Below are positions 1-47,519 of a stretch of DNA of 47,519 bases, one piece after another. The position numbers and the translations under genes are program-made. Each line of letters starts with the position of its first letter. Positions within the stretch are counted from its first letter, which is position 1. Origin of the DNA: Myxococcales bacterium. GTDB lineage: Bacteria > Myxococcota_A > Polyangia > Polyangiales > Polyangiaceae. Where the stretch lies: assembly GCA_012514535.1 (NCBI GenBank), contig JAAZAA010000365.1, positions 1 through 47,519 on the forward strand, read 5' to 3'. The notes beneath the pieces are model-generated. The model saw nothing but the letters and a program-made list of their open reading frames with translations, made no database searches and was not told where the DNA came from.

Positions 1-369
1 AGCACCGGAGCGGAACGTACGTGGGTACTTGAGCACCGGAGCGCAGCGCCCCTTCCCCGAGGATTGGGCGAAGCCAAAACCCGAGATCGGCGGGCGTCCT
101 GGTCCGTTAAGATACCGGCGATGCCCCTCGCCCCGAGAGCGACGAAGGGGTTCCCGGAGGTCTGGCCCCGAAGGGCGCCACCGCCCGCGACGTGGAGCTC
201 CTTCGCCCCCCTTCGGCGGACCGCTCCGACGGGCACCTCCCTCGGGCGCGGAGTGCGTTCGTCGTCAGAGGGCAGCCACTGGAGAAAGCCGCAATCAGGC
301 CTCGCTCACCCGCTGCAGCCGGTTGAACGGCTCCCCATTCCGTGGGCATGATGCAACCCGGCGGACGGC
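1..369. other. Intergenic region at window edge
   Basis: I see no convincing gene here. The short open frames are Arg/Pro-rich with no recognisable fold and look like GC-rich noise. A 12-base direct repeat AGCACCGGAGCG occurs at 1-12 and 32-43, with a palindromic ACGTACGT-like stretch between the copies. A TAAGAT hexamer at 108-113 could be a -10 box, but it has no good -35 and lies far from the next start. Confidence 0.5.
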
Positions 370-3363
370 ATGATCGACGACATCGGTAAGCAAAGCATCA
401 CCATCGGGAGCGCCGCGGGCTGTGACATCCGCCTCGGCGGTCCAGGGGTCGCCCCGGAGCACGCGACGATCGTGCACCAGGGCGGAGGTCGGCTGGTGTT
501 CGTGGACTCCGGCCAAGGACAGACCCTCGTCGACGGGCAACCGCTCGCGCCCGGCGGCAGCGCGGCCTTCGATTTTCGGGCGCAGTTCGTCCTCGGTCAG
601 GTGCCGCTCCCGCACGTGCACCCGGCCATCGTGATGATGTTGATGTCGCGCGGCGACGCGCCCCGGCAGCCCGGTGTGCTGATCGTCGGGCGGGACTCCG
701 CGCGCTCTCACATCGCCATCGCGCACCCGAACGTGTCCGGCGTCCACGCCACGTTCCGCACGGATCCCTTCACCGTGACGGACGAGAACTCGACCGCGGG
801 CACCTACCTCGCTGGCGACAAACTCCCGGCGGGCACCCCCGTCCACCTCGAACCGCACGCGCTGCTCACCCTCGGGCCCGTCCCGCTACCGGGCCAGCTG
901 ATCCTCAGCCTCGCGCGCGATCTCGCGGACGCATCTGCCGGGGCGCCTCCCGCGCGCGTCATCCCCGGCGCCGACGCCACCTCCATGGCCCAGGTGGTCG
1001 GCGGCGCCGCGGCGCGCGAGTCGATCGAAGCCCACGCGGCACCTCAAGGGGGCGGTCCGCGCCACAAGACGGTGCTCGGTCAGGTCCAGCTCACCGCGGA
1101 GGCCCGCAAGACCATCGGGCGCACGCCCGACAACGACATCCAGATCCCCAACGCCCAGGTCAGCGGCAAGCACGCCGTGCTCCTCAAGATCGGCAACCAG
1201 CTGTTCATCGAGGATCGGGGCAGCGCCAACGGCACCTACGTGCGCGGCAAGCGCCTCGCTCAAGGGGAGCGCGTGCCGGTGCAGCCGGGCGAAAAGGTGA
1301 TGATCGGCCCGATGCCGCTCCTCCTGCAGTTCGACGCAGAGGAGCTGCAGGTCGTCGTCGAGGACCACGCCAACTGGGAAGGGCGGCCCCTCTACGAGAT
1401 CGAGGCCTGGGATCTGGTCGTGCAGGTGCCCGATCGGGACGACCCGAGCGTCCTCAAGACCTTGCTCGATCACGTGAGCTTCAAGGCGCTGCCGGGCGAC
1501 CTCATCGCGCTCATGGGCCCGAGCGGCGCCGGCAAGACCACGCTGCTGCTCACCCTCAACGGGTACATGCCCCCGACCGCGGGGCAGGTCCGCATCAACG
1601 GCGAGGACCTGTACGCGATCTACGACGCGCTGCGCGGCTCCATCGGCTACGTGCCCCAGGACGACATCGTCCATCCGGAGCTCACGGTCTGGGAGGCCGT
1701 CCGCTACAGCGCCAAGTTCCGGCTGCCCCCGGACTACTCCGAGGAAGAAATCGATCGGCGCGTCACCACGACGCTCCAGCAGCTCGGCCTCGAGGCGGTC
1801 GCCCACCTGCAAATCGGCCGCCCCGAGAAGAAGATCCTCAGCGGCGGCCAGCGCAAGCGCGTGAACATCGCCATGGAGCTCGTCACCGATCCGGTGATCA
1901 TGTTCCTCGACGAGCCGACCAGCGGCCTCGCCGCCGACGACACGACGGCGCTCGTGCAGCTGCTCGCGGATCTGGCGCGCCAGACCGGCAAGACGATCAT
2001 CACCACGATCCATCAGCCCGCGAAGGACGAGTACGAGAAGTTCAACCTCGCCCTGATCCTCGGCCAGGGCGGCGTCCCGATCTATTACGGGCCGAGCCGC
2101 GACGGCTACCGCTTCTTCGGCTCCTGGCTCGAGAAACAGGGACGCGTCAACGACGTCGACAACCCCCGCGACATGTTCGCCATGTTGCAGCAGCGGGAGA
2201 ACCACCTGTTCGAGGCGATGCGCGCCCAGGATCCGAACGTCCCGCGCACCGCCGCTCGCGCCCTCGCCGCTCGGGAGTGGCACCAGGAGTTCTTCTCCCA
2301 GAACAACCCCATCTTCCAGCGGATGTACGCCGGGCGGCGCGCCGTCGGCGCGGGCTCGCAGCACCAGGGGCTCACGACGGGCCGCCCCAAGACGCGCGGC
2401 CAGTTCGGGTTGCTCTTCGGCCGCTACTTCAAGGTCAAGACCCGGGACAAGACGGGCACCGCCATCATGCTCGCGCAGGCGCCGATCATCGGAGGCCTGC
2501 TGGCCCTGGTGTTCGGCGGCCAGAAGGCGGCCATCCCCTACTGGTGCCTGGGCGCGCTCCAGGAGCTCGCGACACGCGCCGGAGGTTTCGGTGAAGGGAT
2601 CGACGAGATGCTCGCGAGCATGTCGGCCACGCCGGATCACTCCGGGGCGATGTTCTTCGTGGTGGTGGCCGCCGTGTGGTTCGGCACGAGCAACGCGGCG
2701 CGCGAGATCGTCAGCGAGACGGCGATCTACAAACGTGAGCGCATGGTGAACTTGGGGCTCTTCAACTACGTCTTCTCCAAGTTCGTTCTGCTCAGCTTCT
2801 TTTGCGTCGTGCAGTGCGCGGTGCTGCTCGCCATCGTGTTCTTCGCCCTGGGCTTCAACGGCGGCCTCCACGCCTTCGGCATCCAGCTCGGGACGCTCAT
2901 CGCGACGTCCATGAACTCCGTGGCCCTGGGCCTCCTGCTCAGCACCCTGGTCACCTCCAGCGAGGCGGCGATGGCGCTCACCCCCATCGCCCTCATCCCG
3001 CAGGTCGTGCTCGGCGGGCTGATGGTGCCGATGACGACCAACCCGCTCCTCCAGTACCCCATGCTCATCATGCCCGCGCGCTGGGGCTTCCAGGGGACGG
3101 TGGCTCAGGAGCGGCTCGCCATCGCCGGGGATCCCGCGTGGGTCCTCGACCTCAAGAAGCCCGACACCTCGAGCGCACCGGACTTCGTGTTCAACGGGAA
3201 GTTCCACTGCGCCGAGGCGCAGATCGCCAGCACCGACTTCCACGGCGCCTGGGGCTTCTCGAACTACGAGATCGCCTGGCTGCCTCCCGCCGTGCTGGTG
3301 GGCATGATGTTCGGCCTGCTCATGCTCATCCTCATCATCCTCAAGCAGCGCGACTCCGTTTGA
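370..3363 (+). CDS. Triple-FHA ABCG-type ABC transporter (ATPase-permease fusion)
   Basis: This 997-residue protein carries phosphothreonine-binding FHA domains fused to an ABC half-transporter of the ABCG type. FHA-like regions lie at about 8-75 (degenerate), 102-170 and 246-318; the last is the most canonical (GR at 250, SGKH at 265-268, NGTY at 287-290). The nucleotide-binding domain has Walker A GPSGAGKTT (383-391), signature LSGGQRKR (490-497), Walker B MFLDEPTSGL (about 511-520) and an H-loop His near 548. The last ~300 residues are hydrophobic with several membrane spans, as in ABC2 permeases. Cargo is unknown. The FHA domains suggest control by Ser/Thr kinases, which are abundant in Myxococcota. 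The start is set by the FHA fold beginning at residue 8; the Shine-Dalgarno is weak. It stands alone and converges with lysC. Confidence 0.93.
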   Translation: MIDDIGKQSITIGSAAGCDIRLGGPGVAPEHATIVHQGGGRLVFVDSGQGQTLVDGQPLAPGGSAAFDFRAQFVLGQVPLPHVHPAIVMMLMSRGDAPRQPGVLIVGRDSARSHIAIAHPNVSGVHATFRTDPFTVTDENSTAGTYLAGDKLPAGTPVHLEPHALLTLGPVPLPGQLILSLARDLADASAGAPPARVIPGADATSMAQVVGGAAARESIEAHAAPQGGGPRHKTVLGQVQLTAEARKTIGRTPDNDIQIPNAQVSGKHAVLLKIGNQLFIEDRGSANGTYVRGKRLAQGERVPVQPGEKVMIGPMPLLLQFDAEELQVVVEDHANWEGRPLYEIEAWDLVVQVPDRDDPSVLKTLLDHVSFKALPGDLIALMGPSGAGKTTLLLTLNGYMPPTAGQVRINGEDLYAIYDALRGSIGYVPQDDIVHPELTVWEAVRYSAKFRLPPDYSEEEIDRRVTTTLQQLGLEAVAHLQIGRPEKKILSGGQRKRVNIAMELVTDPVIMFLDEPTSGLAADDTTALVQLLADLARQTGKTIITTIHQPAKDEYEKFNLALILGQGGVPIYYGPSRDGYRFFGSWLEKQGRVNDVDNPRDMFAMLQQRENHLFEAMRAQDPNVPRTAARALAAREWHQEFFSQNNPIFQRMYAGRRAVGAGSQHQGLTTGRPKTRGQFGLLFGRYFKVKTRDKTGTAIMLAQAPIIGGLLALVFGGQKAAIPYWCLGALQELATRAGGFGEGIDEMLASMSATPDHSGAMFFVVVAAVWFGTSNAAREIVSETAIYKRERMVNLGLFNYVFSKFVLLSFFCVVQCAVLLAIVFFALGFNGGLHAFGIQLGTLIATSMNSVALGLLLSTLVTSSEAAMALTPIALIPQVVLGGLMVPMTTNPLLQYPMLIMPARWGFQGTVAQERLAIAGDPAWVLDLKKPDTSSAPDFVFNGKFHCAEAQIASTDFHGAWGFSNYEIAWLPPAVLVGMMFGLLMLILIILKQRDSV

Positions 3364-3393
3364 GGGAGCGCCCGAAGGGGTCTGAGGGAGCAA

Positions 3394-3419
3394 AACGGGC
3401 GCCCCGAGGGGCGCCCGTT
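3394..3419. terminator. Bidirectional hairpin terminator between convergent genes
   Basis: A perfect 12-base inverted repeat, AACGGGCGCCCC / GGGGCGCCCGTT, almost without a loop. On the minus strand it is followed by TTTT, so it best serves the aspartate kinase gene. It may also stop transcription from the ABC transporter. Confidence 0.7.
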
Positions 3420-3444
3420 GAACACGACCGCGACGCGCATCGAC

Positions 3445-3481
3445 GGCGCGCCGCAGGGAGCACGCGGCGCGCCGCAGGGAG
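3445..3481. repeat. 16-base direct repeat, two copies
   Basis: GGCGCGCCGCAGGGAG occurs at 3445-3460 and 3466-3481, 21 bases apart, in the gap between the convergent transporter and kinase genes. Function unknown; it may be slippage in GC-rich DNA. Confidence 0.6.
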
Positions 3482-3523
3482 TCGAGCGCGCCGCGGCCGC
3501 GTGCCGCGCCGTGACGGACGGCG

Positions 3524-4876
3524 TCAGGCGGCGGGGGGAGCGAGGCTGCGGCTCTGGCTGCTGACGAACTCCGCGTAGAGCGTCGCCACGGCCCGCTCGT
3601 AATCCTCGGGCGCCACGCCGACGATGATGTTGAGCTCCGAGGCCCCCTGGTTGATCACCCGCACGTTGACCTCGGCCTGGCCCAGGCAGCCGAACACCCG
3701 CGCCGCGATCCCGATGGTGCGGCTCATGCCTTCGCCGACGACCGCGATGAGGGCGAGATCGTCGACCAGATGCACGCGCTCGGGCTGGAGCGAGCGCTTG
3801 ATGTCGTCGATCAGCTCGTCCGTGCAGCCCTTCAGGGACTCGCGCTCCACGATGACGTTGATGCCGTCGATGCTCGACGGGCAGTGCTCCACGTTGATGC
3901 CGCGGCGCTGGAAGGCCCCGAGCAGCCGATGCGTGAAGCCGACCTCCTTGTTCATCAGGGTCTTCTCGAGGCACAGCATCGAGAAGCCCTTCTTCCCCGC
4001 GATACCCGCCACGACGCTCGAGAGCTTCACGTCCTCGCTGAGCTCCGGGACGATCCGCGTCCCCGGATCGCTCGGCTCGTTGGTGTTGCGGATGTTGATG
4101 GGGATGCCCGCCTCCCGGACGGGGAGCGTCGCCTCGTCGTGCATCACCGAGGCGCCCATGTACGAGAGCTCACGCAGCTCCCGGTAGGTCACCTCGAGCA
4201 GCGGGCGCGGCCGCTCGACGATCCGCGGATCGGCCATCAGCAGCCCGGAGACGTCCGTCCAGTTCTCGTAGACGAGCGCCTTCACGGCCCGCGCGGCGAT
4301 GGCGCCGGTGATGTCGGAGCCTCCCCGCGAGAACGTCTTCACGTCGCCGTCCGGACCTCGCCCGTAGAAGCCGGGGAGCACGTACCGCTTCGTCTCGTCC
4401 TTCAGCTTCTCGGCCAACAGCTCGTAGCTGACGGGATCGACCCGCCCCGAGCCGCTGATCACGATGGTCTCCAGCGGATCGACGAGCTCCGCGCCGAGCA
4501 GCTTGGCGATGATGATGGCGTTGAAGCACTCGCCCCGCGACGCCACGTAGTCACGCCCGACTCCCCGACGCAGATCCTCCGCGCACGCATCGAGCGCAGC
4601 GCCGACGTCGGTCTTCACACCGAGCTCACGCTCGATCTCCAGGAAACGCTCCCTCACGATGCCGAAGGGCTCGGAGAAATCCGTCCCCATCTCCGCCATC
4701 TCCTGACAGAGATAGAGCAGATCGGTGATCTTCGCTTCCTTCGGATCGCGCTTCCCAGGCGCGGAGACGACGACCACGCTCCGGCGCGGGTCCTCCTCGA
4801 CGATGGCGCGGACTTTACGGATCTGCGCCGCGCTGGCGACGCTGGTTCCACCAAATTTGCAGGCGATGCGGGGCAT
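3524..4876 (-). CDS. lysC: Aspartate kinase
   Basis: It phosphorylates L-aspartate, the first step toward lysine, threonine and methionine. The 450-residue protein opens with the family motif KFGGTSV (7-13). It has the conserved SRGGSDITGA stretch of the catalytic domain and the segment around SVMHDEATLPVREAGIP that precedes the regulatory part. The C-terminal ~150 residues look like tandem ACT domains (KGFSMLCLEKTLMN; LALIAVVGEGM; VRVINQGASELNIIVGV), so allosteric inhibition by end products is likely. The length fits monofunctional aspartokinases with two ACT domains. It is a single gene, separated from glgP by 195 bases with a hairpin. The start ATG directly precedes the Rossmann-like first strand. 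Confidence 0.97.
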   Translation of the reverse strand: MPRIACKFGGTSVASAAQIRKVRAIVEEDPRRSVVVVSAPGKRDPKEAKITDLLYLCQEMAEMGTDFSEPFGIVRERFLEIERELGVKTDVGAALDACAEDLRRGVGRDYVASRGECFNAIIIAKLLGAELVDPLETIVISGSGRVDPVSYELLAEKLKDETKRYVLPGFYGRGPDGDVKTFSRGGSDITGAIAARAVKALVYENWTDVSGLLMADPRIVERPRPLLEVTYRELRELSYMGASVMHDEATLPVREAGIPINIRNTNEPSDPGTRIVPELSEDVKLSSVVAGIAGKKGFSMLCLEKTLMNKEVGFTHRLLGAFQRRGINVEHCPSSIDGINVIVERESLKGCTDELIDDIKRSLQPERVHLVDDLALIAVVGEGMSRTIGIAARVFGCLGQAEVNVRVINQGASELNIIVGVAPEDYERAVATLYAEFVSSQSRSLAPPAA

Positions 4877-5027
4877 GGGGAGGCGATCTGTCGCATACCC
4901 CGCGGCCCATTTCCAGGGGCATCCTGGCCCCGCGACCTACGTCCGATCGAGGGCGCCGGGCCCCGCGAGGAGCTCGTTGCGACGGACCCTGGCGGCGAAG
5001 TGCTCCCGGCGGCGCGCCCCGGAGGCT

Positions 5028-5054
5028 CCCGAGGGGCATCGGGCTCCCCTCGGG
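5028..5054. terminator. Hairpin downstream of glgP
   Basis: CCCGAGGGG pairs with CCCCTCGGG (9 base pairs, 9-base loop) about 18 bases past the glgP stop codon. There is no U-tract, so it is either a U-less terminator or an mRNA 3' end stabiliser. Confidence 0.45.
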
Positions 5055-5071
5055 GCCAGCCCCGGTCGCCC

Positions 5072-7558
5072 TCACTGGGCCGCCTGACGGACCTCCGACA
5101 GGATGTTCCAGATTTCCTCGGCGTAGCCGCGGATCGTGCGATCGCTGGAGAACACCCCCATGCGCGCCACGTTCAAGATGGCCTTCTTCGTCCAGGTCGC
5201 CTGATCTCGGTAGGCGTCTTCGACGACCTTCTGGCAGGAGGAGTAGCTCAGGAAGTCCGCCAGGACGAGGAAGGGGTCTCGGTGGAGCAGGTCGTCGATG
5301 AGGCCGTGGAAGCGGCCGGGCTCCTCGGGAGAGAACTGCCCCATCCGCACCGCGTCGATGGCGTCCCGCACGGGGCGCTCCGAGTAGTAGATCTGCCGCG
5401 GGTCGTAGCCCGCTCGCTTGGCCGCAGCGACCTCCTCCGAGCTGAGCCCGAAGAGGAACATGTTCTCCGCGCCGACGGCGTCGCGGATCTCGATGTTCGC
5501 GCCGTCGAGCGTGCCCACGGTGAGCGCGCCGTTCATGGCGAACTTCATGTTCCCGGTGCCGGAGGCCTCGTAGCCAGCGGTCGAAATCTGCTCGGAGACG
5601 TCGGTGGCGGGGATGATCACCTCGGCCCACGTCACCGAGTAGTTCGGCACGAAGAGCACCCGCAGCTTGTTGCGCGTCTGCGGGTCATTGTTGATGACCG
5701 TCGCGACGGAGTTGATCAGGTGGATGATCTGCTTGGCGGTCTCGTACCCGGGAGCCGCCTTGCCGGCGAACAGGAACGCGCGCGGGACAGCCGCCGCGAT
5801 CTTCGACGGATCCGCCTTCATGCCGAGGTACAGCGACACGATGTGCAGGACGTTGAGGTGCTGTCGCTTGTACTCGTGGATGCGCTTGACCTGGGCGTCG
5901 ATGAGGAAGCTCGGGTCCAGCTCGAAGCCGCACTCGTGCCAGAGGCGCTCGCACAGGCGCTCCTTGTTCTGGCGCTTCACCGCGCGCCACTCCTCCTGGA
6001 ACGCCTTGTCGGTGGCGTAGGGGACCAGGCGAGCGATCCGATCGAGGTCGACCTCCCAGCCCTTGCCCGCGACCCGATCGAGGAGCGCGGACTGCCCGGG
6101 GTTGCACTGGAGCATCCAGCGCCGCGGGGTCACGCCGTTGGTCTGATTCGTGAACTTCCCTGGCTCGAACTCGTCGAAGTCCCGGAACAGCTGATCCCGG
6201 AGGAGCTGCGAGTGCAGCGCCGACACGCCATTGACGCGTGAGCTGCCGACGACCGCCAGGTTCGCCATCCTCACATAGCGCTCACCGTCTTCCTCGATGA
6301 GGCTCATCCGACGCAGCCGATCCTTGTCGCCGGGGAAGCGGTCCTCGACCTCGCCGAGGAAGCGTGAGTTGATTTCGTAGATGATCTGCAGGTGCCGCGG
6401 CAGCACGCGCTCGAGCAGCCACACGGGCCACTTCTCGAGGGCCTCGGGCAGGAGCGTGTGGTTCGTGTAGTTGACGCACTCGCGGGTGATCTTCCACGCT
6501 TCGTCCCAGCCGAGGTCGTGCTCGTCGCACAGGATGCGCATCAGCTCGGCCACCGCCAGCGCCGGGTGGGTGTCGTTGAGCTGGAACACGGCGGCCTCCG
6601 AGAGGCTCTCCACGCCGTCGTGAGTGGACAGGTGGCGCGCGATGGCATCCTGCACAGTCGCCGACACGAGGAAGAACTCCTGCTTCAGGCGCAGCTCCTT
6701 CCCCAGCGCGTGGTTGTCGTTGGGGTAGAGCACCCGCGTGATGTTCTCGGTGTCGCCCTTGCGCTGGACGGCCTTGGCGTAGTCCCCCGCGTTGAAGTAG
6801 GCGATGTCGAAATCGCTCGTCGCCTTGGCGCCCCACAGACGCAGGGTGTTCACGACGCCGTTGCGGTGGCCGGGCACCGGCACGTCGTAGGCCATGGCGC
6901 GCACCACGTCCGCGTCGACCCACTCGTGGACGATGCGTCCCTGGGCGCCCGTGTACTGGATCACGCGGCCACCGAACTTCACGTCGTACATGCGCTCGGG
7001 CCGCGACACCTCCCAGGGCGTCCCGAACTGGAGCCACAGATCCGGCGCCTCGTGCTGGCGTCCCCCGACGATATCCTGACGGAAGATGCCGTAGTCGTAG
7101 CGGAGACCGTACCCCATGGCCGGGATCCCCACCGTGGCCAGCGAGTCCAAGAAGCACGCCGCCAGGCGGCCCAGGCCGCCGTTGCCGAGCCCCGGGTCCC
7201 GCTCTTCCTCGGCGATCTGCTGGAGATCGAGCCCCTGCTCCGCGAGGGCGGCCTTGGCTTCCTCGTAGATCCCGAGGGCGTGGAGGCTGTCGGTGAGGAG
7301 TCGCCCCAGCAGGAACTCCATCGACAGGTAGTAGACGTGCTTCGGGCGCGTCAGCACCCGCTCCTGCCAGGTCCGCGTCCAGCGATCGAACATGCGATCC
7401 CGGGCGGTGCGAGCGATGGCGATGAAGTTGTCCAGCTGCGTCGCCGCGCTCGGGTGCTTCCCCTGCGTGTGCTGGATGTGGTTCACGAAGGACTCGACGA
7501 GCGCGTGCTTGTCGAGGCCGAGCTCATCGACGGGAATCGTCAGGCGTTTCGAGGACAC
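5072..7558 (-). CDS. glgP: Glycogen/starch/alpha-glucan phosphorylase
   Basis: It cleaves alpha-1,4-glucan with phosphate to release glucose-1-phosphate. The length of 828 residues is typical. The PLP-binding site is clear: EASGTGNMKFAMNGALTVGT, with the PLP lysine at about residue 672. The N-terminal family stretch is also present (YYLSMEFLLGR; GNGGLGRLAACFLDS; YGLRYDYGIF). The catalytic core includes FQLNDTHPALAVAELMR and the segment around FTNQTNGVTPRRW. The start is GTG, chosen because the protein reads well from its first residues. A TAGACT box sits only 6 bases upstream, with no Shine-Dalgarno, which suggests a leaderless mRNA. It is a single gene, divergent from the lipoprotein pair. 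Confidence 0.97.
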   Translation of the reverse strand: MSSKRLTIPVDELGLDKHALVESFVNHIQHTQGKHPSAATQLDNFIAIARTARDRMFDRWTRTWQERVLTRPKHVYYLSMEFLLGRLLTDSLHALGIYEEAKAALAEQGLDLQQIAEEERDPGLGNGGLGRLAACFLDSLATVGIPAMGYGLRYDYGIFRQDIVGGRQHEAPDLWLQFGTPWEVSRPERMYDVKFGGRVIQYTGAQGRIVHEWVDADVVRAMAYDVPVPGHRNGVVNTLRLWGAKATSDFDIAYFNAGDYAKAVQRKGDTENITRVLYPNDNHALGKELRLKQEFFLVSATVQDAIARHLSTHDGVESLSEAAVFQLNDTHPALAVAELMRILCDEHDLGWDEAWKITRECVNYTNHTLLPEALEKWPVWLLERVLPRHLQIIYEINSRFLGEVEDRFPGDKDRLRRMSLIEEDGERYVRMANLAVVGSSRVNGVSALHSQLLRDQLFRDFDEFEPGKFTNQTNGVTPRRWMLQCNPGQSALLDRVAGKGWEVDLDRIARLVPYATDKAFQEEWRAVKRQNKERLCERLWHECGFELDPSFLIDAQVKRIHEYKRQHLNVLHIVSLYLGMKADPSKIAAAVPRAFLFAGKAAPGYETAKQIIHLINSVATVINNDPQTRNKLRVLFVPNYSVTWAEVIIPATDVSEQISTAGYEASGTGNMKFAMNGALTVGTLDGANIEIRDAVGAENMFLFGLSSEEVAAAKRAGYDPRQIYYSERPVRDAIDAVRMGQFSPEEPGRFHGLIDDLLHRDPFLVLADFLSYSSCQKVVEDAYRDQATWTKKAILNVARMGVFSSDRTIRGYAEEIWNILSEVRQAAQ

Positions 7559-7564
7559 CGCGCG

Positions 7565-7570
7565 AGTCTA
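7565..7570 (-). promoter_or_regulatory. Putative -10 box for leaderless glgP
   Basis: TAGACT on the minus strand ends 6 bases before the GTG start. That spacing puts transcription start at or next to the start codon. No convincing -35 was found. Confidence 0.4.
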
Positions 7571-7762
7571 CACAGCGGCCGCTCCTACGCTAGCCTTCCG
7601 GTCCTCTCCGCCCCAGGCCGCGGACCCTGGCTGGCGCGCCCACCGAGAACGGGACATGCTCGATTTCCCCAGCCTTGGTCCGAGACCCCTCGCGCTGCAC
7701 GTGGCTCGGCGCGCCCGGCTCGGCTCCGCGCTGTGCTCTACCGGCATCCAGACGACTCCCCG

Positions 7763-8794
7763 ATGACGCGACCTTCATCCACCCCACGTCTCTCACACGC
7801 CCGGCTCCCCCTGTTCGGCTGCCTCTTCCTCGCCGTAGCCGCGGCGGGCTGTTCCAAGCAGGAGGAGCCGCGCCCGCCCGTGGCCGCTTCACCCTCACCG
7901 GAATCACAGCCCCCACCCGAAGGACAGGCCCAGGATCCGGGCCCGCCCGAGGAGACGCCCTCGTTCCCCGAGTCCGACGCGACCCGGATCCTGGCGGACG
8001 TCGGCTTCCGCACCCCCGAGAGCGTGCAGCACGATCCGGATCAGGACGTCTACTTCGTCAGCAACATCGGCGGCGATCCCTTCGAGAAGGACGGCGACGG
8101 CTTCATCGCTCGCGTGACGCCCGCTGGCGAGGTCGACGCGAAGTTCATCGTAGGTGGACAGAAGAAGGTCACCCTGCACGCTCCCAAGGGCATGGCCGTG
8201 ATCCACGACACCCTCATCGTCGCGGACATCGACGTCCTGCGCTTGTTCGATCGGCGCACGGGCGCTCCGCGCGGGCAGCTGAAGGTGGAGGGGGCGACGT
8301 TCCTGAACGACGTGGCCGTCGGCACCGATCAGAAGACCATCTACGTCTCCGACAGCGGCTGGAAGCCCGGGTTCGAGCCCTCCGGGACCGACGCGGTGTA
8401 CCGGGTCGTCGACGGCAAGGTGTCCAAGCTCGCGGGCGGCGCGGAGCTCGGGCATCCCAACGGGCTCTGGCCCGATCGGGGCGGCACGTGGGTCGCCTCC
8501 TTCGGCACGGGCGAGCTCTACTTCCTCGGGAACGACGGCAAGCGCAGCCGCGTCCAGAAGCTCGACGCGGGCAAGCTCGACGGGGTCGTGAAGACCCGCG
8601 ACGGCGCCCTCCTGGTGGCCAGCTGGGAGGCCTCGGCGATCCTCGCCGGACGCCCCGGCGAACCCTTCGAGCGCTTGCTGAGCGGGGTCGAGTCGCCCGC
8701 GGACATCGGCTATGACCGCAAGCGAAACCGCCTCCTGATCCCCTCCTTCTCCAAGGACGCCCTGGTGCTCCACGACCTGGACGGAAGCGAGTGA
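7763..8794 (+). CDS. SMP-30/gluconolactonase-like beta-propeller lipoprotein
   Basis: A 343-residue exported protein. The N-terminus has a signal peptide ending in the lipobox AAGC (Cys30), then a Pro/Glu/Gln-rich linker to about residue 75. The rest reads as a six-bladed propeller of the SMP-30/gluconolactonase type, with repeated blade motifs (PESVQHDPDQDVYFVSNIGG; FLNDVAVGTDQKTIYVSDSG; GHPNGLWPDRGGTWVASFG; DGVVKTRDGALLVASWEAS; SPADIGYDRKRNRLLIPSF). Such folds can be lactonases or non-enzymatic binding platforms; I cannot tell which. The start ATG is the one that gives the signal peptide, since the open frame extends far upstream opposite glgP. Its stop overlaps the start of the next lipoprotein by 4 bases (GTGA), so the two are coupled. 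Confidence 0.85.
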   Translation: MTRPSSTPRLSHARLPLFGCLFLAVAAAGCSKQEEPRPPVAASPSPESQPPPEGQAQDPGPPEETPSFPESDATRILADVGFRTPESVQHDPDQDVYFVSNIGGDPFEKDGDGFIARVTPAGEVDAKFIVGGQKKVTLHAPKGMAVIHDTLIVADIDVLRLFDRRTGAPRGQLKVEGATFLNDVAVGTDQKTIYVSDSGWKPGFEPSGTDAVYRVVDGKVSKLAGGAELGHPNGLWPDRGGTWVASFGTGELYFLGNDGKRSRVQKLDAGKLDGVVKTRDGALLVASWEASAILAGRPGEPFERLLSGVESPADIGYDRKRNRLLIPSFSKDALVLHDLDGSE

Positions 8795-9318
8795 GCCAGC
8801 GAACCCTCTGGAAGGTGCTCGCCTTGTGCGTCGTCCTCGGGCCCGCCGCGGCCTGTCAGCGAAGCGACGGGGACGATGCCCCGGCCACCAAGTTGGCCCC
8901 GGTCCCCCGGGAGCAAGTGGCTCGACACGAACCCCCGGAGCCCCGCCAGGTCCAGCGCCTCAAGGCCGAAGGCCAGCTCGGCCCCGGGCGGGGGACCTTG
9001 ATCATCGATCTGCGCCCGCCCCAAGACGGCACCCTGACGGAGGGAGCGCCTCTGCGCGTCAGCGCGCGGGGCCGAGATCTCACCTTCCCCGAGTCCATCC
9101 GGACGCAGCTGGATCCCGACGAGCTGCCCGTCCGCCTCCCCATCGTGGTCAGCGACGGCGCCGCGGATCCGGCGGAGATCGACCTCACGTACTACTGGTG
9201 CAGCGAGGGGGACTCCGGCTCCTGTCACCCGGTGCGGGTACGGCTCCTGGTGGAGCTCGATCTCAGCGGCTCCGGGGACGGCGGGGAGGCCCATTTCGTC
9301 CACCGCCCCGAGAGCTGA
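8791..9318 (+). CDS. Small lipoprotein coupled to the propeller lipoprotein
   Basis: A 175-residue protein of unknown function. Its GTG start overlaps the previous stop (GTGA). A short signal peptide ends in lipobox AAAC (Cys22). An acidic, proline-rich linker leads to a beta-rich domain (GTLIIDLRPPQDGTLTEGAP; FPESIRTQLDPDELPVRLPI) that ends with a Cys-containing segment (YYWCSEGDSGSCHP). The two Cys may form a disulfide in the periplasm. The Cys-Cys arrangement and length resemble small periplasmic companion domains, but I do not recognise the family. Coupled translation suggests it works with the propeller protein at the same membrane. Confidence 0.75.
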   Translation: MSQRTLWKVLALCVVLGPAAACQRSDGDDAPATKLAPVPREQVARHEPPEPRQVQRLKAEGQLGPGRGTLIIDLRPPQDGTLTEGAPLRVSARGRDLTFPESIRTQLDPDELPVRLPIVVSDGAADPAEIDLTYYWCSEGDSGSCHPVRVRLLVELDLSGSGDGGEAHFVHRPES

Positions 9319-9326
9319 TTCTCATG

Positions 9327-9355
9327 CTGACCTCACCTCCGAGCACCGCTAGCCT
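9327..9355 (+). promoter_or_regulatory. Putative promoter for the amidase gene
   Basis: CTGACC (9327-9332), a 17-base spacer and TAGCCT (9350-9355), which ends 6 bases before the ATG. No Shine-Dalgarno lies between, so the transcript is probably leaderless. Confidence 0.5.
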
Positions 9356-9361
9356 CTCCTC

Positions 9362-11038
9362 ATGATCGAGCTTCCCTCCGGACGCATGAGCGGCGCGCCC
9401 CTGCGCGCGGTCCTCACGGCGATGCGCCACACTCCCGCGAGACACCTCATCGCCAAGGTGTTTCGCGCGCAGCTCGGCATCGACGCCCTGTCGGCGTTCC
9501 CGGCGGAGATGTGCGCTCCCCTCCCCCAGAGCTTCTGGCCGCTCCAGGCGCGCCCGGACCACGGCCGCCCATCGCGGGACCTGCCGCTGCCGCGCAACGA
9601 CGAGGCGGTCGGAACCCGTGCACTGGCGGAGGCTTTCGCGGCGGGACGCACGACTCCCGTGCAGCTCACGGAGCGCGTCATCGAGACGATCGGTCGGCTC
9701 GACGAGCGGACCCCGAGCGCCAACCCCTTCTACGCGCTCCGCGAGGCAGAGGCCCTCGAGGACGCCCGCGCCAGTGATCTGCGACACAAGTCGGGGCGCA
9801 GCCTCGGTCCCCTCGATGGCGTGATCGTGCCCATCAAGGAGGAGGTCGATGTGATGGGTCTGCCGACGAAGCTCGGCACCCGGTGGCTCCCGGCCCGCCC
9901 CGCGCAGCGGGATTCCCTGGCCGTCGCCCGCTTGCGCGCCGCTGGCGCCCTGATCCTGGGCAACACGGTGATGACCGAGTACGGCATGTCCCCCCTCGGG
10001 GCGAACCCGTTCCGGGCCATGCCGCGCAACGTCTTCGATCCGGGGCGGCTCCCCGGGGGCAGCTCGACGGGCTCCGCCGTCGCGGTCGCCTTGGGGCTCG
10101 GTCCCGTGGCGCTGGGCGCCGACGGGGGTGGATCCATCCGCATCCCCGCCGCCTACAACGGCCTGTTCGGTCTCAAGCCCACCTATGGTCGCATCCCGCT
10201 GATCGGGCACGGCGCCGTGGCGGGCAGCAGCGTGATCCACCTGGGTCCGATCGCCTCGAGCGCGGAGGACCTCGCGGTGTTCCTCGAGGCCACCGCTGGC
10301 CCCGATCCTTCGGATCCCACGTCCTTCGCCCAGCCCCCCCTGGCCGCTGGCGAGTTCACCAGCGCTCTGCGCCGCGGCGTCGAGGGACTTCGCATCGGCG
10401 TCGACGAGGAGCAGTGGGACCGAACCCCCGCAGCGCTGACCCGCCCCGCCCGCGATGCTCTGGAGGCCCTGCGCCGCGACGGCGCCGAGCTCGTCCCCGT
10501 GCGCTCGCGCCTGGCGATGCACGCCGCGGCGATCGGTTATCTGACCATCGGCCTGGAGGCGTTCGCGGCGCTGCGGGAGGAGCGCAGCCACCTGGACGAT
10601 CTCACTCTCGACCTGCAGCTCACGCTCTTGGGCCTGGGGACGTTCCGCCCCGACGACTACGTGATCGCTCAGCGGCTCCGGGGCGAGCTCCGCCGGGAAA
10701 TCGCGGCGCTGCTGACGGACGTGGACGTCCTGGCCCTCCCCAGCACCGGGAACCTGCCGCCGCCGATCACGGACGCGGAGGCCCGCTCCGGCTTCGTCGA
10801 TCCCGTGGCTCTCGACGAGATCAGCCGCTACGCCTACGTCGGCAACCTGACGGGCATCCCCGCGGGCACCGCCCCCGTCGGCTTCGTCGATGGGCTCCCC
10901 GTGGGGCTCCAGATCCTCGGCGACGCCTGGGACGAGGCGTGCGTCCTCCAGGTGCTCGCGCACCTCGAGCGTGCCGGCGTCGCGAGCGTCCGCCGCCCCC
11001 CCGGATACGTCGATCCGCTGGGCAAGGCCGTCGGCTGA
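9362..11038 (+). CDS. Amidase-signature family hydrolase
   Basis: A 558-residue enzyme of the amidase-signature family, which hydrolyses amide bonds with a Ser-cisSer-Lys triad. The Lys lies in DGVIVPIKEEVDVMG. The Gly/Ser-rich signature is GGSSTGSAVAVALG followed by GADGGGSIRIPAAYNGLFGLKPTYGRIP, supplying both serines. The N-terminal ~75 residues are an extra segment before the core; the total is somewhat long for the family. Substrate is not predictable from sequence. It is not GatA, since no GatB or GatC is nearby. The first ATG is chosen because a promoter-like box sits 6 bases upstream; a second ATG at 9386 is possible. Confidence 0.92.
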   Translation: MIELPSGRMSGAPLRAVLTAMRHTPARHLIAKVFRAQLGIDALSAFPAEMCAPLPQSFWPLQARPDHGRPSRDLPLPRNDEAVGTRALAEAFAAGRTTPVQLTERVIETIGRLDERTPSANPFYALREAEALEDARASDLRHKSGRSLGPLDGVIVPIKEEVDVMGLPTKLGTRWLPARPAQRDSLAVARLRAAGALILGNTVMTEYGMSPLGANPFRAMPRNVFDPGRLPGGSSTGSAVAVALGLGPVALGADGGGSIRIPAAYNGLFGLKPTYGRIPLIGHGAVAGSSVIHLGPIASSAEDLAVFLEATAGPDPSDPTSFAQPPLAAGEFTSALRRGVEGLRIGVDEEQWDRTPAALTRPARDALEALRRDGAELVPVRSRLAMHAAAIGYLTIGLEAFAALREERSHLDDLTLDLQLTLLGLGTFRPDDYVIAQRLRGELRREIAALLTDVDVLALPSTGNLPPPITDAEARSGFVDPVALDEISRYAYVGNLTGIPAGTAPVGFVDGLPVGLQILGDAWDEACVLQVLAHLERAGVASVRRPPGYVDPLGKAVG

Positions 11039-11059
11039 GCCGTCCCGTGGCCCCGCGAT

Positions 11060-11086
11060 CGAGGCGCTCGTTTCGCGAGCGCCTCG
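11060..11086. terminator. Inverted repeat between convergent genes
   Basis: CGAGGCGCTCG and CGAGCGCCTCG form a perfect 11-base-pair stem with loop TTTCG, 20 bases after the amidase stop and before the stop of the convergent small gene. It lacks a U-tract and is probably a bidirectional stop. Confidence 0.55.
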
Positions 11087-11138
11087 CGCCGATCACGTCT
11101 CGGCGATGTGGCGCCCGCAGAACGGCCCGCTCGTGGGC

Positions 11139-11450
11139 TCAGACCTCTCCCGCCTCGGCCTTGCCGATCCACTTCCGGATCTCGCCCTCGATCACCGAGA
11201 GGGCCTTGCCCTGGAACGGCTTGAGCATGAAGGGGACCGCCAGCTCCATCTCGAAGGCGTCGTCCTTCACCTCGACGCCGCCGGACAGGCTCATCCCCTT
11301 CACGCTGAAGGAGATCTCCGCCTTGTCGTCGGTCACCCAGCGGGAGCTCGGCTTGTAGTCGGAGAAGCGCTCGCCGTAGCTCTTGAACGCCGCGTCAGCG
11401 ACCTTGCGTGCTTTCTCGCGTCCGAGGGAATGGGGAACCCTGTGCTTCAT
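11139..11450 (-). CDS. Polyhydroxyalkanoic acid system family protein (PHA_gran_rgn-like)
   Basis: A 103-residue cytosolic protein. Its N-terminus VPHSLGREKARKVADAAFKSYGE matches the start of the small family often annotated as polyhydroxyalkanoic acid system protein. The rest is a two-layer beta fold, KAEISFSVKGMSLSGGVEVK and ELAVPFMLKPFQGKALSVIEGEIRKWI, as in that family. The role is poorly understood even in PHA producers, and no PHA gene is nearby. The start is the Met that follows a good Shine-Dalgarno (AGGAAAG, about 7 bases upstream); the longer frame upstream is Ser/Pro-rich noise. Confidence 0.75.
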   Translation of the reverse strand: MKHRVPHSLGREKARKVADAAFKSYGERFSDYKPSSRWVTDDKAEISFSVKGMSLSGGVEVKDDAFEMELAVPFMLKPFQGKALSVIEGEIRKWIGKAEAGEV

Positions 11451-11527
11451 CGTATCTTTCCTATCTGCTCGTTCGAAAGTGCGTGGATCTGTAGCGGACG
11501 GCGACGAGGATGGAAAGCCGAGCGTCG

Positions 11528-12499
11528 TCAATTCCGCGCCTCACGGGGGGAAACGGCCAGGTCCACCACCAACCCGTAGTGGTCCGACGGCCAAATTCGC
11601 TCGACCTTGCCTCCGCCGCCCGCTTCGCCGCCCTCCACGACGCGCTCCCGTGCCTTCATGAACGCGCGGCGCGCCTCGAGAGGCTCTCCCCGGAGGCGCT
11701 CGTCGGGCCCCCGCACGAACACGTAGTCGATGCGGCGCGGCGGCTCGTTGGAGCGTGCGGCGAAGCCGTTCGCTCGCTCGAAGGTGTAACCGGGGCCGCC
11801 GTCGCCCGCCCAGATCCACGCGTCAGCGAAGTGCACGCTCTTGCCCTCGAGGGTGTGCAGACCGCGCAGATAGCGGATCTCGTCGGCGTCCGGCTCCGCG
11901 TTGAAGTCGCCCAGGAGCACGGGAGGCAGCACGTCGTCGGCGGGCGTCTCCGTCGATGGGTGCAGCGCCTCGATGTGCTCGGCGATGGCCTGTACCTGAC
12001 GCAGGCGCACTGCGCCGTGGTGCCACTTCCAGTTGAGGTGGGTCACGAAGGTGGGCAGTCGTCCGCCCGGGGTGTCGAGCAGGGCATACAGCAGGCTGCG
12101 CGTCTCTCCGCTCTCTTCGCCCGGCAAGGCGTAGCCGCGCACGTCGAGGAGGGGAAAGCGGCTCATCAGGCCGTTCCCCATCACCAGCCCGCCCCCGTAG
12201 GATTTCGCCGCGACGAAGGCGAGGGACTGGGGTGCGCCTCCCGCTGCCCGCAGCGCGCCCTCGATCTCCGTGAGCTGGTCGTCCTGGGCGGTCCACGACC
12301 AGGCGGGCCCAGGCCCGGCAGAGGAGACGGCCCCGGGCAGAGCGCCGGGGTCTCCGTCGGGGACGAGCCGCAGCAGCTCCTGGAACCCCACCAGATCCGG
12401 CGCGTGCTCCCCGAGCTCCTCGCAGATCGACGCGCGGCGCTCCAACCAGGGGCCGCTCTTGTTCCACAGGTTCAGGGTCACCAGTCGCAGGGTCTTCAC
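11528..12499 (-). CDS. Endonuclease/exonuclease/phosphatase (EEP) family protein
   Basis: A 323-residue member of the EEP fold, which cleaves phosphodiesters in nucleic acids or phosphates of lipids and inositols. Visible motifs run in the usual order: LRLVTLNLWNKSG (metal-binding Asn), PDLVGFQELL (Glu), VTHLNWKWHHGAVRLRQVQ (His), VLLGDFNAEPD (Asp/Asn), RIDYVFVRG and SDHYGLVVDL (catalytic Asp-His). No signal peptide is evident, so it is probably cytosolic. Substrate cannot be assigned. The start is GTG, preceded by TATCCC ending 6 bases before it and divergent from the ROK kinase gene. Confidence 0.9.
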   Translation of the reverse strand: MKTLRLVTLNLWNKSGPWLERRASICEELGEHAPDLVGFQELLRLVPDGDPGALPGAVSSAGPGPAWSWTAQDDQLTEIEGALRAAGGAPQSLAFVAAKSYGGGLVMGNGLMSRFPLLDVRGYALPGEESGETRSLLYALLDTPGGRLPTFVTHLNWKWHHGAVRLRQVQAIAEHIEALHPSTETPADDVLPPVLLGDFNAEPDADEIRYLRGLHTLEGKSVHFADAWIWAGDGGPGYTFERANGFAARSNEPPRRIDYVFVRGPDERLRGEPLEARRAFMKARERVVEGGEAGGGGKVERIWPSDHYGLVVDLAVSPREARN

Positions 12500-12505
12500 C
12501 CCCCA

Positions 12506-12511
12506 GGGATA
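12506..12511 (-). promoter_or_regulatory. Putative -10 box for the EEP gene
   Basis: TATCCC on the minus strand ends 6 bases before the GTG start, the same spacing as for glgP and the amidase. This is a weak match to TAnnnT. Confidence 0.3.
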
Positions 12512-12583
12512 CCCGACCCGCGGCGCGGCTCAAGGAGGCCACGCGCTCCCGAGCTGCTTTCGGCGACCTCGGGCCGCCCCCGC

Positions 12584-12614
12584 TTGACAGCGTCCGCGCG
12601 GCAGGGATTAGTTG
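12584..12614 (+). promoter_or_regulatory. Putative promoter for the ROK kinase gene
   Basis: A perfect TTGACA (12584-12589) is followed, 18-19 bases on, by the AT-rich hexamer TTAGTT or TAGTTG (12608-12614). Only 8-9 bases separate it from the ATG and no Shine-Dalgarno is present, which suggests a leaderless transcript. Confidence 0.55.
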
Positions 12615-12622
12615 GCCCCGCC

Positions 12623-13501
12623 ATGATTGGAGTCGACTTCGGGGGCACAGGTATCAAGGCGGGCATCGTCGAGGACGGCCGCGTCGTTCGCTCCGTGTCC
12701 ACGCCGACGCCCCGAGGAGCTGCTCCCGAGGTCGTCCTGGACACGATCGCGCGGACCGTGCTCGAGCTCGATCCTGCGCCGCGCAGCGTCGGCGTCGCGA
12801 TCCCCGGGGAGGTCGATCCCACGGGGCGCTGCTGGGGGCTCCCGAACGTGCCCGGCTTCAAGGGCGTCCAGCTCGGGAAGGGGCTGAGCGATCGCCTGCG
12901 CTGCCCTGTGGCCGTCGAGAACGACGCCACGACGGCGGCGCTCGGCGAGTACCTGTACGGCCACGGCACCCGCTATCCGTCGTTCCTCATGATCACCCTC
13001 GGCACCGGCATCGGCGGCGGCCTGGTGATCGGCGGGCAGCTGTACCCGGGCTCCAACGGCTTCGCGGGCGAGATCGGGCACATCAACATCGATCCCAGCC
13101 CGGAGGCCCCCCAGTGCGGCTGCGGCAAGGCCGGCTGCATGGAGACCTACGCGGGCACGGCGGCCCTGCTGCGCAAATACGCCGAGCTCGGCGGACAAGC
13201 CACGGAGATCCGTGAGATCGCGGACGCCGCCCGGCGCGGCGAGGCCGCGGGCGCGCAGACGTTCGAGATGATGGGCGAGGCCCTCGGTCGCGGGCTGGCC
13301 ACGATCCAGAACGTGCTCGATCTCAACGCGCTCATTTTCTCGGGCGGGATCTCGTCGTCCTTCGATCTCATCGAGCCCTCCCTGCGCACGGCCCTGCGTC
13401 GACACAGCTTCGCGGAGCCGCCCGCCGAGGTACCTCTGGTCGTCAGCGAGCTCGGCCCCACCGCGGGCGTGGTGGGGGCCGCGCACCTGACGGAAATCTG
13501 A
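12623..13501 (+). CDS. ROK family sugar kinase (glucokinase-like)
   Basis: A 292-residue ROK protein, most likely phosphorylating glucose or another hexose with ATP. It has the N-terminal phosphate-binding loop GVDFGGTGIKAG (3-14), VENDATTAALGEY with catalytic Asp101, LGTGIGGGLVIGG, and the ROK zinc site GEIGHINID (His153) with CGCGKAGCMETY (Cys165, Cys167, Cys172). There is no N-terminal DNA-binding domain, so it is a kinase, not a ROK repressor. The ATG directly precedes the ATP loop; the longer upstream frame lies opposite the EEP gene and is discarded. A glucokinase would fit with glycogen phosphorylase elsewhere in the window, but they are not linked. Confidence 0.93.
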   Translation: MIGVDFGGTGIKAGIVEDGRVVRSVSTPTPRGAAPEVVLDTIARTVLELDPAPRSVGVAIPGEVDPTGRCWGLPNVPGFKGVQLGKGLSDRLRCPVAVENDATTAALGEYLYGHGTRYPSFLMITLGTGIGGGLVIGGQLYPGSNGFAGEIGHINIDPSPEAPQCGCGKAGCMETYAGTAALLRKYAELGGQATEIREIADAARRGEAAGAQTFEMMGEALGRGLATIQNVLDLNALIFSGGISSSFDLIEPSLRTALRRHSFAEPPAEVPLVVSELGPTAGVVGAAHLTEI

Positions 13502-13523
13502 CGCCTCCAGCGTCGCGGTCCGC

Positions 13524-13544
13524 CGTGCCGTGCCCCACGGCGCG
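13524..13544. terminator. Hairpin between convergent ROK and ferredoxin genes
   Basis: CGTGCCGTG pairs with CACGGCGCG (9 pairs, one G-U, loop CCC) 23 bases after the ROK stop. No U-tract follows. Confidence 0.45.
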
Positions 13545-13686
13545 CGGACTCGCCGTATCGTCCCCACCGCCACATCCCGCTGCGGCTCGCTCCCGCTGCA
13601 CCTCGATCCCGCCACGGCTCGGGGCCGCGGCGCGGCAAACGGCGACGGAGGGCCCAATCCTCTGCCGTCCCGGCGGCGCGGCGCTC

Positions 13687-13992
13687 TCAGGGCAAGACGG
13701 GGCGGATGTGGATGTAGCCGTCCCCGGGGCGGACCTGCGCCTGACAGGCCAAGCGTCCGTTGCTCGGCCCACCGAGGAGGTCCAGCAGCTCCTGCTCCTC
13801 GCCGTTCGGCTCCTCGAGGTACTCCCCGCCGCTGACGACCTCGATGTGACAGGTACCGCAGGTCGCGGAGCGGCAGGAGAAGGCCACCGGGGCCAATACC
13901 CGATCGCAGATGTCGAGGAGGTCCCCTCCCTCCGGGACCTCGACGAGTTTGTCTCCGCCGAGCCCGGCACCTTCGAACTCGATGGTGGGCAT
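13687..13992 (-). CDS. 2Fe-2S plant-type ferredoxin
   Basis: A 101-residue electron carrier. The cluster ligands are in SCRSATCGTCHIEV (Cys40, Cys45, Cys48) with the fourth in LACQ (Cys83): the C-x4-C-x2-C-x(n)-C pattern of plant/vertebrate-type ferredoxins. The loop before the fourth Cys is acidic (EEPNGEEQELLDLL), which is typical of partner docking. Partner unknown; the nearest oxygenase is the Rieske protein 3 kb away. The Met start is chosen because the fold begins at its third residue and TAAGCC lies 8 bases upstream. It is divergent from the SLC13 transporter. Confidence 0.93.
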   Translation of the reverse strand: MPTIEFEGAGLGGDKLVEVPEGGDLLDICDRVLAPVAFSCRSATCGTCHIEVVSGGEYLEEPNGEEQELLDLLGGPSNGRLACQAQVRPGDGYIHIRPVLP

Positions 13993-14000
13993 GCAGGTCA

Positions 14001-14029
14001 GGCTTAGGTCGAGTCGGCGCCCCTCGCAA
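14001..14029 (-). promoter_or_regulatory. Putative promoter for the ferredoxin gene
   Basis: On the minus strand, TTGCGA (14029-14024), a 17-base spacer and TAAGCC (14006-14001), which ends 8 bases before the ATG. No Shine-Dalgarno is visible. Confidence 0.5.
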
Positions 14030-14088
14030 CGTCGACATCCAGCGATCGGGGGCCTTCGCGATCCCGCACATCCGCGATACAGGGACTC

Positions 14089-15468
14089 ATGCGTCAGGCA
14101 GCGGGCATCTCCCTGGGCGCGGCGGGTGCCCTCCTCGTGGGCGTCGGTTGCGCCCTCGGTGGGCTCCCCGGGCCAGCCTGCTGGACCGCGGCGGTCACCG
14201 CGCTCTGCGCCACCTGGTGGATCCTCGAGCCGGTGCCCATCCCGGCGACGTCCCTGGTGCCCTTCGTGGTCTTCCCCCTCACCGGGGTGCTCGATCATCA
14301 GCAGGTGGCCCAGGCCTACGGCCACACCCTGATCCTGCTCCTCCTCGGGGGCTTCATCCTCTCGACGGCCATGGAGCGCAGCGGCGCGCATCGGCGGCTC
14401 GCGCTCGGCCTGGCCCGCCTCCTCCAGGACCGCTCGGGCAACATGACGCCGCGGCGGCTGGTGCTCGGCTTCATGCTCGCCACCGCCCTCGCCAGCATGT
14501 GGATCTCCAACTCGGCGACGACCCTCGCCTTCGTGCCGATCGCCCTGGCTGCCCTCCAGCGCAACGAGGATCCCGCCACGAACGCGGCGGTGCTGCTCGG
14601 GATCTGTTACGCCGCGAGCATCGGCGGCATGGGCACCCCGATCGGGACGCCCCCGAACCTGCTGTTCATGGCCGCCCACGGCGAAGTGACGGGTCAGCAC
14701 TGGTCCTTCCTCGGCTGGATGCGGATCGGCGTGCCCGTGGTCGCGGTGATGATCCCCGTGGCGTTCTGGCTGCTCACTCGCCGTCTGCCCTCCACGCCGT
14801 TGCCTAGCATCGAGGTCCCTGGCCCCTGGACGATCGCCGAGCGCCGCGTGCTCATCGTCTTTGCCGTCGCGGCGTGCGCCTGGGTGACCCGCACGACGCC
14901 CTGGGGCGGGTGGCAGGGACTCCTCGGCGTGGACACGACCGGAGACGCGACGGTCGCCCTCGGCGCCGCCCTGGCCCTGTTCCTCGTCCCGGACGGCCGC
15001 GGACAGCAGCTGCTCGATTGGAAGACGGCCCAGCGCATCCCCTGGGGCATCCTCCTGTTGTTCGGCGGTGGCTTGGCGTTGGCTCGTGCCTTCGGGACTT
15101 CGGGGCTCTCCGCGACGATCGGCGCGCAGCTGAGCGTCCTCGCCCACATCCCCCCGCTCCCGATGATCCTCGGCGTCTGCCTGGGCGTCACGTTCCTCAC
15201 GGAGGTCACCAGCAACACGGCCACCGCGGCCCTGCTCATGCCGCTGCTCGCCGCAGCCGCGATCAGCGCCGGCATCGAGCCAGCCCTGCTGATGCTCCCC
15301 GCGGCCCTCAGCGGGAGCAGCGCCTTCATGTTGCCCGTGGCCACGGCGCCCAACGCGATCGTGTTCGGCACCGGGCGCATCACCACCGCCCAAATGGCGC
15401 GCGCGGGGCTCGCCCTGAACCTGCTCGGCGTCCCCGTCATCTCTTTGATCTGCTGGCTCTTGCTGTGA
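14089..15468 (+). CDS. SLC13/DASS-family anion (dicarboxylate/sulfate-type) transporter
   Basis: A 459-residue inner-membrane transporter with about 11-12 hydrophobic segments. The two signature Ser-Asn-Thr-type motifs that bind Na+ and the carboxylate in this family are present: WISNSATTLAFVPIALA in the first half and TSNTATAALLMPLLAA in the second, each followed by GTPIGTPPN-like or LPVATAPNAIVFG-like loops. This fits uptake of C4-dicarboxylates or related anions driven by Na+. Exact substrate is not predictable. The ATG is 96 bases from the divergent ferredoxin start. There is a weak GGGA Shine-Dalgarno and a GATACA box 9 bases upstream. Confidence 0.92.
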   Translation: MRQAAGISLGAAGALLVGVGCALGGLPGPACWTAAVTALCATWWILEPVPIPATSLVPFVVFPLTGVLDHQQVAQAYGHTLILLLLGGFILSTAMERSGAHRRLALGLARLLQDRSGNMTPRRLVLGFMLATALASMWISNSATTLAFVPIALAALQRNEDPATNAAVLLGICYAASIGGMGTPIGTPPNLLFMAAHGEVTGQHWSFLGWMRIGVPVVAVMIPVAFWLLTRRLPSTPLPSIEVPGPWTIAERRVLIVFAVAACAWVTRTTPWGGWQGLLGVDTTGDATVALGAALALFLVPDGRGQQLLDWKTAQRIPWGILLLFGGGLALARAFGTSGLSATIGAQLSVLAHIPPLPMILGVCLGVTFLTEVTSNTATAALLMPLLAAAAISAGIEPALLMLPAALSGSSAFMLPVATAPNAIVFGTGRITTAQMARAGLALNLLGVPVISLICWLLL

Positions 15469-15498
15469 GCCAGCGAGGCGACGCCCCGGCGCGCTCGC

Positions 15499-15948
15499 TC
15501 AGAAGGTCCGCGCCGTGTCCACGAGCACCGTCACCGGGCCCGAGTTGACCAGCTCCACCTCCATGTGAGTCCGGAACCGCCCGGTCTCCACCGTTAGCCC
15601 CCGTTCCCGGCAGGCTTCGCAGAACAGCTCGAAGAGCCGCTCCGCGCCGCCCGGCTCCATGGCCCCGCCAAAGCTCGGTCGCTTGCCCTTGCGCACGTCC
15701 CCGAAGAGCGTGAACTGCGACACGGCGAGCAGCGCCCCACCGACGTCGAGGACCGAGAGGTTCATCTTGCCCGCGTCGTCCTCGAAGATGCGCAGGCCCG
15801 TCACCTTGTCCGCGAGGGTGCGGGCCGCCGCGTCGTCGTCGTCTCGCCCCACGCCGACGAGCACGCAGAGGCCGCGATCGATGGCTCCGACCACCTCGCC
15901 CTCCACCGTGACCCGGGCGCGGGTCACTCTCTGCACGACGGCTCGCAT
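15499..15948 (-). CDS. dtd: D-aminoacyl-tRNA deacylase
   Basis: A 149-residue housekeeping enzyme that removes D-amino acids (and Gly) mischarged on tRNA. It is full length. It starts [17 protein letters not shown] as in the family, carries the active-site motif [13 protein letters not shown] and ends with the second motif [11 protein letters not shown], a slight variant of the usual NxGPVT. A Shine-Dalgarno GAGGAG lies 5-6 bases before the ATG. It is followed on the minus strand by nothing coupled, and converges with the transporter gene, 30 bases apart. Confidence 0.96.
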
Positions 15949-15982
15949 CGAAACTCCTCAGGCGCTCGATTGACGCGCTCAC

Positions 15983-16014
15983 CGCCAGTCGACGCCGCTC
16001 GTGGGTCGACGGCG
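15983..16014. terminator. Hairpin after the DUF420 gene
   Basis: CGCC-A-GTCGAC pairs with GTCGACGGCG (10 pairs, one bulged A, 11-base loop) just downstream of the DUF420 stop on the minus strand and upstream of dtd. No U-tract. Confidence 0.35.
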
Positions 16015-16025
16015 CTCACAGCGGA

Positions 16026-16631
16026 TCAGAGGTGGTAGAGCATCCAGTAGAGGGCCACGCCGCTGAATGAGACGTACAGCCAGATGGGCAACGTGATGCG
16101 CGCGATCTTGCGATGGGCGCTGATCCGTGACGTCCAGCCGCGATAGATCGTGAGCAGCGCCAGCGGCACGACCGCGGCGGCCAGGACGATGTGCGGGATG
16201 AGCAACGCGAAGTAGACCGTCCGGATCCAGCCCACCCCCGTGAACGCCACCGAGCCGACGCGGGCGTGGTGCAGGAGATACGAGAGCAGGAACATGCAGG
16301 ACAGCCCGAAGGCCGCCAACATCGCGCGGCGGTGGGCCGCCACGTTCCCGCGCCGGATGAACGCGAACCCGGTGAGCAGGCACACGGACGCCGAAGCGTT
16401 GAGGCAGGCGTTCAACGTCGCCAGCACGCTGGGGCCGCTCGCCGTGCCCTGGCTGGGCAGCAGGTAGATGACCACCGCCACCCCGAGGAAGACCACGCCG
16501 CTGAGGGCGAGGATCACCCAGCGAGCCTGCGCCGACTCGCTCGGTTCGTGACCGGCGTGGGTCGGGGACGTGGGCTCGGGGACAGCGCGAGGCGGCGAGA
16601 CCTCGGGAACGGAAGAGCCGGAGTTCGTCAT
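16026..16631 (-). CDS. DUF420 (CtaM/YozB-like) membrane protein
   Basis: A 201-residue membrane protein. After a Pro/Ser-rich N-terminus (1-35) come about five hydrophobic helices. Conserved-looking His residues sit in AHRRAMLAAFGLSCMFLLSYLLHHARVG, IPHIVLAA and SAHRKIARITLPIWLYVSFSGVALYWMLYHL. This His-rich five-helix layout and the C-terminal W-x-Y-V-S-x-x-G motif match DUF420, a family linked to assembly of heme-copper oxidases (CtaM). No oxidase genes are in the window. The start Met is chosen because the upstream extension is Arg-rich noise; TAGAGC lies 11 bases before it. Confidence 0.85.
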   Translation of the reverse strand: MTNSGSSVPEVSPPRAVPEPTSPTHAGHEPSESAQARWVILALSGVVFLGVAVVIYLLPSQGTASGPSVLATLNACLNASASVCLLTGFAFIRRGNVAAHRRAMLAAFGLSCMFLLSYLLHHARVGSVAFTGVGWIRTVYFALLIPHIVLAAAVVPLALLTIYRGWTSRISAHRKIARITLPIWLYVSFSGVALYWMLYHL

Positions 16632-16729
16632 GGCACGCTGCGGCTCTAGCGCACGGAGCCCCCGGTCGAAAGGTGACGCAGGAGTTTTGTCGCGTCGGGC
16701 CCGGAGAGCGACGTGAAGATCTCCTGGGA

Positions 16730-17992
16730 TCAGACCTCGAGGTCCACCGCGTGCACCACGGGTTCGTCGGCGATCGACCGCGTCGCCCCGCCGCGGGTCG
16801 CTGCGGCGCCGCCGCCGTCGGTGTGTCGCGGCGTGCCCTGGTGAGCGCTCGCCGCTTGCTCCGCGCGCTCCGCGTCCCGGAGCAGCCGCCACACGCTGGG
16901 ACCGAGCACGTCGATCTCCGTGGAGACGAACTGTTCTCCCCCGAACCGCTCGATCGCCTCCGTCTGCTTCGCGAGTATGGCGGCGTCCTGGCCGAAGATT
17001 CGCCGCGCCACCGGCTCGAGCACCCGCCGCACCAGCGCGCCGGGCAGCGGTGTCCTGAAGCTCACCACCGCGAACATGATGGTGTGGAAATCCTCGACCG
17101 GCGTGCAGAAGCTGGTCACCACCAGGTGCGTGTCCTCCCCGAGGGCGTACTCCACTTGGGCCACCCCTGGCAGGAAGAACCGATCCCAGTGTCGGACGAT
17201 CCCGCCCCCGTGGGGGGCGAGGATCTTGGCCACCACCCCGGGCGGCTTCGGCTCTCCGAGATACTCCGCCTCCACGCGATCCCGGTACCGCCGCACCACC
17301 GCGCGGATCCGGTTCTTCTTTCCGCCTCGAAAGAGCCCGCGATGCAGATACCCCGTGTGGGGAACGTCGAGGGCGTTCTCGATGGCGGCGTGCAGGCTCG
17401 CTCGCACCTCGACTCGACGCACCACGTGTTCGTAGCGTGAGTCATCCAGTGCGGGCACCCGCAGCGGATCGCGCTCGGGGATCACGTCCGGCTCCGGACA
17501 CACCCACACGAAGCCATCTTGCTCCCGCGTCGCGTAGGAGTGCACCCGGTAGACCTTCTCGAGGGGGCTGCACAGGCCCGGGATGGCGCTGCAGCGCCCC
17601 TCCCCCGTGAAGCGCCAGCCGTGATAGCCGCATTCGAGCGTCCCCTCGCGGGTGACCCGACCGAGGGACAAGGGGACGTTGCGATGAGCACAGCGATCGA
17701 GGAGCGCGCTCGCTCGCCCCGTCCCGTCGCGGAAGAGGACGAGCGGGACCCCGGCCACCGTCATGGCCAAGGGCGCGGAGCGTCGTCCCAGCCGCTCGGG
17801 AAGAGAGCCGCCGCCCGCCACACCGTTCCCCACCTCGCCGCCCTCCAGCTCGTCGGAGCGACACGCCACGTACCACTCCCGCGTCAGCCGGACCACCGAG
17901 CGGTGCCCCCGCCCCTGGGGTGGTCCCAACACCGGCCCCGGCGCGACGGCCCGCTCCCCCGAACCCCGCACTCCTTCGTCCTCGAGAGACAT
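16730..17992 (-). CDS. Rieske non-heme iron oxygenase (ring-hydroxylating type)
   Basis: A 420-residue oxygenase. The Rieske 2Fe-2S ligands are CAHRNVPLS (Cys101, His103) and ECGYHGWRF (Cys121, His124). The mononuclear iron site is ENALDVPHTGYLHRG (His212, His217; Asp209 the bridging candidate). Overall layout resembles chlorophyllide-a oxygenase/vanillate-demethylase-like monooxygenases that act on large substrates. The C-terminal ~50 residues are a low-complexity Ala/Gly/Thr tail. Electrons would come from a reductase or ferredoxin; none is adjacent. The start at 17992 is preferred to the ATG at 18004 because a TATGCT box ends 7 bases before it. Divergent from the acyl-CoA dehydrogenase gene. 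Confidence 0.9.
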   Translation of the reverse strand: MSLEDEGVRGSGERAVAPGPVLGPPQGRGHRSVVRLTREWYVACRSDELEGGEVGNGVAGGGSLPERLGRRSAPLAMTVAGVPLVLFRDGTGRASALLDRCAHRNVPLSLGRVTREGTLECGYHGWRFTGEGRCSAIPGLCSPLEKVYRVHSYATREQDGFVWVCPEPDVIPERDPLRVPALDDSRYEHVVRRVEVRASLHAAIENALDVPHTGYLHRGLFRGGKKNRIRAVVRRYRDRVEAEYLGEPKPPGVVAKILAPHGGGIVRHWDRFFLPGVAQVEYALGEDTHLVVTSFCTPVEDFHTIMFAVVSFRTPLPGALVRRVLEPVARRIFGQDAAILAKQTEAIERFGGEQFVSTEIDVLGPSVWRLLRDAERAEQAASAHQGTPRHTDGGGAAATRGGATRSIADEPVVHAVDLEV

Positions 17993-17999
17993 GCCCGAC

Positions 18000-18005
18000 A
18001 GCATA
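18000..18005 (-). promoter_or_regulatory. Putative -10 box for the Rieske oxygenase gene
   Basis: TATGCT on the minus strand ends 7 bases before the ATG at 17992, fitting the leaderless layout seen at other genes here. A TTCGAC lies 19 bases upstream of it. Confidence 0.4.
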
Positions 18006-18047
18006 GCTCGCGCGGGTCGGGGTCGTCGAAGACCGGGGGTGATCTCT

Positions 18048-18076
18048 TTGCCGACGGACGGCCGACGACGTACCCT
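18048..18076 (+). promoter_or_regulatory. Putative promoter for the acyl-CoA dehydrogenase operon
   Basis: TTGCCG (18048-18053), a 17-base spacer and TACCCT (18071-18076). Transcription would start near 18083, giving a ~44-base leader with a Shine-Dalgarno. It shares the TTGCC and TAnnCT elements with the aroG leader promoter. Confidence 0.5.
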
Positions 18077-18126
18077 GGCACTCATCATCCCCGCCCATCA
18101 TCCCCCCATCAGCCGTGGAGAATGTC

Positions 18127-19869
18127 GTGACGAAACCTGATGTGAGCTTCATGCGAAAGCTCTGCTTGGGAGAGATAGAGGAAGATCTCATCCTGCCCTT
18201 CCCCGAGATCTCCGCCCCCGAGCGGGAGATGCTCGACACGGTGAAGACCTCCCTCGACCAGCTGTTCGAATCGCACGCGGCGGACTTCGCGGAGTGGGAT
18301 CGCGCCGGTGAGTTCCCGGAGAGCTACCTCGACGAGCTCCGCGAGTTCGGGCTGTTCAGCTTCGTCATCCCGGAAGAGTACGGGGGCATGGGGTTCGGCA
18401 GCGCCGCTTACTCGCGCGCCCTCCAGCAGGTAGCCATGTACGACGCCTCGACCGCGGTGACCGTGGGCGCCCACAGCTCCATCGGCATGCGCGGCCTGCT
18501 CCTGTTCGGGACGGAGGAGCAGCGGGCGAAGTACTACCCGAAGTTGGCGACGGGCGAGTCGATCGCCGCGTTCTGCCTGACGGAACCGAGCTCCGGCTCC
18601 GACGCCGCGAGCATCAAGACGCGCGCCGAGCGCCAGGGAGACCACTGGGTCCTCAACGGTGAGAAGATCTGGATCACCAACGGCGGCATCGCGGATTTCT
18701 TCACGGTCTTCGCCAAGACCGGAGGGCCCGAGGAGCGCCGGAATTTGAGCGCATTCATCGTCACCCGCGACATGCCCGGCGTCTCCGTGGGACCCCACGA
18801 GGACAAGATGGGCATCCGCGCCAGCTCGACGACGACGGTCAACTTCGAGAACGTGCGCGTCCCCGCGGAGAACCTGCTCGGAGAGGAGGGCAAGGGCTTC
18901 AAGATCGCCATGCACATCCTCAACAGCGGGCGCACGGGCCTGGGCGGGGGCTGCGTCGGGGGGATGAAGCGGCTGATCGCCTTGGCGACCAAGCAAGCCA
19001 ACGAGCGCGTTCAGTTCGGCAAGAAGATCTCCGAGTTCGGCCTCGTCAAGAAGAAGGTCGGCGAGATGGTCATCGACTGCTACGCGGCCGAGTCCGTGGT
19101 GAGCATGGTGGCCGGCTTCACGGACTCCGGGCACAAGGACTACGCCATCGAGGCCGCCATCAGCAAAGTGTTCTCGAGCGAGGCGCTGTGGCGGACCGCC
19201 GACGAGGCCCTGCAGATCGCCGCCGGCAACGGGTACATGAGCGAGTACCCCTACGAGCGCGCGATGCGCGACAGCCGCATCAACCGGATCTTCGAGGGCA
19301 CGAACGACATCCTGCGCCTGTTCATCGCGCTCTCCGCCATGGACGACGTGGGCCAAAACTTGAAGGAGATCGCCCAGAGCGTGCGCGGGGTCTTCAATGA
19401 CCCGATCAAGGGCTTCGGCGTGCTCAGCGACTACGCCCTGCGTCGCGCCACCCTGGCGACGGGCATCCGGCGCGAGCACTTCCAGTTCACCAAGCTCCCG
19501 GAGGTCCTCAAGGCCGAACAGGAGGTGTTCGAGAGCGCGACGCGCGAGCTGGCCGAAGCCACCGACCGGATCCTGCGCAAGCACGGCAAGGGCATCATCG
19601 GCAAGCAGTTCGCCTCCGCCCGCCTGGCGGAGGTGATGATCCACCTGTTCGTGTTCGCGTCGGTGCTGAGCCGCGTGACCTCCTCGATCCAGAAGCACGG
19701 CGTCAACGGCGCGCAGCGGGAGATCCAGATCTGCCGCGCCTTCGGCTTCCGGGTGCGCCGACACATGCAGATCTTCCTCCACGAGATGGAGGAGAACGCC
19801 GACGAGGACGTGAAGGGCCTGGCCGATCACGCCTTCGAGCTCGAGCGTTACCAATGGGACACGATCTGA
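18127..19869 (+). CDS. Acyl-CoA dehydrogenase, long (VLCAD/ACAD9-like) form
   Basis: A 580-residue flavoenzyme that introduces the alpha-beta double bond in acyl-CoA. The FAD/substrate motifs are CLTEPSSGSDA (150-160) and WITNGGIADFFTVFAKT. The catalytic base is Glu390 in RIFEGTNDI. The extra ~180 residues after the canonical core form a C-terminal helical domain like that of VLCAD/ACAD9, suggesting long-chain substrates. The GTG at 18127 is preferred to the GTG at 18115 because GGAG lies 6 bases upstream of it. The next gene overlaps its 3' end by 16 bases. ETF and other beta-oxidation genes are not in the window. Confidence 0.93.
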   Translation: MTKPDVSFMRKLCLGEIEEDLILPFPEISAPEREMLDTVKTSLDQLFESHAADFAEWDRAGEFPESYLDELREFGLFSFVIPEEYGGMGFGSAAYSRALQQVAMYDASTAVTVGAHSSIGMRGLLLFGTEEQRAKYYPKLATGESIAAFCLTEPSSGSDAASIKTRAERQGDHWVLNGEKIWITNGGIADFFTVFAKTGGPEERRNLSAFIVTRDMPGVSVGPHEDKMGIRASSTTTVNFENVRVPAENLLGEEGKGFKIAMHILNSGRTGLGGGCVGGMKRLIALATKQANERVQFGKKISEFGLVKKKVGEMVIDCYAAESVVSMVAGFTDSGHKDYAIEAAISKVFSSEALWRTADEALQIAAGNGYMSEYPYERAMRDSRINRIFEGTNDILRLFIALSAMDDVGQNLKEIAQSVRGVFNDPIKGFGVLSDYALRRATLATGIRREHFQFTKLPEVLKAEQEVFESATRELAEATDRILRKHGKGIIGKQFASARLAEVMIHLFVFASVLSRVTSSIQKHGVNGAQREIQICRAFGFRVRRHMQIFLHEMEENADEDVKGLADHAFELERYQWDTI

Positions 19870-20846
19870 GGCGGCCTCCCCGCGACGGTCGGCGGCCCCG
19901 GATCGTGCTCCTCGACGCCGAGCGCGCCAACCCTGGCGACCTGAGCTGGGACGAGCTGGCCGCGCTCGGGGAGCTCGTGATCTACGACCGGAGCCCCGAG
20001 GACACGGTGGTCGAGCGCTGTCGTGGCGCGACGGTCGCCATCACGAACAAGACGCTCCTCGGGCGCTCCACCCTCGAGGCGCTACCGGAGCTCGGGCTCG
20101 TCAGCGTGCTCGCGACCGGAGTGAACGTGGTGGATCTCGAGGCGGCTCACGTCCTCGGGATCACCGTGTCCAACGTGCCGGACTACAGCACCCCGTCGAC
20201 GGCGCAGCACACCATCGCCCTCCTGCTCGAGCTCTGCCACCACGTGGGCGAGCACGCCCGCGGCGTGCGCGAGGGCCGCTGGAGCCGGGCTCCGGATTTC
20301 TCCTATTGGGATTACCCCCTGCTCGAGCTCGACGGGCTCACCTTGGGGCTCGTCGGGTTCGGCGCCATCGCTCGGCGCGTGGCCGCCATCGCCCGGGCGC
20401 TGGGCATGCACGTGCTCGTCCTGCGCCGCACGCCTCAGGAAGAGCCAGGCGTGCGCCTCGTCGACAAGGAGACCCTGTTCCGGGAGAGCGACGTCGTCTC
20501 CCTCCACTGTCCCCTCACCCCGGAGACGCAGCACCTCGTCGACGAGCGCGCGCTCCGCTGGATGAAGCCCAGCGCCTTTCTGATCAACACGAGCCGCGGT
20601 CAGGTGGTCGACGAGCCCGCCTTGGCGCGCGCGCTGCGCGAGAACGTCATCGCCGGCGCTGCCCTCGACGTGCTCTCCCAGGAGCCGCCACCGGCGGACC
20701 ACCCGCTGCTCCATGCGCCCCGCTGCATCGTCACCCCGCACATCGCCTGGGCGACCCGCGCGGCGCGCGCCCGGGTCATCGCCGTGACCGTGCAGAACGT
20801 GCGGGCCTTCCTGGCGGGCGCCCCCATGAACGTTTGCGGCCCGTAG
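19854..20846 (+). CDS. D-2-hydroxyacid dehydrogenase (glycerate dehydrogenase-like)
   Basis: A 330-residue NAD-dependent reductase of the D-isomer-specific 2-hydroxyacid family. It has the dinucleotide motif LGLVGFGAIARRVA and catalytic Arg in INTSRGQVVDEPAL, Glu in VLSQEPPPADHPLL and His in TPHIAWATRAAR. The HIAWAT form and the YSTPSTAQHTIALLLELCHH segment resemble glycerate dehydrogenase/hydroxypyruvate reductase, but related ketoacids are possible. The start lies inside the end of the acyl-CoA dehydrogenase gene (16-base overlap), so the two are co-transcribed. The first ~14 residues are Arg/Pro-rich and not conserved; a later start is possible. Confidence 0.92.
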   Translation: MGHDLRRPPRDGRRPRIVLLDAERANPGDLSWDELAALGELVIYDRSPEDTVVERCRGATVAITNKTLLGRSTLEALPELGLVSVLATGVNVVDLEAAHVLGITVSNVPDYSTPSTAQHTIALLLELCHHVGEHARGVREGRWSRAPDFSYWDYPLLELDGLTLGLVGFGAIARRVAAIARALGMHVLVLRRTPQEEPGVRLVDKETLFRESDVVSLHCPLTPETQHLVDERALRWMKPSAFLINTSRGQVVDEPALARALRENVIAGAALDVLSQEPPPADHPLLHAPRCIVTPHIAWATRAARARVIAVTVQNVRAFLAGAPMNVCGP

Positions 20847-20874
20847 CGCCCGCGCGCTGCCGGCCGAGAACGCG

Positions 20875-20913
20875 TCACCGCGCGGGGCCCTTGCCGGAGC
20901 CGCCGCGCGGTGA
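20875..20913. terminator. Bidirectional inverted repeat between convergent genes
   Basis: TCACCGCGCGG (20875-20885) and CCGCGCGGTGA (20903-20913) form a perfect 11-base-pair stem with a 17-base loop. It lies between the stops of the hydroxyacid dehydrogenase and DUF1592 genes and has no U-tract. Confidence 0.55.
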
Positions 20914-20925
20914 GCTGGACTCGCC

Positions 20926-22680
20926 TCACTGCCGGGTCGTGAAGTGCGGCGCCTGGGTGAGCCGGACCAGGTACTCCTCGATCCCGATTTCGCCGCTGGC
21001 GAGGGCCGCCCGTTCGTCCTCGGCGAGACACACCTGCCCGCCGCCGCCGCTGAACATGTAGGCCATCATGAGGCCGCTGACGCAGTCGGACACCTGCGGC
21101 ACCTCGTCCATCTGGGCGACGAGATCGTCGAAATTCGCGAGTTCCACCCTGCTTCCGTCCGCCAACGGGAGGTAGCCGGACGGATCGATCGGGTGCCCGT
21201 TCTCCTGCTCGCGGTAGCGGCCCGTCTCGTCGAAGTGCTCGAAGGTGAAGCCCGGCGGGTCGAACAACCGGTGGCAGTTGTCGCAGCCGGCGCCCTTCGT
21301 CAGGTGCGCCACCTCGAACAGCTCCCGGGTGGTCTGCGCTTCACCCGCGGACTGCTCGAGGGTGGGCACGATGGCCGGGGGCAGGATCTTGTCGTTGCAG
21401 AGCAGCTTTCGATACACGAGAAGGCCGCGCAGCGTGGGAGAGGTGGCGCTCTCGTGGGCCGTGGAGACCAGCACCGAGCCCTGCGACAAGAGGCCGGCGC
21501 CCCAGGGGCGCTCCGCCCGCTGCCACGTGTCCGCCCCGTGCCCGAAGCCGTAGTAGTTGGCGAGGTTGGCGTTGAGCATCGTATAGGGCGCCTGCAGCAG
21601 GTCGCGCAGATCGCCCCCTTCCTCGAAGATCACTTGCGAGACGAAGCGCCGCGTCTCCTCCACCAGATCCGGGGCGATCGTCGTGGAGAAGTTCGGGACG
21701 TCGTCCCGCTGCGCGTAGACGATGCTCTCGTAGCCGAGCCAGGACCGGAAGAACTCCTGGACGACCTCGAGCCCTCGGGGGCTGCGGATGAGCCGCCGCG
21801 CCTGCTCCGCCCGCACGGCGGGATCGCTCAGGCGCCCCGAGGCGGCGAGCTCCAGCAGCGTCGCGTCGGGGGTGCTGCCGCCGTACATGTACGCGAGCTG
21901 CGTCGCGATCTCGTGTTGGGTCAGCTCGCGCCGCCCTCCGTCCCCGGGGGTGCCGAGCTCCGAGCGATACACGGCGTGGGGCGACTGGAGGAGCGCCACC
22001 AACGTCCACTTGATGCCCATCGCGAAATCGGACTCCGCGGCGACCGAGTTGAAGAGGGACAGGTACTCTCCGCGCTCCTCCGCCGCGAGGGGCCGGCGGA
22101 AGAGGCGCAGGCCGTACTGATCCACGAACTCGCCTGCGCACGCTTCACCCCCCGCCGAAGCGCAGGGCAGGACCACCGGCAGCACGCCCTCGGACGTCAC
22201 CAGGGACGCGACGTCCTCGGCGGTGCGCAGGATCTCTCCAGCGGTCTGGACTCCGACCAGGAGCGCCGACGAGTCGTTGCTGAAGCCGAGCGTCGACGCC
22301 GGATCCGCCGACAAACGCGTGCCCCGCCAGTCGGCGGCGATCTCCGGGAAGACGTCCTGGATCGTGGCCTGGAGCTCCGTGCGGGTGAGCCGGCGCAGCA
22401 GCCCCGGGCCTACGCGGGACGTCTCACAGCGCCCCCGGACCGCCGCCGGTTTCACCTGCGCGTCCGTGGCGTCCTTGGAGCCCTGGACGGTGTCCTGGTT
22501 CCCGTTCCCTGGAGCAGTGGGGCTACTCTGTCCCCCCGGATCCTCCGAAGAGCACCCCAGGAGCGCGACGCTCAGGCAAGCCGCGACCGCGGACCGCCCC
22601 CAGCGAGCTCGGCGCGCGCCGAGCGTTCCAGACGACGATGAAGTGACGTGACCCTCCACGGCGATGTGTCCGTAGCTCAT
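20926..22680 (-). CDS. DUF1592/DUF1588-domain lipoprotein with c-type heme motif
   Basis: A 584-residue exported protein of the type shared by Planctomycetes and Myxococcota. The signal peptide ends in lipobox LLGC (Cys43). Then come the DUF1587-like start (LLRRLTRTELQATIQDVFPE), the DUF1595/DUF1592 region (LRLFRRPLAAEERGEYLSLF; LTQHEIATQLAYMYGGSTPD; GRLSDPAVRAEQARRLIRSP) and DUF1588 (GLLSQGSVLVSTAHESATSP) containing CDNCH (Cys466, Cys469, His470), a c-type heme-binding motif. A DUF1585-like C-terminus follows. Its function is unknown; an extracytoplasmic redox role is plausible. The start overlaps the DUF1552 gene stop (ATGA), so the pair is translated together. Confidence 0.92.
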   Translation of the reverse strand: MSYGHIAVEGHVTSSSSGTLGARRARWGRSAVAACLSVALLGCSSEDPGGQSSPTAPGNGNQDTVQGSKDATDAQVKPAAVRGRCETSRVGPGLLRRLTRTELQATIQDVFPEIAADWRGTRLSADPASTLGFSNDSSALLVGVQTAGEILRTAEDVASLVTSEGVLPVVLPCASAGGEACAGEFVDQYGLRLFRRPLAAEERGEYLSLFNSVAAESDFAMGIKWTLVALLQSPHAVYRSELGTPGDGGRRELTQHEIATQLAYMYGGSTPDATLLELAASGRLSDPAVRAEQARRLIRSPRGLEVVQEFFRSWLGYESIVYAQRDDVPNFSTTIAPDLVEETRRFVSQVIFEEGGDLRDLLQAPYTMLNANLANYYGFGHGADTWQRAERPWGAGLLSQGSVLVSTAHESATSPTLRGLLVYRKLLCNDKILPPAIVPTLEQSAGEAQTTRELFEVAHLTKGAGCDNCHRLFDPPGFTFEHFDETGRYREQENGHPIDPSGYLPLADGSRVELANFDDLVAQMDEVPQVSDCVSGLMMAYMFSGGGGQVCLAEDERAALASGEIGIEEYLVRLTQAPHFTTRQ

Positions 22681-24050
22681 GCCTTCAACACCTCCGGAAC
22701 GCTGACGCTCTGGCCCCCGATTTCCGTCACGGGCGCGCCCATCGCCGCGGCGAGGGTCGCCAGGATGTCCGTGTGCATCACGGGCGTGTGCGCGAACTGC
22801 CCCGTCTTCAGGTAGCCGCCGCCGCCCCCGATGAGCACGAAGGGGAGGTACGTCGCCCGCGGCGCCCCGAGGATCCACGTCTCCGGGTTCGCGGCGGAGT
22901 TGTGCATCTGGCCGTCGGAGATCTCCGTGCAGACCATGACCAGGGAGTTGTCGAGCACCGTGTGCCCTGGATCGGCGGGGTCGGGCTGATCGAGTACCGC
23001 CAGGAACTTCTCCGCCAAGCGCGAGTAGAACCACTTCTGCACCTGGGCGAACTGGGTGCGCCCGGCCTCGTCGGCGGAGTGGGAGAGCGGATCGTGGTGG
23101 TTGTGACCCAGTCCCGGTCCGCCCGGGAAGTTCATCAAGATCTGCGCGTTGGCGTACATCGTCTGCAGGGTGACGACGCGCGCCGTGCCACACACGAAGG
23201 CGTGCGCCGCGGCTTCGAGGTGCCCGTCGAGCACGGTACCAAAATGCTCATGGAGGAACGGGTCCTTGCCCGCCATCGCCTCCGCCGAAGGGAGCGAGGG
23301 CCGCGCGTCGCAGGAGATCACGCCGAGCCCGCCTCCGCCGCTGTTGGCCTTGAGAGACCGGATCGCCTCCAGGTGCAGGGCGAGCTTGTTCTCCTCGGCC
23401 GTGAGGCCAGTGACCTCGCGCTGCATCGCCTCGATCTCACGCTCCGTGAGACCGAGCGCGGCGTTGCGGAACTTCGCCTCGTCGACGACCGGCGTCGGCG
23501 TGGGCGCCGCCCCCGTCCCCAGCCCCTCGAAGAGCGCATCGATGGCGTCCGCCGGGTTCTCCGTGGGCGTCACCCAGTCGCCGTGCTTGACCACGCGCGA
23601 GTCGTCATCGAGCCCCCAGCCCCGATGAGGATGCACGCCGAGCACGTGGGCCCGAGTGTTGAGCGCCTGAGCAATGGTAAAGTCGATCGAGTTGACGCCC
23701 TTGCCGTCCTGGAACCCCGTCAGCATTGCACGCACCGCGGCGTGGTTGTCCGCTCCGTCGTTCATGCTCACCCCCCGGAGCACGTTGAGGTACTGCTTGT
23801 AGGGCTCGAGCGGCGAGAGGATCCCGACGCCGCTCGCGTCGAGGTTGAACCCATCGCCTGGATCGTAGTGTTCGATCGGTACCCCGTGCGGCAGGTACAT
23901 GATGAACAGGCGGGTGGGTCGATCGCCGGTTTGGGCGACCGCGAGGCGGGACATCTGGTACGCGAGCGGGGCGGACAGCCCGAGCCCGACTGCCTTCAAG
24001 AACGTGCGCCGCATCAGGCGCTGTCGCTGAGCTTCGTGGCGTGACTTCAT
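22677..24050 (-). CDS. DUF1552 domain protein with Tat-type signal
   Basis: A 457-residue protein whose N-terminus carries a twin-arginine signal (MRRTFLKAVGLGL, 13-25). The rest matches DUF1552 (RLFIMYLPHGVPIEHYDPG; YLNVLRGVSMNDGADNHAAV; SIDFTIAQALNTRAHVLGVH; and the His-rich FPGGPGLGHNHHDPLSHS). The family is distantly related to sulfatase/alkaline-phosphatase-fold proteins. DUF1552 genes nearly always sit beside DUF1592-type genes, as here (4-base overlap). Tat export implies folding, perhaps with a cofactor, before secretion. Start: the Met that gives the Tat motif; no clear Shine-Dalgarno. Confidence 0.92.
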   Translation of the reverse strand: MKSRHEAQRQRLMRRTFLKAVGLGLSAPLAYQMSRLAVAQTGDRPTRLFIMYLPHGVPIEHYDPGDGFNLDASGVGILSPLEPYKQYLNVLRGVSMNDGADNHAAVRAMLTGFQDGKGVNSIDFTIAQALNTRAHVLGVHPHRGWGLDDDSRVVKHGDWVTPTENPADAIDALFEGLGTGAAPTPTPVVDEAKFRNAALGLTEREIEAMQREVTGLTAEENKLALHLEAIRSLKANSGGGGLGVISCDARPSLPSAEAMAGKDPFLHEHFGTVLDGHLEAAAHAFVCGTARVVTLQTMYANAQILMNFPGGPGLGHNHHDPLSHSADEAGRTQFAQVQKWFYSRLAEKFLAVLDQPDPADPGHTVLDNSLVMVCTEISDGQMHNSAANPETWILGAPRATYLPFVLIGGGGGYLKTGQFAHTPVMHTDILATLAAAMGAPVTEIGGQSVSVPEVLKA

Positions 24051-24501
24051 GACAAAGCTGGGGTGGGGGGAGCTGTGCGGGAGGGGGTGCTCTCGGACGA
24101 GTGTGTGGGACGACGTCGAGGGGCCCCGTCCCGCCGACCAAGGCGAGTCATCATGAGATGGCACGGAACCCAAGCCCACACAAACGCAAAGGCGAGGCGC
24201 ACTGCGCGCCTACGATGCACGCACCTGTGACGAGATGTGCTCCGCCGGCGCGAGGTCGCGGACACAAATCACACACGGGAGTAATTTTCCTCGGACGGGT
24301 ACGTCGGCAGGTCGGTCCGAGCGGATCGCGGCCGCGATGGTCGATCCATGCTAAACTGAAAGATTAACCACCGTTCCGCGCGCCAAGGTGCGAGAAACAC
24401 TCGCCCTCACGGCGCCGCGTCGTTGCTGCGTCGCGTCGACTCGAAGCGACGGCGTCGGCCCGCACCGACAGCGCGGCTGGGGGCCCGAGGCGGATCCCGG
24501 C
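24051..24501. other. Gene-free region between DUF1552 and PilZ genes
   Basis: No credible gene is visible. The stretch 24170-24375 is noticeably richer in A/T than its surroundings (for instance GGAGTAATTTTCCTC near 24281 and TGCTAAACTGAAAGATTAAC near 24350). It presumably holds the promoter of the DUF1552/DUF1592 operon. I could not place a confident -35/-10 pair, although TAAACT near 24351 on the plus strand fits TAnnnT. The part nearest 24501 contains no U-tailed terminator for the PilZ gene. Confidence 0.5.
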
Positions 24502-24918
24502 TCAGCCCCGAGCCAGGGCGCGGATGGCGCCCAAAGAAGCGCGGCGCCCCGGGCGGGCGCCGGGGGGCGTCACCGGGCGAGCCTGGAGGGCTCGGCGCAG
24601 CTGGAACCGCTCGTAGGGGCCGAGCTCGTCGAACTCGAGCCCGAGCATGCGCTTGGATTCATGGGGACGACGGCCATGGACGACCCGACGCACGGTGGCG
24701 GTCGCGTCGAGCCACTTGCCCGTCCCTGGAAGCTGGAAGGACACGAAGACCTTCTCCCCGGTGAGGACCGGGTCCGCGGGGGAGACCAGCATGCCGAAGG
24801 TCGACAGGTTCTCGATGCGGTCGGCCACGAGCCGGAAGTCGCGCTCCCGCACGATCTGGCAGGCCTGCCGAACGGTGTGCCGGGTGGGGCGGCGACGAAC
24901 ATCACGCTGACGACGCAT
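24502..24918 (-). CDS. PilZ-domain protein (putative c-di-GMP receptor)
   Basis: A 138-residue cytosolic protein. It has the two c-di-GMP-binding signatures of PilZ: RxxxR (Arg9-x3-Arg13 in RRRPTRH) and NxSxxG (Asn37, Ser39, Gly42 in ENLSTFGMLV). The beta-barrel follows (GEKVFVSFQLPGTGKWLDATATV; ESKRMLGLEFDEL). The C-terminal ~25 residues are Pro/Arg-rich. It stands alone, so its output could be motility, type IV pili or exopolysaccharide control; the glycan cluster is 10 kb away. The start is certain because AAGGAG lies 5 bases upstream. Confidence 0.88.
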   Translation of the reverse strand: MRRQRDVRRRPTRHTVRQACQIVRERDFRLVADRIENLSTFGMLVSPADPVLTGEKVFVSFQLPGTGKWLDATATVRRVVHGRRPHESKRMLGLEFDELGPYERFQLRRALQARPVTPPGARPGRRASLGAIRALARG

Positions 24919-25260
24919 GGGGGCTCCTTGGCAAGAGGCGTCCTCGGGCGAACGAGGACTCTTCGCGGATCGGATCGTCGCCGGAGCCGCGGAGGCGGGG
25001 CAACAAAAGGGCGGCGCACACGCCCGAGGGCGAACGCCGGGCATCCCAAGGCGGTCATCATCCGCCGAGCCCAGGCGCCTCATCAACGTCTTCGAGCATC
25101 GAGCGGGGAGTAATGCCCGGCGGCTCGCGTACGGGTCCAGGAGCCCGAGCCCCCACGAACCGGCAGGCGCGGGCACGGCGTGGCAAGGCGTGGACACCGC
25201 ATGAACGGAATGGACCCGAGACAGGGGCTGGCCCCGCCAAACTAGGTTAGAGTCAGCGCT
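24919..25260. other. Divergent promoter region between PilZ and lipoprotein genes
   Basis: 342 bases without a gene. On the minus side it carries the Shine-Dalgarno of the PilZ gene. On the plus side TAGAGT (25248-25253) ends 7 bases before the ATG of the lipoprotein; no good -35 was found. The open frames crossing it are Arg/Pro-rich noise. Confidence 0.5.
25248..25253 (+). promoter_or_regulatory. Putative -10 box for the lipoprotein gene at 25261
   Basis: TAGAGT ends 7 bases before the ATG, with no Shine-Dalgarno between, again suggesting a leaderless transcript. Confidence 0.4.
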
Positions 25261-26406
25261 ATGAAACATGGGTGGAAGCGGAGCGACCTCGAGCGGGGCG
25301 GCACGGGGCGAGGACGCGGCACGACGCTGAGGACGTCGTCCCTGATGTTGTCCTGCTGGATGTTGTTGGGTGGGGCGCTGAGCGCCTGTGGCGGAGCTCA
25401 CGCCACGCGCATGGTGGATGAACCCACCGGGACGGCGACGAGCTACGGAGCGCCCCACGACACCGCGTACGAGGTCCAGGTCGAGCCCGCGAAGAACGTG
25501 ATGCTCGTCCACGTCTTCGAGCGCTCACGGTGCCCCGTGATCCCCATCCAGACGGTCCACCGGTTCCGCGAGACCCTCGAGGGCGACACCGTGGTGCGCC
25601 GCGAGAGCCTCGGCAAACAGCAGGTCGCGGGAGAGCCCCAGGAAGAGGTGCTCTGCAACCAGACCTACGCCCGCAACGTCGCGGTGTCGCTCGTCGTCGG
25701 CGGGGCGGTGCATCAGCTCGGGCGCACCGACGATCTCGGGCAGACGCAGATCGATCTCACCCGCGTCTTCCAGTCCGGCGCCTACGGAGAGGCTCCCCCG
25801 GAGACGGCGGTGGTGCGGATCCGGCCCGAGCGCAGCGGCCGCGCCCTCGACGGGACCAGCATCTCCTTGAACGAGCTGAAGAAGCACGAGTCCCTCGTGG
25901 ATCGACACCTGAGCGAGCTCGGCGCCATCCTGAGCCAGGGCGAGACGGGCGCCTCGGACGCGGACATCGCGCGATCCTACGAGCTGTATGCCCAGCTCCA
26001 GGCCATCGCACCCAGCGATCCTCGCGTGCAGGGCCTGTCGGCGCGGTTCTGGGAGTTGTTCTACGGCCGCAAGCGCGCGGAGGCGGCGGAGCGCTTCGAG
26101 CGCAACCTACGCGCCCTCGACGAGGCCCGTGAGGTGCTCAAGGTCGCTGGCGACGCCGCCATTCCCCTCTACGTGCAGGCCGCCGTGAACGCCGGCAACG
26201 TCGACGCCCGCGCCCTCGAGTGGTCCACCCTGCGTCTCATCAACGCCCTGCGCACGCGCACCGTCATTTGTCAGCAGGGGTTCGCCTGGAACCGCCTCGG
26301 CGGCTACCAGCTCGGCCCGGATGCGCGGATGGCCGCCCACTACCTCCAGTTCGCCCGCGGCGACGCCGCGCTGGCGGACCTGAACGCCGCCTGCGCGCGC
26401 TTCTGA
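25261..26406 (+). CDS. Lipoprotein of unknown function
   Basis: A 381-residue exported protein. A long basic N-terminus and hydrophobic stretch end in lipobox LSAC (Cys43). Residues ~50-200 are beta-rich (YEVQVEPAKNVMLVHVFERSRCPVIPIQTVHRF); the rest is alpha-helical (AEAAERFERNLRALDEAREVLK), reminiscent of helical-repeat lipoproteins. Single Cys residues in SRCPV, VLCNQ, RTVICQQ and NAACARF could pair. I do not recognise a family. A shorter start at Met29 would still give the signal peptide. The gene is monocistronic and converges with the next lipoprotein. Confidence 0.85.
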   Translation: MKHGWKRSDLERGGTGRGRGTTLRTSSLMLSCWMLLGGALSACGGAHATRMVDEPTGTATSYGAPHDTAYEVQVEPAKNVMLVHVFERSRCPVIPIQTVHRFRETLEGDTVVRRESLGKQQVAGEPQEEVLCNQTYARNVAVSLVVGGAVHQLGRTDDLGQTQIDLTRVFQSGAYGEAPPETAVVRIRPERSGRALDGTSISLNELKKHESLVDRHLSELGAILSQGETGASDADIARSYELYAQLQAIAPSDPRVQGLSARFWELFYGRKRAEAAERFERNLRALDEAREVLKVAGDAAIPLYVQAAVNAGNVDARALEWSTLRLINALRTRTVICQQGFAWNRLGGYQLGPDARMAAHYLQFARGDAALADLNAACARF

Positions 26407-26443
26407 GGTGCTGCGCTTTCGAGGAGCCGGGCCCACCGCCCCC

Positions 26444-27058
26444 TCAGAAGGTGAACTCCCCTTCCGTGGGTTCCCGCTGGGGCGCGCCCGGCTGCCCGCT
26501 TTGCAGCGTGCCATTTTGCAGCGTGCCGCCGACACCGGGGGCGGGAGCGGGAGCGTTGACTCCCCCGGGCTGCACCCCCTCTTGAGGCGGAACGAGGCCC
26601 GTCACCGGATCCACCGCCGAGCCCGGTGGCGGGTTGAGGCCCCCCTCCGGGCCCGGCAGCGCCGGCGCACCCCCGGGCCGAGTGACTGGCGGTTGGGGCT
26701 GCACCCCATCGACACCGATCGTCTCTTCGACGCCGATCTCGGGAGGGTCCGCGATCGTCCCCTCCACCCCGAGCCCCTCCGCCGGGGCCCCCGCAGGCGG
26801 CGCGTTCTCGATCACTCCGCCCGTGCCTCCGCCCCCCCCTGGGTCCTCCGGAGCGTCACCCAAGCGCCCCGCACCGAACGCCGGTATGGGATCGCAAACC
26901 TCGGCGGTGCACAGGGGCTCGATGTCCGGCCGGTCCTCGCCGCCGCATGCCTGCAGCGACGTCCCCACGCACGCCCCGCCCAGAAGCCAACCGCCCAGGC
27001 TCAGGCCTCCCAGGATCGAGGCGGTGGAGCTCCCCCGCAGCAAACGTGTTCCCCCCAT
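26444..27058 (-). CDS. Low-complexity Gly/Pro-rich lipoprotein
   Basis: A 204-residue exported protein. A hydrophobic signal (LGGLSLGGWLLGGACVGTSLQAC) offers two possible lipidation cysteines (Cys30 or Cys38). A short Cys-containing segment (CTAEVCDPIP) follows. The remaining ~130 residues are disordered and rich in Gly, Pro, Val and Glu, ending in QNGTLQSGQPGAPQREPTEG. No fold is recognisable. It may be a surface spacer or matrix-type lipoprotein. The longer upstream frame (to 27379) is not credible because it lacks a start with a signal. Confidence 0.65.
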   Translation of the reverse strand: MGGTRLLRGSSTASILGGLSLGGWLLGGACVGTSLQACGGEDRPDIEPLCTAEVCDPIPAFGAGRLGDAPEDPGGGGGTGGVIENAPPAGAPAEGLGVEGTIADPPEIGVEETIGVDGVQPQPPVTRPGGAPALPGPEGGLNPPPGSAVDPVTGLVPPQEGVQPGGVNAPAPAPGVGGTLQNGTLQSGQPGAPQREPTEGEFTF

Positions 27059-27143
27059 CCTCCAAGTATGACGGCGCGGCGACCGCGACGCCCTCGGCTC
27101 CGTCCAAGCGACGGAGCAGCACCCCGCCCGCTCCCCGATCTCT

Positions 27144-27301
27144 GATGGCCCGCCGCCGGTGACCACCTCGCTCACCGATGGGCAAGTCGCCCGTGGCCAC
27201 CAGCGACGGTCTCCCCGCGCAGATGGCCCGCCGCTGAGGGCGCCCCGTCGATGGCCGCCGCTGGTGGTTCGCCGCCGATGGCCACCCGCGACGATGCCCC
27301 C
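27144..27301. repeat. Five degenerate GATGGCC-headed repeats
   Basis: Units of roughly 24-27 bases begin with GATGG at 27144, 27177, 27222, 27250 and 27277. Their shared core is GATGGCC(C)GCCGC followed by a GGTGxCCACC-like tail. Spacing is irregular (33, 45, 28, 27). This may be a decayed tandem array or a set of regulator sites upstream of the lipoprotein gene. Confidence 0.5.
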
Positions 27302-27446
27302 CCCGCCGTGGCGCGCTGCTGGTAGCAGCTCAGCCCCTCGCTCCACGGCTAGCGCCTTCGAAGAAGTCCCCAGCCCCACCCCCAGTGAATCGCCCAGGCG
27401 CGGCGAGGCGCGTCGAAAGGGGCTCGGTTTGGGCGGCGAGTGAGCA

Positions 27447-27452
27447 TAGGGT
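27447..27452 (+). promoter_or_regulatory. Putative -10 box for the Dabb gene
   Basis: TAGGGT ends exactly 6 bases before the ATG; no Shine-Dalgarno intervenes. No clear -35. Confidence 0.4.
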
Positions 27453-27458
27453 CACCTC

Positions 27459-27767
27459 ATGGTGACGCACGTCGTGTTCTTCAAGTTCGCCGACCCCGCC
27501 GACGCCGAACAGGCGCGGACCCTCCTGCTCGGAATGCAAGGGCGCATTCCCGGCCTACGACAGGTGGAGGCCGGGCTCGATTTCACCCGCAGCGCGCGAT
27601 CCTTCGATCTCGCTTTGATCACCCGTCACGACGACCGCAGCGCCCTCGACGTGTACCGCGACCACCCCGTGCATCAGGAGGTCGCGCGCTTCATCCGCGA
27701 GCGCTCCACGGCCTCCGCCGCCGTCGACTTCGTCGGGAGCGTCACCGAGCAGGGCGCCGCCGTGTGA
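27459..27767 (+). CDS. Dabb (stress-responsive A/B barrel) domain protein
   Basis: A 102-residue ferredoxin-like-fold protein of the dimeric A/B barrel type. It starts with the family pattern VTHVVFFKFADPADAEQA. It contains GMQGRIPGLRQVEAGLDF and the conserved HP motif in YRDHPVHQEVARFI, and ends in VDF. Dabb proteins are small oligomers of uncertain, sometimes catalytic, function. Length is normal. Its last 94 bases lie opposite the 3' end of the DAHP synthase gene. Confidence 0.9.
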   Translation: MVTHVVFFKFADPADAEQARTLLLGMQGRIPGLRQVEAGLDFTRSARSFDLALITRHDDRSALDVYRDHPVHQEVARFIRERSTASAAVDFVGSVTEQGAAV

Positions 27768-28804
27768 CGCACGCCATCCGCCAGCTCCCGCAGGAGCGTG
27801 GCGGTGGTGTCGAAGTCGATGCAGGCGTCCGTGACGCTCTGCCCGTACACGAGCGGTCCTCGGCCGAGATCCTGCCGCCCGGCGACCAGGTGGCTCTCCA
27901 ACATGAGTCCGGCGAGTCCCGGGAGTCCACCACGCAGGTGCTCCAGGACCGTGCGGGCGACGGCGGGCTGCCGCGTGTGATCCTTCTCCGAGTTGCCGTG
28001 GCTGCAGTCGACGATCACCGCCGACGGAACCCCCGCCGAGCGGAGCGACTCGACGGCCGCGCTCACGGAGCGCGCGTCGTAGTTGGGCCCCGAGCGCCCG
28101 CCGCGCAGCACGAGGTGGGCGCCGCCGTTGCCAGCGCTTTGGAGCACGCTCAGCTGCCCCCGCTCGTCGACGCCGAGGTGCCGGTGAGGCGCTCGTGCCG
28201 CCACCACCGCGCACACGGCCGCCTCGAAGGAGCCATCCGTGCCGTTCTTGAAGCCCACCGGGAGGGGCAAGTTGCTGGCGAGCTGCCGGTGCGGCTGGCT
28301 CTCCGTCGTGCGTGCCCCGATGGCAGCCCAGCTGAGCGTATCCACCAGGTAGGGCGCGACGAGGGGCTCCAGGAGCTCCGTCGCGAGGGGCACGCCCAGC
28401 TCCGCGAGCTCCACGAGCAGACGGCGCGTCTCCACGAGCCCGAGGACGAGATCGTCACTCCCGTCGAGGTGGGGATCGTACAAGAACCCCTTCCACCCGA
28501 GGCTGGTGCGCGGCTTCTCGAAGTAGGCGCGCATCACCAAGGACACATCGTCTCCGAGCTCCCTCTGCAAGCGGAGGAGCCGCTCTGCGTAGTCGAGGGC
28601 CGCCGCCCGGTCGTGGATGGAGCAGGGCCCGACGACGGCGACGACGGGACCGCGCTCCCCCGCCAGGCGAGCTCCGAGCCGGCGTCGCTGCTCGGAGATC
28701 CGCCGCCGCGCCTCGTCGCTCAAGGAAAACCTGGCCGAGAGCTCCGCGGGGCTGGGCAGAGTCCGGTCTCGTTCGGGTCGCAGAGGGGGAGGTGCATCGG
28801 TCAT
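27674..28804 (-). CDS. aroG: 3-deoxy-7-phosphoheptulonate (DAHP) synthase, class I
   Basis: A 376-residue enzyme that condenses PEP and erythrose-4-phosphate, the entry to aromatic amino acid synthesis. Family motifs are complete: VVGPCSIHDRAAALDYAERL, RAYFEKPRTSLGWKG, GFKNGTDGSF, VLRGGRSGPNYDARSV, DCSHGNSEKDHTRQ, MLESHLVAGRQ and YGQSVTDACI. This is the AroF/G/H-type (class Ia), normally ~350 residues. The extra 30-residue tail after LADGVR lies exactly in the stretch that overlaps the Dabb gene on the other strand. The Met start at 28804 is chosen because the reading frame upstream is interrupted by the attenuator terminator. Regulation by the aromatic leader upstream is described separately. 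Confidence 0.95.
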   Translation of the reverse strand: MTDAPPPLRPERDRTLPSPAELSARFSLSDEARRRISEQRRRLGARLAGERGPVVAVVGPCSIHDRAAALDYAERLLRLQRELGDDVSLVMRAYFEKPRTSLGWKGFLYDPHLDGSDDLVLGLVETRRLLVELAELGVPLATELLEPLVAPYLVDTLSWAAIGARTTESQPHRQLASNLPLPVGFKNGTDGSFEAAVCAVVAARAPHRHLGVDERGQLSVLQSAGNGGAHLVLRGGRSGPNYDARSVSAAVESLRSAGVPSAVIVDCSHGNSEKDHTRQPAVARTVLEHLRGGLPGLAGLMLESHLVAGRQDLGRGPLVYGQSVTDACIDFDTTATLLRELADGVRHTAAPCSVTLPTKSTAAEAVERSRMKRATS

Positions 28805-28834
28805 GGCGAATCGAGGGGGAAAGAGGGAAAGCAC

Positions 28835-28870
28835 AAAAACGAAAAGCCCCTGGTCCGGGGGACCAAGGGC
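28835..28870 (-). terminator. Intrinsic terminator of the aroG attenuator
   Basis: On the minus strand, GCCCTTGGTCC pairs with GGACCAGGGGC (11 pairs with one U-G, loop CCC; 28870-28846), then TTTTCGTTTTT. It lies before the aroG start, so it would stop transcription ahead of the gene. This is the clearest U-tailed terminator in the window. Confidence 0.85.
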
Positions 28871-28959
28871 GGCTCGGAATCGACGTTCTCCTGAGCTTCA
28901 GCGGCTCCAGGCCGCTCGCGACACACGGCCGCCCTCGGTTCCCACCTTCCGGGGAAACC
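28862..28959 (-). promoter_or_regulatory. Attenuator stems (1:2 and antiterminator 2:3) upstream of aroG
   Basis: Arm 1 GGTTTCCC (28959-28952) can pair with GGGAACC (28943-28937), loop of 8 and one bulged base. Arm 2 ACCGAGGGCGGC (28939-28928) can instead pair with arm 3 GCCGCCCTTGGT (28873-28862): 12 pairs, one G-U. Arm 3 includes most of the 5' half of the terminator, so 2:3 and the terminator exclude each other. Arm 1 covers the Trp13-Phe14-Pro15 codons of the leader peptide. A ribosome stalled there would mask arm 1, free arm 2 and favour antitermination. An inner hairpin AGCGGC/GCCGCT (28916-28899) also forms. Confidence 0.8.
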
Positions 28960-28996
28960 AATAGCTAAACCGGGTAAAAAATCGCGAAGCGACCAT
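28898..28996 (-). CDS. Aromatic-rich leader peptide of the aroG attenuator
   Basis: A 32-codon open frame, too short for routine gene calling, between the promoter and the terminator. Its first half holds Phe6-Phe7, Phe10 and the run Tyr12-Trp13-Phe14, with codons TTT TTT, TTT and TAT TGG TTT. Six of nine residues from 6 to 14 are aromatic. These cover all three end products of the pathway that aroG opens. The second half (Gly/Arg-rich) encodes arm 2 in its RNA. The stop TGA lies at 28900-28898. No strong Shine-Dalgarno precedes the ATG, but the probable transcription start is only ~6 bases away. Confidence 0.85.
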   Translation of the reverse strand: MVASRFFTRFSYWFPRKVGTEGGRVSRAAWSR

Positions 28997-29008
28997 CGTC
29001 GAGCTTCG

Positions 29009-29037
29009 AGGCTAAGCCATCGCGAGCCCTCAGGCAA
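29009..29037 (-). promoter_or_regulatory. Putative promoter of the aroG leader transcript
   Basis: Minus strand: TTGCCT (29037-29032), a 17-base spacer and TAGCCT (29014-29009). The expected transcription start is near 29002, just ahead of the leader ATG at 28996. Confidence 0.55.
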
Positions 29038-29144
29038 GCGGGTCGCGCGGCTCCCGCTCCCAGCGTGTCTCGGGCGTGCTTTCACGCGCGTGGTTCGCGC
29101 AGGCGGGTTTCGCCCGGGCGGATCCGCGTGGGAGCGGACGCGCC

Positions 29145-29696
29145 TCAGTCGGGCGCCGACACGCGGACGGAGCTCACGCGCCACGTGCTCCCGTCCTTCC
29201 GGAGCGCGAAGACGACGTCCCGCTCCTCGCGCCGGTACGAGCTTCCCCCCACCTTCACTCGCCCCCGGGCCAGCGCCGCGTCGGCAGTCCGGGCCGCGTT
29301 CCGGGCGTCCGTCCGCTCGCCGCGCGCCGTCCCGTCCCCCCCTTCATCGACTCCCACCTCGATGTCGAGGGACCCGAGCGTCACGTCGAAGACGCCGAGC
29401 CCCGTCTGGACCCGGGCCGCCGCGAGCGCGAGCGCCCGCGGGCCCGAGGGGAGGCTCCCCACTTCCGGGACCTCGACGCGGACGTCGGGGGTGAGGAGCT
29501 CGTCGAAGCGCTCCTTCAGGTAATTGGCGCGGAACACGACGTTGGTCACCGGCTCCGGAGAGCTCACCGCCTCCGCCAGGGCTTCGAGCTGACCGCGGAT
29601 ACGCTCCTCGTCGCTGGGGCGGGCGAGCACCGCGTACCCCACCAGGGCCACACCCCCAGCGACCGCGAGGTACCCGAGCCAACGTCGTCGATTCAT
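29145..29696 (-). CDS. Membrane-anchored NTF2-like domain protein
   Basis: A 183-residue protein with an N-terminal hydrophobic anchor (residues 5-25, LGYLAVAGGVALVGYAVLA). The domain after it resembles NTF2/SnoaL-like folds: helix RIRGQLEALAEAVSSP, then beta-strands ending in RDVVFALRKDGSTWRVSSVRV. The fold serves many roles, so function is open. The start is the Met with AGGAAGG upstream (about 10 bases). Divergent from the coiled-coil protein at 29931. Confidence 0.75.
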   Translation of the reverse strand: MNRRRWLGYLAVAGGVALVGYAVLARPSDEERIRGQLEALAEAVSSPEPVTNVVFRANYLKERFDELLTPDVRVEVPEVGSLPSGPRALALAAARVQTGLGVFDVTLGSLDIEVGVDEGGDGTARGERTDARNAARTADAALARGRVKVGGSSYRREERDVVFALRKDGSTWRVSSVRVSAPD

Positions 29697-29895
29697 CTCC
29701 GTCGCCTTCCTCTCCGTCCCGCGCCCCGGGCGCTCATGCATCGCGTCGCTTCGCCGTCGCTGCCGTCGTCGGCGGCCCCTCCATTTCCCTACCATCGCCC
29801 TCGGCCTCTCGACAGGGTGTCGGCAGGCTCCGCGCGCGCTCCGTGCTCGCTCTGCGCTCGTCCCCCGGCTCGGCGCCCTTCTCCGGCGCCTCGGA

Positions 29896-29922
29896 TTGCT
29901 TCCCCGCATCGGCGGAGATAAT
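29896..29922 (+). promoter_or_regulatory. Putative promoter for the coiled-coil membrane protein gene
   Basis: TTGCTT (29896-29901) and GATAAT (29917-29922), 15 bases apart; alternatively TAATGC with 17-base spacing. The GTG start lies 8 bases after GATAAT, again near-leaderless. Confidence 0.45.
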
Positions 29923-29930
29923 GCGGGGCG

Positions 29931-30482
29931 GTGAACGGTCAACCCTCGGAGACGAGCTCGGGTGGTGCGCGCAGGACGGCGAAGGGCATCCCGCCCCGCG
30001 TCCTCTGGATCGGCGGTGCTGCCCTTGGATCCGTGCTGGCGGTGCTCATCGCCTGGCAAGTGGGCGTCCATCAGAGTCGCGCCGAGGTCGAGCGTCTGAG
30101 TGAGGAGCTCACCCGAGCCGACGCGCGCCTGAACGCGCTCGAGGCGCGGCGCCTCCTCCACGGTGCGGTTCTCCAGCTCGAGTCGCGCAACTTCGGCTCC
30201 GCCCAGGAACGCGTGGACGGCGCCAAGCGGTTCCTCGCGGCGAGCCAGGAGCTCACGGAGGACGCGGCCCTGGCGGATCTGCTCGCCCAGGTCGAGACGT
30301 TCCAGACGAACGTCGATCCCAACGTCGGCAAGCAAGTCGCTCGACTCGCGCAGCTCATGACGACCCTCGACGAGCACCTCCCGACGCCGGAGCTGCCCCA
30401 CGGCGCGCCACCCCCCGAACCGCCCCCCGAACCGCCTCGCCTCGAAGACGGCGCCGAGAGCGCGCCCGACGCGCAACAATGA
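29931..30482 (+). CDS. Single-pass membrane protein with coiled coil
   Basis: A 183-residue protein of unknown function. It has a short polar N-terminus, one membrane span (about 24-46, VLWIGGAALGSVLAVLIAWQ) and a helical region with heptad-like spacing (AEVERLSEELTRADARLNALEARRLL). A second helical stretch (FGSAQERVDGAKRFLAAS; ALADLLAQVETFQ) is followed by a Pro/Glu-rich tail (PPPEPPPEPPRLED). The layout, with the soluble part after the anchor, suggests a periplasmic helical domain. The start is GTG next to the promoter box. Codon usage at third positions fits real coding. Confidence 0.75.
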   Translation: MNGQPSETSSGGARRTAKGIPPRVLWIGGAALGSVLAVLIAWQVGVHQSRAEVERLSEELTRADARLNALEARRLLHGAVLQLESRNFGSAQERVDGAKRFLAASQELTEDAALADLLAQVETFQTNVDPNVGKQVARLAQLMTTLDEHLPTPELPHGAPPPEPPPEPPRLEDGAESAPDAQQ

Positions 30483-30499
30483 CCGTTTGGTGAGCGGGC

Positions 30500-31621
30500 T
30501 CAGAAGGTCCCGATCACGTCGAGCCCGCGGAGGTTCGGGACCACGATGACCTGCAACCCTGCGGCTCCCGACGCCCTCGAGGACGAGCTCGAGGACGGGG
30601 ACGACGCGGTCGCCTCGGGTCCCCTGCCCATTCGATAGTGAATCCACGGCACGAACCAGCCGATGGCGCTCCCCGCGGCCGCCCCCACCAGCACGTCCGT
30701 GAGGAAATGCTGATCGCTGGCGATGCGCGCCGCGCCCGCCACGGCAGCCACCGTCAGGCTGCCCGCGCAGGGCACCCAGCGCACCCCTCGTCCATAGAGG
30801 GGCAGGTGGGCATGGTGGGTGCAGGTGGCGGCGGCCATGGCGAAGGCCGTCGAGGTATGACCACTGTAGAAGGATCGGTAGGGGTAGCCGCCGGTGCACG
30901 AGGAGCCGTCCTCGGTGGTGTCTTCGCCAGCGCAGTCCCGCACGTAGGGACGCTCCCGAGACACCCACGTCGCCGTCGCCAGCTGGACGCCGAGAGAGAG
31001 GGCGAGGACCTGTGCGTCGATCAGAGCGAGCTGCCAGGCCACGTCCGGGCTCTGGTGGATCACGCCCGCGTTGAGGAGGGCGTCGCCGACGAAGGCGTAG
31101 GAGATCTCGAGGGCCACTGCCACGTCGCTCACCAGGCGCCCCGCCCGGCGACCGCTCGCGGAGTCGGCGCGCGCCCACGAGCGCACGTCCTCGTCGACCG
31201 CCCACGTCCAGCGTCGTGGATCGGCTTCATCGGGGCCTGTCACCAGGGCGACGAGCGCCGTCCCCGCGCCCGCCCCGAGGACCGCCGCGTTCCACCACCC
31301 GAAGCGGCGCCATTCGGGTTGCCAGACGAGCGACGGCTCCGTTGATTGGGGCTCCGCTGTCTCCCCGATGCCATCCACCGCGGCGCCATCCACCGCGGCG
31401 CCATCCACCGCGGCGCCGTCCACCGCGACGCCGTCCACCGTAGCGCCGTCCACGGGACGCGCGTCGTCCGCGGCGTGCCCCTCGACGGCGAAGCACATCC
31501 CACAGCCGAACAGCGCGAGCGCGACTCTGCGCAACCCGTCCGCCGCGACACCCCATCGGAACACTCCAATCGCGGAGCGACGCCCACCGCGGCCCAGAGC
31601 CCGCGCGCCCCTCTCACACAT
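30500..31621 (-). CDS. PAP2-family phosphatase with repeat-bearing N-terminus
   Basis: A 373-residue membrane protein. The PAP2 (lipid phosphatase/vanadium haloperoxidase-like) motifs are SFYSGHTS (Ser253, His255) and RIASDQHFLTDVLVG (Arg299, His305, Asp309). The first motif is degenerate (VSRERPY; no Lys). Several hydrophobic helices surround them. The N-terminus has a signal-like stretch (30-50), then a VDGAA/VDGxA pentapeptide repeat (about 57-85) before the catalytic domain. Typical substrates are undecaprenyl pyrophosphate or phosphatidic acid; no assignment is possible. It is last in a minus-strand run; the methyltransferase gene ends 10 bases upstream. Confidence 0.88.
   Translation of the reverse strand: MCERGARALGRGGRRSAIGVFRWGVAADGLRRVALALFGCGMCFAVEGHAADDARPVDGATVDGVAVDGAAVDGAAVDGAAVDGIGETAEPQSTEPSLVWQPEWRRFGWWNAAVLGAGAGTALVALVTGPDEADPRRWTWAVDEDVRSWARADSASGRRAGRLVSDVAVALEISYAFVGDALLNAGVIHQSPDVAWQLALIDAQVLALSLGVQLATATWVSRERPYVRDCAGEDTTEDGSSCTGGYPYRSFYSGHTSTAFAMAAATCTHHAHLPLYGRGVRWVPCAGSLTVAAVAGAARIASDQHFLTDVLVGAAAGSAIGWFVPWIHYRMGRGPEATASSPSSSSSSRASGAAGLQVIVVPNLRGLDVIGTF
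31371..31460. repeat. 15-base tandem repeat inside the PAP2 gene
   Basis: Six units of 15 bases: CCATCCACCGCGGCG at 31371, 31386 and 31401 exactly, then three diverged copies at 31416, 31431 and 31446. In frame they encode the VDGAA-type pentapeptides, so copy number can vary without a frameshift. Confidence 0.8.
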
Positions 31622-31631
31622 CGCTCCCTCG

Positions 31632-32789
31632 TCAGCGTCGCGCACCGCTCGAGACCTCCACGGCGACCGCGAGTCCGCCATTGCTCGTCCGGAATCGCGC
31701 CTCGAACGGGAGGGACGAGCGCCGTTCGAGGAGCCCGTTCGCCGGCAGGAGCAAGACGACCGGGCGCAGATCCGGACGCCGCAGTAGCAAGCGGCTCAAC
31801 CGCGCGAGCAGCTCGCGGCTCTGCCGGACGCGCACACCATAGGGTGGGTTGGAGATGACGACGGCGCCCTCGGGGATCTCCTGCGCCGCGCTCTCGAAGT
31901 CACCCTGGATCCAGCGGCAGCGCGCCTCGAGCCCCGCCGCTCGCGCATTCGCCTGAGCCGCTCGTAGGGCCTTGCCCGACACGTCCGAGCCGAACGCGAG
32001 GGGGCGCTCTGCCTCTGCGACGGGGACACTCGCCTCGAGAACCTGCTGCTGCGCCGTCCAAAGTCGATAGTGTTCCGCGTCGTGGGTGGGCCAGTCCTCG
32101 AAGGCGAAGCGTCGCCGCGCGCCCGCGGCGACGCCGGCGAGGAGCTCGAGCCACTCGAGCGCGATCGTCCCGGCGCCGCAGAAGGGATCCCACAGCACGT
32201 CCGCCTCGGGGGCCTCGCGCCGCGCGACGCGAACGAGCGCCGCCGCCAAGGTCTCCCGCAAAGACGCCTCCGCGACGTGGGTCCGGTACCCGCGCCGGTG
32301 CAGGCGCTCGCCGCTGGCGTCGACGCTGACCTGCACCCGATCGTTCTGGAGCCGCACGTGGATCTTGGTGCCGGCCCCCCCGCGCGCCGCGGTCTCGACC
32401 CCGGCGCGCTCCCGCAACACCCGAGAGACCCGCTCCGCGACGGCGTCCGAGTGCCACAGACGCGAGCGGCGCGCCACGACGTGCACGGCGGCGACGCTCC
32501 CCGACCGCAGGTAGGCGCGCCAAGGCAACCGCGTGAGCCCCTGGACGAGGGTCTCGAAGTCCCGCGCCACGAAGGGCTTGAGCCGAACGCGGACGGACTC
32601 TGCCAACCGAGCGCGCCAGCAGAGCTCCCAGAGCCCGCGGGCGTCCGTGCGCAGCTCGACCCCTCCGGGCGTCGCGGCGCCGACGAGGCCGAGCTCCGCG
32701 ACCTCTTCCTGCAAGAGCGCCTCCAGGCCAGGAGCGCAGGCCGCGAACAGGGCGTACTGCGTCGCGGTGCCCCCGGGAGGAGTGCTCAT
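31632..32789 (-). CDS. THUMP-domain class I RNA methyltransferase (RlmL-type)
   Basis: A 385-residue SAM-dependent methyltransferase for rRNA or tRNA. The N-terminal half looks like a THUMP RNA-binding domain (YALFAACAPGLEALLQEEVAEL; KIHVRLQNDRVQVSVDASGERLHRRGY). The catalytic half has the SAM motif DVLWDPFCGAGTIALEWLELLAG and the amino-methyltransferase motif VISNPPYGVRV. This is the architecture of RlmL/YcbY N-terminal-type m2G methyltransferases. The ATG giving MSTPPGG is preferred because the upstream extension is Arg/Ser-rich noise. It is the third gene of a minus-strand operon. Confidence 0.92.
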   Translation of the reverse strand: MSTPPGGTATQYALFAACAPGLEALLQEEVAELGLVGAATPGGVELRTDARGLWELCWRARLAESVRVRLKPFVARDFETLVQGLTRLPWRAYLRSGSVAAVHVVARRSRLWHSDAVAERVSRVLRERAGVETAARGGAGTKIHVRLQNDRVQVSVDASGERLHRRGYRTHVAEASLRETLAAALVRVARREAPEADVLWDPFCGAGTIALEWLELLAGVAAGARRRFAFEDWPTHDAEHYRLWTAQQQVLEASVPVAEAERPLAFGSDVSGKALRAAQANARAAGLEARCRWIQGDFESAAQEIPEGAVVISNPPYGVRVRQSRELLARLSRLLLRRPDLRPVVLLLPANGLLERRSSLPFEARFRTSNGGLAVAVEVSSGARR

Positions 32790-32848
32790 GGCTCGGTGCT
32801 CTAGTCGGTTTTCTGCTCGCGACAAACGGCCGCTCGTCGCGGCATCGC

Positions 32849-33418
32849 TCATCGCTCGAGCGCCGGGTACGTCGCCCGCGCTCCGTCCGGGTCCCCCGAG
32901 CCACGATCCTCGCTTGCGAGGAGCCCCTCACGGAGGATGAGCTCCGCTTCCGCTCGGTACCGTCGAGCCAGGTCGTCGTCGACGTCGTCGATCAGGACCC
33001 GGGGACGCACCCGGCCCTGGCAGGGCCCGCGCTCGCCGGGCCGGCTCTCGGGAAGCCGAAGCTCGGCGAGCGGCACGACCCCCTCGTCGTGGAGCGTGTC
33101 GAGGTGCTCGCGTCGCCCGAAGTCCGACGAGGGCAGCCGGAGGCGCGTGTGACTCGCGGGGGCCGACGTGACGTCCTCGTCGTAGAGCGTGTCGAGGCGC
33201 TCCCGCTGATCGAGCCCGAGCAGCGTGGGCATGCGGCGACGTCCCCGGGGCACCTCGAGCTCGAGCTCTCCCCGGGCATCCCCCGCGCGGACGACGACCG
33301 CTTGTCGGCGGCGGCGCAGCCTCACCTCGACGTCGTGGAGGCCGCTCTGGCGCGCCGCCGAAGGCTGATGTTCCCCCTGATGAGCGGACGACTGGGACGC
33401 GAAGGAGCTGTCGGCCAC
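32849..33418 (-). CDS. Unknown protein with internal LDTLxDE repeat
   Basis: A 189-residue protein in a minus-strand operon between the extensin-like and methyltransferase genes. Start GTG at 33418 is uncertain (GGGAG sits unusually close). Two related segments are visible: ERLDTLYDEDVTSAPASHTR with LRLP, and EHLDTLHDEGVVPLAELRLP. They suggest an ancestral duplication of a ~30-residue unit. The N-terminal third is basic (VEVRLRRRRQAVVVRAGD); the C-terminal part is acidic and helical (VLIDDVDDDLARRYRAEAELI). No signal peptide, membrane span or known motif. Conservative reading: a small cytosolic protein of unknown role. Confidence 0.6.
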   Translation of the reverse strand: MADSSFASQSSAHQGEHQPSAARQSGLHDVEVRLRRRRQAVVVRAGDARGELELEVPRGRRRMPTLLGLDQRERLDTLYDEDVTSAPASHTRLRLPSSDFGRREHLDTLHDEGVVPLAELRLPESRPGERGPCQGRVRPRVLIDDVDDDLARRYRAEAELILREGLLASEDRGSGDPDGARATYPALER

Positions 33419-33464
33419 GCTCCCGTCATGCCCTCATCCTCCCCCCGCGGCCAAATTTCGAGAC

Positions 33465-34364
33465 TCAGCGGACCCCGAACCACTTGGCATCGCGCTTGAT
33501 GTCCATGTGGAGGTGATCGCGATGCGCCGCGTCGTAGTTGGGTGTGAGGATGTGGTGAAAGAGGCCGCGCGCGGCGATCGCGCACACGAGGTTGCGCAGG
33601 CGAACCGAGCGCTCGTTCTCCTCGAGGAGCCTGGCCTCGGGGCCGCAGGGGGGCGTCCCCCGCTCCCCGTGCCAGTCGTCCTCGACGTTGAGGCGCTGTC
33701 CGTCCCGGAGCTCGAACTCCATCACGTCCGCCGCGAGTCCATGGGCGTGCTGGCTGTAGGAGCGACGCCGCGGCAGGCGCGCCTTGGGGCGGTAGAAGTT
33801 GTCGATGCGTACGCGCACGACGTCGTGCTCGACGAGCACCTCCGTCAACTCGTGCAGGATGAGCGCCAGACGACAGTCGAGGACACCGAAGGGTGTGCTC
33901 GCGGGCGGCACCGTGAACCGCACCTCGCCGAGGGGCGCCACGATCCGAAGCGGCCACCCGACGTTCGGCGCCGCGCCCCGGAATCGTTCGACGGACGACT
34001 CGATCTCCGCCAGCCGCTTCCGACAAGCCGCGCTCGAGAGCTGCGCCACCTCGTTGGCGGGCCCCTTGGCGAGCTGTGCGACGCTCGGGAGCGGCTCGTG
34101 GAAGGGATGGCGCGTGGGCTCCGGCGGTGACGCCTCTGCCACTTCGCTGACCTCCGCGGGCTCCGGCGACGGGAGGCGCGGAGTCGGAGCAGCGCTCTTC
34201 AGCTCGATGGGGGGATCGATGACGGGCTCGGCGGCGAACCCGGGCCCGTCGCTGGCCCCCGCCATCGCGCCGCCGCAGGACGTCAGGCCCGCGAGCGCGA
34301 GGCCGCAGGACGCGAGGGAGAGAACCAGCCCGGCCGCGCTCTGACGAGGGGAACGGCGAGGCAT
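33465..34364 (-). CDS. Extensin-like (M15-related) lipoprotein
   Basis: A 299-residue exported protein with lipobox LTSC (Cys30), a Pro/Glu/Ala-rich linker to ~100, and a C-terminal domain like Extensin_C. Key features are CRLALILHELTEVLVEHDV, IDNFYRPKARLPRRRSYSQH, the metal-site pattern SQHAHGLAADVMEFEL and a terminal AHRDHLHMDI. The His/Asp/His layout is that of M15-type peptidoglycan endopeptidases, so a role in cell-wall cleavage is plausible. Start: the Met giving the signal peptide. TAGCGT lies 10 bases upstream. First gene of the minus-strand operon. Confidence 0.85.
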   Translation of the reverse strand: MPRRSPRQSAAGLVLSLASCGLALAGLTSCGGAMAGASDGPGFAAEPVIDPPIELKSAAPTPRLPSPEPAEVSEVAEASPPEPTRHPFHEPLPSVAQLAKGPANEVAQLSSAACRKRLAEIESSVERFRGAAPNVGWPLRIVAPLGEVRFTVPPASTPFGVLDCRLALILHELTEVLVEHDVVRVRIDNFYRPKARLPRRRSYSQHAHGLAADVMEFELRDGQRLNVEDDWHGERGTPPCGPEARLLEENERSVRLRNLVCAIAARGLFHHILTPNYDAAHRDHLHMDIKRDAKWFGVR

Positions 34365-34374
34365 CACGGGGCGG

Positions 34375-34380
34375 ACGCTA
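34375..34380 (-). promoter_or_regulatory. Putative -10 box of the extensin-like operon
   Basis: TAGCGT on the minus strand ends 10 bases before the ATG. TGGACG lies 18 bases upstream of it as a possible -35. Confidence 0.45.
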
Positions 34381-34482
34381 TCTCCCTCGTCCCCCGAGCG
34401 TCCAGAAAAGGCCACCTCTTGGGGGCCATCGGGCCGCGCGCTCTCCCAGCTGGGCGAATGAATTCAACCTCGGCCGAACCTT

Positions 34483-34508
34483 GGCCGGACTGGCAGGCCG
34501 GACTGGCA
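34483..34508. repeat. 13-base perfect tandem duplication
   Basis: GGCCGGACTGGCA occurs twice, back to back, at 34483-34495 and 34496-34508, in the intergenic space. Confidence 0.85.
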
Positions 34509-34520
34509 CCGAACGGCGCC

Positions 34521-34550
34521 ATCCCCGCGCCGAACGAGCGGCGCGGGGAT
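34521..34550. terminator. Strong hairpin downstream of the small membrane protein gene
   Basis: ATCCCCGCGCCG (34521-34532) pairs perfectly with CGGCGCGGGGAT (34539-34550), loop AACGAG. It follows the stop of the minus-strand gene at 34599 by ~48 bases. A short T-run (TTTCT) follows on the plus strand only. Confidence 0.55.
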
Positions 34551-34598
34551 TTCTCGCGTGAGCGTCCGACGGCGCCACGCGGCGCTCGAGGGCCGCCC

Positions 34599-34754
34599 TC
34601 AGCCCGGTGAGAACAGCCCGTAGAGCAGGGTGAGGGCGAGCGGGATCAGGATCCAAAGGAACGGCACGATCGGGTTCGAATACTTCTCTTCGGGCTCCTG
34701 CTCGGCGCCCGGTTCGGACTTCGCGGGATCCGCGGGGGTGGGGTTCTTGGACAT
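34599..34754 (-). CDS. 51-residue single-span membrane protein
   Basis: A small protein, absent from most gene calls because of size. The N-terminal half is polar and acidic (MSKNPTPADPAKSEPGAEQE); the C-terminal half is one membrane span (about 29-48, IVPFLWILIPLALTLLYGLF). AGAGG lies about 10 bases before the ATG. Third positions are GC-rich as in neighbouring genes. It resembles tiny accessory subunits, but I do not recognise it. Confidence 0.6.
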   Translation of the reverse strand: MSKNPTPADPAKSEPGAEQEPEEKYSNPIVPFLWILIPLALTLLYGLFSPG

Positions 34755-35009
34755 GGAAAATGGACCTCTGCGCGGCACTCCGGAGGAGCACGCGCGGTGC
34801 CCGCGCCGTCGAGCGCGGGACGGGGGAAAAATCGAATGGAAGAAGGCGCAGACGCGCTGCGCGGGGGGAGGGGTCCGCGCCGACGAGGGCGCGGCCGACG
34901 GCCGCCTCACCGGTCCATCGGGCGATCGAGGCCAATGCTCGCGCTCGGCGAACCGGCTCCACGAACCAGCGACGGCTCGGCGAATCGACTCAGGGAACGA
35001 GCTCTCGGC

Positions 35010-35378
35010 TCACGCGGCGCTGCGCGGCGGCCCCCTGGCCCTCTCACTCCACTCGGGGGCGAGCCGCGGCGTCCAACGCTCGCCTTCGGCGCGCCTCTCG
35101 TCGAGGACGGCGCCCCACGTCGGCAGGCGGAGCCACCCCTCGGGCCATCCGAGCACGGAGTCGTCCACCCGTTGGACGGTCCCGTCCTCTGCTGGCCCCA
35201 GGTTCGACAGGGACGCCGTGCGGCCCGGCTCCAGCGGCCGTTTTCCGTCGGCCTCGTCCTGCCCCTGCGCCCACTCGACGAACACCAGTCCCGCGCGGGC
35301 CGGGGCCTCGTGGGCCCCCCCGATCCCCGACAACCAGGGAAACGCCAGAACGGCCAGGACGAGGAGCAGACGCACCAT
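35010..35378 (-). CDS. Small secreted protein of unknown function
   Basis: A 122-residue protein with a clean signal peptide (MVRLLLVLAVLAFPWLSGIGG, no lipobox Cys). The mature part (~98 residues) is Trp- and Gly-rich with no Cys (FVEWAQGQDEADGKRPLEPG; VLGWPEGWLRLPTWGAVLDE). Support for the gene: a TAGGCC hexamer ends 6 bases before the ATG, the same layout as at other starts here. Competing plus-strand frames are Arg/Pro-rich. Family unknown. Confidence 0.6.
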   Translation of the reverse strand: MVRLLLVLAVLAFPWLSGIGGAHEAPARAGLVFVEWAQGQDEADGKRPLEPGRTASLSNLGPAEDGTVQRVDDSVLGWPEGWLRLPTWGAVLDERRAEGERWTPRLAPEWSERARGPPRSAA

Positions 35379-35746
35379 GGTGCGGGCCTAGGGTGCACTG
35401 CGACCCCCCGCCGCGCAACCATCCCGCTCACGCTCCAGCACCCGCACCCAGCGCACCCAGGCAGGGTCCGACCGGCGACGTTGGTCGACGGTCGGACGCG
35501 GACCCGGGGCGCAGGCACACCCGGGCACACCCGCGGGCGCACGACCGCGGACGACACGTACGGGACGCACCCGTCCACGTCGCGCGCCCCTGGCGCAGGA
35601 GGGCCTCCCTCGTTCGCGTCGGGTGAGCACCCTGGACGCTCTCCTTAGGTCACGGAGCTCATCGCCGTTTCCTTGACGGGACGGAGGCGACGCGCGCGGC
35701 GCCGATCCTCCCCCCTCCGCACGGAAGCTGCGGCGGAGCGGACATC
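35379..35746. other. Divergent intergenic region with a long hairpin
   Basis: 368 bases between a minus-strand and a plus-strand start, ahead of the glycan cluster. It holds the hairpin at 35466-35497 (separate entry) and the TAGGCC box at 35385-35390 of the minus gene. A TTGACG near 35678 lacks a -10 partner at the usual distance. I see no gene. Confidence 0.5.
35466..35497. other. 32-base near-perfect hairpin upstream of the glycan cluster
   Basis: GTCCGACCG (35466-35474) pairs with CGGTCGGAC (35489-35497). After one G-A mismatch, CGAC pairs with GTCG around a GTTG loop, giving 13 pairs. It is ~88 bases from the minus-strand start and ~250 from the plus-strand start, so it is not an obvious terminator. 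It could be an operator or an RNA element. Confidence 0.65.
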
Positions 35747-36718
35747 ATGGCTAGCCACTCGCCCTCGGACCTCCTGCCTTCGCTCCTCGCCGGAGTGATC
35801 GTGTATCCGCAGGAGGACTGGAGCCCGCAGATCCGCACGCAGGTCGAGGAGCACCTCCGCTGCCTCGCCCGCGAGCTCCGTTGCGTGATTTCCCTCGCGC
35901 GCCGCGGAGCCGCAGAGGCCGGCGTCGTGCTCGACCTGTCCACGAACGGTGGGGTCGCCGATCCGCTCGCGTGGGACGCTCGCGTCCACGAGCTCGAGAG
36001 CGACTCGGTCTTCGAGCTCGGCGTTCGCCTCTCCTCCCCTGCCCTGGAGCTGGAGGCCTTCGACGCCCTCCTCCGGCGTTATCAGCGCCTGCTGCCGCTG
36101 CCCGCGCACGTGCCGTCTCCGGAGCTCGCCCGGGTGCTGGCGCTCCACCGCTCTCTCCACGATCTCACGCTCCCGCTGGTGCGCGCCGACTACGACCACG
36201 CGCTCGACACCTGGCGCTGGTTGCTCTGGCTCGCGCCGCGGGCGGACTTCGCGCTGCAGTGCGCGGCCCTGTTTCACGACGTCGAGCGCCTCGAGAGCGA
36301 ACCGCTGCAGCGCACGGAGCACCTCGCTCCCGACTATGTCTCCTTCAAGCGCGCCCACGCGCGCCGCGGCGCGGAGCTCGTCGGCGCCCACCTGTCGACC
36401 CTGGGCCTCCCGGCGGACGACCTGCGGGAGATCCAGCGGCTCGTCTCCCACCACGAGCGCCCCGACGCAGACCCGAGGCTGCAGCTCCTGAACGACGCCG
36501 ACGGGCTCTCGTTCTTCTCCCTGAACGGCTACGGCTACCTGCGCTACTTCGGGCCCGCCGTCACCCGGGACAAGATCCGCTACACCTCGGCGCGCTTGTC
36601 TCCGCGCACCCGTGTGCTCGTGCGCGCCCTGCCCCTCCACCCGCGCGTGCGCGAGCTGCTCGACGCGGAAGTGAACACGCTCGACCCACCGCGGGATGGC
36701 CCCGCGGCGTGGCGGTGA
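35747..36718 (+). CDS. HD-type (DUF4202-like) putative metal phosphohydrolase
   Basis: A 323-residue protein that opens the glycan cluster. The C-terminal half has an HD-like metal pattern: DYDHALDTW (His151), AALFHDVERLES (His177-Asp178), HARRGAELVGAHL (His204), LVSHHERPD (His235/236) and LLNDADGLSFF (Asp250/252). It resembles the DUF4202 type of HD protein; no nucleotide or sugar substrate is assignable. The N-terminal ~140 residues are another domain of unknown fold. GGAG precedes the ATG by about 8 bases. Its stop overlaps a possible GTG start of the next gene (GTGA at 36715), so it is coupled to the glycosidase-like gene. Confidence 0.75.
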   Translation: MASHSPSDLLPSLLAGVIVYPQEDWSPQIRTQVEEHLRCLARELRCVISLARRGAAEAGVVLDLSTNGGVADPLAWDARVHELESDSVFELGVRLSSPALELEAFDALLRRYQRLLPLPAHVPSPELARVLALHRSLHDLTLPLVRADYDHALDTWRWLLWLAPRADFALQCAALFHDVERLESEPLQRTEHLAPDYVSFKRAHARRGAELVGAHLSTLGLPADDLREIQRLVSHHERPDADPRLQLLNDADGLSFFSLNGYGYLRYFGPAVTRDKIRYTSARLSPRTRVLVRALPLHPRVRELLDAEVNTLDPPRDGPAAWR

Positions 36719-36744
36719 GTAACAGCTCGAGGGGGACCGGGCCG

Positions 36745-37632
36745 ATGATCGAAGCCGTCATGTTGTGGAACGAACCGAACAACCTGTCGCACTGGGATTT
36801 CGAGCTCGATCCCGACTGGTCCATCTTCTCGCGGATGGTCCACCTCGGCGGCCAGGCGATCGCCGGCGAGGCCAAGGGGCTGACCCGCGTGCTCGGGGGG
36901 ATCTCCCCGATCGATCCGGGGTTCATCCAGACGCTCCAGCGCGGGGGCGCCTTGGATCAGGTCGACGTGATCGCCGTGCACGGCTTCCCCCTCGACTGGA
37001 ACCACTGGTCGATCCACGAGTGGCCGGAGAAGCTCGACGAGATCCGCGCCGTGACGCGCCTGCCCATCTGGGTCACGGAGGTCGGGGTGTCCACCTTCGG
37101 CGCGGAGGAGGTCCAGGAGTTCGGGCTCCGCCGCAGCGCCGAGCTCTTGCTCGGCCAGGTGGAGCGCGTGCACTGGTACTCCCTCTTCGATCTCCCGAAG
37201 GCGTGGCCGGCGACGACGCGGCACCGAGAAGCCGAAGGCTCCTCGTACTATCGCCACTTCTACATGGGGCTCATCCGCGAAGACGGCACCCCGAAGCGCG
37301 CCCTGCGCCACGTCGCCGACTACACCCCGGAGCTGGGCGTGTGCCAGTGGTTCCACTTCGAAGACCCGCGGCTCGACGACGCGGTGGCCTGGCTGAAGAA
37401 GCTCGGCGTGAAGCGGCTGCGCACCGGGCTCAGCTGGTCGGACCGCCTACGCCCTGGCGCCCTCCGCTGGTTCGACCGACAGATGCAGGCGCTCGCGGAC
37501 TTCGACGTGACCTTGACCTTCTGCTTCACCCCGGACGCTTGCGGCCTGCGCCCCCACCACACGAGCCCGCCTCGCGACGTCGAGGAGTTCGCCGCTTTCT
37601 GCGCCGAGATGACGCGGCGCTACGCGCGCTGA
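36745..37632 (+). CDS. Glycoside-hydrolase-like TIM barrel, apparently circularly permuted
   Basis: A 295-residue protein of the GH-A (GH39-like) type. It begins directly with the acid/base strand MLWNEPNNLSHW (Glu10). It then has VLGGISP, VDVIAVHGFP, the nucleophile strand IWVTEVGVSTFG (Glu112), and VHWYSLFDL. After the usual end of such a domain (REDGTPKRAL) it continues with CQWFHFEDPRL, VKRLRTGLSW and VTLTFCFTPD, then a helix ending FCAEMTRRYAR. Those last pieces look like strands 1-3 and the helix that normally precedes the acid/base strand. The start is ATG 36745, preceded by GAGGGGG; an in-frame GTG at 36715 overlaps the previous stop. No signal peptide: it acts in the cytosol, so perhaps on a sugar nucleotide or lipid-linked sugar. 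Confidence 0.75.
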   Translation: MIEAVMLWNEPNNLSHWDFELDPDWSIFSRMVHLGGQAIAGEAKGLTRVLGGISPIDPGFIQTLQRGGALDQVDVIAVHGFPLDWNHWSIHEWPEKLDEIRAVTRLPIWVTEVGVSTFGAEEVQEFGLRRSAELLLGQVERVHWYSLFDLPKAWPATTRHREAEGSSYYRHFYMGLIREDGTPKRALRHVADYTPELGVCQWFHFEDPRLDDAVAWLKKLGVKRLRTGLSWSDRLRPGALRWFDRQMQALADFDVTLTFCFTPDACGLRPHHTSPPRDVEEFAAFCAEMTRRYAR

Positions 37633-37668
37633 CCCGAAATGCGCCCTCCATCGAAGCTCATATTTTCG

Positions 37669-37704
37669 TCCGCTGGTTCATCCGCTGGTTCATCCGCTGG
37701 CGAA
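37669..37704. repeat. 12-base tandem repeat upstream of the epimerase gene
   Basis: TCCGCTGGTTCA occurs at 37669 and 37681, with a third partial copy at 37693 (TCCGCTGG then diverging). It lies in the 190-base gap that splits the cluster into two transcription units. Confidence 0.8.
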
Positions 37705-37822
37705 CCTGACCTTAGGCGGACAGTCCTGGCTGCCGTCCGCCGTTGGAGGATCCACCTCTCGGCGCCGCTCCGGTCCGCTGGGGCGAACACGACCCATTGA
37801 GACCTCGGCATTGGCAAGGAAC

Positions 37823-38929
37823 ATGGCGACCACATACCTCGTAACCGGCGGCCTGGGCTTCATCGGGCGCTATCTCTGTCGGGAGCTCCTCGCCTCGGGG
37901 CACCGCGTGCGGGTGCTCGACTCGGTCGTGCCTCAGGTCCACGGCACCCGGCCCCCGGAGGCGCCGGAGGGCACCGAGGTGTTCCGCGACGACGTGCGCG
38001 ACGCAGCCGCCGTGCGCCGCGCCCTCGACGGCGTCGAGGGCGTCTTCCACCTGGCCGCCGAGGTCGGCGTGGGCCAGAGCATGTACGAGGTGGAGCGCTA
38101 CGTGAGCGCCAACGACGTGGGCACCGCCGTCCTCCTTCAGGAGCTCATCCAGCGACCGGTGCGCCGGGTGGTCGTGGCTTCGTCGATGAGCGTTTACGGA
38201 GAGGGGCGCTACCGCGACGCCTCCGGGGCGCCCGCGCGACCTTTGGCCCGCACCGCCGCCGACGCCAAGGCGCGGCGCTGGGATCCCGTCGGCCCCGACG
38301 GACGCCCCCTCGAGCCCGTCCCCACCGACGAGGAGAAGCCTCCCGACCTCGCCTCGATCTACGCGCTCACGAAGTACATGCAGGAGCGCGCCGTCTTGAT
38401 CTTCGGGCAGGCCTATCCCGTCGAGGGCGTCGCCCTGCGCCTCTTCAACGTCTTCGGCCCCGGCCAGTCGCTGTCCAACCCCTACACGGGCGTCCTGGCG
38501 AACTTCTCCTCACGGCTCCAGAACGAGCGCGCCCCGCTCGTCTTCGAGGACGGGCAGCAGCGGCGGGACTTCGTCCACGTGCGCGACGTGGCGCGCGCCT
38601 TTCGTCTGGCCATGGAGCGGCCGGAGGCGGCCGGACAGGTCCTGAACATCGGCAGCGGACGCTCCTACACGGTGTGCCAGGTGGCGGAGCTGCTGGGGCG
38701 GGCGCTGAGCTCGCCGCTGCGCCCCGAGATCCTGCAGAAGGCGCGCTCCGGGGACATCCGCCACTGCTTCGCCGACATCACGCGGGCGCGCCGCGTTCTG
38801 GGATACGAGCCGCAGTTCTTCCTCGAGGACTCCCTCGAGGAGTTCGTCGAGTGGGTCCGCCGGGAGGACGCCGCGGATCACAGCGACGAGATGACCCAAC
38901 AGCTCGAGGCCCGAGGGTTGGTGTCATGA
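37823..38929 (+). CDS. NAD-dependent sugar epimerase, dTDP-L-rhamnose 4-epimerase-like
   Basis: A 368-residue extended SDR. It has GGLGFIGRYL (9-18), the segment LDSVVPQVHG that is typical of dTDP-rhamnose 4-epimerases, and VVASSMSVYGEG with catalytic Ser. The YxxxK pair is Tyr180/Lys184 in SIYALTKYMQE, followed by LRLFNVFGPGQSLSNPYTGV. Such enzymes make dTDP-6-deoxy-L-talose from dTDP-L-rhamnose; related epimerisations are possible. The ATG with AAGGA just upstream is preferred over the TTG at 37811. Its stop overlaps the next start (ATGA). Confidence 0.88.
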   Translation: MATTYLVTGGLGFIGRYLCRELLASGHRVRVLDSVVPQVHGTRPPEAPEGTEVFRDDVRDAAAVRRALDGVEGVFHLAAEVGVGQSMYEVERYVSANDVGTAVLLQELIQRPVRRVVVASSMSVYGEGRYRDASGAPARPLARTAADAKARRWDPVGPDGRPLEPVPTDEEKPPDLASIYALTKYMQERAVLIFGQAYPVEGVALRLFNVFGPGQSLSNPYTGVLANFSSRLQNERAPLVFEDGQQRRDFVHVRDVARAFRLAMERPEAAGQVLNIGSGRSYTVCQVAELLGRALSSPLRPEILQKARSGDIRHCFADITRARRVLGYEPQFFLEDSLEEFVEWVRREDAADHSDEMTQQLEARGLVS

Positions 38930-41016
38930 GCGCCGCCGCCCTGCGCCCCTTCGGCTTCGCGGAGAGCTTTCGCTTCGGGGACCACGAGCGTGTCGAGCGC
39001 GTCGTGGCGGGCGTGCGCCAGGCGGGCTGCCGACAGCTGAAGGTGTCCGTGTCTCCCCTCGACTACTTCCGCACGGGGGGCGTCGAGTGGCTCGAGTGGC
39101 TCTTCGCGCGGGTCGCCTCCGAGCTCGAGCTCTTGCCGTGCCTCCGCTACACGTCCGACATCCAGCGGCCGCGGACCTCCCCGGAGCCCCTGCGCCGGGC
39201 CAGGGCCTACGCGGAGTTCGTCGACTCGGTGCTCACGCGCCACGGCAAGCACTTCGGCTACGTCGAACTCTGCAGCCCGCCGCCCATGAGCCCGAGCGAA
39301 CGCCCCGAGGACAGCTGGCTGCTCTCGGCGGAGATCCTGACGGCGACCTTGGAGGCGGCGCGGGGCGGCTGGAACATCGTGCTCGGCACGCCGGTCCCGG
39401 CGACGGTCGCACCTCGGAACGGAGCGGGCGAGGAGGCGCCGAGCAGCGCCCAGGAGCTCGACTTCTACTGGGTACACGCCCTCGGTCAGCGGGGGCTGTT
39501 GGACGAGGTCTTCGCCCTGTCCCTGCAAGGACAGCAGCACCAGGGCGGCTCGATCCGCGCGGCGGCGGAGCGCTGGGTGGCGCAGTGCCTCGCCCTGCGG
39601 GAGGTGCTCTCCCTCTACGGCGCCCGCGCGTCCCTCTGGTTGACGGAGTGCGGGTACTCCACCGGGGGGCGCGACGAAGCGCGCCAGGCGGAGCTCTTCG
39701 CCCGCTTCCTGCAAATCGCCGCCGAGCGCCACTACTGGGACGCCTGGGAGGACCGCCCGCCCACCTCGCGTCCGCTGGATCCCGGACACCGGCGCGGCAT
39801 CGTCCACGCCGACGGGCGCCCCAAGCTGCTCGCCCGCCTGCTCACCCAGGACGCGACCACGGGGGCGACCTGCCTCGAGTCCTGGAGCGCGCCGAGTCGC
39901 CCGATCGCGGGACCCCAGGACGCGCCCGTCGTCGTGATCGGGGGCGCGGGCTTCATCGGCTGCAACCTCGCCAAGAGCTTTCTGGAAGACGACGTGCCCG
40001 TCGTCGTGATCGACAACCTGAGCCGCCCGGGCGTGGAGCGGAACTTGAGCTGGCTGTGCCAGGAGTTCGGCGATCGGGTGCGCCCGCTGCTCACGGACAT
40101 CCGGGAGGAGGAGCGCCTCGGGGAGGTGCTCGGCCAGGCCCGCGCCGTCCTCCACATGGCGGCGCAGGTGGCCGTGACCAGCAGCCTCGACGACCCCCTG
40201 GAGGACTTCGAGATCAACGCCTACGGGACGCTGCGGGTGCTCGAAGCGCTCCGCGCGGCGAAGCGTCGCATCCCGTTGGTGTTCGCGTCGACCAACAAGG
40301 TGTACGGCCACCTCGGCGATCTCGCCCTCGAGCTCACCTCCGCCGGGTACCACCCCGCGGACACCGAGCTGCGCCGGTGGGGGATCGGGGAAGACCGCTC
40401 CCTGGAGTTCTGCACCCCCTATGGGTGCTCCAAGGGGGTCGCCGATCAGTACGTGCTCGACTACGCCCGCTCCTTCGGGCTCGCCGCGGCGGTGCTGCGC
40501 ATGAGCTGCATCTACGGGCCGCGCCAGTTCGGCACGGAAGACCAGGGGTGGGTGGCGCACTTCGCGCTCCAGGCGCTCCGGGGACAGCCCGTCACCCTCT
40601 ACGGCGACGGGTGGCAGGTGCGGGACGTGCTGCACGTGAGCGACGCCGTGCGCGCCTACCGCGCCGTCCTCGACTCGATGGATCGCGTCGGCGGGCAAGC
40701 CTTCAACCTGGGTGGCGGCCCCGACAACGCCGTATGTCTCCAGCACGTCCTCGCGGAGCTCGCGCACCTCGCCGGCCATGACGTCGGCGTGCTGCGCGGC
40801 GAGCCGCGCACGGGCGATCAGCTCTACTTCGTCGCGGACAACCGCAAGCTCGAGCGCGCCGTCGGCTGGGCGCCGCGCATGGGATGGCGCGACGGCATCC
40901 GGGACCTCTGGACCTGGCTCGGGAGCGCCCATCCCGGCGCCTCCTCCGACGCCCCGCTCGGCGCCTCACCGGGTCCGCCATCGGCGGAGCCCCACCCACG
41001 GAGCTTGATGGCATGA
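38926..41016 (+). CDS. Fusion: glycosidase-like barrel + CDP-paratose-2-epimerase-like SDR
   Basis: A 696-residue two-domain protein. Residues ~1-310 are a glycosidase-like barrel in normal strand order (FGFAESFRFG; LKVSVSPLDY; LLPCLRYTSD; IVLGTPVPAT; FALSLQGQQHQ; LWLTECGYST with nucleophile-position Glu241; DGRPKLLARLL). The acid/base strand is FGYVELCSPP; the canonical NEP is replaced by CSP. Residues ~333-685 are an extended SDR (GGAGFIGCNLA, 339-349; IDNLSRPGVERNLSWL; CTPYGCSKGVADQYV with Tyr499/Lys503), closest in motif to CDP-paratose 2-epimerase. A ~20-residue Pro/Ser tail follows. Starts ATGA-overlapped with the previous gene; ends ATGA-overlapped with the radical SAM gene. The fusion hints that both domains act on the same sugar. 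Confidence 0.85.
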   Translation: MSAAALRPFGFAESFRFGDHERVERVVAGVRQAGCRQLKVSVSPLDYFRTGGVEWLEWLFARVASELELLPCLRYTSDIQRPRTSPEPLRRARAYAEFVDSVLTRHGKHFGYVELCSPPPMSPSERPEDSWLLSAEILTATLEAARGGWNIVLGTPVPATVAPRNGAGEEAPSSAQELDFYWVHALGQRGLLDEVFALSLQGQQHQGGSIRAAAERWVAQCLALREVLSLYGARASLWLTECGYSTGGRDEARQAELFARFLQIAAERHYWDAWEDRPPTSRPLDPGHRRGIVHADGRPKLLARLLTQDATTGATCLESWSAPSRPIAGPQDAPVVVIGGAGFIGCNLAKSFLEDDVPVVVIDNLSRPGVERNLSWLCQEFGDRVRPLLTDIREEERLGEVLGQARAVLHMAAQVAVTSSLDDPLEDFEINAYGTLRVLEALRAAKRRIPLVFASTNKVYGHLGDLALELTSAGYHPADTELRRWGIGEDRSLEFCTPYGCSKGVADQYVLDYARSFGLAAAVLRMSCIYGPRQFGTEDQGWVAHFALQALRGQPVTLYGDGWQVRDVLHVSDAVRAYRAVLDSMDRVGGQAFNLGGGPDNAVCLQHVLAELAHLAGHDVGVLRGEPRTGDQLYFVADNRKLERAVGWAPRMGWRDGIRDLWTWLGSAHPGASSDAPLGASPGPPSAEPHPRSLMA

Positions 41017-42308
41017 AGGTCGCGCTCGTCAATCCGCGCTGGACGTACACCCGCAGCATCTACTTCGGCTGCCGGGAGCCGCACCTCCCGCTCGAGCTCG
41101 CCTACGCGAGCGCGCTGCTCGAACGCAACGGGCACCAGACGCTCCTCCTCGACGGGCAGCTCCAGGGGCTCGACGACCGCGCTCTGGCGGACGCGGTCGC
41201 GGAGTTCGCTCCCGACTTCACGGTGGTCACGACCGCGCCGACGTATCTGTTTTGGCGCTGCGCCCCGCCGGAGCTGCGGGTCCCTCGGCAGTTCCTGGAC
41301 GCCCTGGGCGGCCGCGGCGGGCGCACCGTGGCCGTCGGGCCCCACGGCTCCGCGACGCCGGCGCCGACCCTGCGCAAGCTGGGCGTGGACCTCGTCGTGC
41401 GGGGCGAGAGCGAGGAGGTCGTCGCCGCCCTGGCGGAGGCGGACGACTGGTCCCAGGTCCCCGGCACGGCTCGCCTCGAGGACGGGGTCGCCCGGAGCGT
41501 GGGTGGGCTGCACGCCAGCTGGTTCGTGGAGCACGCGCCGCTGCGCTGGCCCGCAGCGTGGATCACCCGCCACGAGCACCACCATCACCGCTTCGACACG
41601 CCGCGACGAGGCTGGGGGGCGGAGGTCGAGGCCTCGCGCGGGTGCCCCTACGCGTGCACCTTCTGCGCGAAGCTGGATTTCCGGGACAAGTACAGGAAGC
41701 GCAAGCTGGAGCTGGTCCTCGACGAGATCGACGGGCTCATCGCCCAAGGGGTCGGCTACGTCTATTTCATCGACGAGATCTTCCTCCCCCAGGGCCCGCT
41801 CCTCGAGGCGCTCGTCTCCCGGGACGTGTCCTTCGGGGTCCAGACCCGCATCGATCTGTGGACGCCCGACCAGCTCGAGCTCCTGGGCGCCGCGGGCTGC
41901 GTGTCCATCGAAGCCGGCCTCGAGAGCCTCACCGTCGAGGGGCGCGCGTCCCTGGCCAAGCGCTGCAAGCTCGACACGGAGCAGCTCGCCGAGCTGCTCA
42001 TCCACGCCCGCGGCTTCGTCCCCTTCGTACAGGCGAACCTCATCGGCACGATCCAGGACGAGCCCGCCCTCGTCGAGTATTGGCGCAACCGGCTCATCGC
42101 CAACGGCGTCTGGGCGAACGAGCCCGTGCCGCTCTACCCCTACCCGAGCTCTCCCGACTATCGCCTGCGCTGGGGTGAGCCGGACGACCGCGCCTGGGAG
42201 CGCGCCCACGAGCACTACCTCTCGTCGTTCAGCTCGTTCAGCGACATCCAGGACGAGCGCCCCGTCCCCTTGTCGGAGCTGGAGGCATCGTGTCACCGGA
42301 GCTCCTGA
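41013..42308 (+). CDS. B12-binding-type radical SAM protein
   Basis: A 431-residue enzyme with an N-terminal B12-binding-like fold (ELAYASALLERNGHQTLLLD; RTVAVGPHG). The canonical DxHxxG cobalamin motif is not evident. The radical SAM 4Fe-4S motif is RGCPYACTFCAK (Cys211, Cys215, Cys218). Further on are GYVYFIDEIFLP and SIEAGLESLTVEG, typical of the core. Similar proteins are found in conserved exopolysaccharide-type cassettes (a TIGR04295-like family, recalled, not searched). Chemistry could be methylation or rearrangement of a sugar or lipid. The start overlaps the previous stop (ATGA), the stop overlaps the next gene by 19 bases. Confidence 0.88.
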   Translation: MKVALVNPRWTYTRSIYFGCREPHLPLELAYASALLERNGHQTLLLDGQLQGLDDRALADAVAEFAPDFTVVTTAPTYLFWRCAPPELRVPRQFLDALGGRGGRTVAVGPHGSATPAPTLRKLGVDLVVRGESEEVVAALAEADDWSQVPGTARLEDGVARSVGGLHASWFVEHAPLRWPAAWITRHEHHHHRFDTPRRGWGAEVEASRGCPYACTFCAKLDFRDKYRKRKLELVLDEIDGLIAQGVGYVYFIDEIFLPQGPLLEALVSRDVSFGVQTRIDLWTPDQLELLGAAGCVSIEAGLESLTVEGRASLAKRCKLDTEQLAELLIHARGFVPFVQANLIGTIQDEPALVEYWRNRLIANGVWANEPVPLYPYPSSPDYRLRWGEPDDRAWERAHEHYLSSFSSFSDIQDERPVPLSELEASCHRSS

Positions 42309-43402
42309 GCCCGCCACGGCGCGTGCTGATGACCCTCGACGCCGTCGGCGGGGTGTGGCGCTACGCCCTCGACCTGGCCCGCGGCCTGAGCGAGCGGGGC
42401 GTGGAGGTGGTCCTGGTCGGCCTCGGACCTCACCCTTCCCGCGATCAGCAAGCGGAGCTCGAGACGATCCACCACAAGAAGGTCTTCTGGCTGGACGAGC
42501 CCCTCGACTGGATGGCGGGCGGTGACGCCGACCTGCGGCCGCTGCGAGAGCGCCTGCTCCGCATCGTCGAGGACCAGGGCGTGGAGCTGCTCCACCTCAA
42601 CCTCCCCTCCCAGGCGCATGGGTTGAACCTCCCCCACCCGATCGTGGTGGTCTCCCACTCCTGCGTCGTCACCTGGTGGAAGGCCGTCCAGCGCACCCCC
42701 CTGCCGGCGGATCTCCGCTGGCAGCACGGGGCCCACCTGCTCGGCTTCCGCCGCGCCGATCTGATCCTGGCCCCCAGCCGCAGCCACGCGGGCGCCCTCG
42801 TCCGCGCCTACGGCCCGCTCGAGGGGCTCCGGGTGCTCCACAACGCCTCGAGCCACGAAGCCCAGGACCTGCCCAAGGCGCCGTTCGTGCTCGGCGTCGC
42901 GCGCTGGTGGGACGAAGGCAAGAACGCGCGGGTCCTCGACGCGGCCGCGGCGGGAGCCCCCTGGCCGGTGCTCCTCGCGGGCCCGACGGCGGGCCCGAAC
43001 GCCCAGTCCGTGTCCCTGCGGTACGCCCAGAGCCTCGGCAAGCGCTCGGCCGCCGATGTCTCCGCGCTGATGGAGCGCGCCGCGATCTTCGCCGCTCCCT
43101 CCCGCTACGAACCCTTCGGGCTCGCGGTGCTCGAGGCGGCGCTGCGGGGCGCGGCGTTGCTCCTGGCGGACATCCCCACCTTCCGGGAGCTGTGGAGCGG
43201 CGCCGCCCTCTTCGCCGATCCCGAGGATCCGAGCGCGTGGACCGACGCCTTGCACCGTCTGGCGCGAGACGGTGAACAACGCGTGCTGCTTGGCCGTCTA
43301 GCGAGGGGACGGGCGGAGCGGTTCTCGCAGCAGCGCCAGCTCGAAGGCATCCTCGAGACCTATCGGGAGGCCTCACTGGTCGCCGCGCGCCGCGCCGCCT
43401 GA
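42290..43402 (+). CDS. GT4-type glycosyltransferase
   Basis: A 370-residue GT-B-fold enzyme. It opens with MTLDAVGGVWRYALDLARGL, typical of GT4 donors. The donor site is PSRYEPFGLAVLEAALRG, the Ex7E element. The start is GTG with GGAGG 5 bases upstream, inside the end of the radical SAM gene. No membrane span, so cytosolic or peripheral. Donor and acceptor unknown. Confidence 0.9.
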   Translation: MSPELLSPPRRVLMTLDAVGGVWRYALDLARGLSERGVEVVLVGLGPHPSRDQQAELETIHHKKVFWLDEPLDWMAGGDADLRPLRERLLRIVEDQGVELLHLNLPSQAHGLNLPHPIVVVSHSCVVTWWKAVQRTPLPADLRWQHGAHLLGFRRADLILAPSRSHAGALVRAYGPLEGLRVLHNASSHEAQDLPKAPFVLGVARWWDEGKNARVLDAAAAGAPWPVLLAGPTAGPNAQSVSLRYAQSLGKRSAADVSALMERAAIFAAPSRYEPFGLAVLEAALRGAALLLADIPTFRELWSGAALFADPEDPSAWTDALHRLARDGEQRVLLGRLARGRAERFSQQRQLEGILETYREASLVAARRAA

Positions 43403-43420
43403 GCGACGGCGGGCTCGACC

Positions 43421-44587
43421 ATGCGCTTTATCCTCTACACGCACTCGATCATTTCCGATTGGAACCACGGCAACGCTCACTTCCAGCGGGGCGTGCTGCG
43501 GGAGCTGAAGTCGCGAGGGCACGACGTGCTCGCCCTCGAGCCCGAGAACGGCTGGAGCCGCCAGAACCTGCTCCGCGAGCAAGGACCGGAGGCCGCCGCC
43601 CGGCTGGCGCGGGAGTACCCCGATCTCTCCTCGACCCTCTACGACGACGCCTTCGATCACGAGGCGCTCCTCGCAGACGCCGACGTCGTGATCGTGCACG
43701 AGTGGACCGCGCCGGAGCTCGTCGCGCGCATCGGGCGCGCGCGCCGCCAGGGCGCCCCCTTCACCCTGCTGTTCCACGACACCCACCACCGCGCCGTCTC
43801 CGCTCAGCGGGAGATCGCCGATCTGATCCTCGAGGACTACGACGCCGTCCTGGCCTTCGGCGAGGCGCTCCGCGAGCGCTACGTGCACGCTGGCTGGGGA
43901 CGGCGCGTGTTCACCTGGCACGAGGCCGCAGACACGAGCCGCTTCCTCCCACCAGACCGCCTCGACGAGGCTCCCGCGCGAACGGAGCAGCTCATCTGGA
44001 TCGGGAACTGGGGCGACGGCGAGCGGGCCCAGGAGATGTCGTCGTTCCTCATCGAGCCCGCGCGCAACCTCGCCCTGAGCGGCAACGTGCACGGCGTCCG
44101 CTATCCGCCCGCCGCCCTCGACGCCCTCGGACGCACCCGGCTCACCTACCGCGGCTGGCTGGCCAACCACGACGTCCCCGCCGCCTTCGCGCGGCACCGG
44201 GCCACGCTCCACGTGCCTCGGCGCCCCTACGTCGAGTCTCTCCCCGGGATCCCGACCATCCGCGTCTTCGAGGCGCTCGCCTGCGGGATCCCCTTGGTGT
44301 GCGCCCCCTGGGAGGACCGCGAGGGCCTGTTTCGCCCGGGGCGAGACTACCTGGTCGCTCCCGACGGCGCCCGGATGGAGCGCCATCTCCGCGCGGTGCT
44401 CGACGATCCGGATTTGGCGGCGTCCCTGGCGCGCTCCGGGCTCGAGACCATTCGCGCCCGGCACACCTGTCGTCACCGCGTCGACGAGCTGCTCGAGATC
44501 GTCGCGGCGGTGTCCGGGAGGCCCCTCGAGCCCGCACACCGCACCGCTCCGGGGGGAGAGCCCTCAGTGAAGGAGGCCACACGATGA
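43421..44587 (+). CDS. CgeB-type glycosyltransferase 1
   Basis: A 388-residue protein of the CgeB-like GT family. It begins with TYxxSI-type entry MRFILYTHSIISDWNHGNAH and has the family C-terminal block PYVESLPGIPTIRVFEALACGIPLV, which includes the Ex7-like donor region. LWIGNWGDGERAQ-like IWIGNWGDGERAQEM marks the middle. CgeB proteins glycosylate spore or surface structures in other bacteria. First of three tandem relatives. Its stop overlaps the next start (ATGA). Confidence 0.85.
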   Translation: MRFILYTHSIISDWNHGNAHFQRGVLRELKSRGHDVLALEPENGWSRQNLLREQGPEAAARLAREYPDLSSTLYDDAFDHEALLADADVVIVHEWTAPELVARIGRARRQGAPFTLLFHDTHHRAVSAQREIADLILEDYDAVLAFGEALRERYVHAGWGRRVFTWHEAADTSRFLPPDRLDEAPARTEQLIWIGNWGDGERAQEMSSFLIEPARNLALSGNVHGVRYPPAALDALGRTRLTYRGWLANHDVPAAFARHRATLHVPRRPYVESLPGIPTIRVFEALACGIPLVCAPWEDREGLFRPGRDYLVAPDGARMERHLRAVLDDPDLAASLARSGLETIRARHTCRHRVDELLEIVAAVSGRPLEPAHRTAPGGEPSVKEATR

Positions 44588-45678
44588 AGATCGCGTTCTA
44601 CGGATCCAGCCTGCTGTCGTCCTATTGGAACGGCGCGGCGACCTACTACCGAGGCCTCCTGCGCGCCCTCGCGCCCCTCGGTCACGACATCACCTTCTAC
44701 GAGCCGGACGCCTACGATCGCCAGCGGCACCGGGACATCGAGCCCCCCGACTGGTGCCGCGTCCTCGTCTATCCGGCGACGGAGGACGGGCTCCGCCAGG
44801 CCGTGGAGCGCGCCGCGGACGCGGACGTCGTCGTCAAGGCGAGCGGCGTGGGCTTCGAAGACGACGTCCTGCTCGAGCGTCTCCTCGTGCGAGCGCGCCC
44901 CGACGCCCTGAAGGTGTTCTGGGACGTCGACGCGCCCGCGACGCTCGCGGACGTCCAGGGGGCGCCCGACCATCCCCTCCGCGCGGCCTTGGGTCGGCTC
45001 GATGTCGTGCTCACCTACGGGGGCGGCGATCCGGTGGTGTCCGCCTACCAGGCCCTCGGCGCGCGGGAGTGCATCCCCATCTACAACGCCGTCGATCCCG
45101 AGACCCACCACCCGGTGCCCCCCGACCCCCGCTTCGCCGCGGACCTCGCCTTCCTGGGCAACCGCCTCCCCGATCGCGAAGCGCGCGTCGACGCGTTCTT
45201 TCTCCAGGCGGCGCGCTCCCTGCCCTCGGCGAAGTTCCTGCTGGGAGGCTCCGGCTGGGACGCCGCGGCCCTCCCCGCGAACGTCCAACACCTCGGCCAC
45301 GTGCCCACCCGGGATCACAACGCGTTCAACGTCACCCCGCGCGCCGTCCTGAACGTCAACCGCGAGAGCATGGCGGACACGGGGTTCTCTCCCCCGACCC
45401 GGGTCTTCGAGGCGGCGGGCGCGGGCGCTTGCCTCGTCACCGACGCCTGGCGCGGGGTCGAGCTGTTCCTCGCTCCGGGCGACGAGGTGCTGGTCGCGCG
45501 CGACGGCAACGACGTCGCCGACCTCCTGGCGGAGCTCACGTCCGAGCGGGCGCGCGCCATCGGAGCGCGCGCCCGAGAGCGGGTCTTGCGGGAGCACACC
45601 TACGACCGGCGCGCGCGCCAGGTGGACGAGGTGTTGACGCGCCTCCGCGGAGAGCGCTGGGGGAGGACCGCCTCGTGA
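44584..45678 (+). CDS. CgeB-type glycosyltransferase 2
   Basis: A 364-residue paralogue. It has the same opening (MKIAFYGSSLLSSYWNGAAT) and C-terminal block (SPPTRVFEAAGAGACLVTDAW). LAFLGNRLPDREARVDAFF marks the inter-domain region. The motif VFWDVDAPATLADVQG in the first domain is shared with the third copy (AFYDIDTPVTLAKLAR), so copies 2 and 3 are closer to each other than to copy 1. The true ATG overlaps the previous stop; the longer frame upstream is antisense noise. Confidence 0.88.
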   Translation: MKIAFYGSSLLSSYWNGAATYYRGLLRALAPLGHDITFYEPDAYDRQRHRDIEPPDWCRVLVYPATEDGLRQAVERAADADVVVKASGVGFEDDVLLERLLVRARPDALKVFWDVDAPATLADVQGAPDHPLRAALGRLDVVLTYGGGDPVVSAYQALGARECIPIYNAVDPETHHPVPPDPRFAADLAFLGNRLPDREARVDAFFLQAARSLPSAKFLLGGSGWDAAALPANVQHLGHVPTRDHNAFNVTPRAVLNVNRESMADTGFSPPTRVFEAAGAGACLVTDAWRGVELFLAPGDEVLVARDGNDVADLLAELTSERARAIGARARERVLREHTYDRRARQVDEVLTRLRGERWGRTAS

Positions 45679-46790
45679 CCGGGCGCCCCCTCGACATCGT
45701 GTTGGTCGGCCTCTCGCTCACGTCCTCCTGGGGCAACGGCCACGCGACGACCTTTCGAGCCCTGCTCCGGGGGCTGCGCGAGCTCGGCCACGAGGTGCTG
45801 TTCCTGGAGCGGGACGTCCCCTGGTACGCCGCGAACCGAGACCTGCCCCGACCGGACTTCTGCGACCTCGAGCTCTACGGAGGCGTCGGAGAGCTGCGCT
45901 CGAAGCACGGCGCCGCCCTCGAGGGCGCCGACGCGGTCCTCGTCGGATCCTATGTGCCCGAGGGCGTCGAGGTGCTCGCCACCGTGCTCGACGTCGCCCG
46001 GGGCGTCGTCGCCTTCTACGACATCGACACGCCCGTCACCCTGGCGAAGCTCGCGCGCCAGGAGGAGGAGTACCTCGCTCGCTGGCAGATCCCGCTCCTC
46101 GATCTCTACTTCTCCTTCACGAGCGGCCCGACCCTCGAGCGCATCGAGGGCGAGCTGGGGGCCAGGCGCGCCGTCCCCCTCCATTGCTCCGTCGAACCAG
46201 AGCGCTACCGCCCCACGGGCGCGCCGACGCGCTGGGATCTCGGCTACCTCGGCACCTACAGCGCCGACCGGCAGCCGACCCTCGAGCGCCTGCTCCTCGA
46301 ACCCGCGCGGCGCCTGCCGGAGCGGCGCTTCGTCGTCGCGGGCCCCCTCTACCCGGCGGACATCCGCTGGCCCGAGAACGTGGAGCGGATCGAGCACCTG
46401 CCCCCCTCCGAGCACCCGGCCTTCTATGGCCAGCAACGCTTCACCCTCAACGTCACCCGCGCGGACATGGTCGAAGCCGGCTGGTCCCCGAGCGTCCGCC
46501 TCTTCGAGGCCGGGGCGTGCGGGACCCCGATCGTCAGTGACGACTGGCCCGGGCTGACGGAGCTGTTCCCCGCCGACGAGGCGATCGTCGTGGCCCGTGA
46601 GTCCGCGGACGTGGTGCGGCTCCTCGAGGAGACCCCGGAGGAGAAGCGCCTGGCCCTCGCGGCGGCGGCGCGCGCCATCGTCCTCGGCGCCCACACGGGG
46701 CGGGCCCGCGCCCGGGAGCTCGTCGCCGCCCTCGAGTCCACCTTGGCTCACCAAGAGCGATCCCACGGAGCGCATCGGCTGGCCCGCTGA
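45675..46790 (+). CDS. CgeB-type glycosyltransferase 3
   Basis: A 371-residue paralogue, last gene of the cluster. It starts with GTG overlapping the previous stop (GTGA). The opening is IVLVGLSLTSSWGNGHATTF, the mid-part LGYLGTYSADRQPTLERLL, and the C-terminal block WSPSVRLFEAGACGTPIVSDDWPG. Downstream there is a 260-base gap with a degenerate repeat and no clear terminator. Confidence 0.88.
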   Translation: MTGRPLDIVLVGLSLTSSWGNGHATTFRALLRGLRELGHEVLFLERDVPWYAANRDLPRPDFCDLELYGGVGELRSKHGAALEGADAVLVGSYVPEGVEVLATVLDVARGVVAFYDIDTPVTLAKLARQEEEYLARWQIPLLDLYFSFTSGPTLERIEGELGARRAVPLHCSVEPERYRPTGAPTRWDLGYLGTYSADRQPTLERLLLEPARRLPERRFVVAGPLYPADIRWPENVERIEHLPPSEHPAFYGQQRFTLNVTRADMVEAGWSPSVRLFEAGACGTPIVSDDWPGLTELFPADEAIVVARESADVVRLLEETPEEKRLALAAAARAIVLGAHTGRARARELVAALESTLAHQERSHGAHRLAR

Positions 46791-46800
46791 CCCCCGACAT

Positions 46801-46903
46801 CGACGAGCCAGCGCGTCGACATGCTGCGCTGATGAGGCAACGCGCTCACGCGAACCAACCGATGAGCCACCGCGGCCGCTGGGCACACCGGTGAGCCAGC
46901 GCG
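46801..46903. repeat. Degenerate ~29.5-base periodic repeat
   Basis: A (C/T)G(A/G)(C/T)GAG(C/G)CA(A/C/G)CGCG core recurs at 46801, 46830, 46860 and 46889, with spacing of 29, 30 and 29 bases. Sequence between cores is not conserved. It lies just after the glycan cluster. Confidence 0.6.
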
Positions 46904-47051
46904 CGGGCGACGTGACCCGCATCGGCTCCTGCGCCTCCTCTACCGGAGCTCGGGCGGCCTTCTGGTGAGTGGCGCGACGTGCTCGCGCAAGCAAGAGTGT
47001 ACGTGATCGCCCGGCACCTGCGCGGGCCACGATCGAAGAGGGGGAGACGTC

Positions 47052-47495
47052 ATGAACAAAGACATCGAGAAGGACATCAAGCAGCTCAATTCCTTCCTGC
47101 GCGGCGAGCTGTCCGCCGTCCAGAGCTACGACCAGTGCTTGGAGAAGATCGAGAGCCCGCAGCTCGGCGACACGCTCCGTGAGCTGCGCCAGTCGCACCT
47201 GGAGCGGGCGCGCCTGCTCGAGCAGAAGGTCAGCCAGCTCGGCGGCAAGCCCTCCAAGGACACGGGCGCCTGGGGCGGCTTCGCGAAGCTCGTCGAGCGT
47301 GGAGCCACCGCCTTCGGAGAGAAGGCCGCCATCATGGCCCTCGAGGAGGGAGAGGACCACGGGCGTGACGACTACAAGCGCGACATCGGCGCCCTGAGCG
47401 CGGAGTGCCAGGCGTTCGTGCGAGGTCGGATCATGCCCGAGCAGCAGCGCACCCACGACACGGTCAGCCGCCTGAAGAAGCAGCTGCAGAACTGA
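47052..47495 (+). CDS. DUF2383 four-helix-bundle (ferritin-like) protein
   Basis: A 147-residue all-helical protein. The N-terminal helix (IKQLNSFLRGELSAVQSYDQCL) and the second helix (RQSHLERARLLEQKVSQL) match DUF2383/PA2169-type domains, with Glu and His in ferritin-like places. A Gly-rich segment (DTGAWGGFAKLVERGA) and two further helices complete the bundle (EEGEDHGRDDYKRDI). Stress or iron roles are guessed in the literature for relatives; none is proven here. GGGGGAGACGTC before the ATG is a strong Shine-Dalgarno. Complete in the window. Confidence 0.88.
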   Translation: MNKDIEKDIKQLNSFLRGELSAVQSYDQCLEKIESPQLGDTLRELRQSHLERARLLEQKVSQLGGKPSKDTGAWGGFAKLVERGATAFGEKAAIMALEEGEDHGRDDYKRDIGALSAECQAFVRGRIMPEQQRTHDTVSRLKKQLQN

Positions 47496-47519
47496 GCCCG
47501 ACGGCTTCTGCGCGAGAGC

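Follow-up and report, generated by a model that had tools for sequence, protein, structure and literature searches.

DAHP synthase guards the way to all aromatic amino acids; according to textbooks, this step is controlled by repression and feedback inhibition. The locus described here raises the question of how else the entry into the pathway may be adjusted, since a short frame rich in aromatic codons and an intrinsic terminator lie directly in front of a DAHP synthase gene of a Myxococcales bacterium. We analysed the whole contig stretch of 47,519 nucleotides that carries this gene (hereafter the window) and compared it with related genomes. With a probability of about 0.93, we regard the leader as a ribosome-mediated transcription attenuator, which would adjust DAHP synthase expression to the availability of charged tRNA-Phe, tRNA-Tyr and tRNA-Trp. 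The control job otherwise assigned to repression and feedback inhibition apparently falls here to a leader that monitors all three products.

On the minus strand the leader as a whole spans 28996-28835, and its reading frame opens with MVASRFFTRFSYWFPRK (Table 1). The initial annotation had described a 32-codon peptide with Phe6-Phe7, Phe10 and Tyr12-Trp13-Phe14, followed by an 11-pair terminator ending in TTTTCGTTTTT, and both are present on this strand; one further aromatic codon, Trp30, lies outside the core. The antiterminator 2:3 joins ACCGAGGGCGGC (28939-28928) to GCCGCCCTTGGT (28873-28862) and comprises the 12 pairs originally claimed, but it is slightly longer because three further pairs, GGG:CCC, extend it. 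As the same annotation had pointed out, this helix and the terminator share bases: at least 9 of them are common to the antiterminator and the 5' arm of the terminator, which makes the two helices mutually exclusive. Folds of the window leader also contain the claimed hairpin 1:2 over the Trp13-Phe14-Pro codons. Apart from these elements, the first codons of the window leader (28993-28981) can pair with a region around 28924-28908, i.e. GGUCGCUUCGCGA with UCGCGAGCGGCC, and the latter lies in the additional sequence that separates arm 2 from the stop codon.

Table 1. Features of the leader and of the DAHP synthase gene in the window.
Feature	Position	Strand	Basis or remark
-35-like hexamer TTGCCT	29032..29037	-	Predicted; direct reading; 17-nt spacer to the -10 hexamer
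-10-like hexamer TAGCCT	29009..29014	-	Predicted; 12 nt 5' of the leader ATG
Leader peptide ORF, 32 codons, MVASRFFTRFSYWFPRKVGTEGGRVSRAAWSR	28898..28996 (ATG 28996 to TGA 28898)	-	
Core regulatory codons Phe6 Phe7 Thr Arg Phe10 Ser Tyr12 Trp13 Phe14	28955..28981	-	
Arm 1, pairs with arm 2, overlaps the Tyr12-Trp13-Phe14-Pro codons	28951..28961	-	Folds and covariation
Arm 2, partner of arm 1 or arm 3	28928..28946	-	Folds, duplex test, covariation
Arm 3, 3' half of the antiterminator, overlaps the 5' arm of the terminator	28858..28873	-	Duplex energy and covariation
Terminator hairpin 3:4, GCCCTTGGTCC-CCC-GGACCAGGGGC, 11 pairs, loop CCC	28846..28870	-	
U-tract TTTTCGTTTTT	28835..28845	-	Directly 3' of the terminator hairpin
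Type I DAHP synthase gene (AroF/G/H family, AroF side), ATG start	27674..28804	-	

The aromatic density of the frame is unusual. Six of nine consecutive codons in its core are aromatic, and among all frames of 10-60 codons on both strands of the 47.5-kb window it is the sole one with six aromatic residues in ten; when the intergenic region was shuffled, this density was reached in only 1 of 2000 cases. The 2:3 duplex has an energy of -34.5 kcal/mol compared to -20.9 kcal/mol with a shuffled arm 2 (p = 0.001). The stability of hairpin 1:2 showed no excess over shuffles and is ordinary for a sequence so rich in G+C. A second aromatic-rich frame of the window (37539-37709, plus strand) was considered as a leader and rejected; it overlaps a gene end and is not followed by a terminator. 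When the window and 16 related loci were searched with Rfam release 15, which includes the amino acid leader families, nothing scored above the gathering cut-off, and the sole matches had high E-values at chance level.

Much more can be learned from related genomes. Upstream regions of DAHP synthase genes were compared in 59 relatives and then in 318 genomes of the class, a kind of comparison that had been proposed together with the initial annotation, and aromatic codons and competing pairings were found to be commonly kept in front of the same DAHP synthase subfamily. The leader has thus withstood the sequence-based half of the refutation that the initial annotation had set out. Altogether, 23 loci (the window and 22 other genomes) display a short frame dense in aromatic codons that is followed first by a strong hairpin plus T-run and next by the start of the DAHP synthase gene, and a hairpin equivalent to the terminator precedes this gene in every leader-bearing relative. 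The assumption that the peptide samples all three aromatic products holds for the window as well as for the entire set: Phe, Tyr and Trp occur in 23/23 leaders, with totals of 68 Phe, 41 Tyr and 44 Trp among 561 codons. The order of these residues varies (YYWWF, NFWFFWY, VFYWFTY, FYWY, FSYWFGFW), hence the content of the leader is kept and its peptide sequence is not.

This variation bears on the reading that we consider the best of the alternatives, although improbable, namely that the peptide acts as a sequence-specific, TnaC-like arrest peptide. In that case it would respond, within the exit tunnel, to a free aromatic amino acid or a different small molecule, and not through slow decoding when charged tRNAs are scarce. 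Short motifs such as FSYWF and YWFGFW are indeed common to the leaders within some genera, as might be expected from an arrest sequence. However, across the whole set the order and identity of the aromatic residues change freely (YYWWF, NFWFFWY, VFYWFTY, FYWY), while their count stays high and all three kinds are retained. Such persistence of content with changing order is expected from codon sensing and not from a fixed arrest motif.

The geometry of the leader is conserved, too. The distance from the stop codon to arm 3 amounts to 21-29 nt in most of the 23 leaders and to 27 nt in the window, even though the window leader has, from the aromatic block to the stop codon, approximately 20 nt more than the usual 36. 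This points to selection on where the terminating ribosome stands with respect to arm 3.

Evidence for the pairing also comes from coevolution of the arms. Over the 23 leaders, the duplex between arm 2 and arm 3 was more stable than its shuffles, with a Fisher combined p of 4e-22; here as in the following, shuffle and permutation figures are not strict probabilities because the sequences are related, and this value was weakened by the inclusion of L033 and L037, in which the automatic arm finder failed. The individual duplex values of these two loci should be disregarded; complementary arms are visible in both by eye. Swapping of arms 2 and 3 between species raised the mean duplex energy from -24.4 kcal/mol for cognate arms to -20.4 kcal/mol, and the cognate value was not reached in any of 20,000 permutations. 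Furthermore, helix 2:3 keeps 81% of its pairs in an alignment of 17 sequences, more than in any of 500 shuffles or any slid version. Taken as a prediction from sequence, helix 2:3 is well supported. Helix 1:2 is likely: both sides have changed in 6 of its 8 pairs and its covariation score exceeds all 500 shuffles (alignment A1) as well as the slid controls, but its cognate arms performed no better than arms swapped between species. It thus passed one of three tests, and we grade it lower than 2:3 because of its ordinary stability and the missing cognate preference; the claim for this stem holds for fold and covariation and not for these two properties. The terminator helix exhibits little covariation beyond shuffles, because it is strongly conserved in sequence. 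Inspection by eye had suggested one more conserved hairpin, located at the stop codon of the leader, but it was rejected as not significant (Fisher p = 0.08).

In 18 of the 23 leaders the motif TANNNT occurs 6-20 nt from the leader start, compared to 2.6 expected from shuffles; in these leaders it ends 7-14 nt before the start codon, usually with TTGC at -35 spacing, and TTGC is found at the equivalent position in most of the relatives' leaders. None of the 23 leader ORFs is preceded by a convincing Shine-Dalgarno sequence (best match 4 of 6), unlike many of the downstream DAHP synthase genes, which have GGAG before their start. With a transcription start 6 or 7 bases after the -10 hexamer, the 5' untranslated part would comprise about 0-8 nt, and the leader is probably located on a near-leaderless mRNA. 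Such a start has precedents: a ribosome binding site is also missing from the leader peptides of Sinorhizobium meliloti trpL, which is found on a leaderless transcript (PMC7298713), and of Corynebacterium glutamicum ilvBNC (reference 42 in PMC4046766).

The S. meliloti case leads to another, very improbable explanation, in which the terminated leader RNA is the main product, either as a trans-acting small RNA or as the message for an active small peptide, and attenuation is secondary. The leaderless trpL RNA does this, rnTrpL being described as a trans-acting leader RNA and peTrpL as an active small peptide (PMC7298713); in our set, though, conservation is concentrated in the parts of the attenuator, while the peptide itself varies freely. 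Finally, that the terminator merely ends transcription of the gene located upstream on the same strand (stop near 29145, about 150 nt before the leader) and the leader ORF is a chance frame can practically be dismissed, because relatives with different upstream sequence retain ORF, pairing and terminator directly 5' of the DAHP synthase gene, arms 2 and 3 coevolve, and a promoter-like site precedes the ORF at a near-fixed distance.

We therefore return to attenuation by charged tRNA supply. The elements of the leader, their conservation, coevolution and geometry can be read directly from the compared DNA, whereas ribosome stalling, termination, the direction of the response and the sufficiency of one scarce amino acid are deduced by comparison. 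In the proposed mechanism, transcription would begin a few bases 5' of the leader ATG and the first ribosome would load on the near-leaderless 5' end. If any one of the three charged tRNAs runs short, the ribosome should stall in the aromatic block and cover arm 1, so that arm 2 could capture the newly made arm 3 before arm 4 exists; formation of 2:3 would block the terminator, and the DAHP synthase gene would be read. If all three charged tRNAs are plentiful, the ribosome is expected to reach the stop codon approximately 25 nt before arm 3, where 2:3 would be blocked or replaced by 1:2, 3:4 could form and the polymerase would halt at the U-tract. This standard scheme accounts for all parts of the leader.

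Equilibrium folding with ribosome masks favoured the terminator in every state for most leaders. E. coli trpL behaved likewise, its terminator having a probability of 0.96 whatever the state; hence the method cannot decide on switching and was rejected as an uninformative test. Two features of the window leader complicate its full-translation state: a ribosome that has reached the stop codon leaves arm 2 behind it on the 5' side, and the leader 5' end can pair with the region around 28924-28908 mentioned above.

The initial annotation had named the downstream gene aroG. Its product is a type I DAHP synthase (PF00793, E = 4.6e-67; TIGR00034, 408.7 bits; NF009395, 438.8 bits), but one that stands nearer to the Tyr-sensitive AroF side of the AroF/G/H family than to AroG: it scores 343.7 with the AroG equivalog model, below the cut-off of 568, and has the Tyr-sensitive enzyme 6agl as its best solved relative. 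The product fits the amino acids that the leader would sense. The gene stands alone, with the next gene downstream (PF07876) in the opposite direction. A second DAHP synthase of the same genome (contig C63) is 48% identical, scores higher with the AroG model than the window copy and is not preceded by a leader.

In a tree of 131 proteins, a quick tree with some long branches, two clearly distinct groups emerge (support 99), and all leader-bearing genes belong to the same one of them. The other group, whose 68 proteins include the second copy from the window genome and sequences from Erwinia, is devoid of leaders. The leader-bearing group also holds a number of leader-less copies from the class, hence gain or loss of the leader must have occurred repeatedly, with five changes on the tree. 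One further DAHP synthase copy among the leader-bearing ones, L132 (G261:C482), has no leader, an apparent loss after duplication.

Some observations extend beyond the class. Leaders with Phe, Tyr and Trp codons, mostly just before the stop codon, precede DAHP synthase genes of Gammaproteobacteria, mostly Pseudomonadales (L052, L053, L055, L057, L075, L080, L081, L087, L093, L094, L095, L112, L117, L123), with peptide ends such as ...GGWWAGYYFFSG and ...AAWYWFFYR. At several of these loci a hairpin pair GCTGCCT...AGGCAGC overlaps a CCCCG...CGGGG-T-run terminator, and those leaders that were searched with Rfam gave no match. DAHP synthase genes of SAR202/Dehalococcoidia Chloroflexi (L061, L069, L077, L084) are preceded by leaders such as MENKFYKHTHFYYYFSSLSQLPIKDLCKL, then a hairpin and a long T-run. 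It is a tentative and rather doubtful idea that one type I DAHP synthase subfamily of Myxococcota, Gammaproteobacteria and SAR202-type Chloroflexi carries an old, unrecognised three-aromatic attenuator, near-leaderless in myxobacteria, which replaces repressor control of the committed step.

Within the 318 genomes, a covariance model built from the leaders had no matches above 40 bits other than DAHP synthase leaders; weak matches in G192 and G219 were rejected because they resemble ordinary terminators. A search of the same genome with this model for sister attenuators gave none that is credible, and no aromatic or branched-chain leader was seen upstream of the chorismate-binding (trpE-like), prephenate dehydratase and ilvD genes of the window genome. 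In another member of the class (L218:1260-1500), an ilvD-like gene is preceded by a frame rich in branched-chain residues, MTGPTLLPIIGLVLLGAISAGCGPPR, and by a GC hairpin with TTTTTGTTTTTT; hence attenuation may control other pathways in the class as well.

How does the leader compare with known systems? E. coli pheL-pheA and trpL-trpE share with it the product codons in the leader peptide, the 1:2 / 2:3 / 3:4 logic and the intrinsic terminator. They differ in that the target here is the first common enzyme with three amino acids sampled, that the leader here has no Shine-Dalgarno sequence, and that arm 2 is located inside the reading frame before the stop codon. Sampling of several pathway products by a single leader is known from E. 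coli ilvGMEDA, there for branched-chain amino acids and a different operon. S. meliloti trpL/rnTrpL and C. glutamicum ilvBNC resemble our leaders in translation without Shine-Dalgarno sequence or from a leaderless transcript, and concern other amino acids and other genes.

The aroR leader of C. glutamicum aroF, which reportedly goes back to Neshat et al. 2014, is likewise a ribosome-mediated attenuator of a DAHP synthase gene with aromatic codons in a short leader. It contains Phe-Tyr-Phe, and according to a review its operon answers to Phe and not to Tyr (PMC11802643; PMC4046766, in which aroR is also predicted); Trp is not mentioned for AroR, whereas all 23 leaders here combine Phe, Tyr and Trp. 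The likeness is one of functional class. The uORFC-13-1 motif predicted before Acholeplasma aroF (PMC8632094) also combines a uORF containing Phe codon(s) with a terminator in front of a DAHP synthase gene, but it belongs to another lineage, has a ribosome binding site, a different structure and Phe alone noted. Putative attenuators have been listed before aroF or aroF-tyrA in Shewanella and Vibrio. A survey from 2010 stated that leader peptide systems were known till then only in Proteobacteria and Actinobacteria, before adding its own cases from Firmicutes (PMC2965389). For Myxococcota, we found no described amino-acid attenuator in the open literature, in line with the initial annotation, which knew of none. 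Hence, we are dealing with a known mechanism in a new lineage: attenuation of DAHP synthase is already established in C. glutamicum and predicted elsewhere, and the lineage is what is new here. The 23 leaders represent a natural series in which to study the weighting of three tRNAs by a single frame, and attenuation that does not rely on a Shine-Dalgarno sequence. What distinguishes the myxobacterial leader from its known counterparts is the combination of three putatively sensed amino acids with a predicted near-leaderless start.
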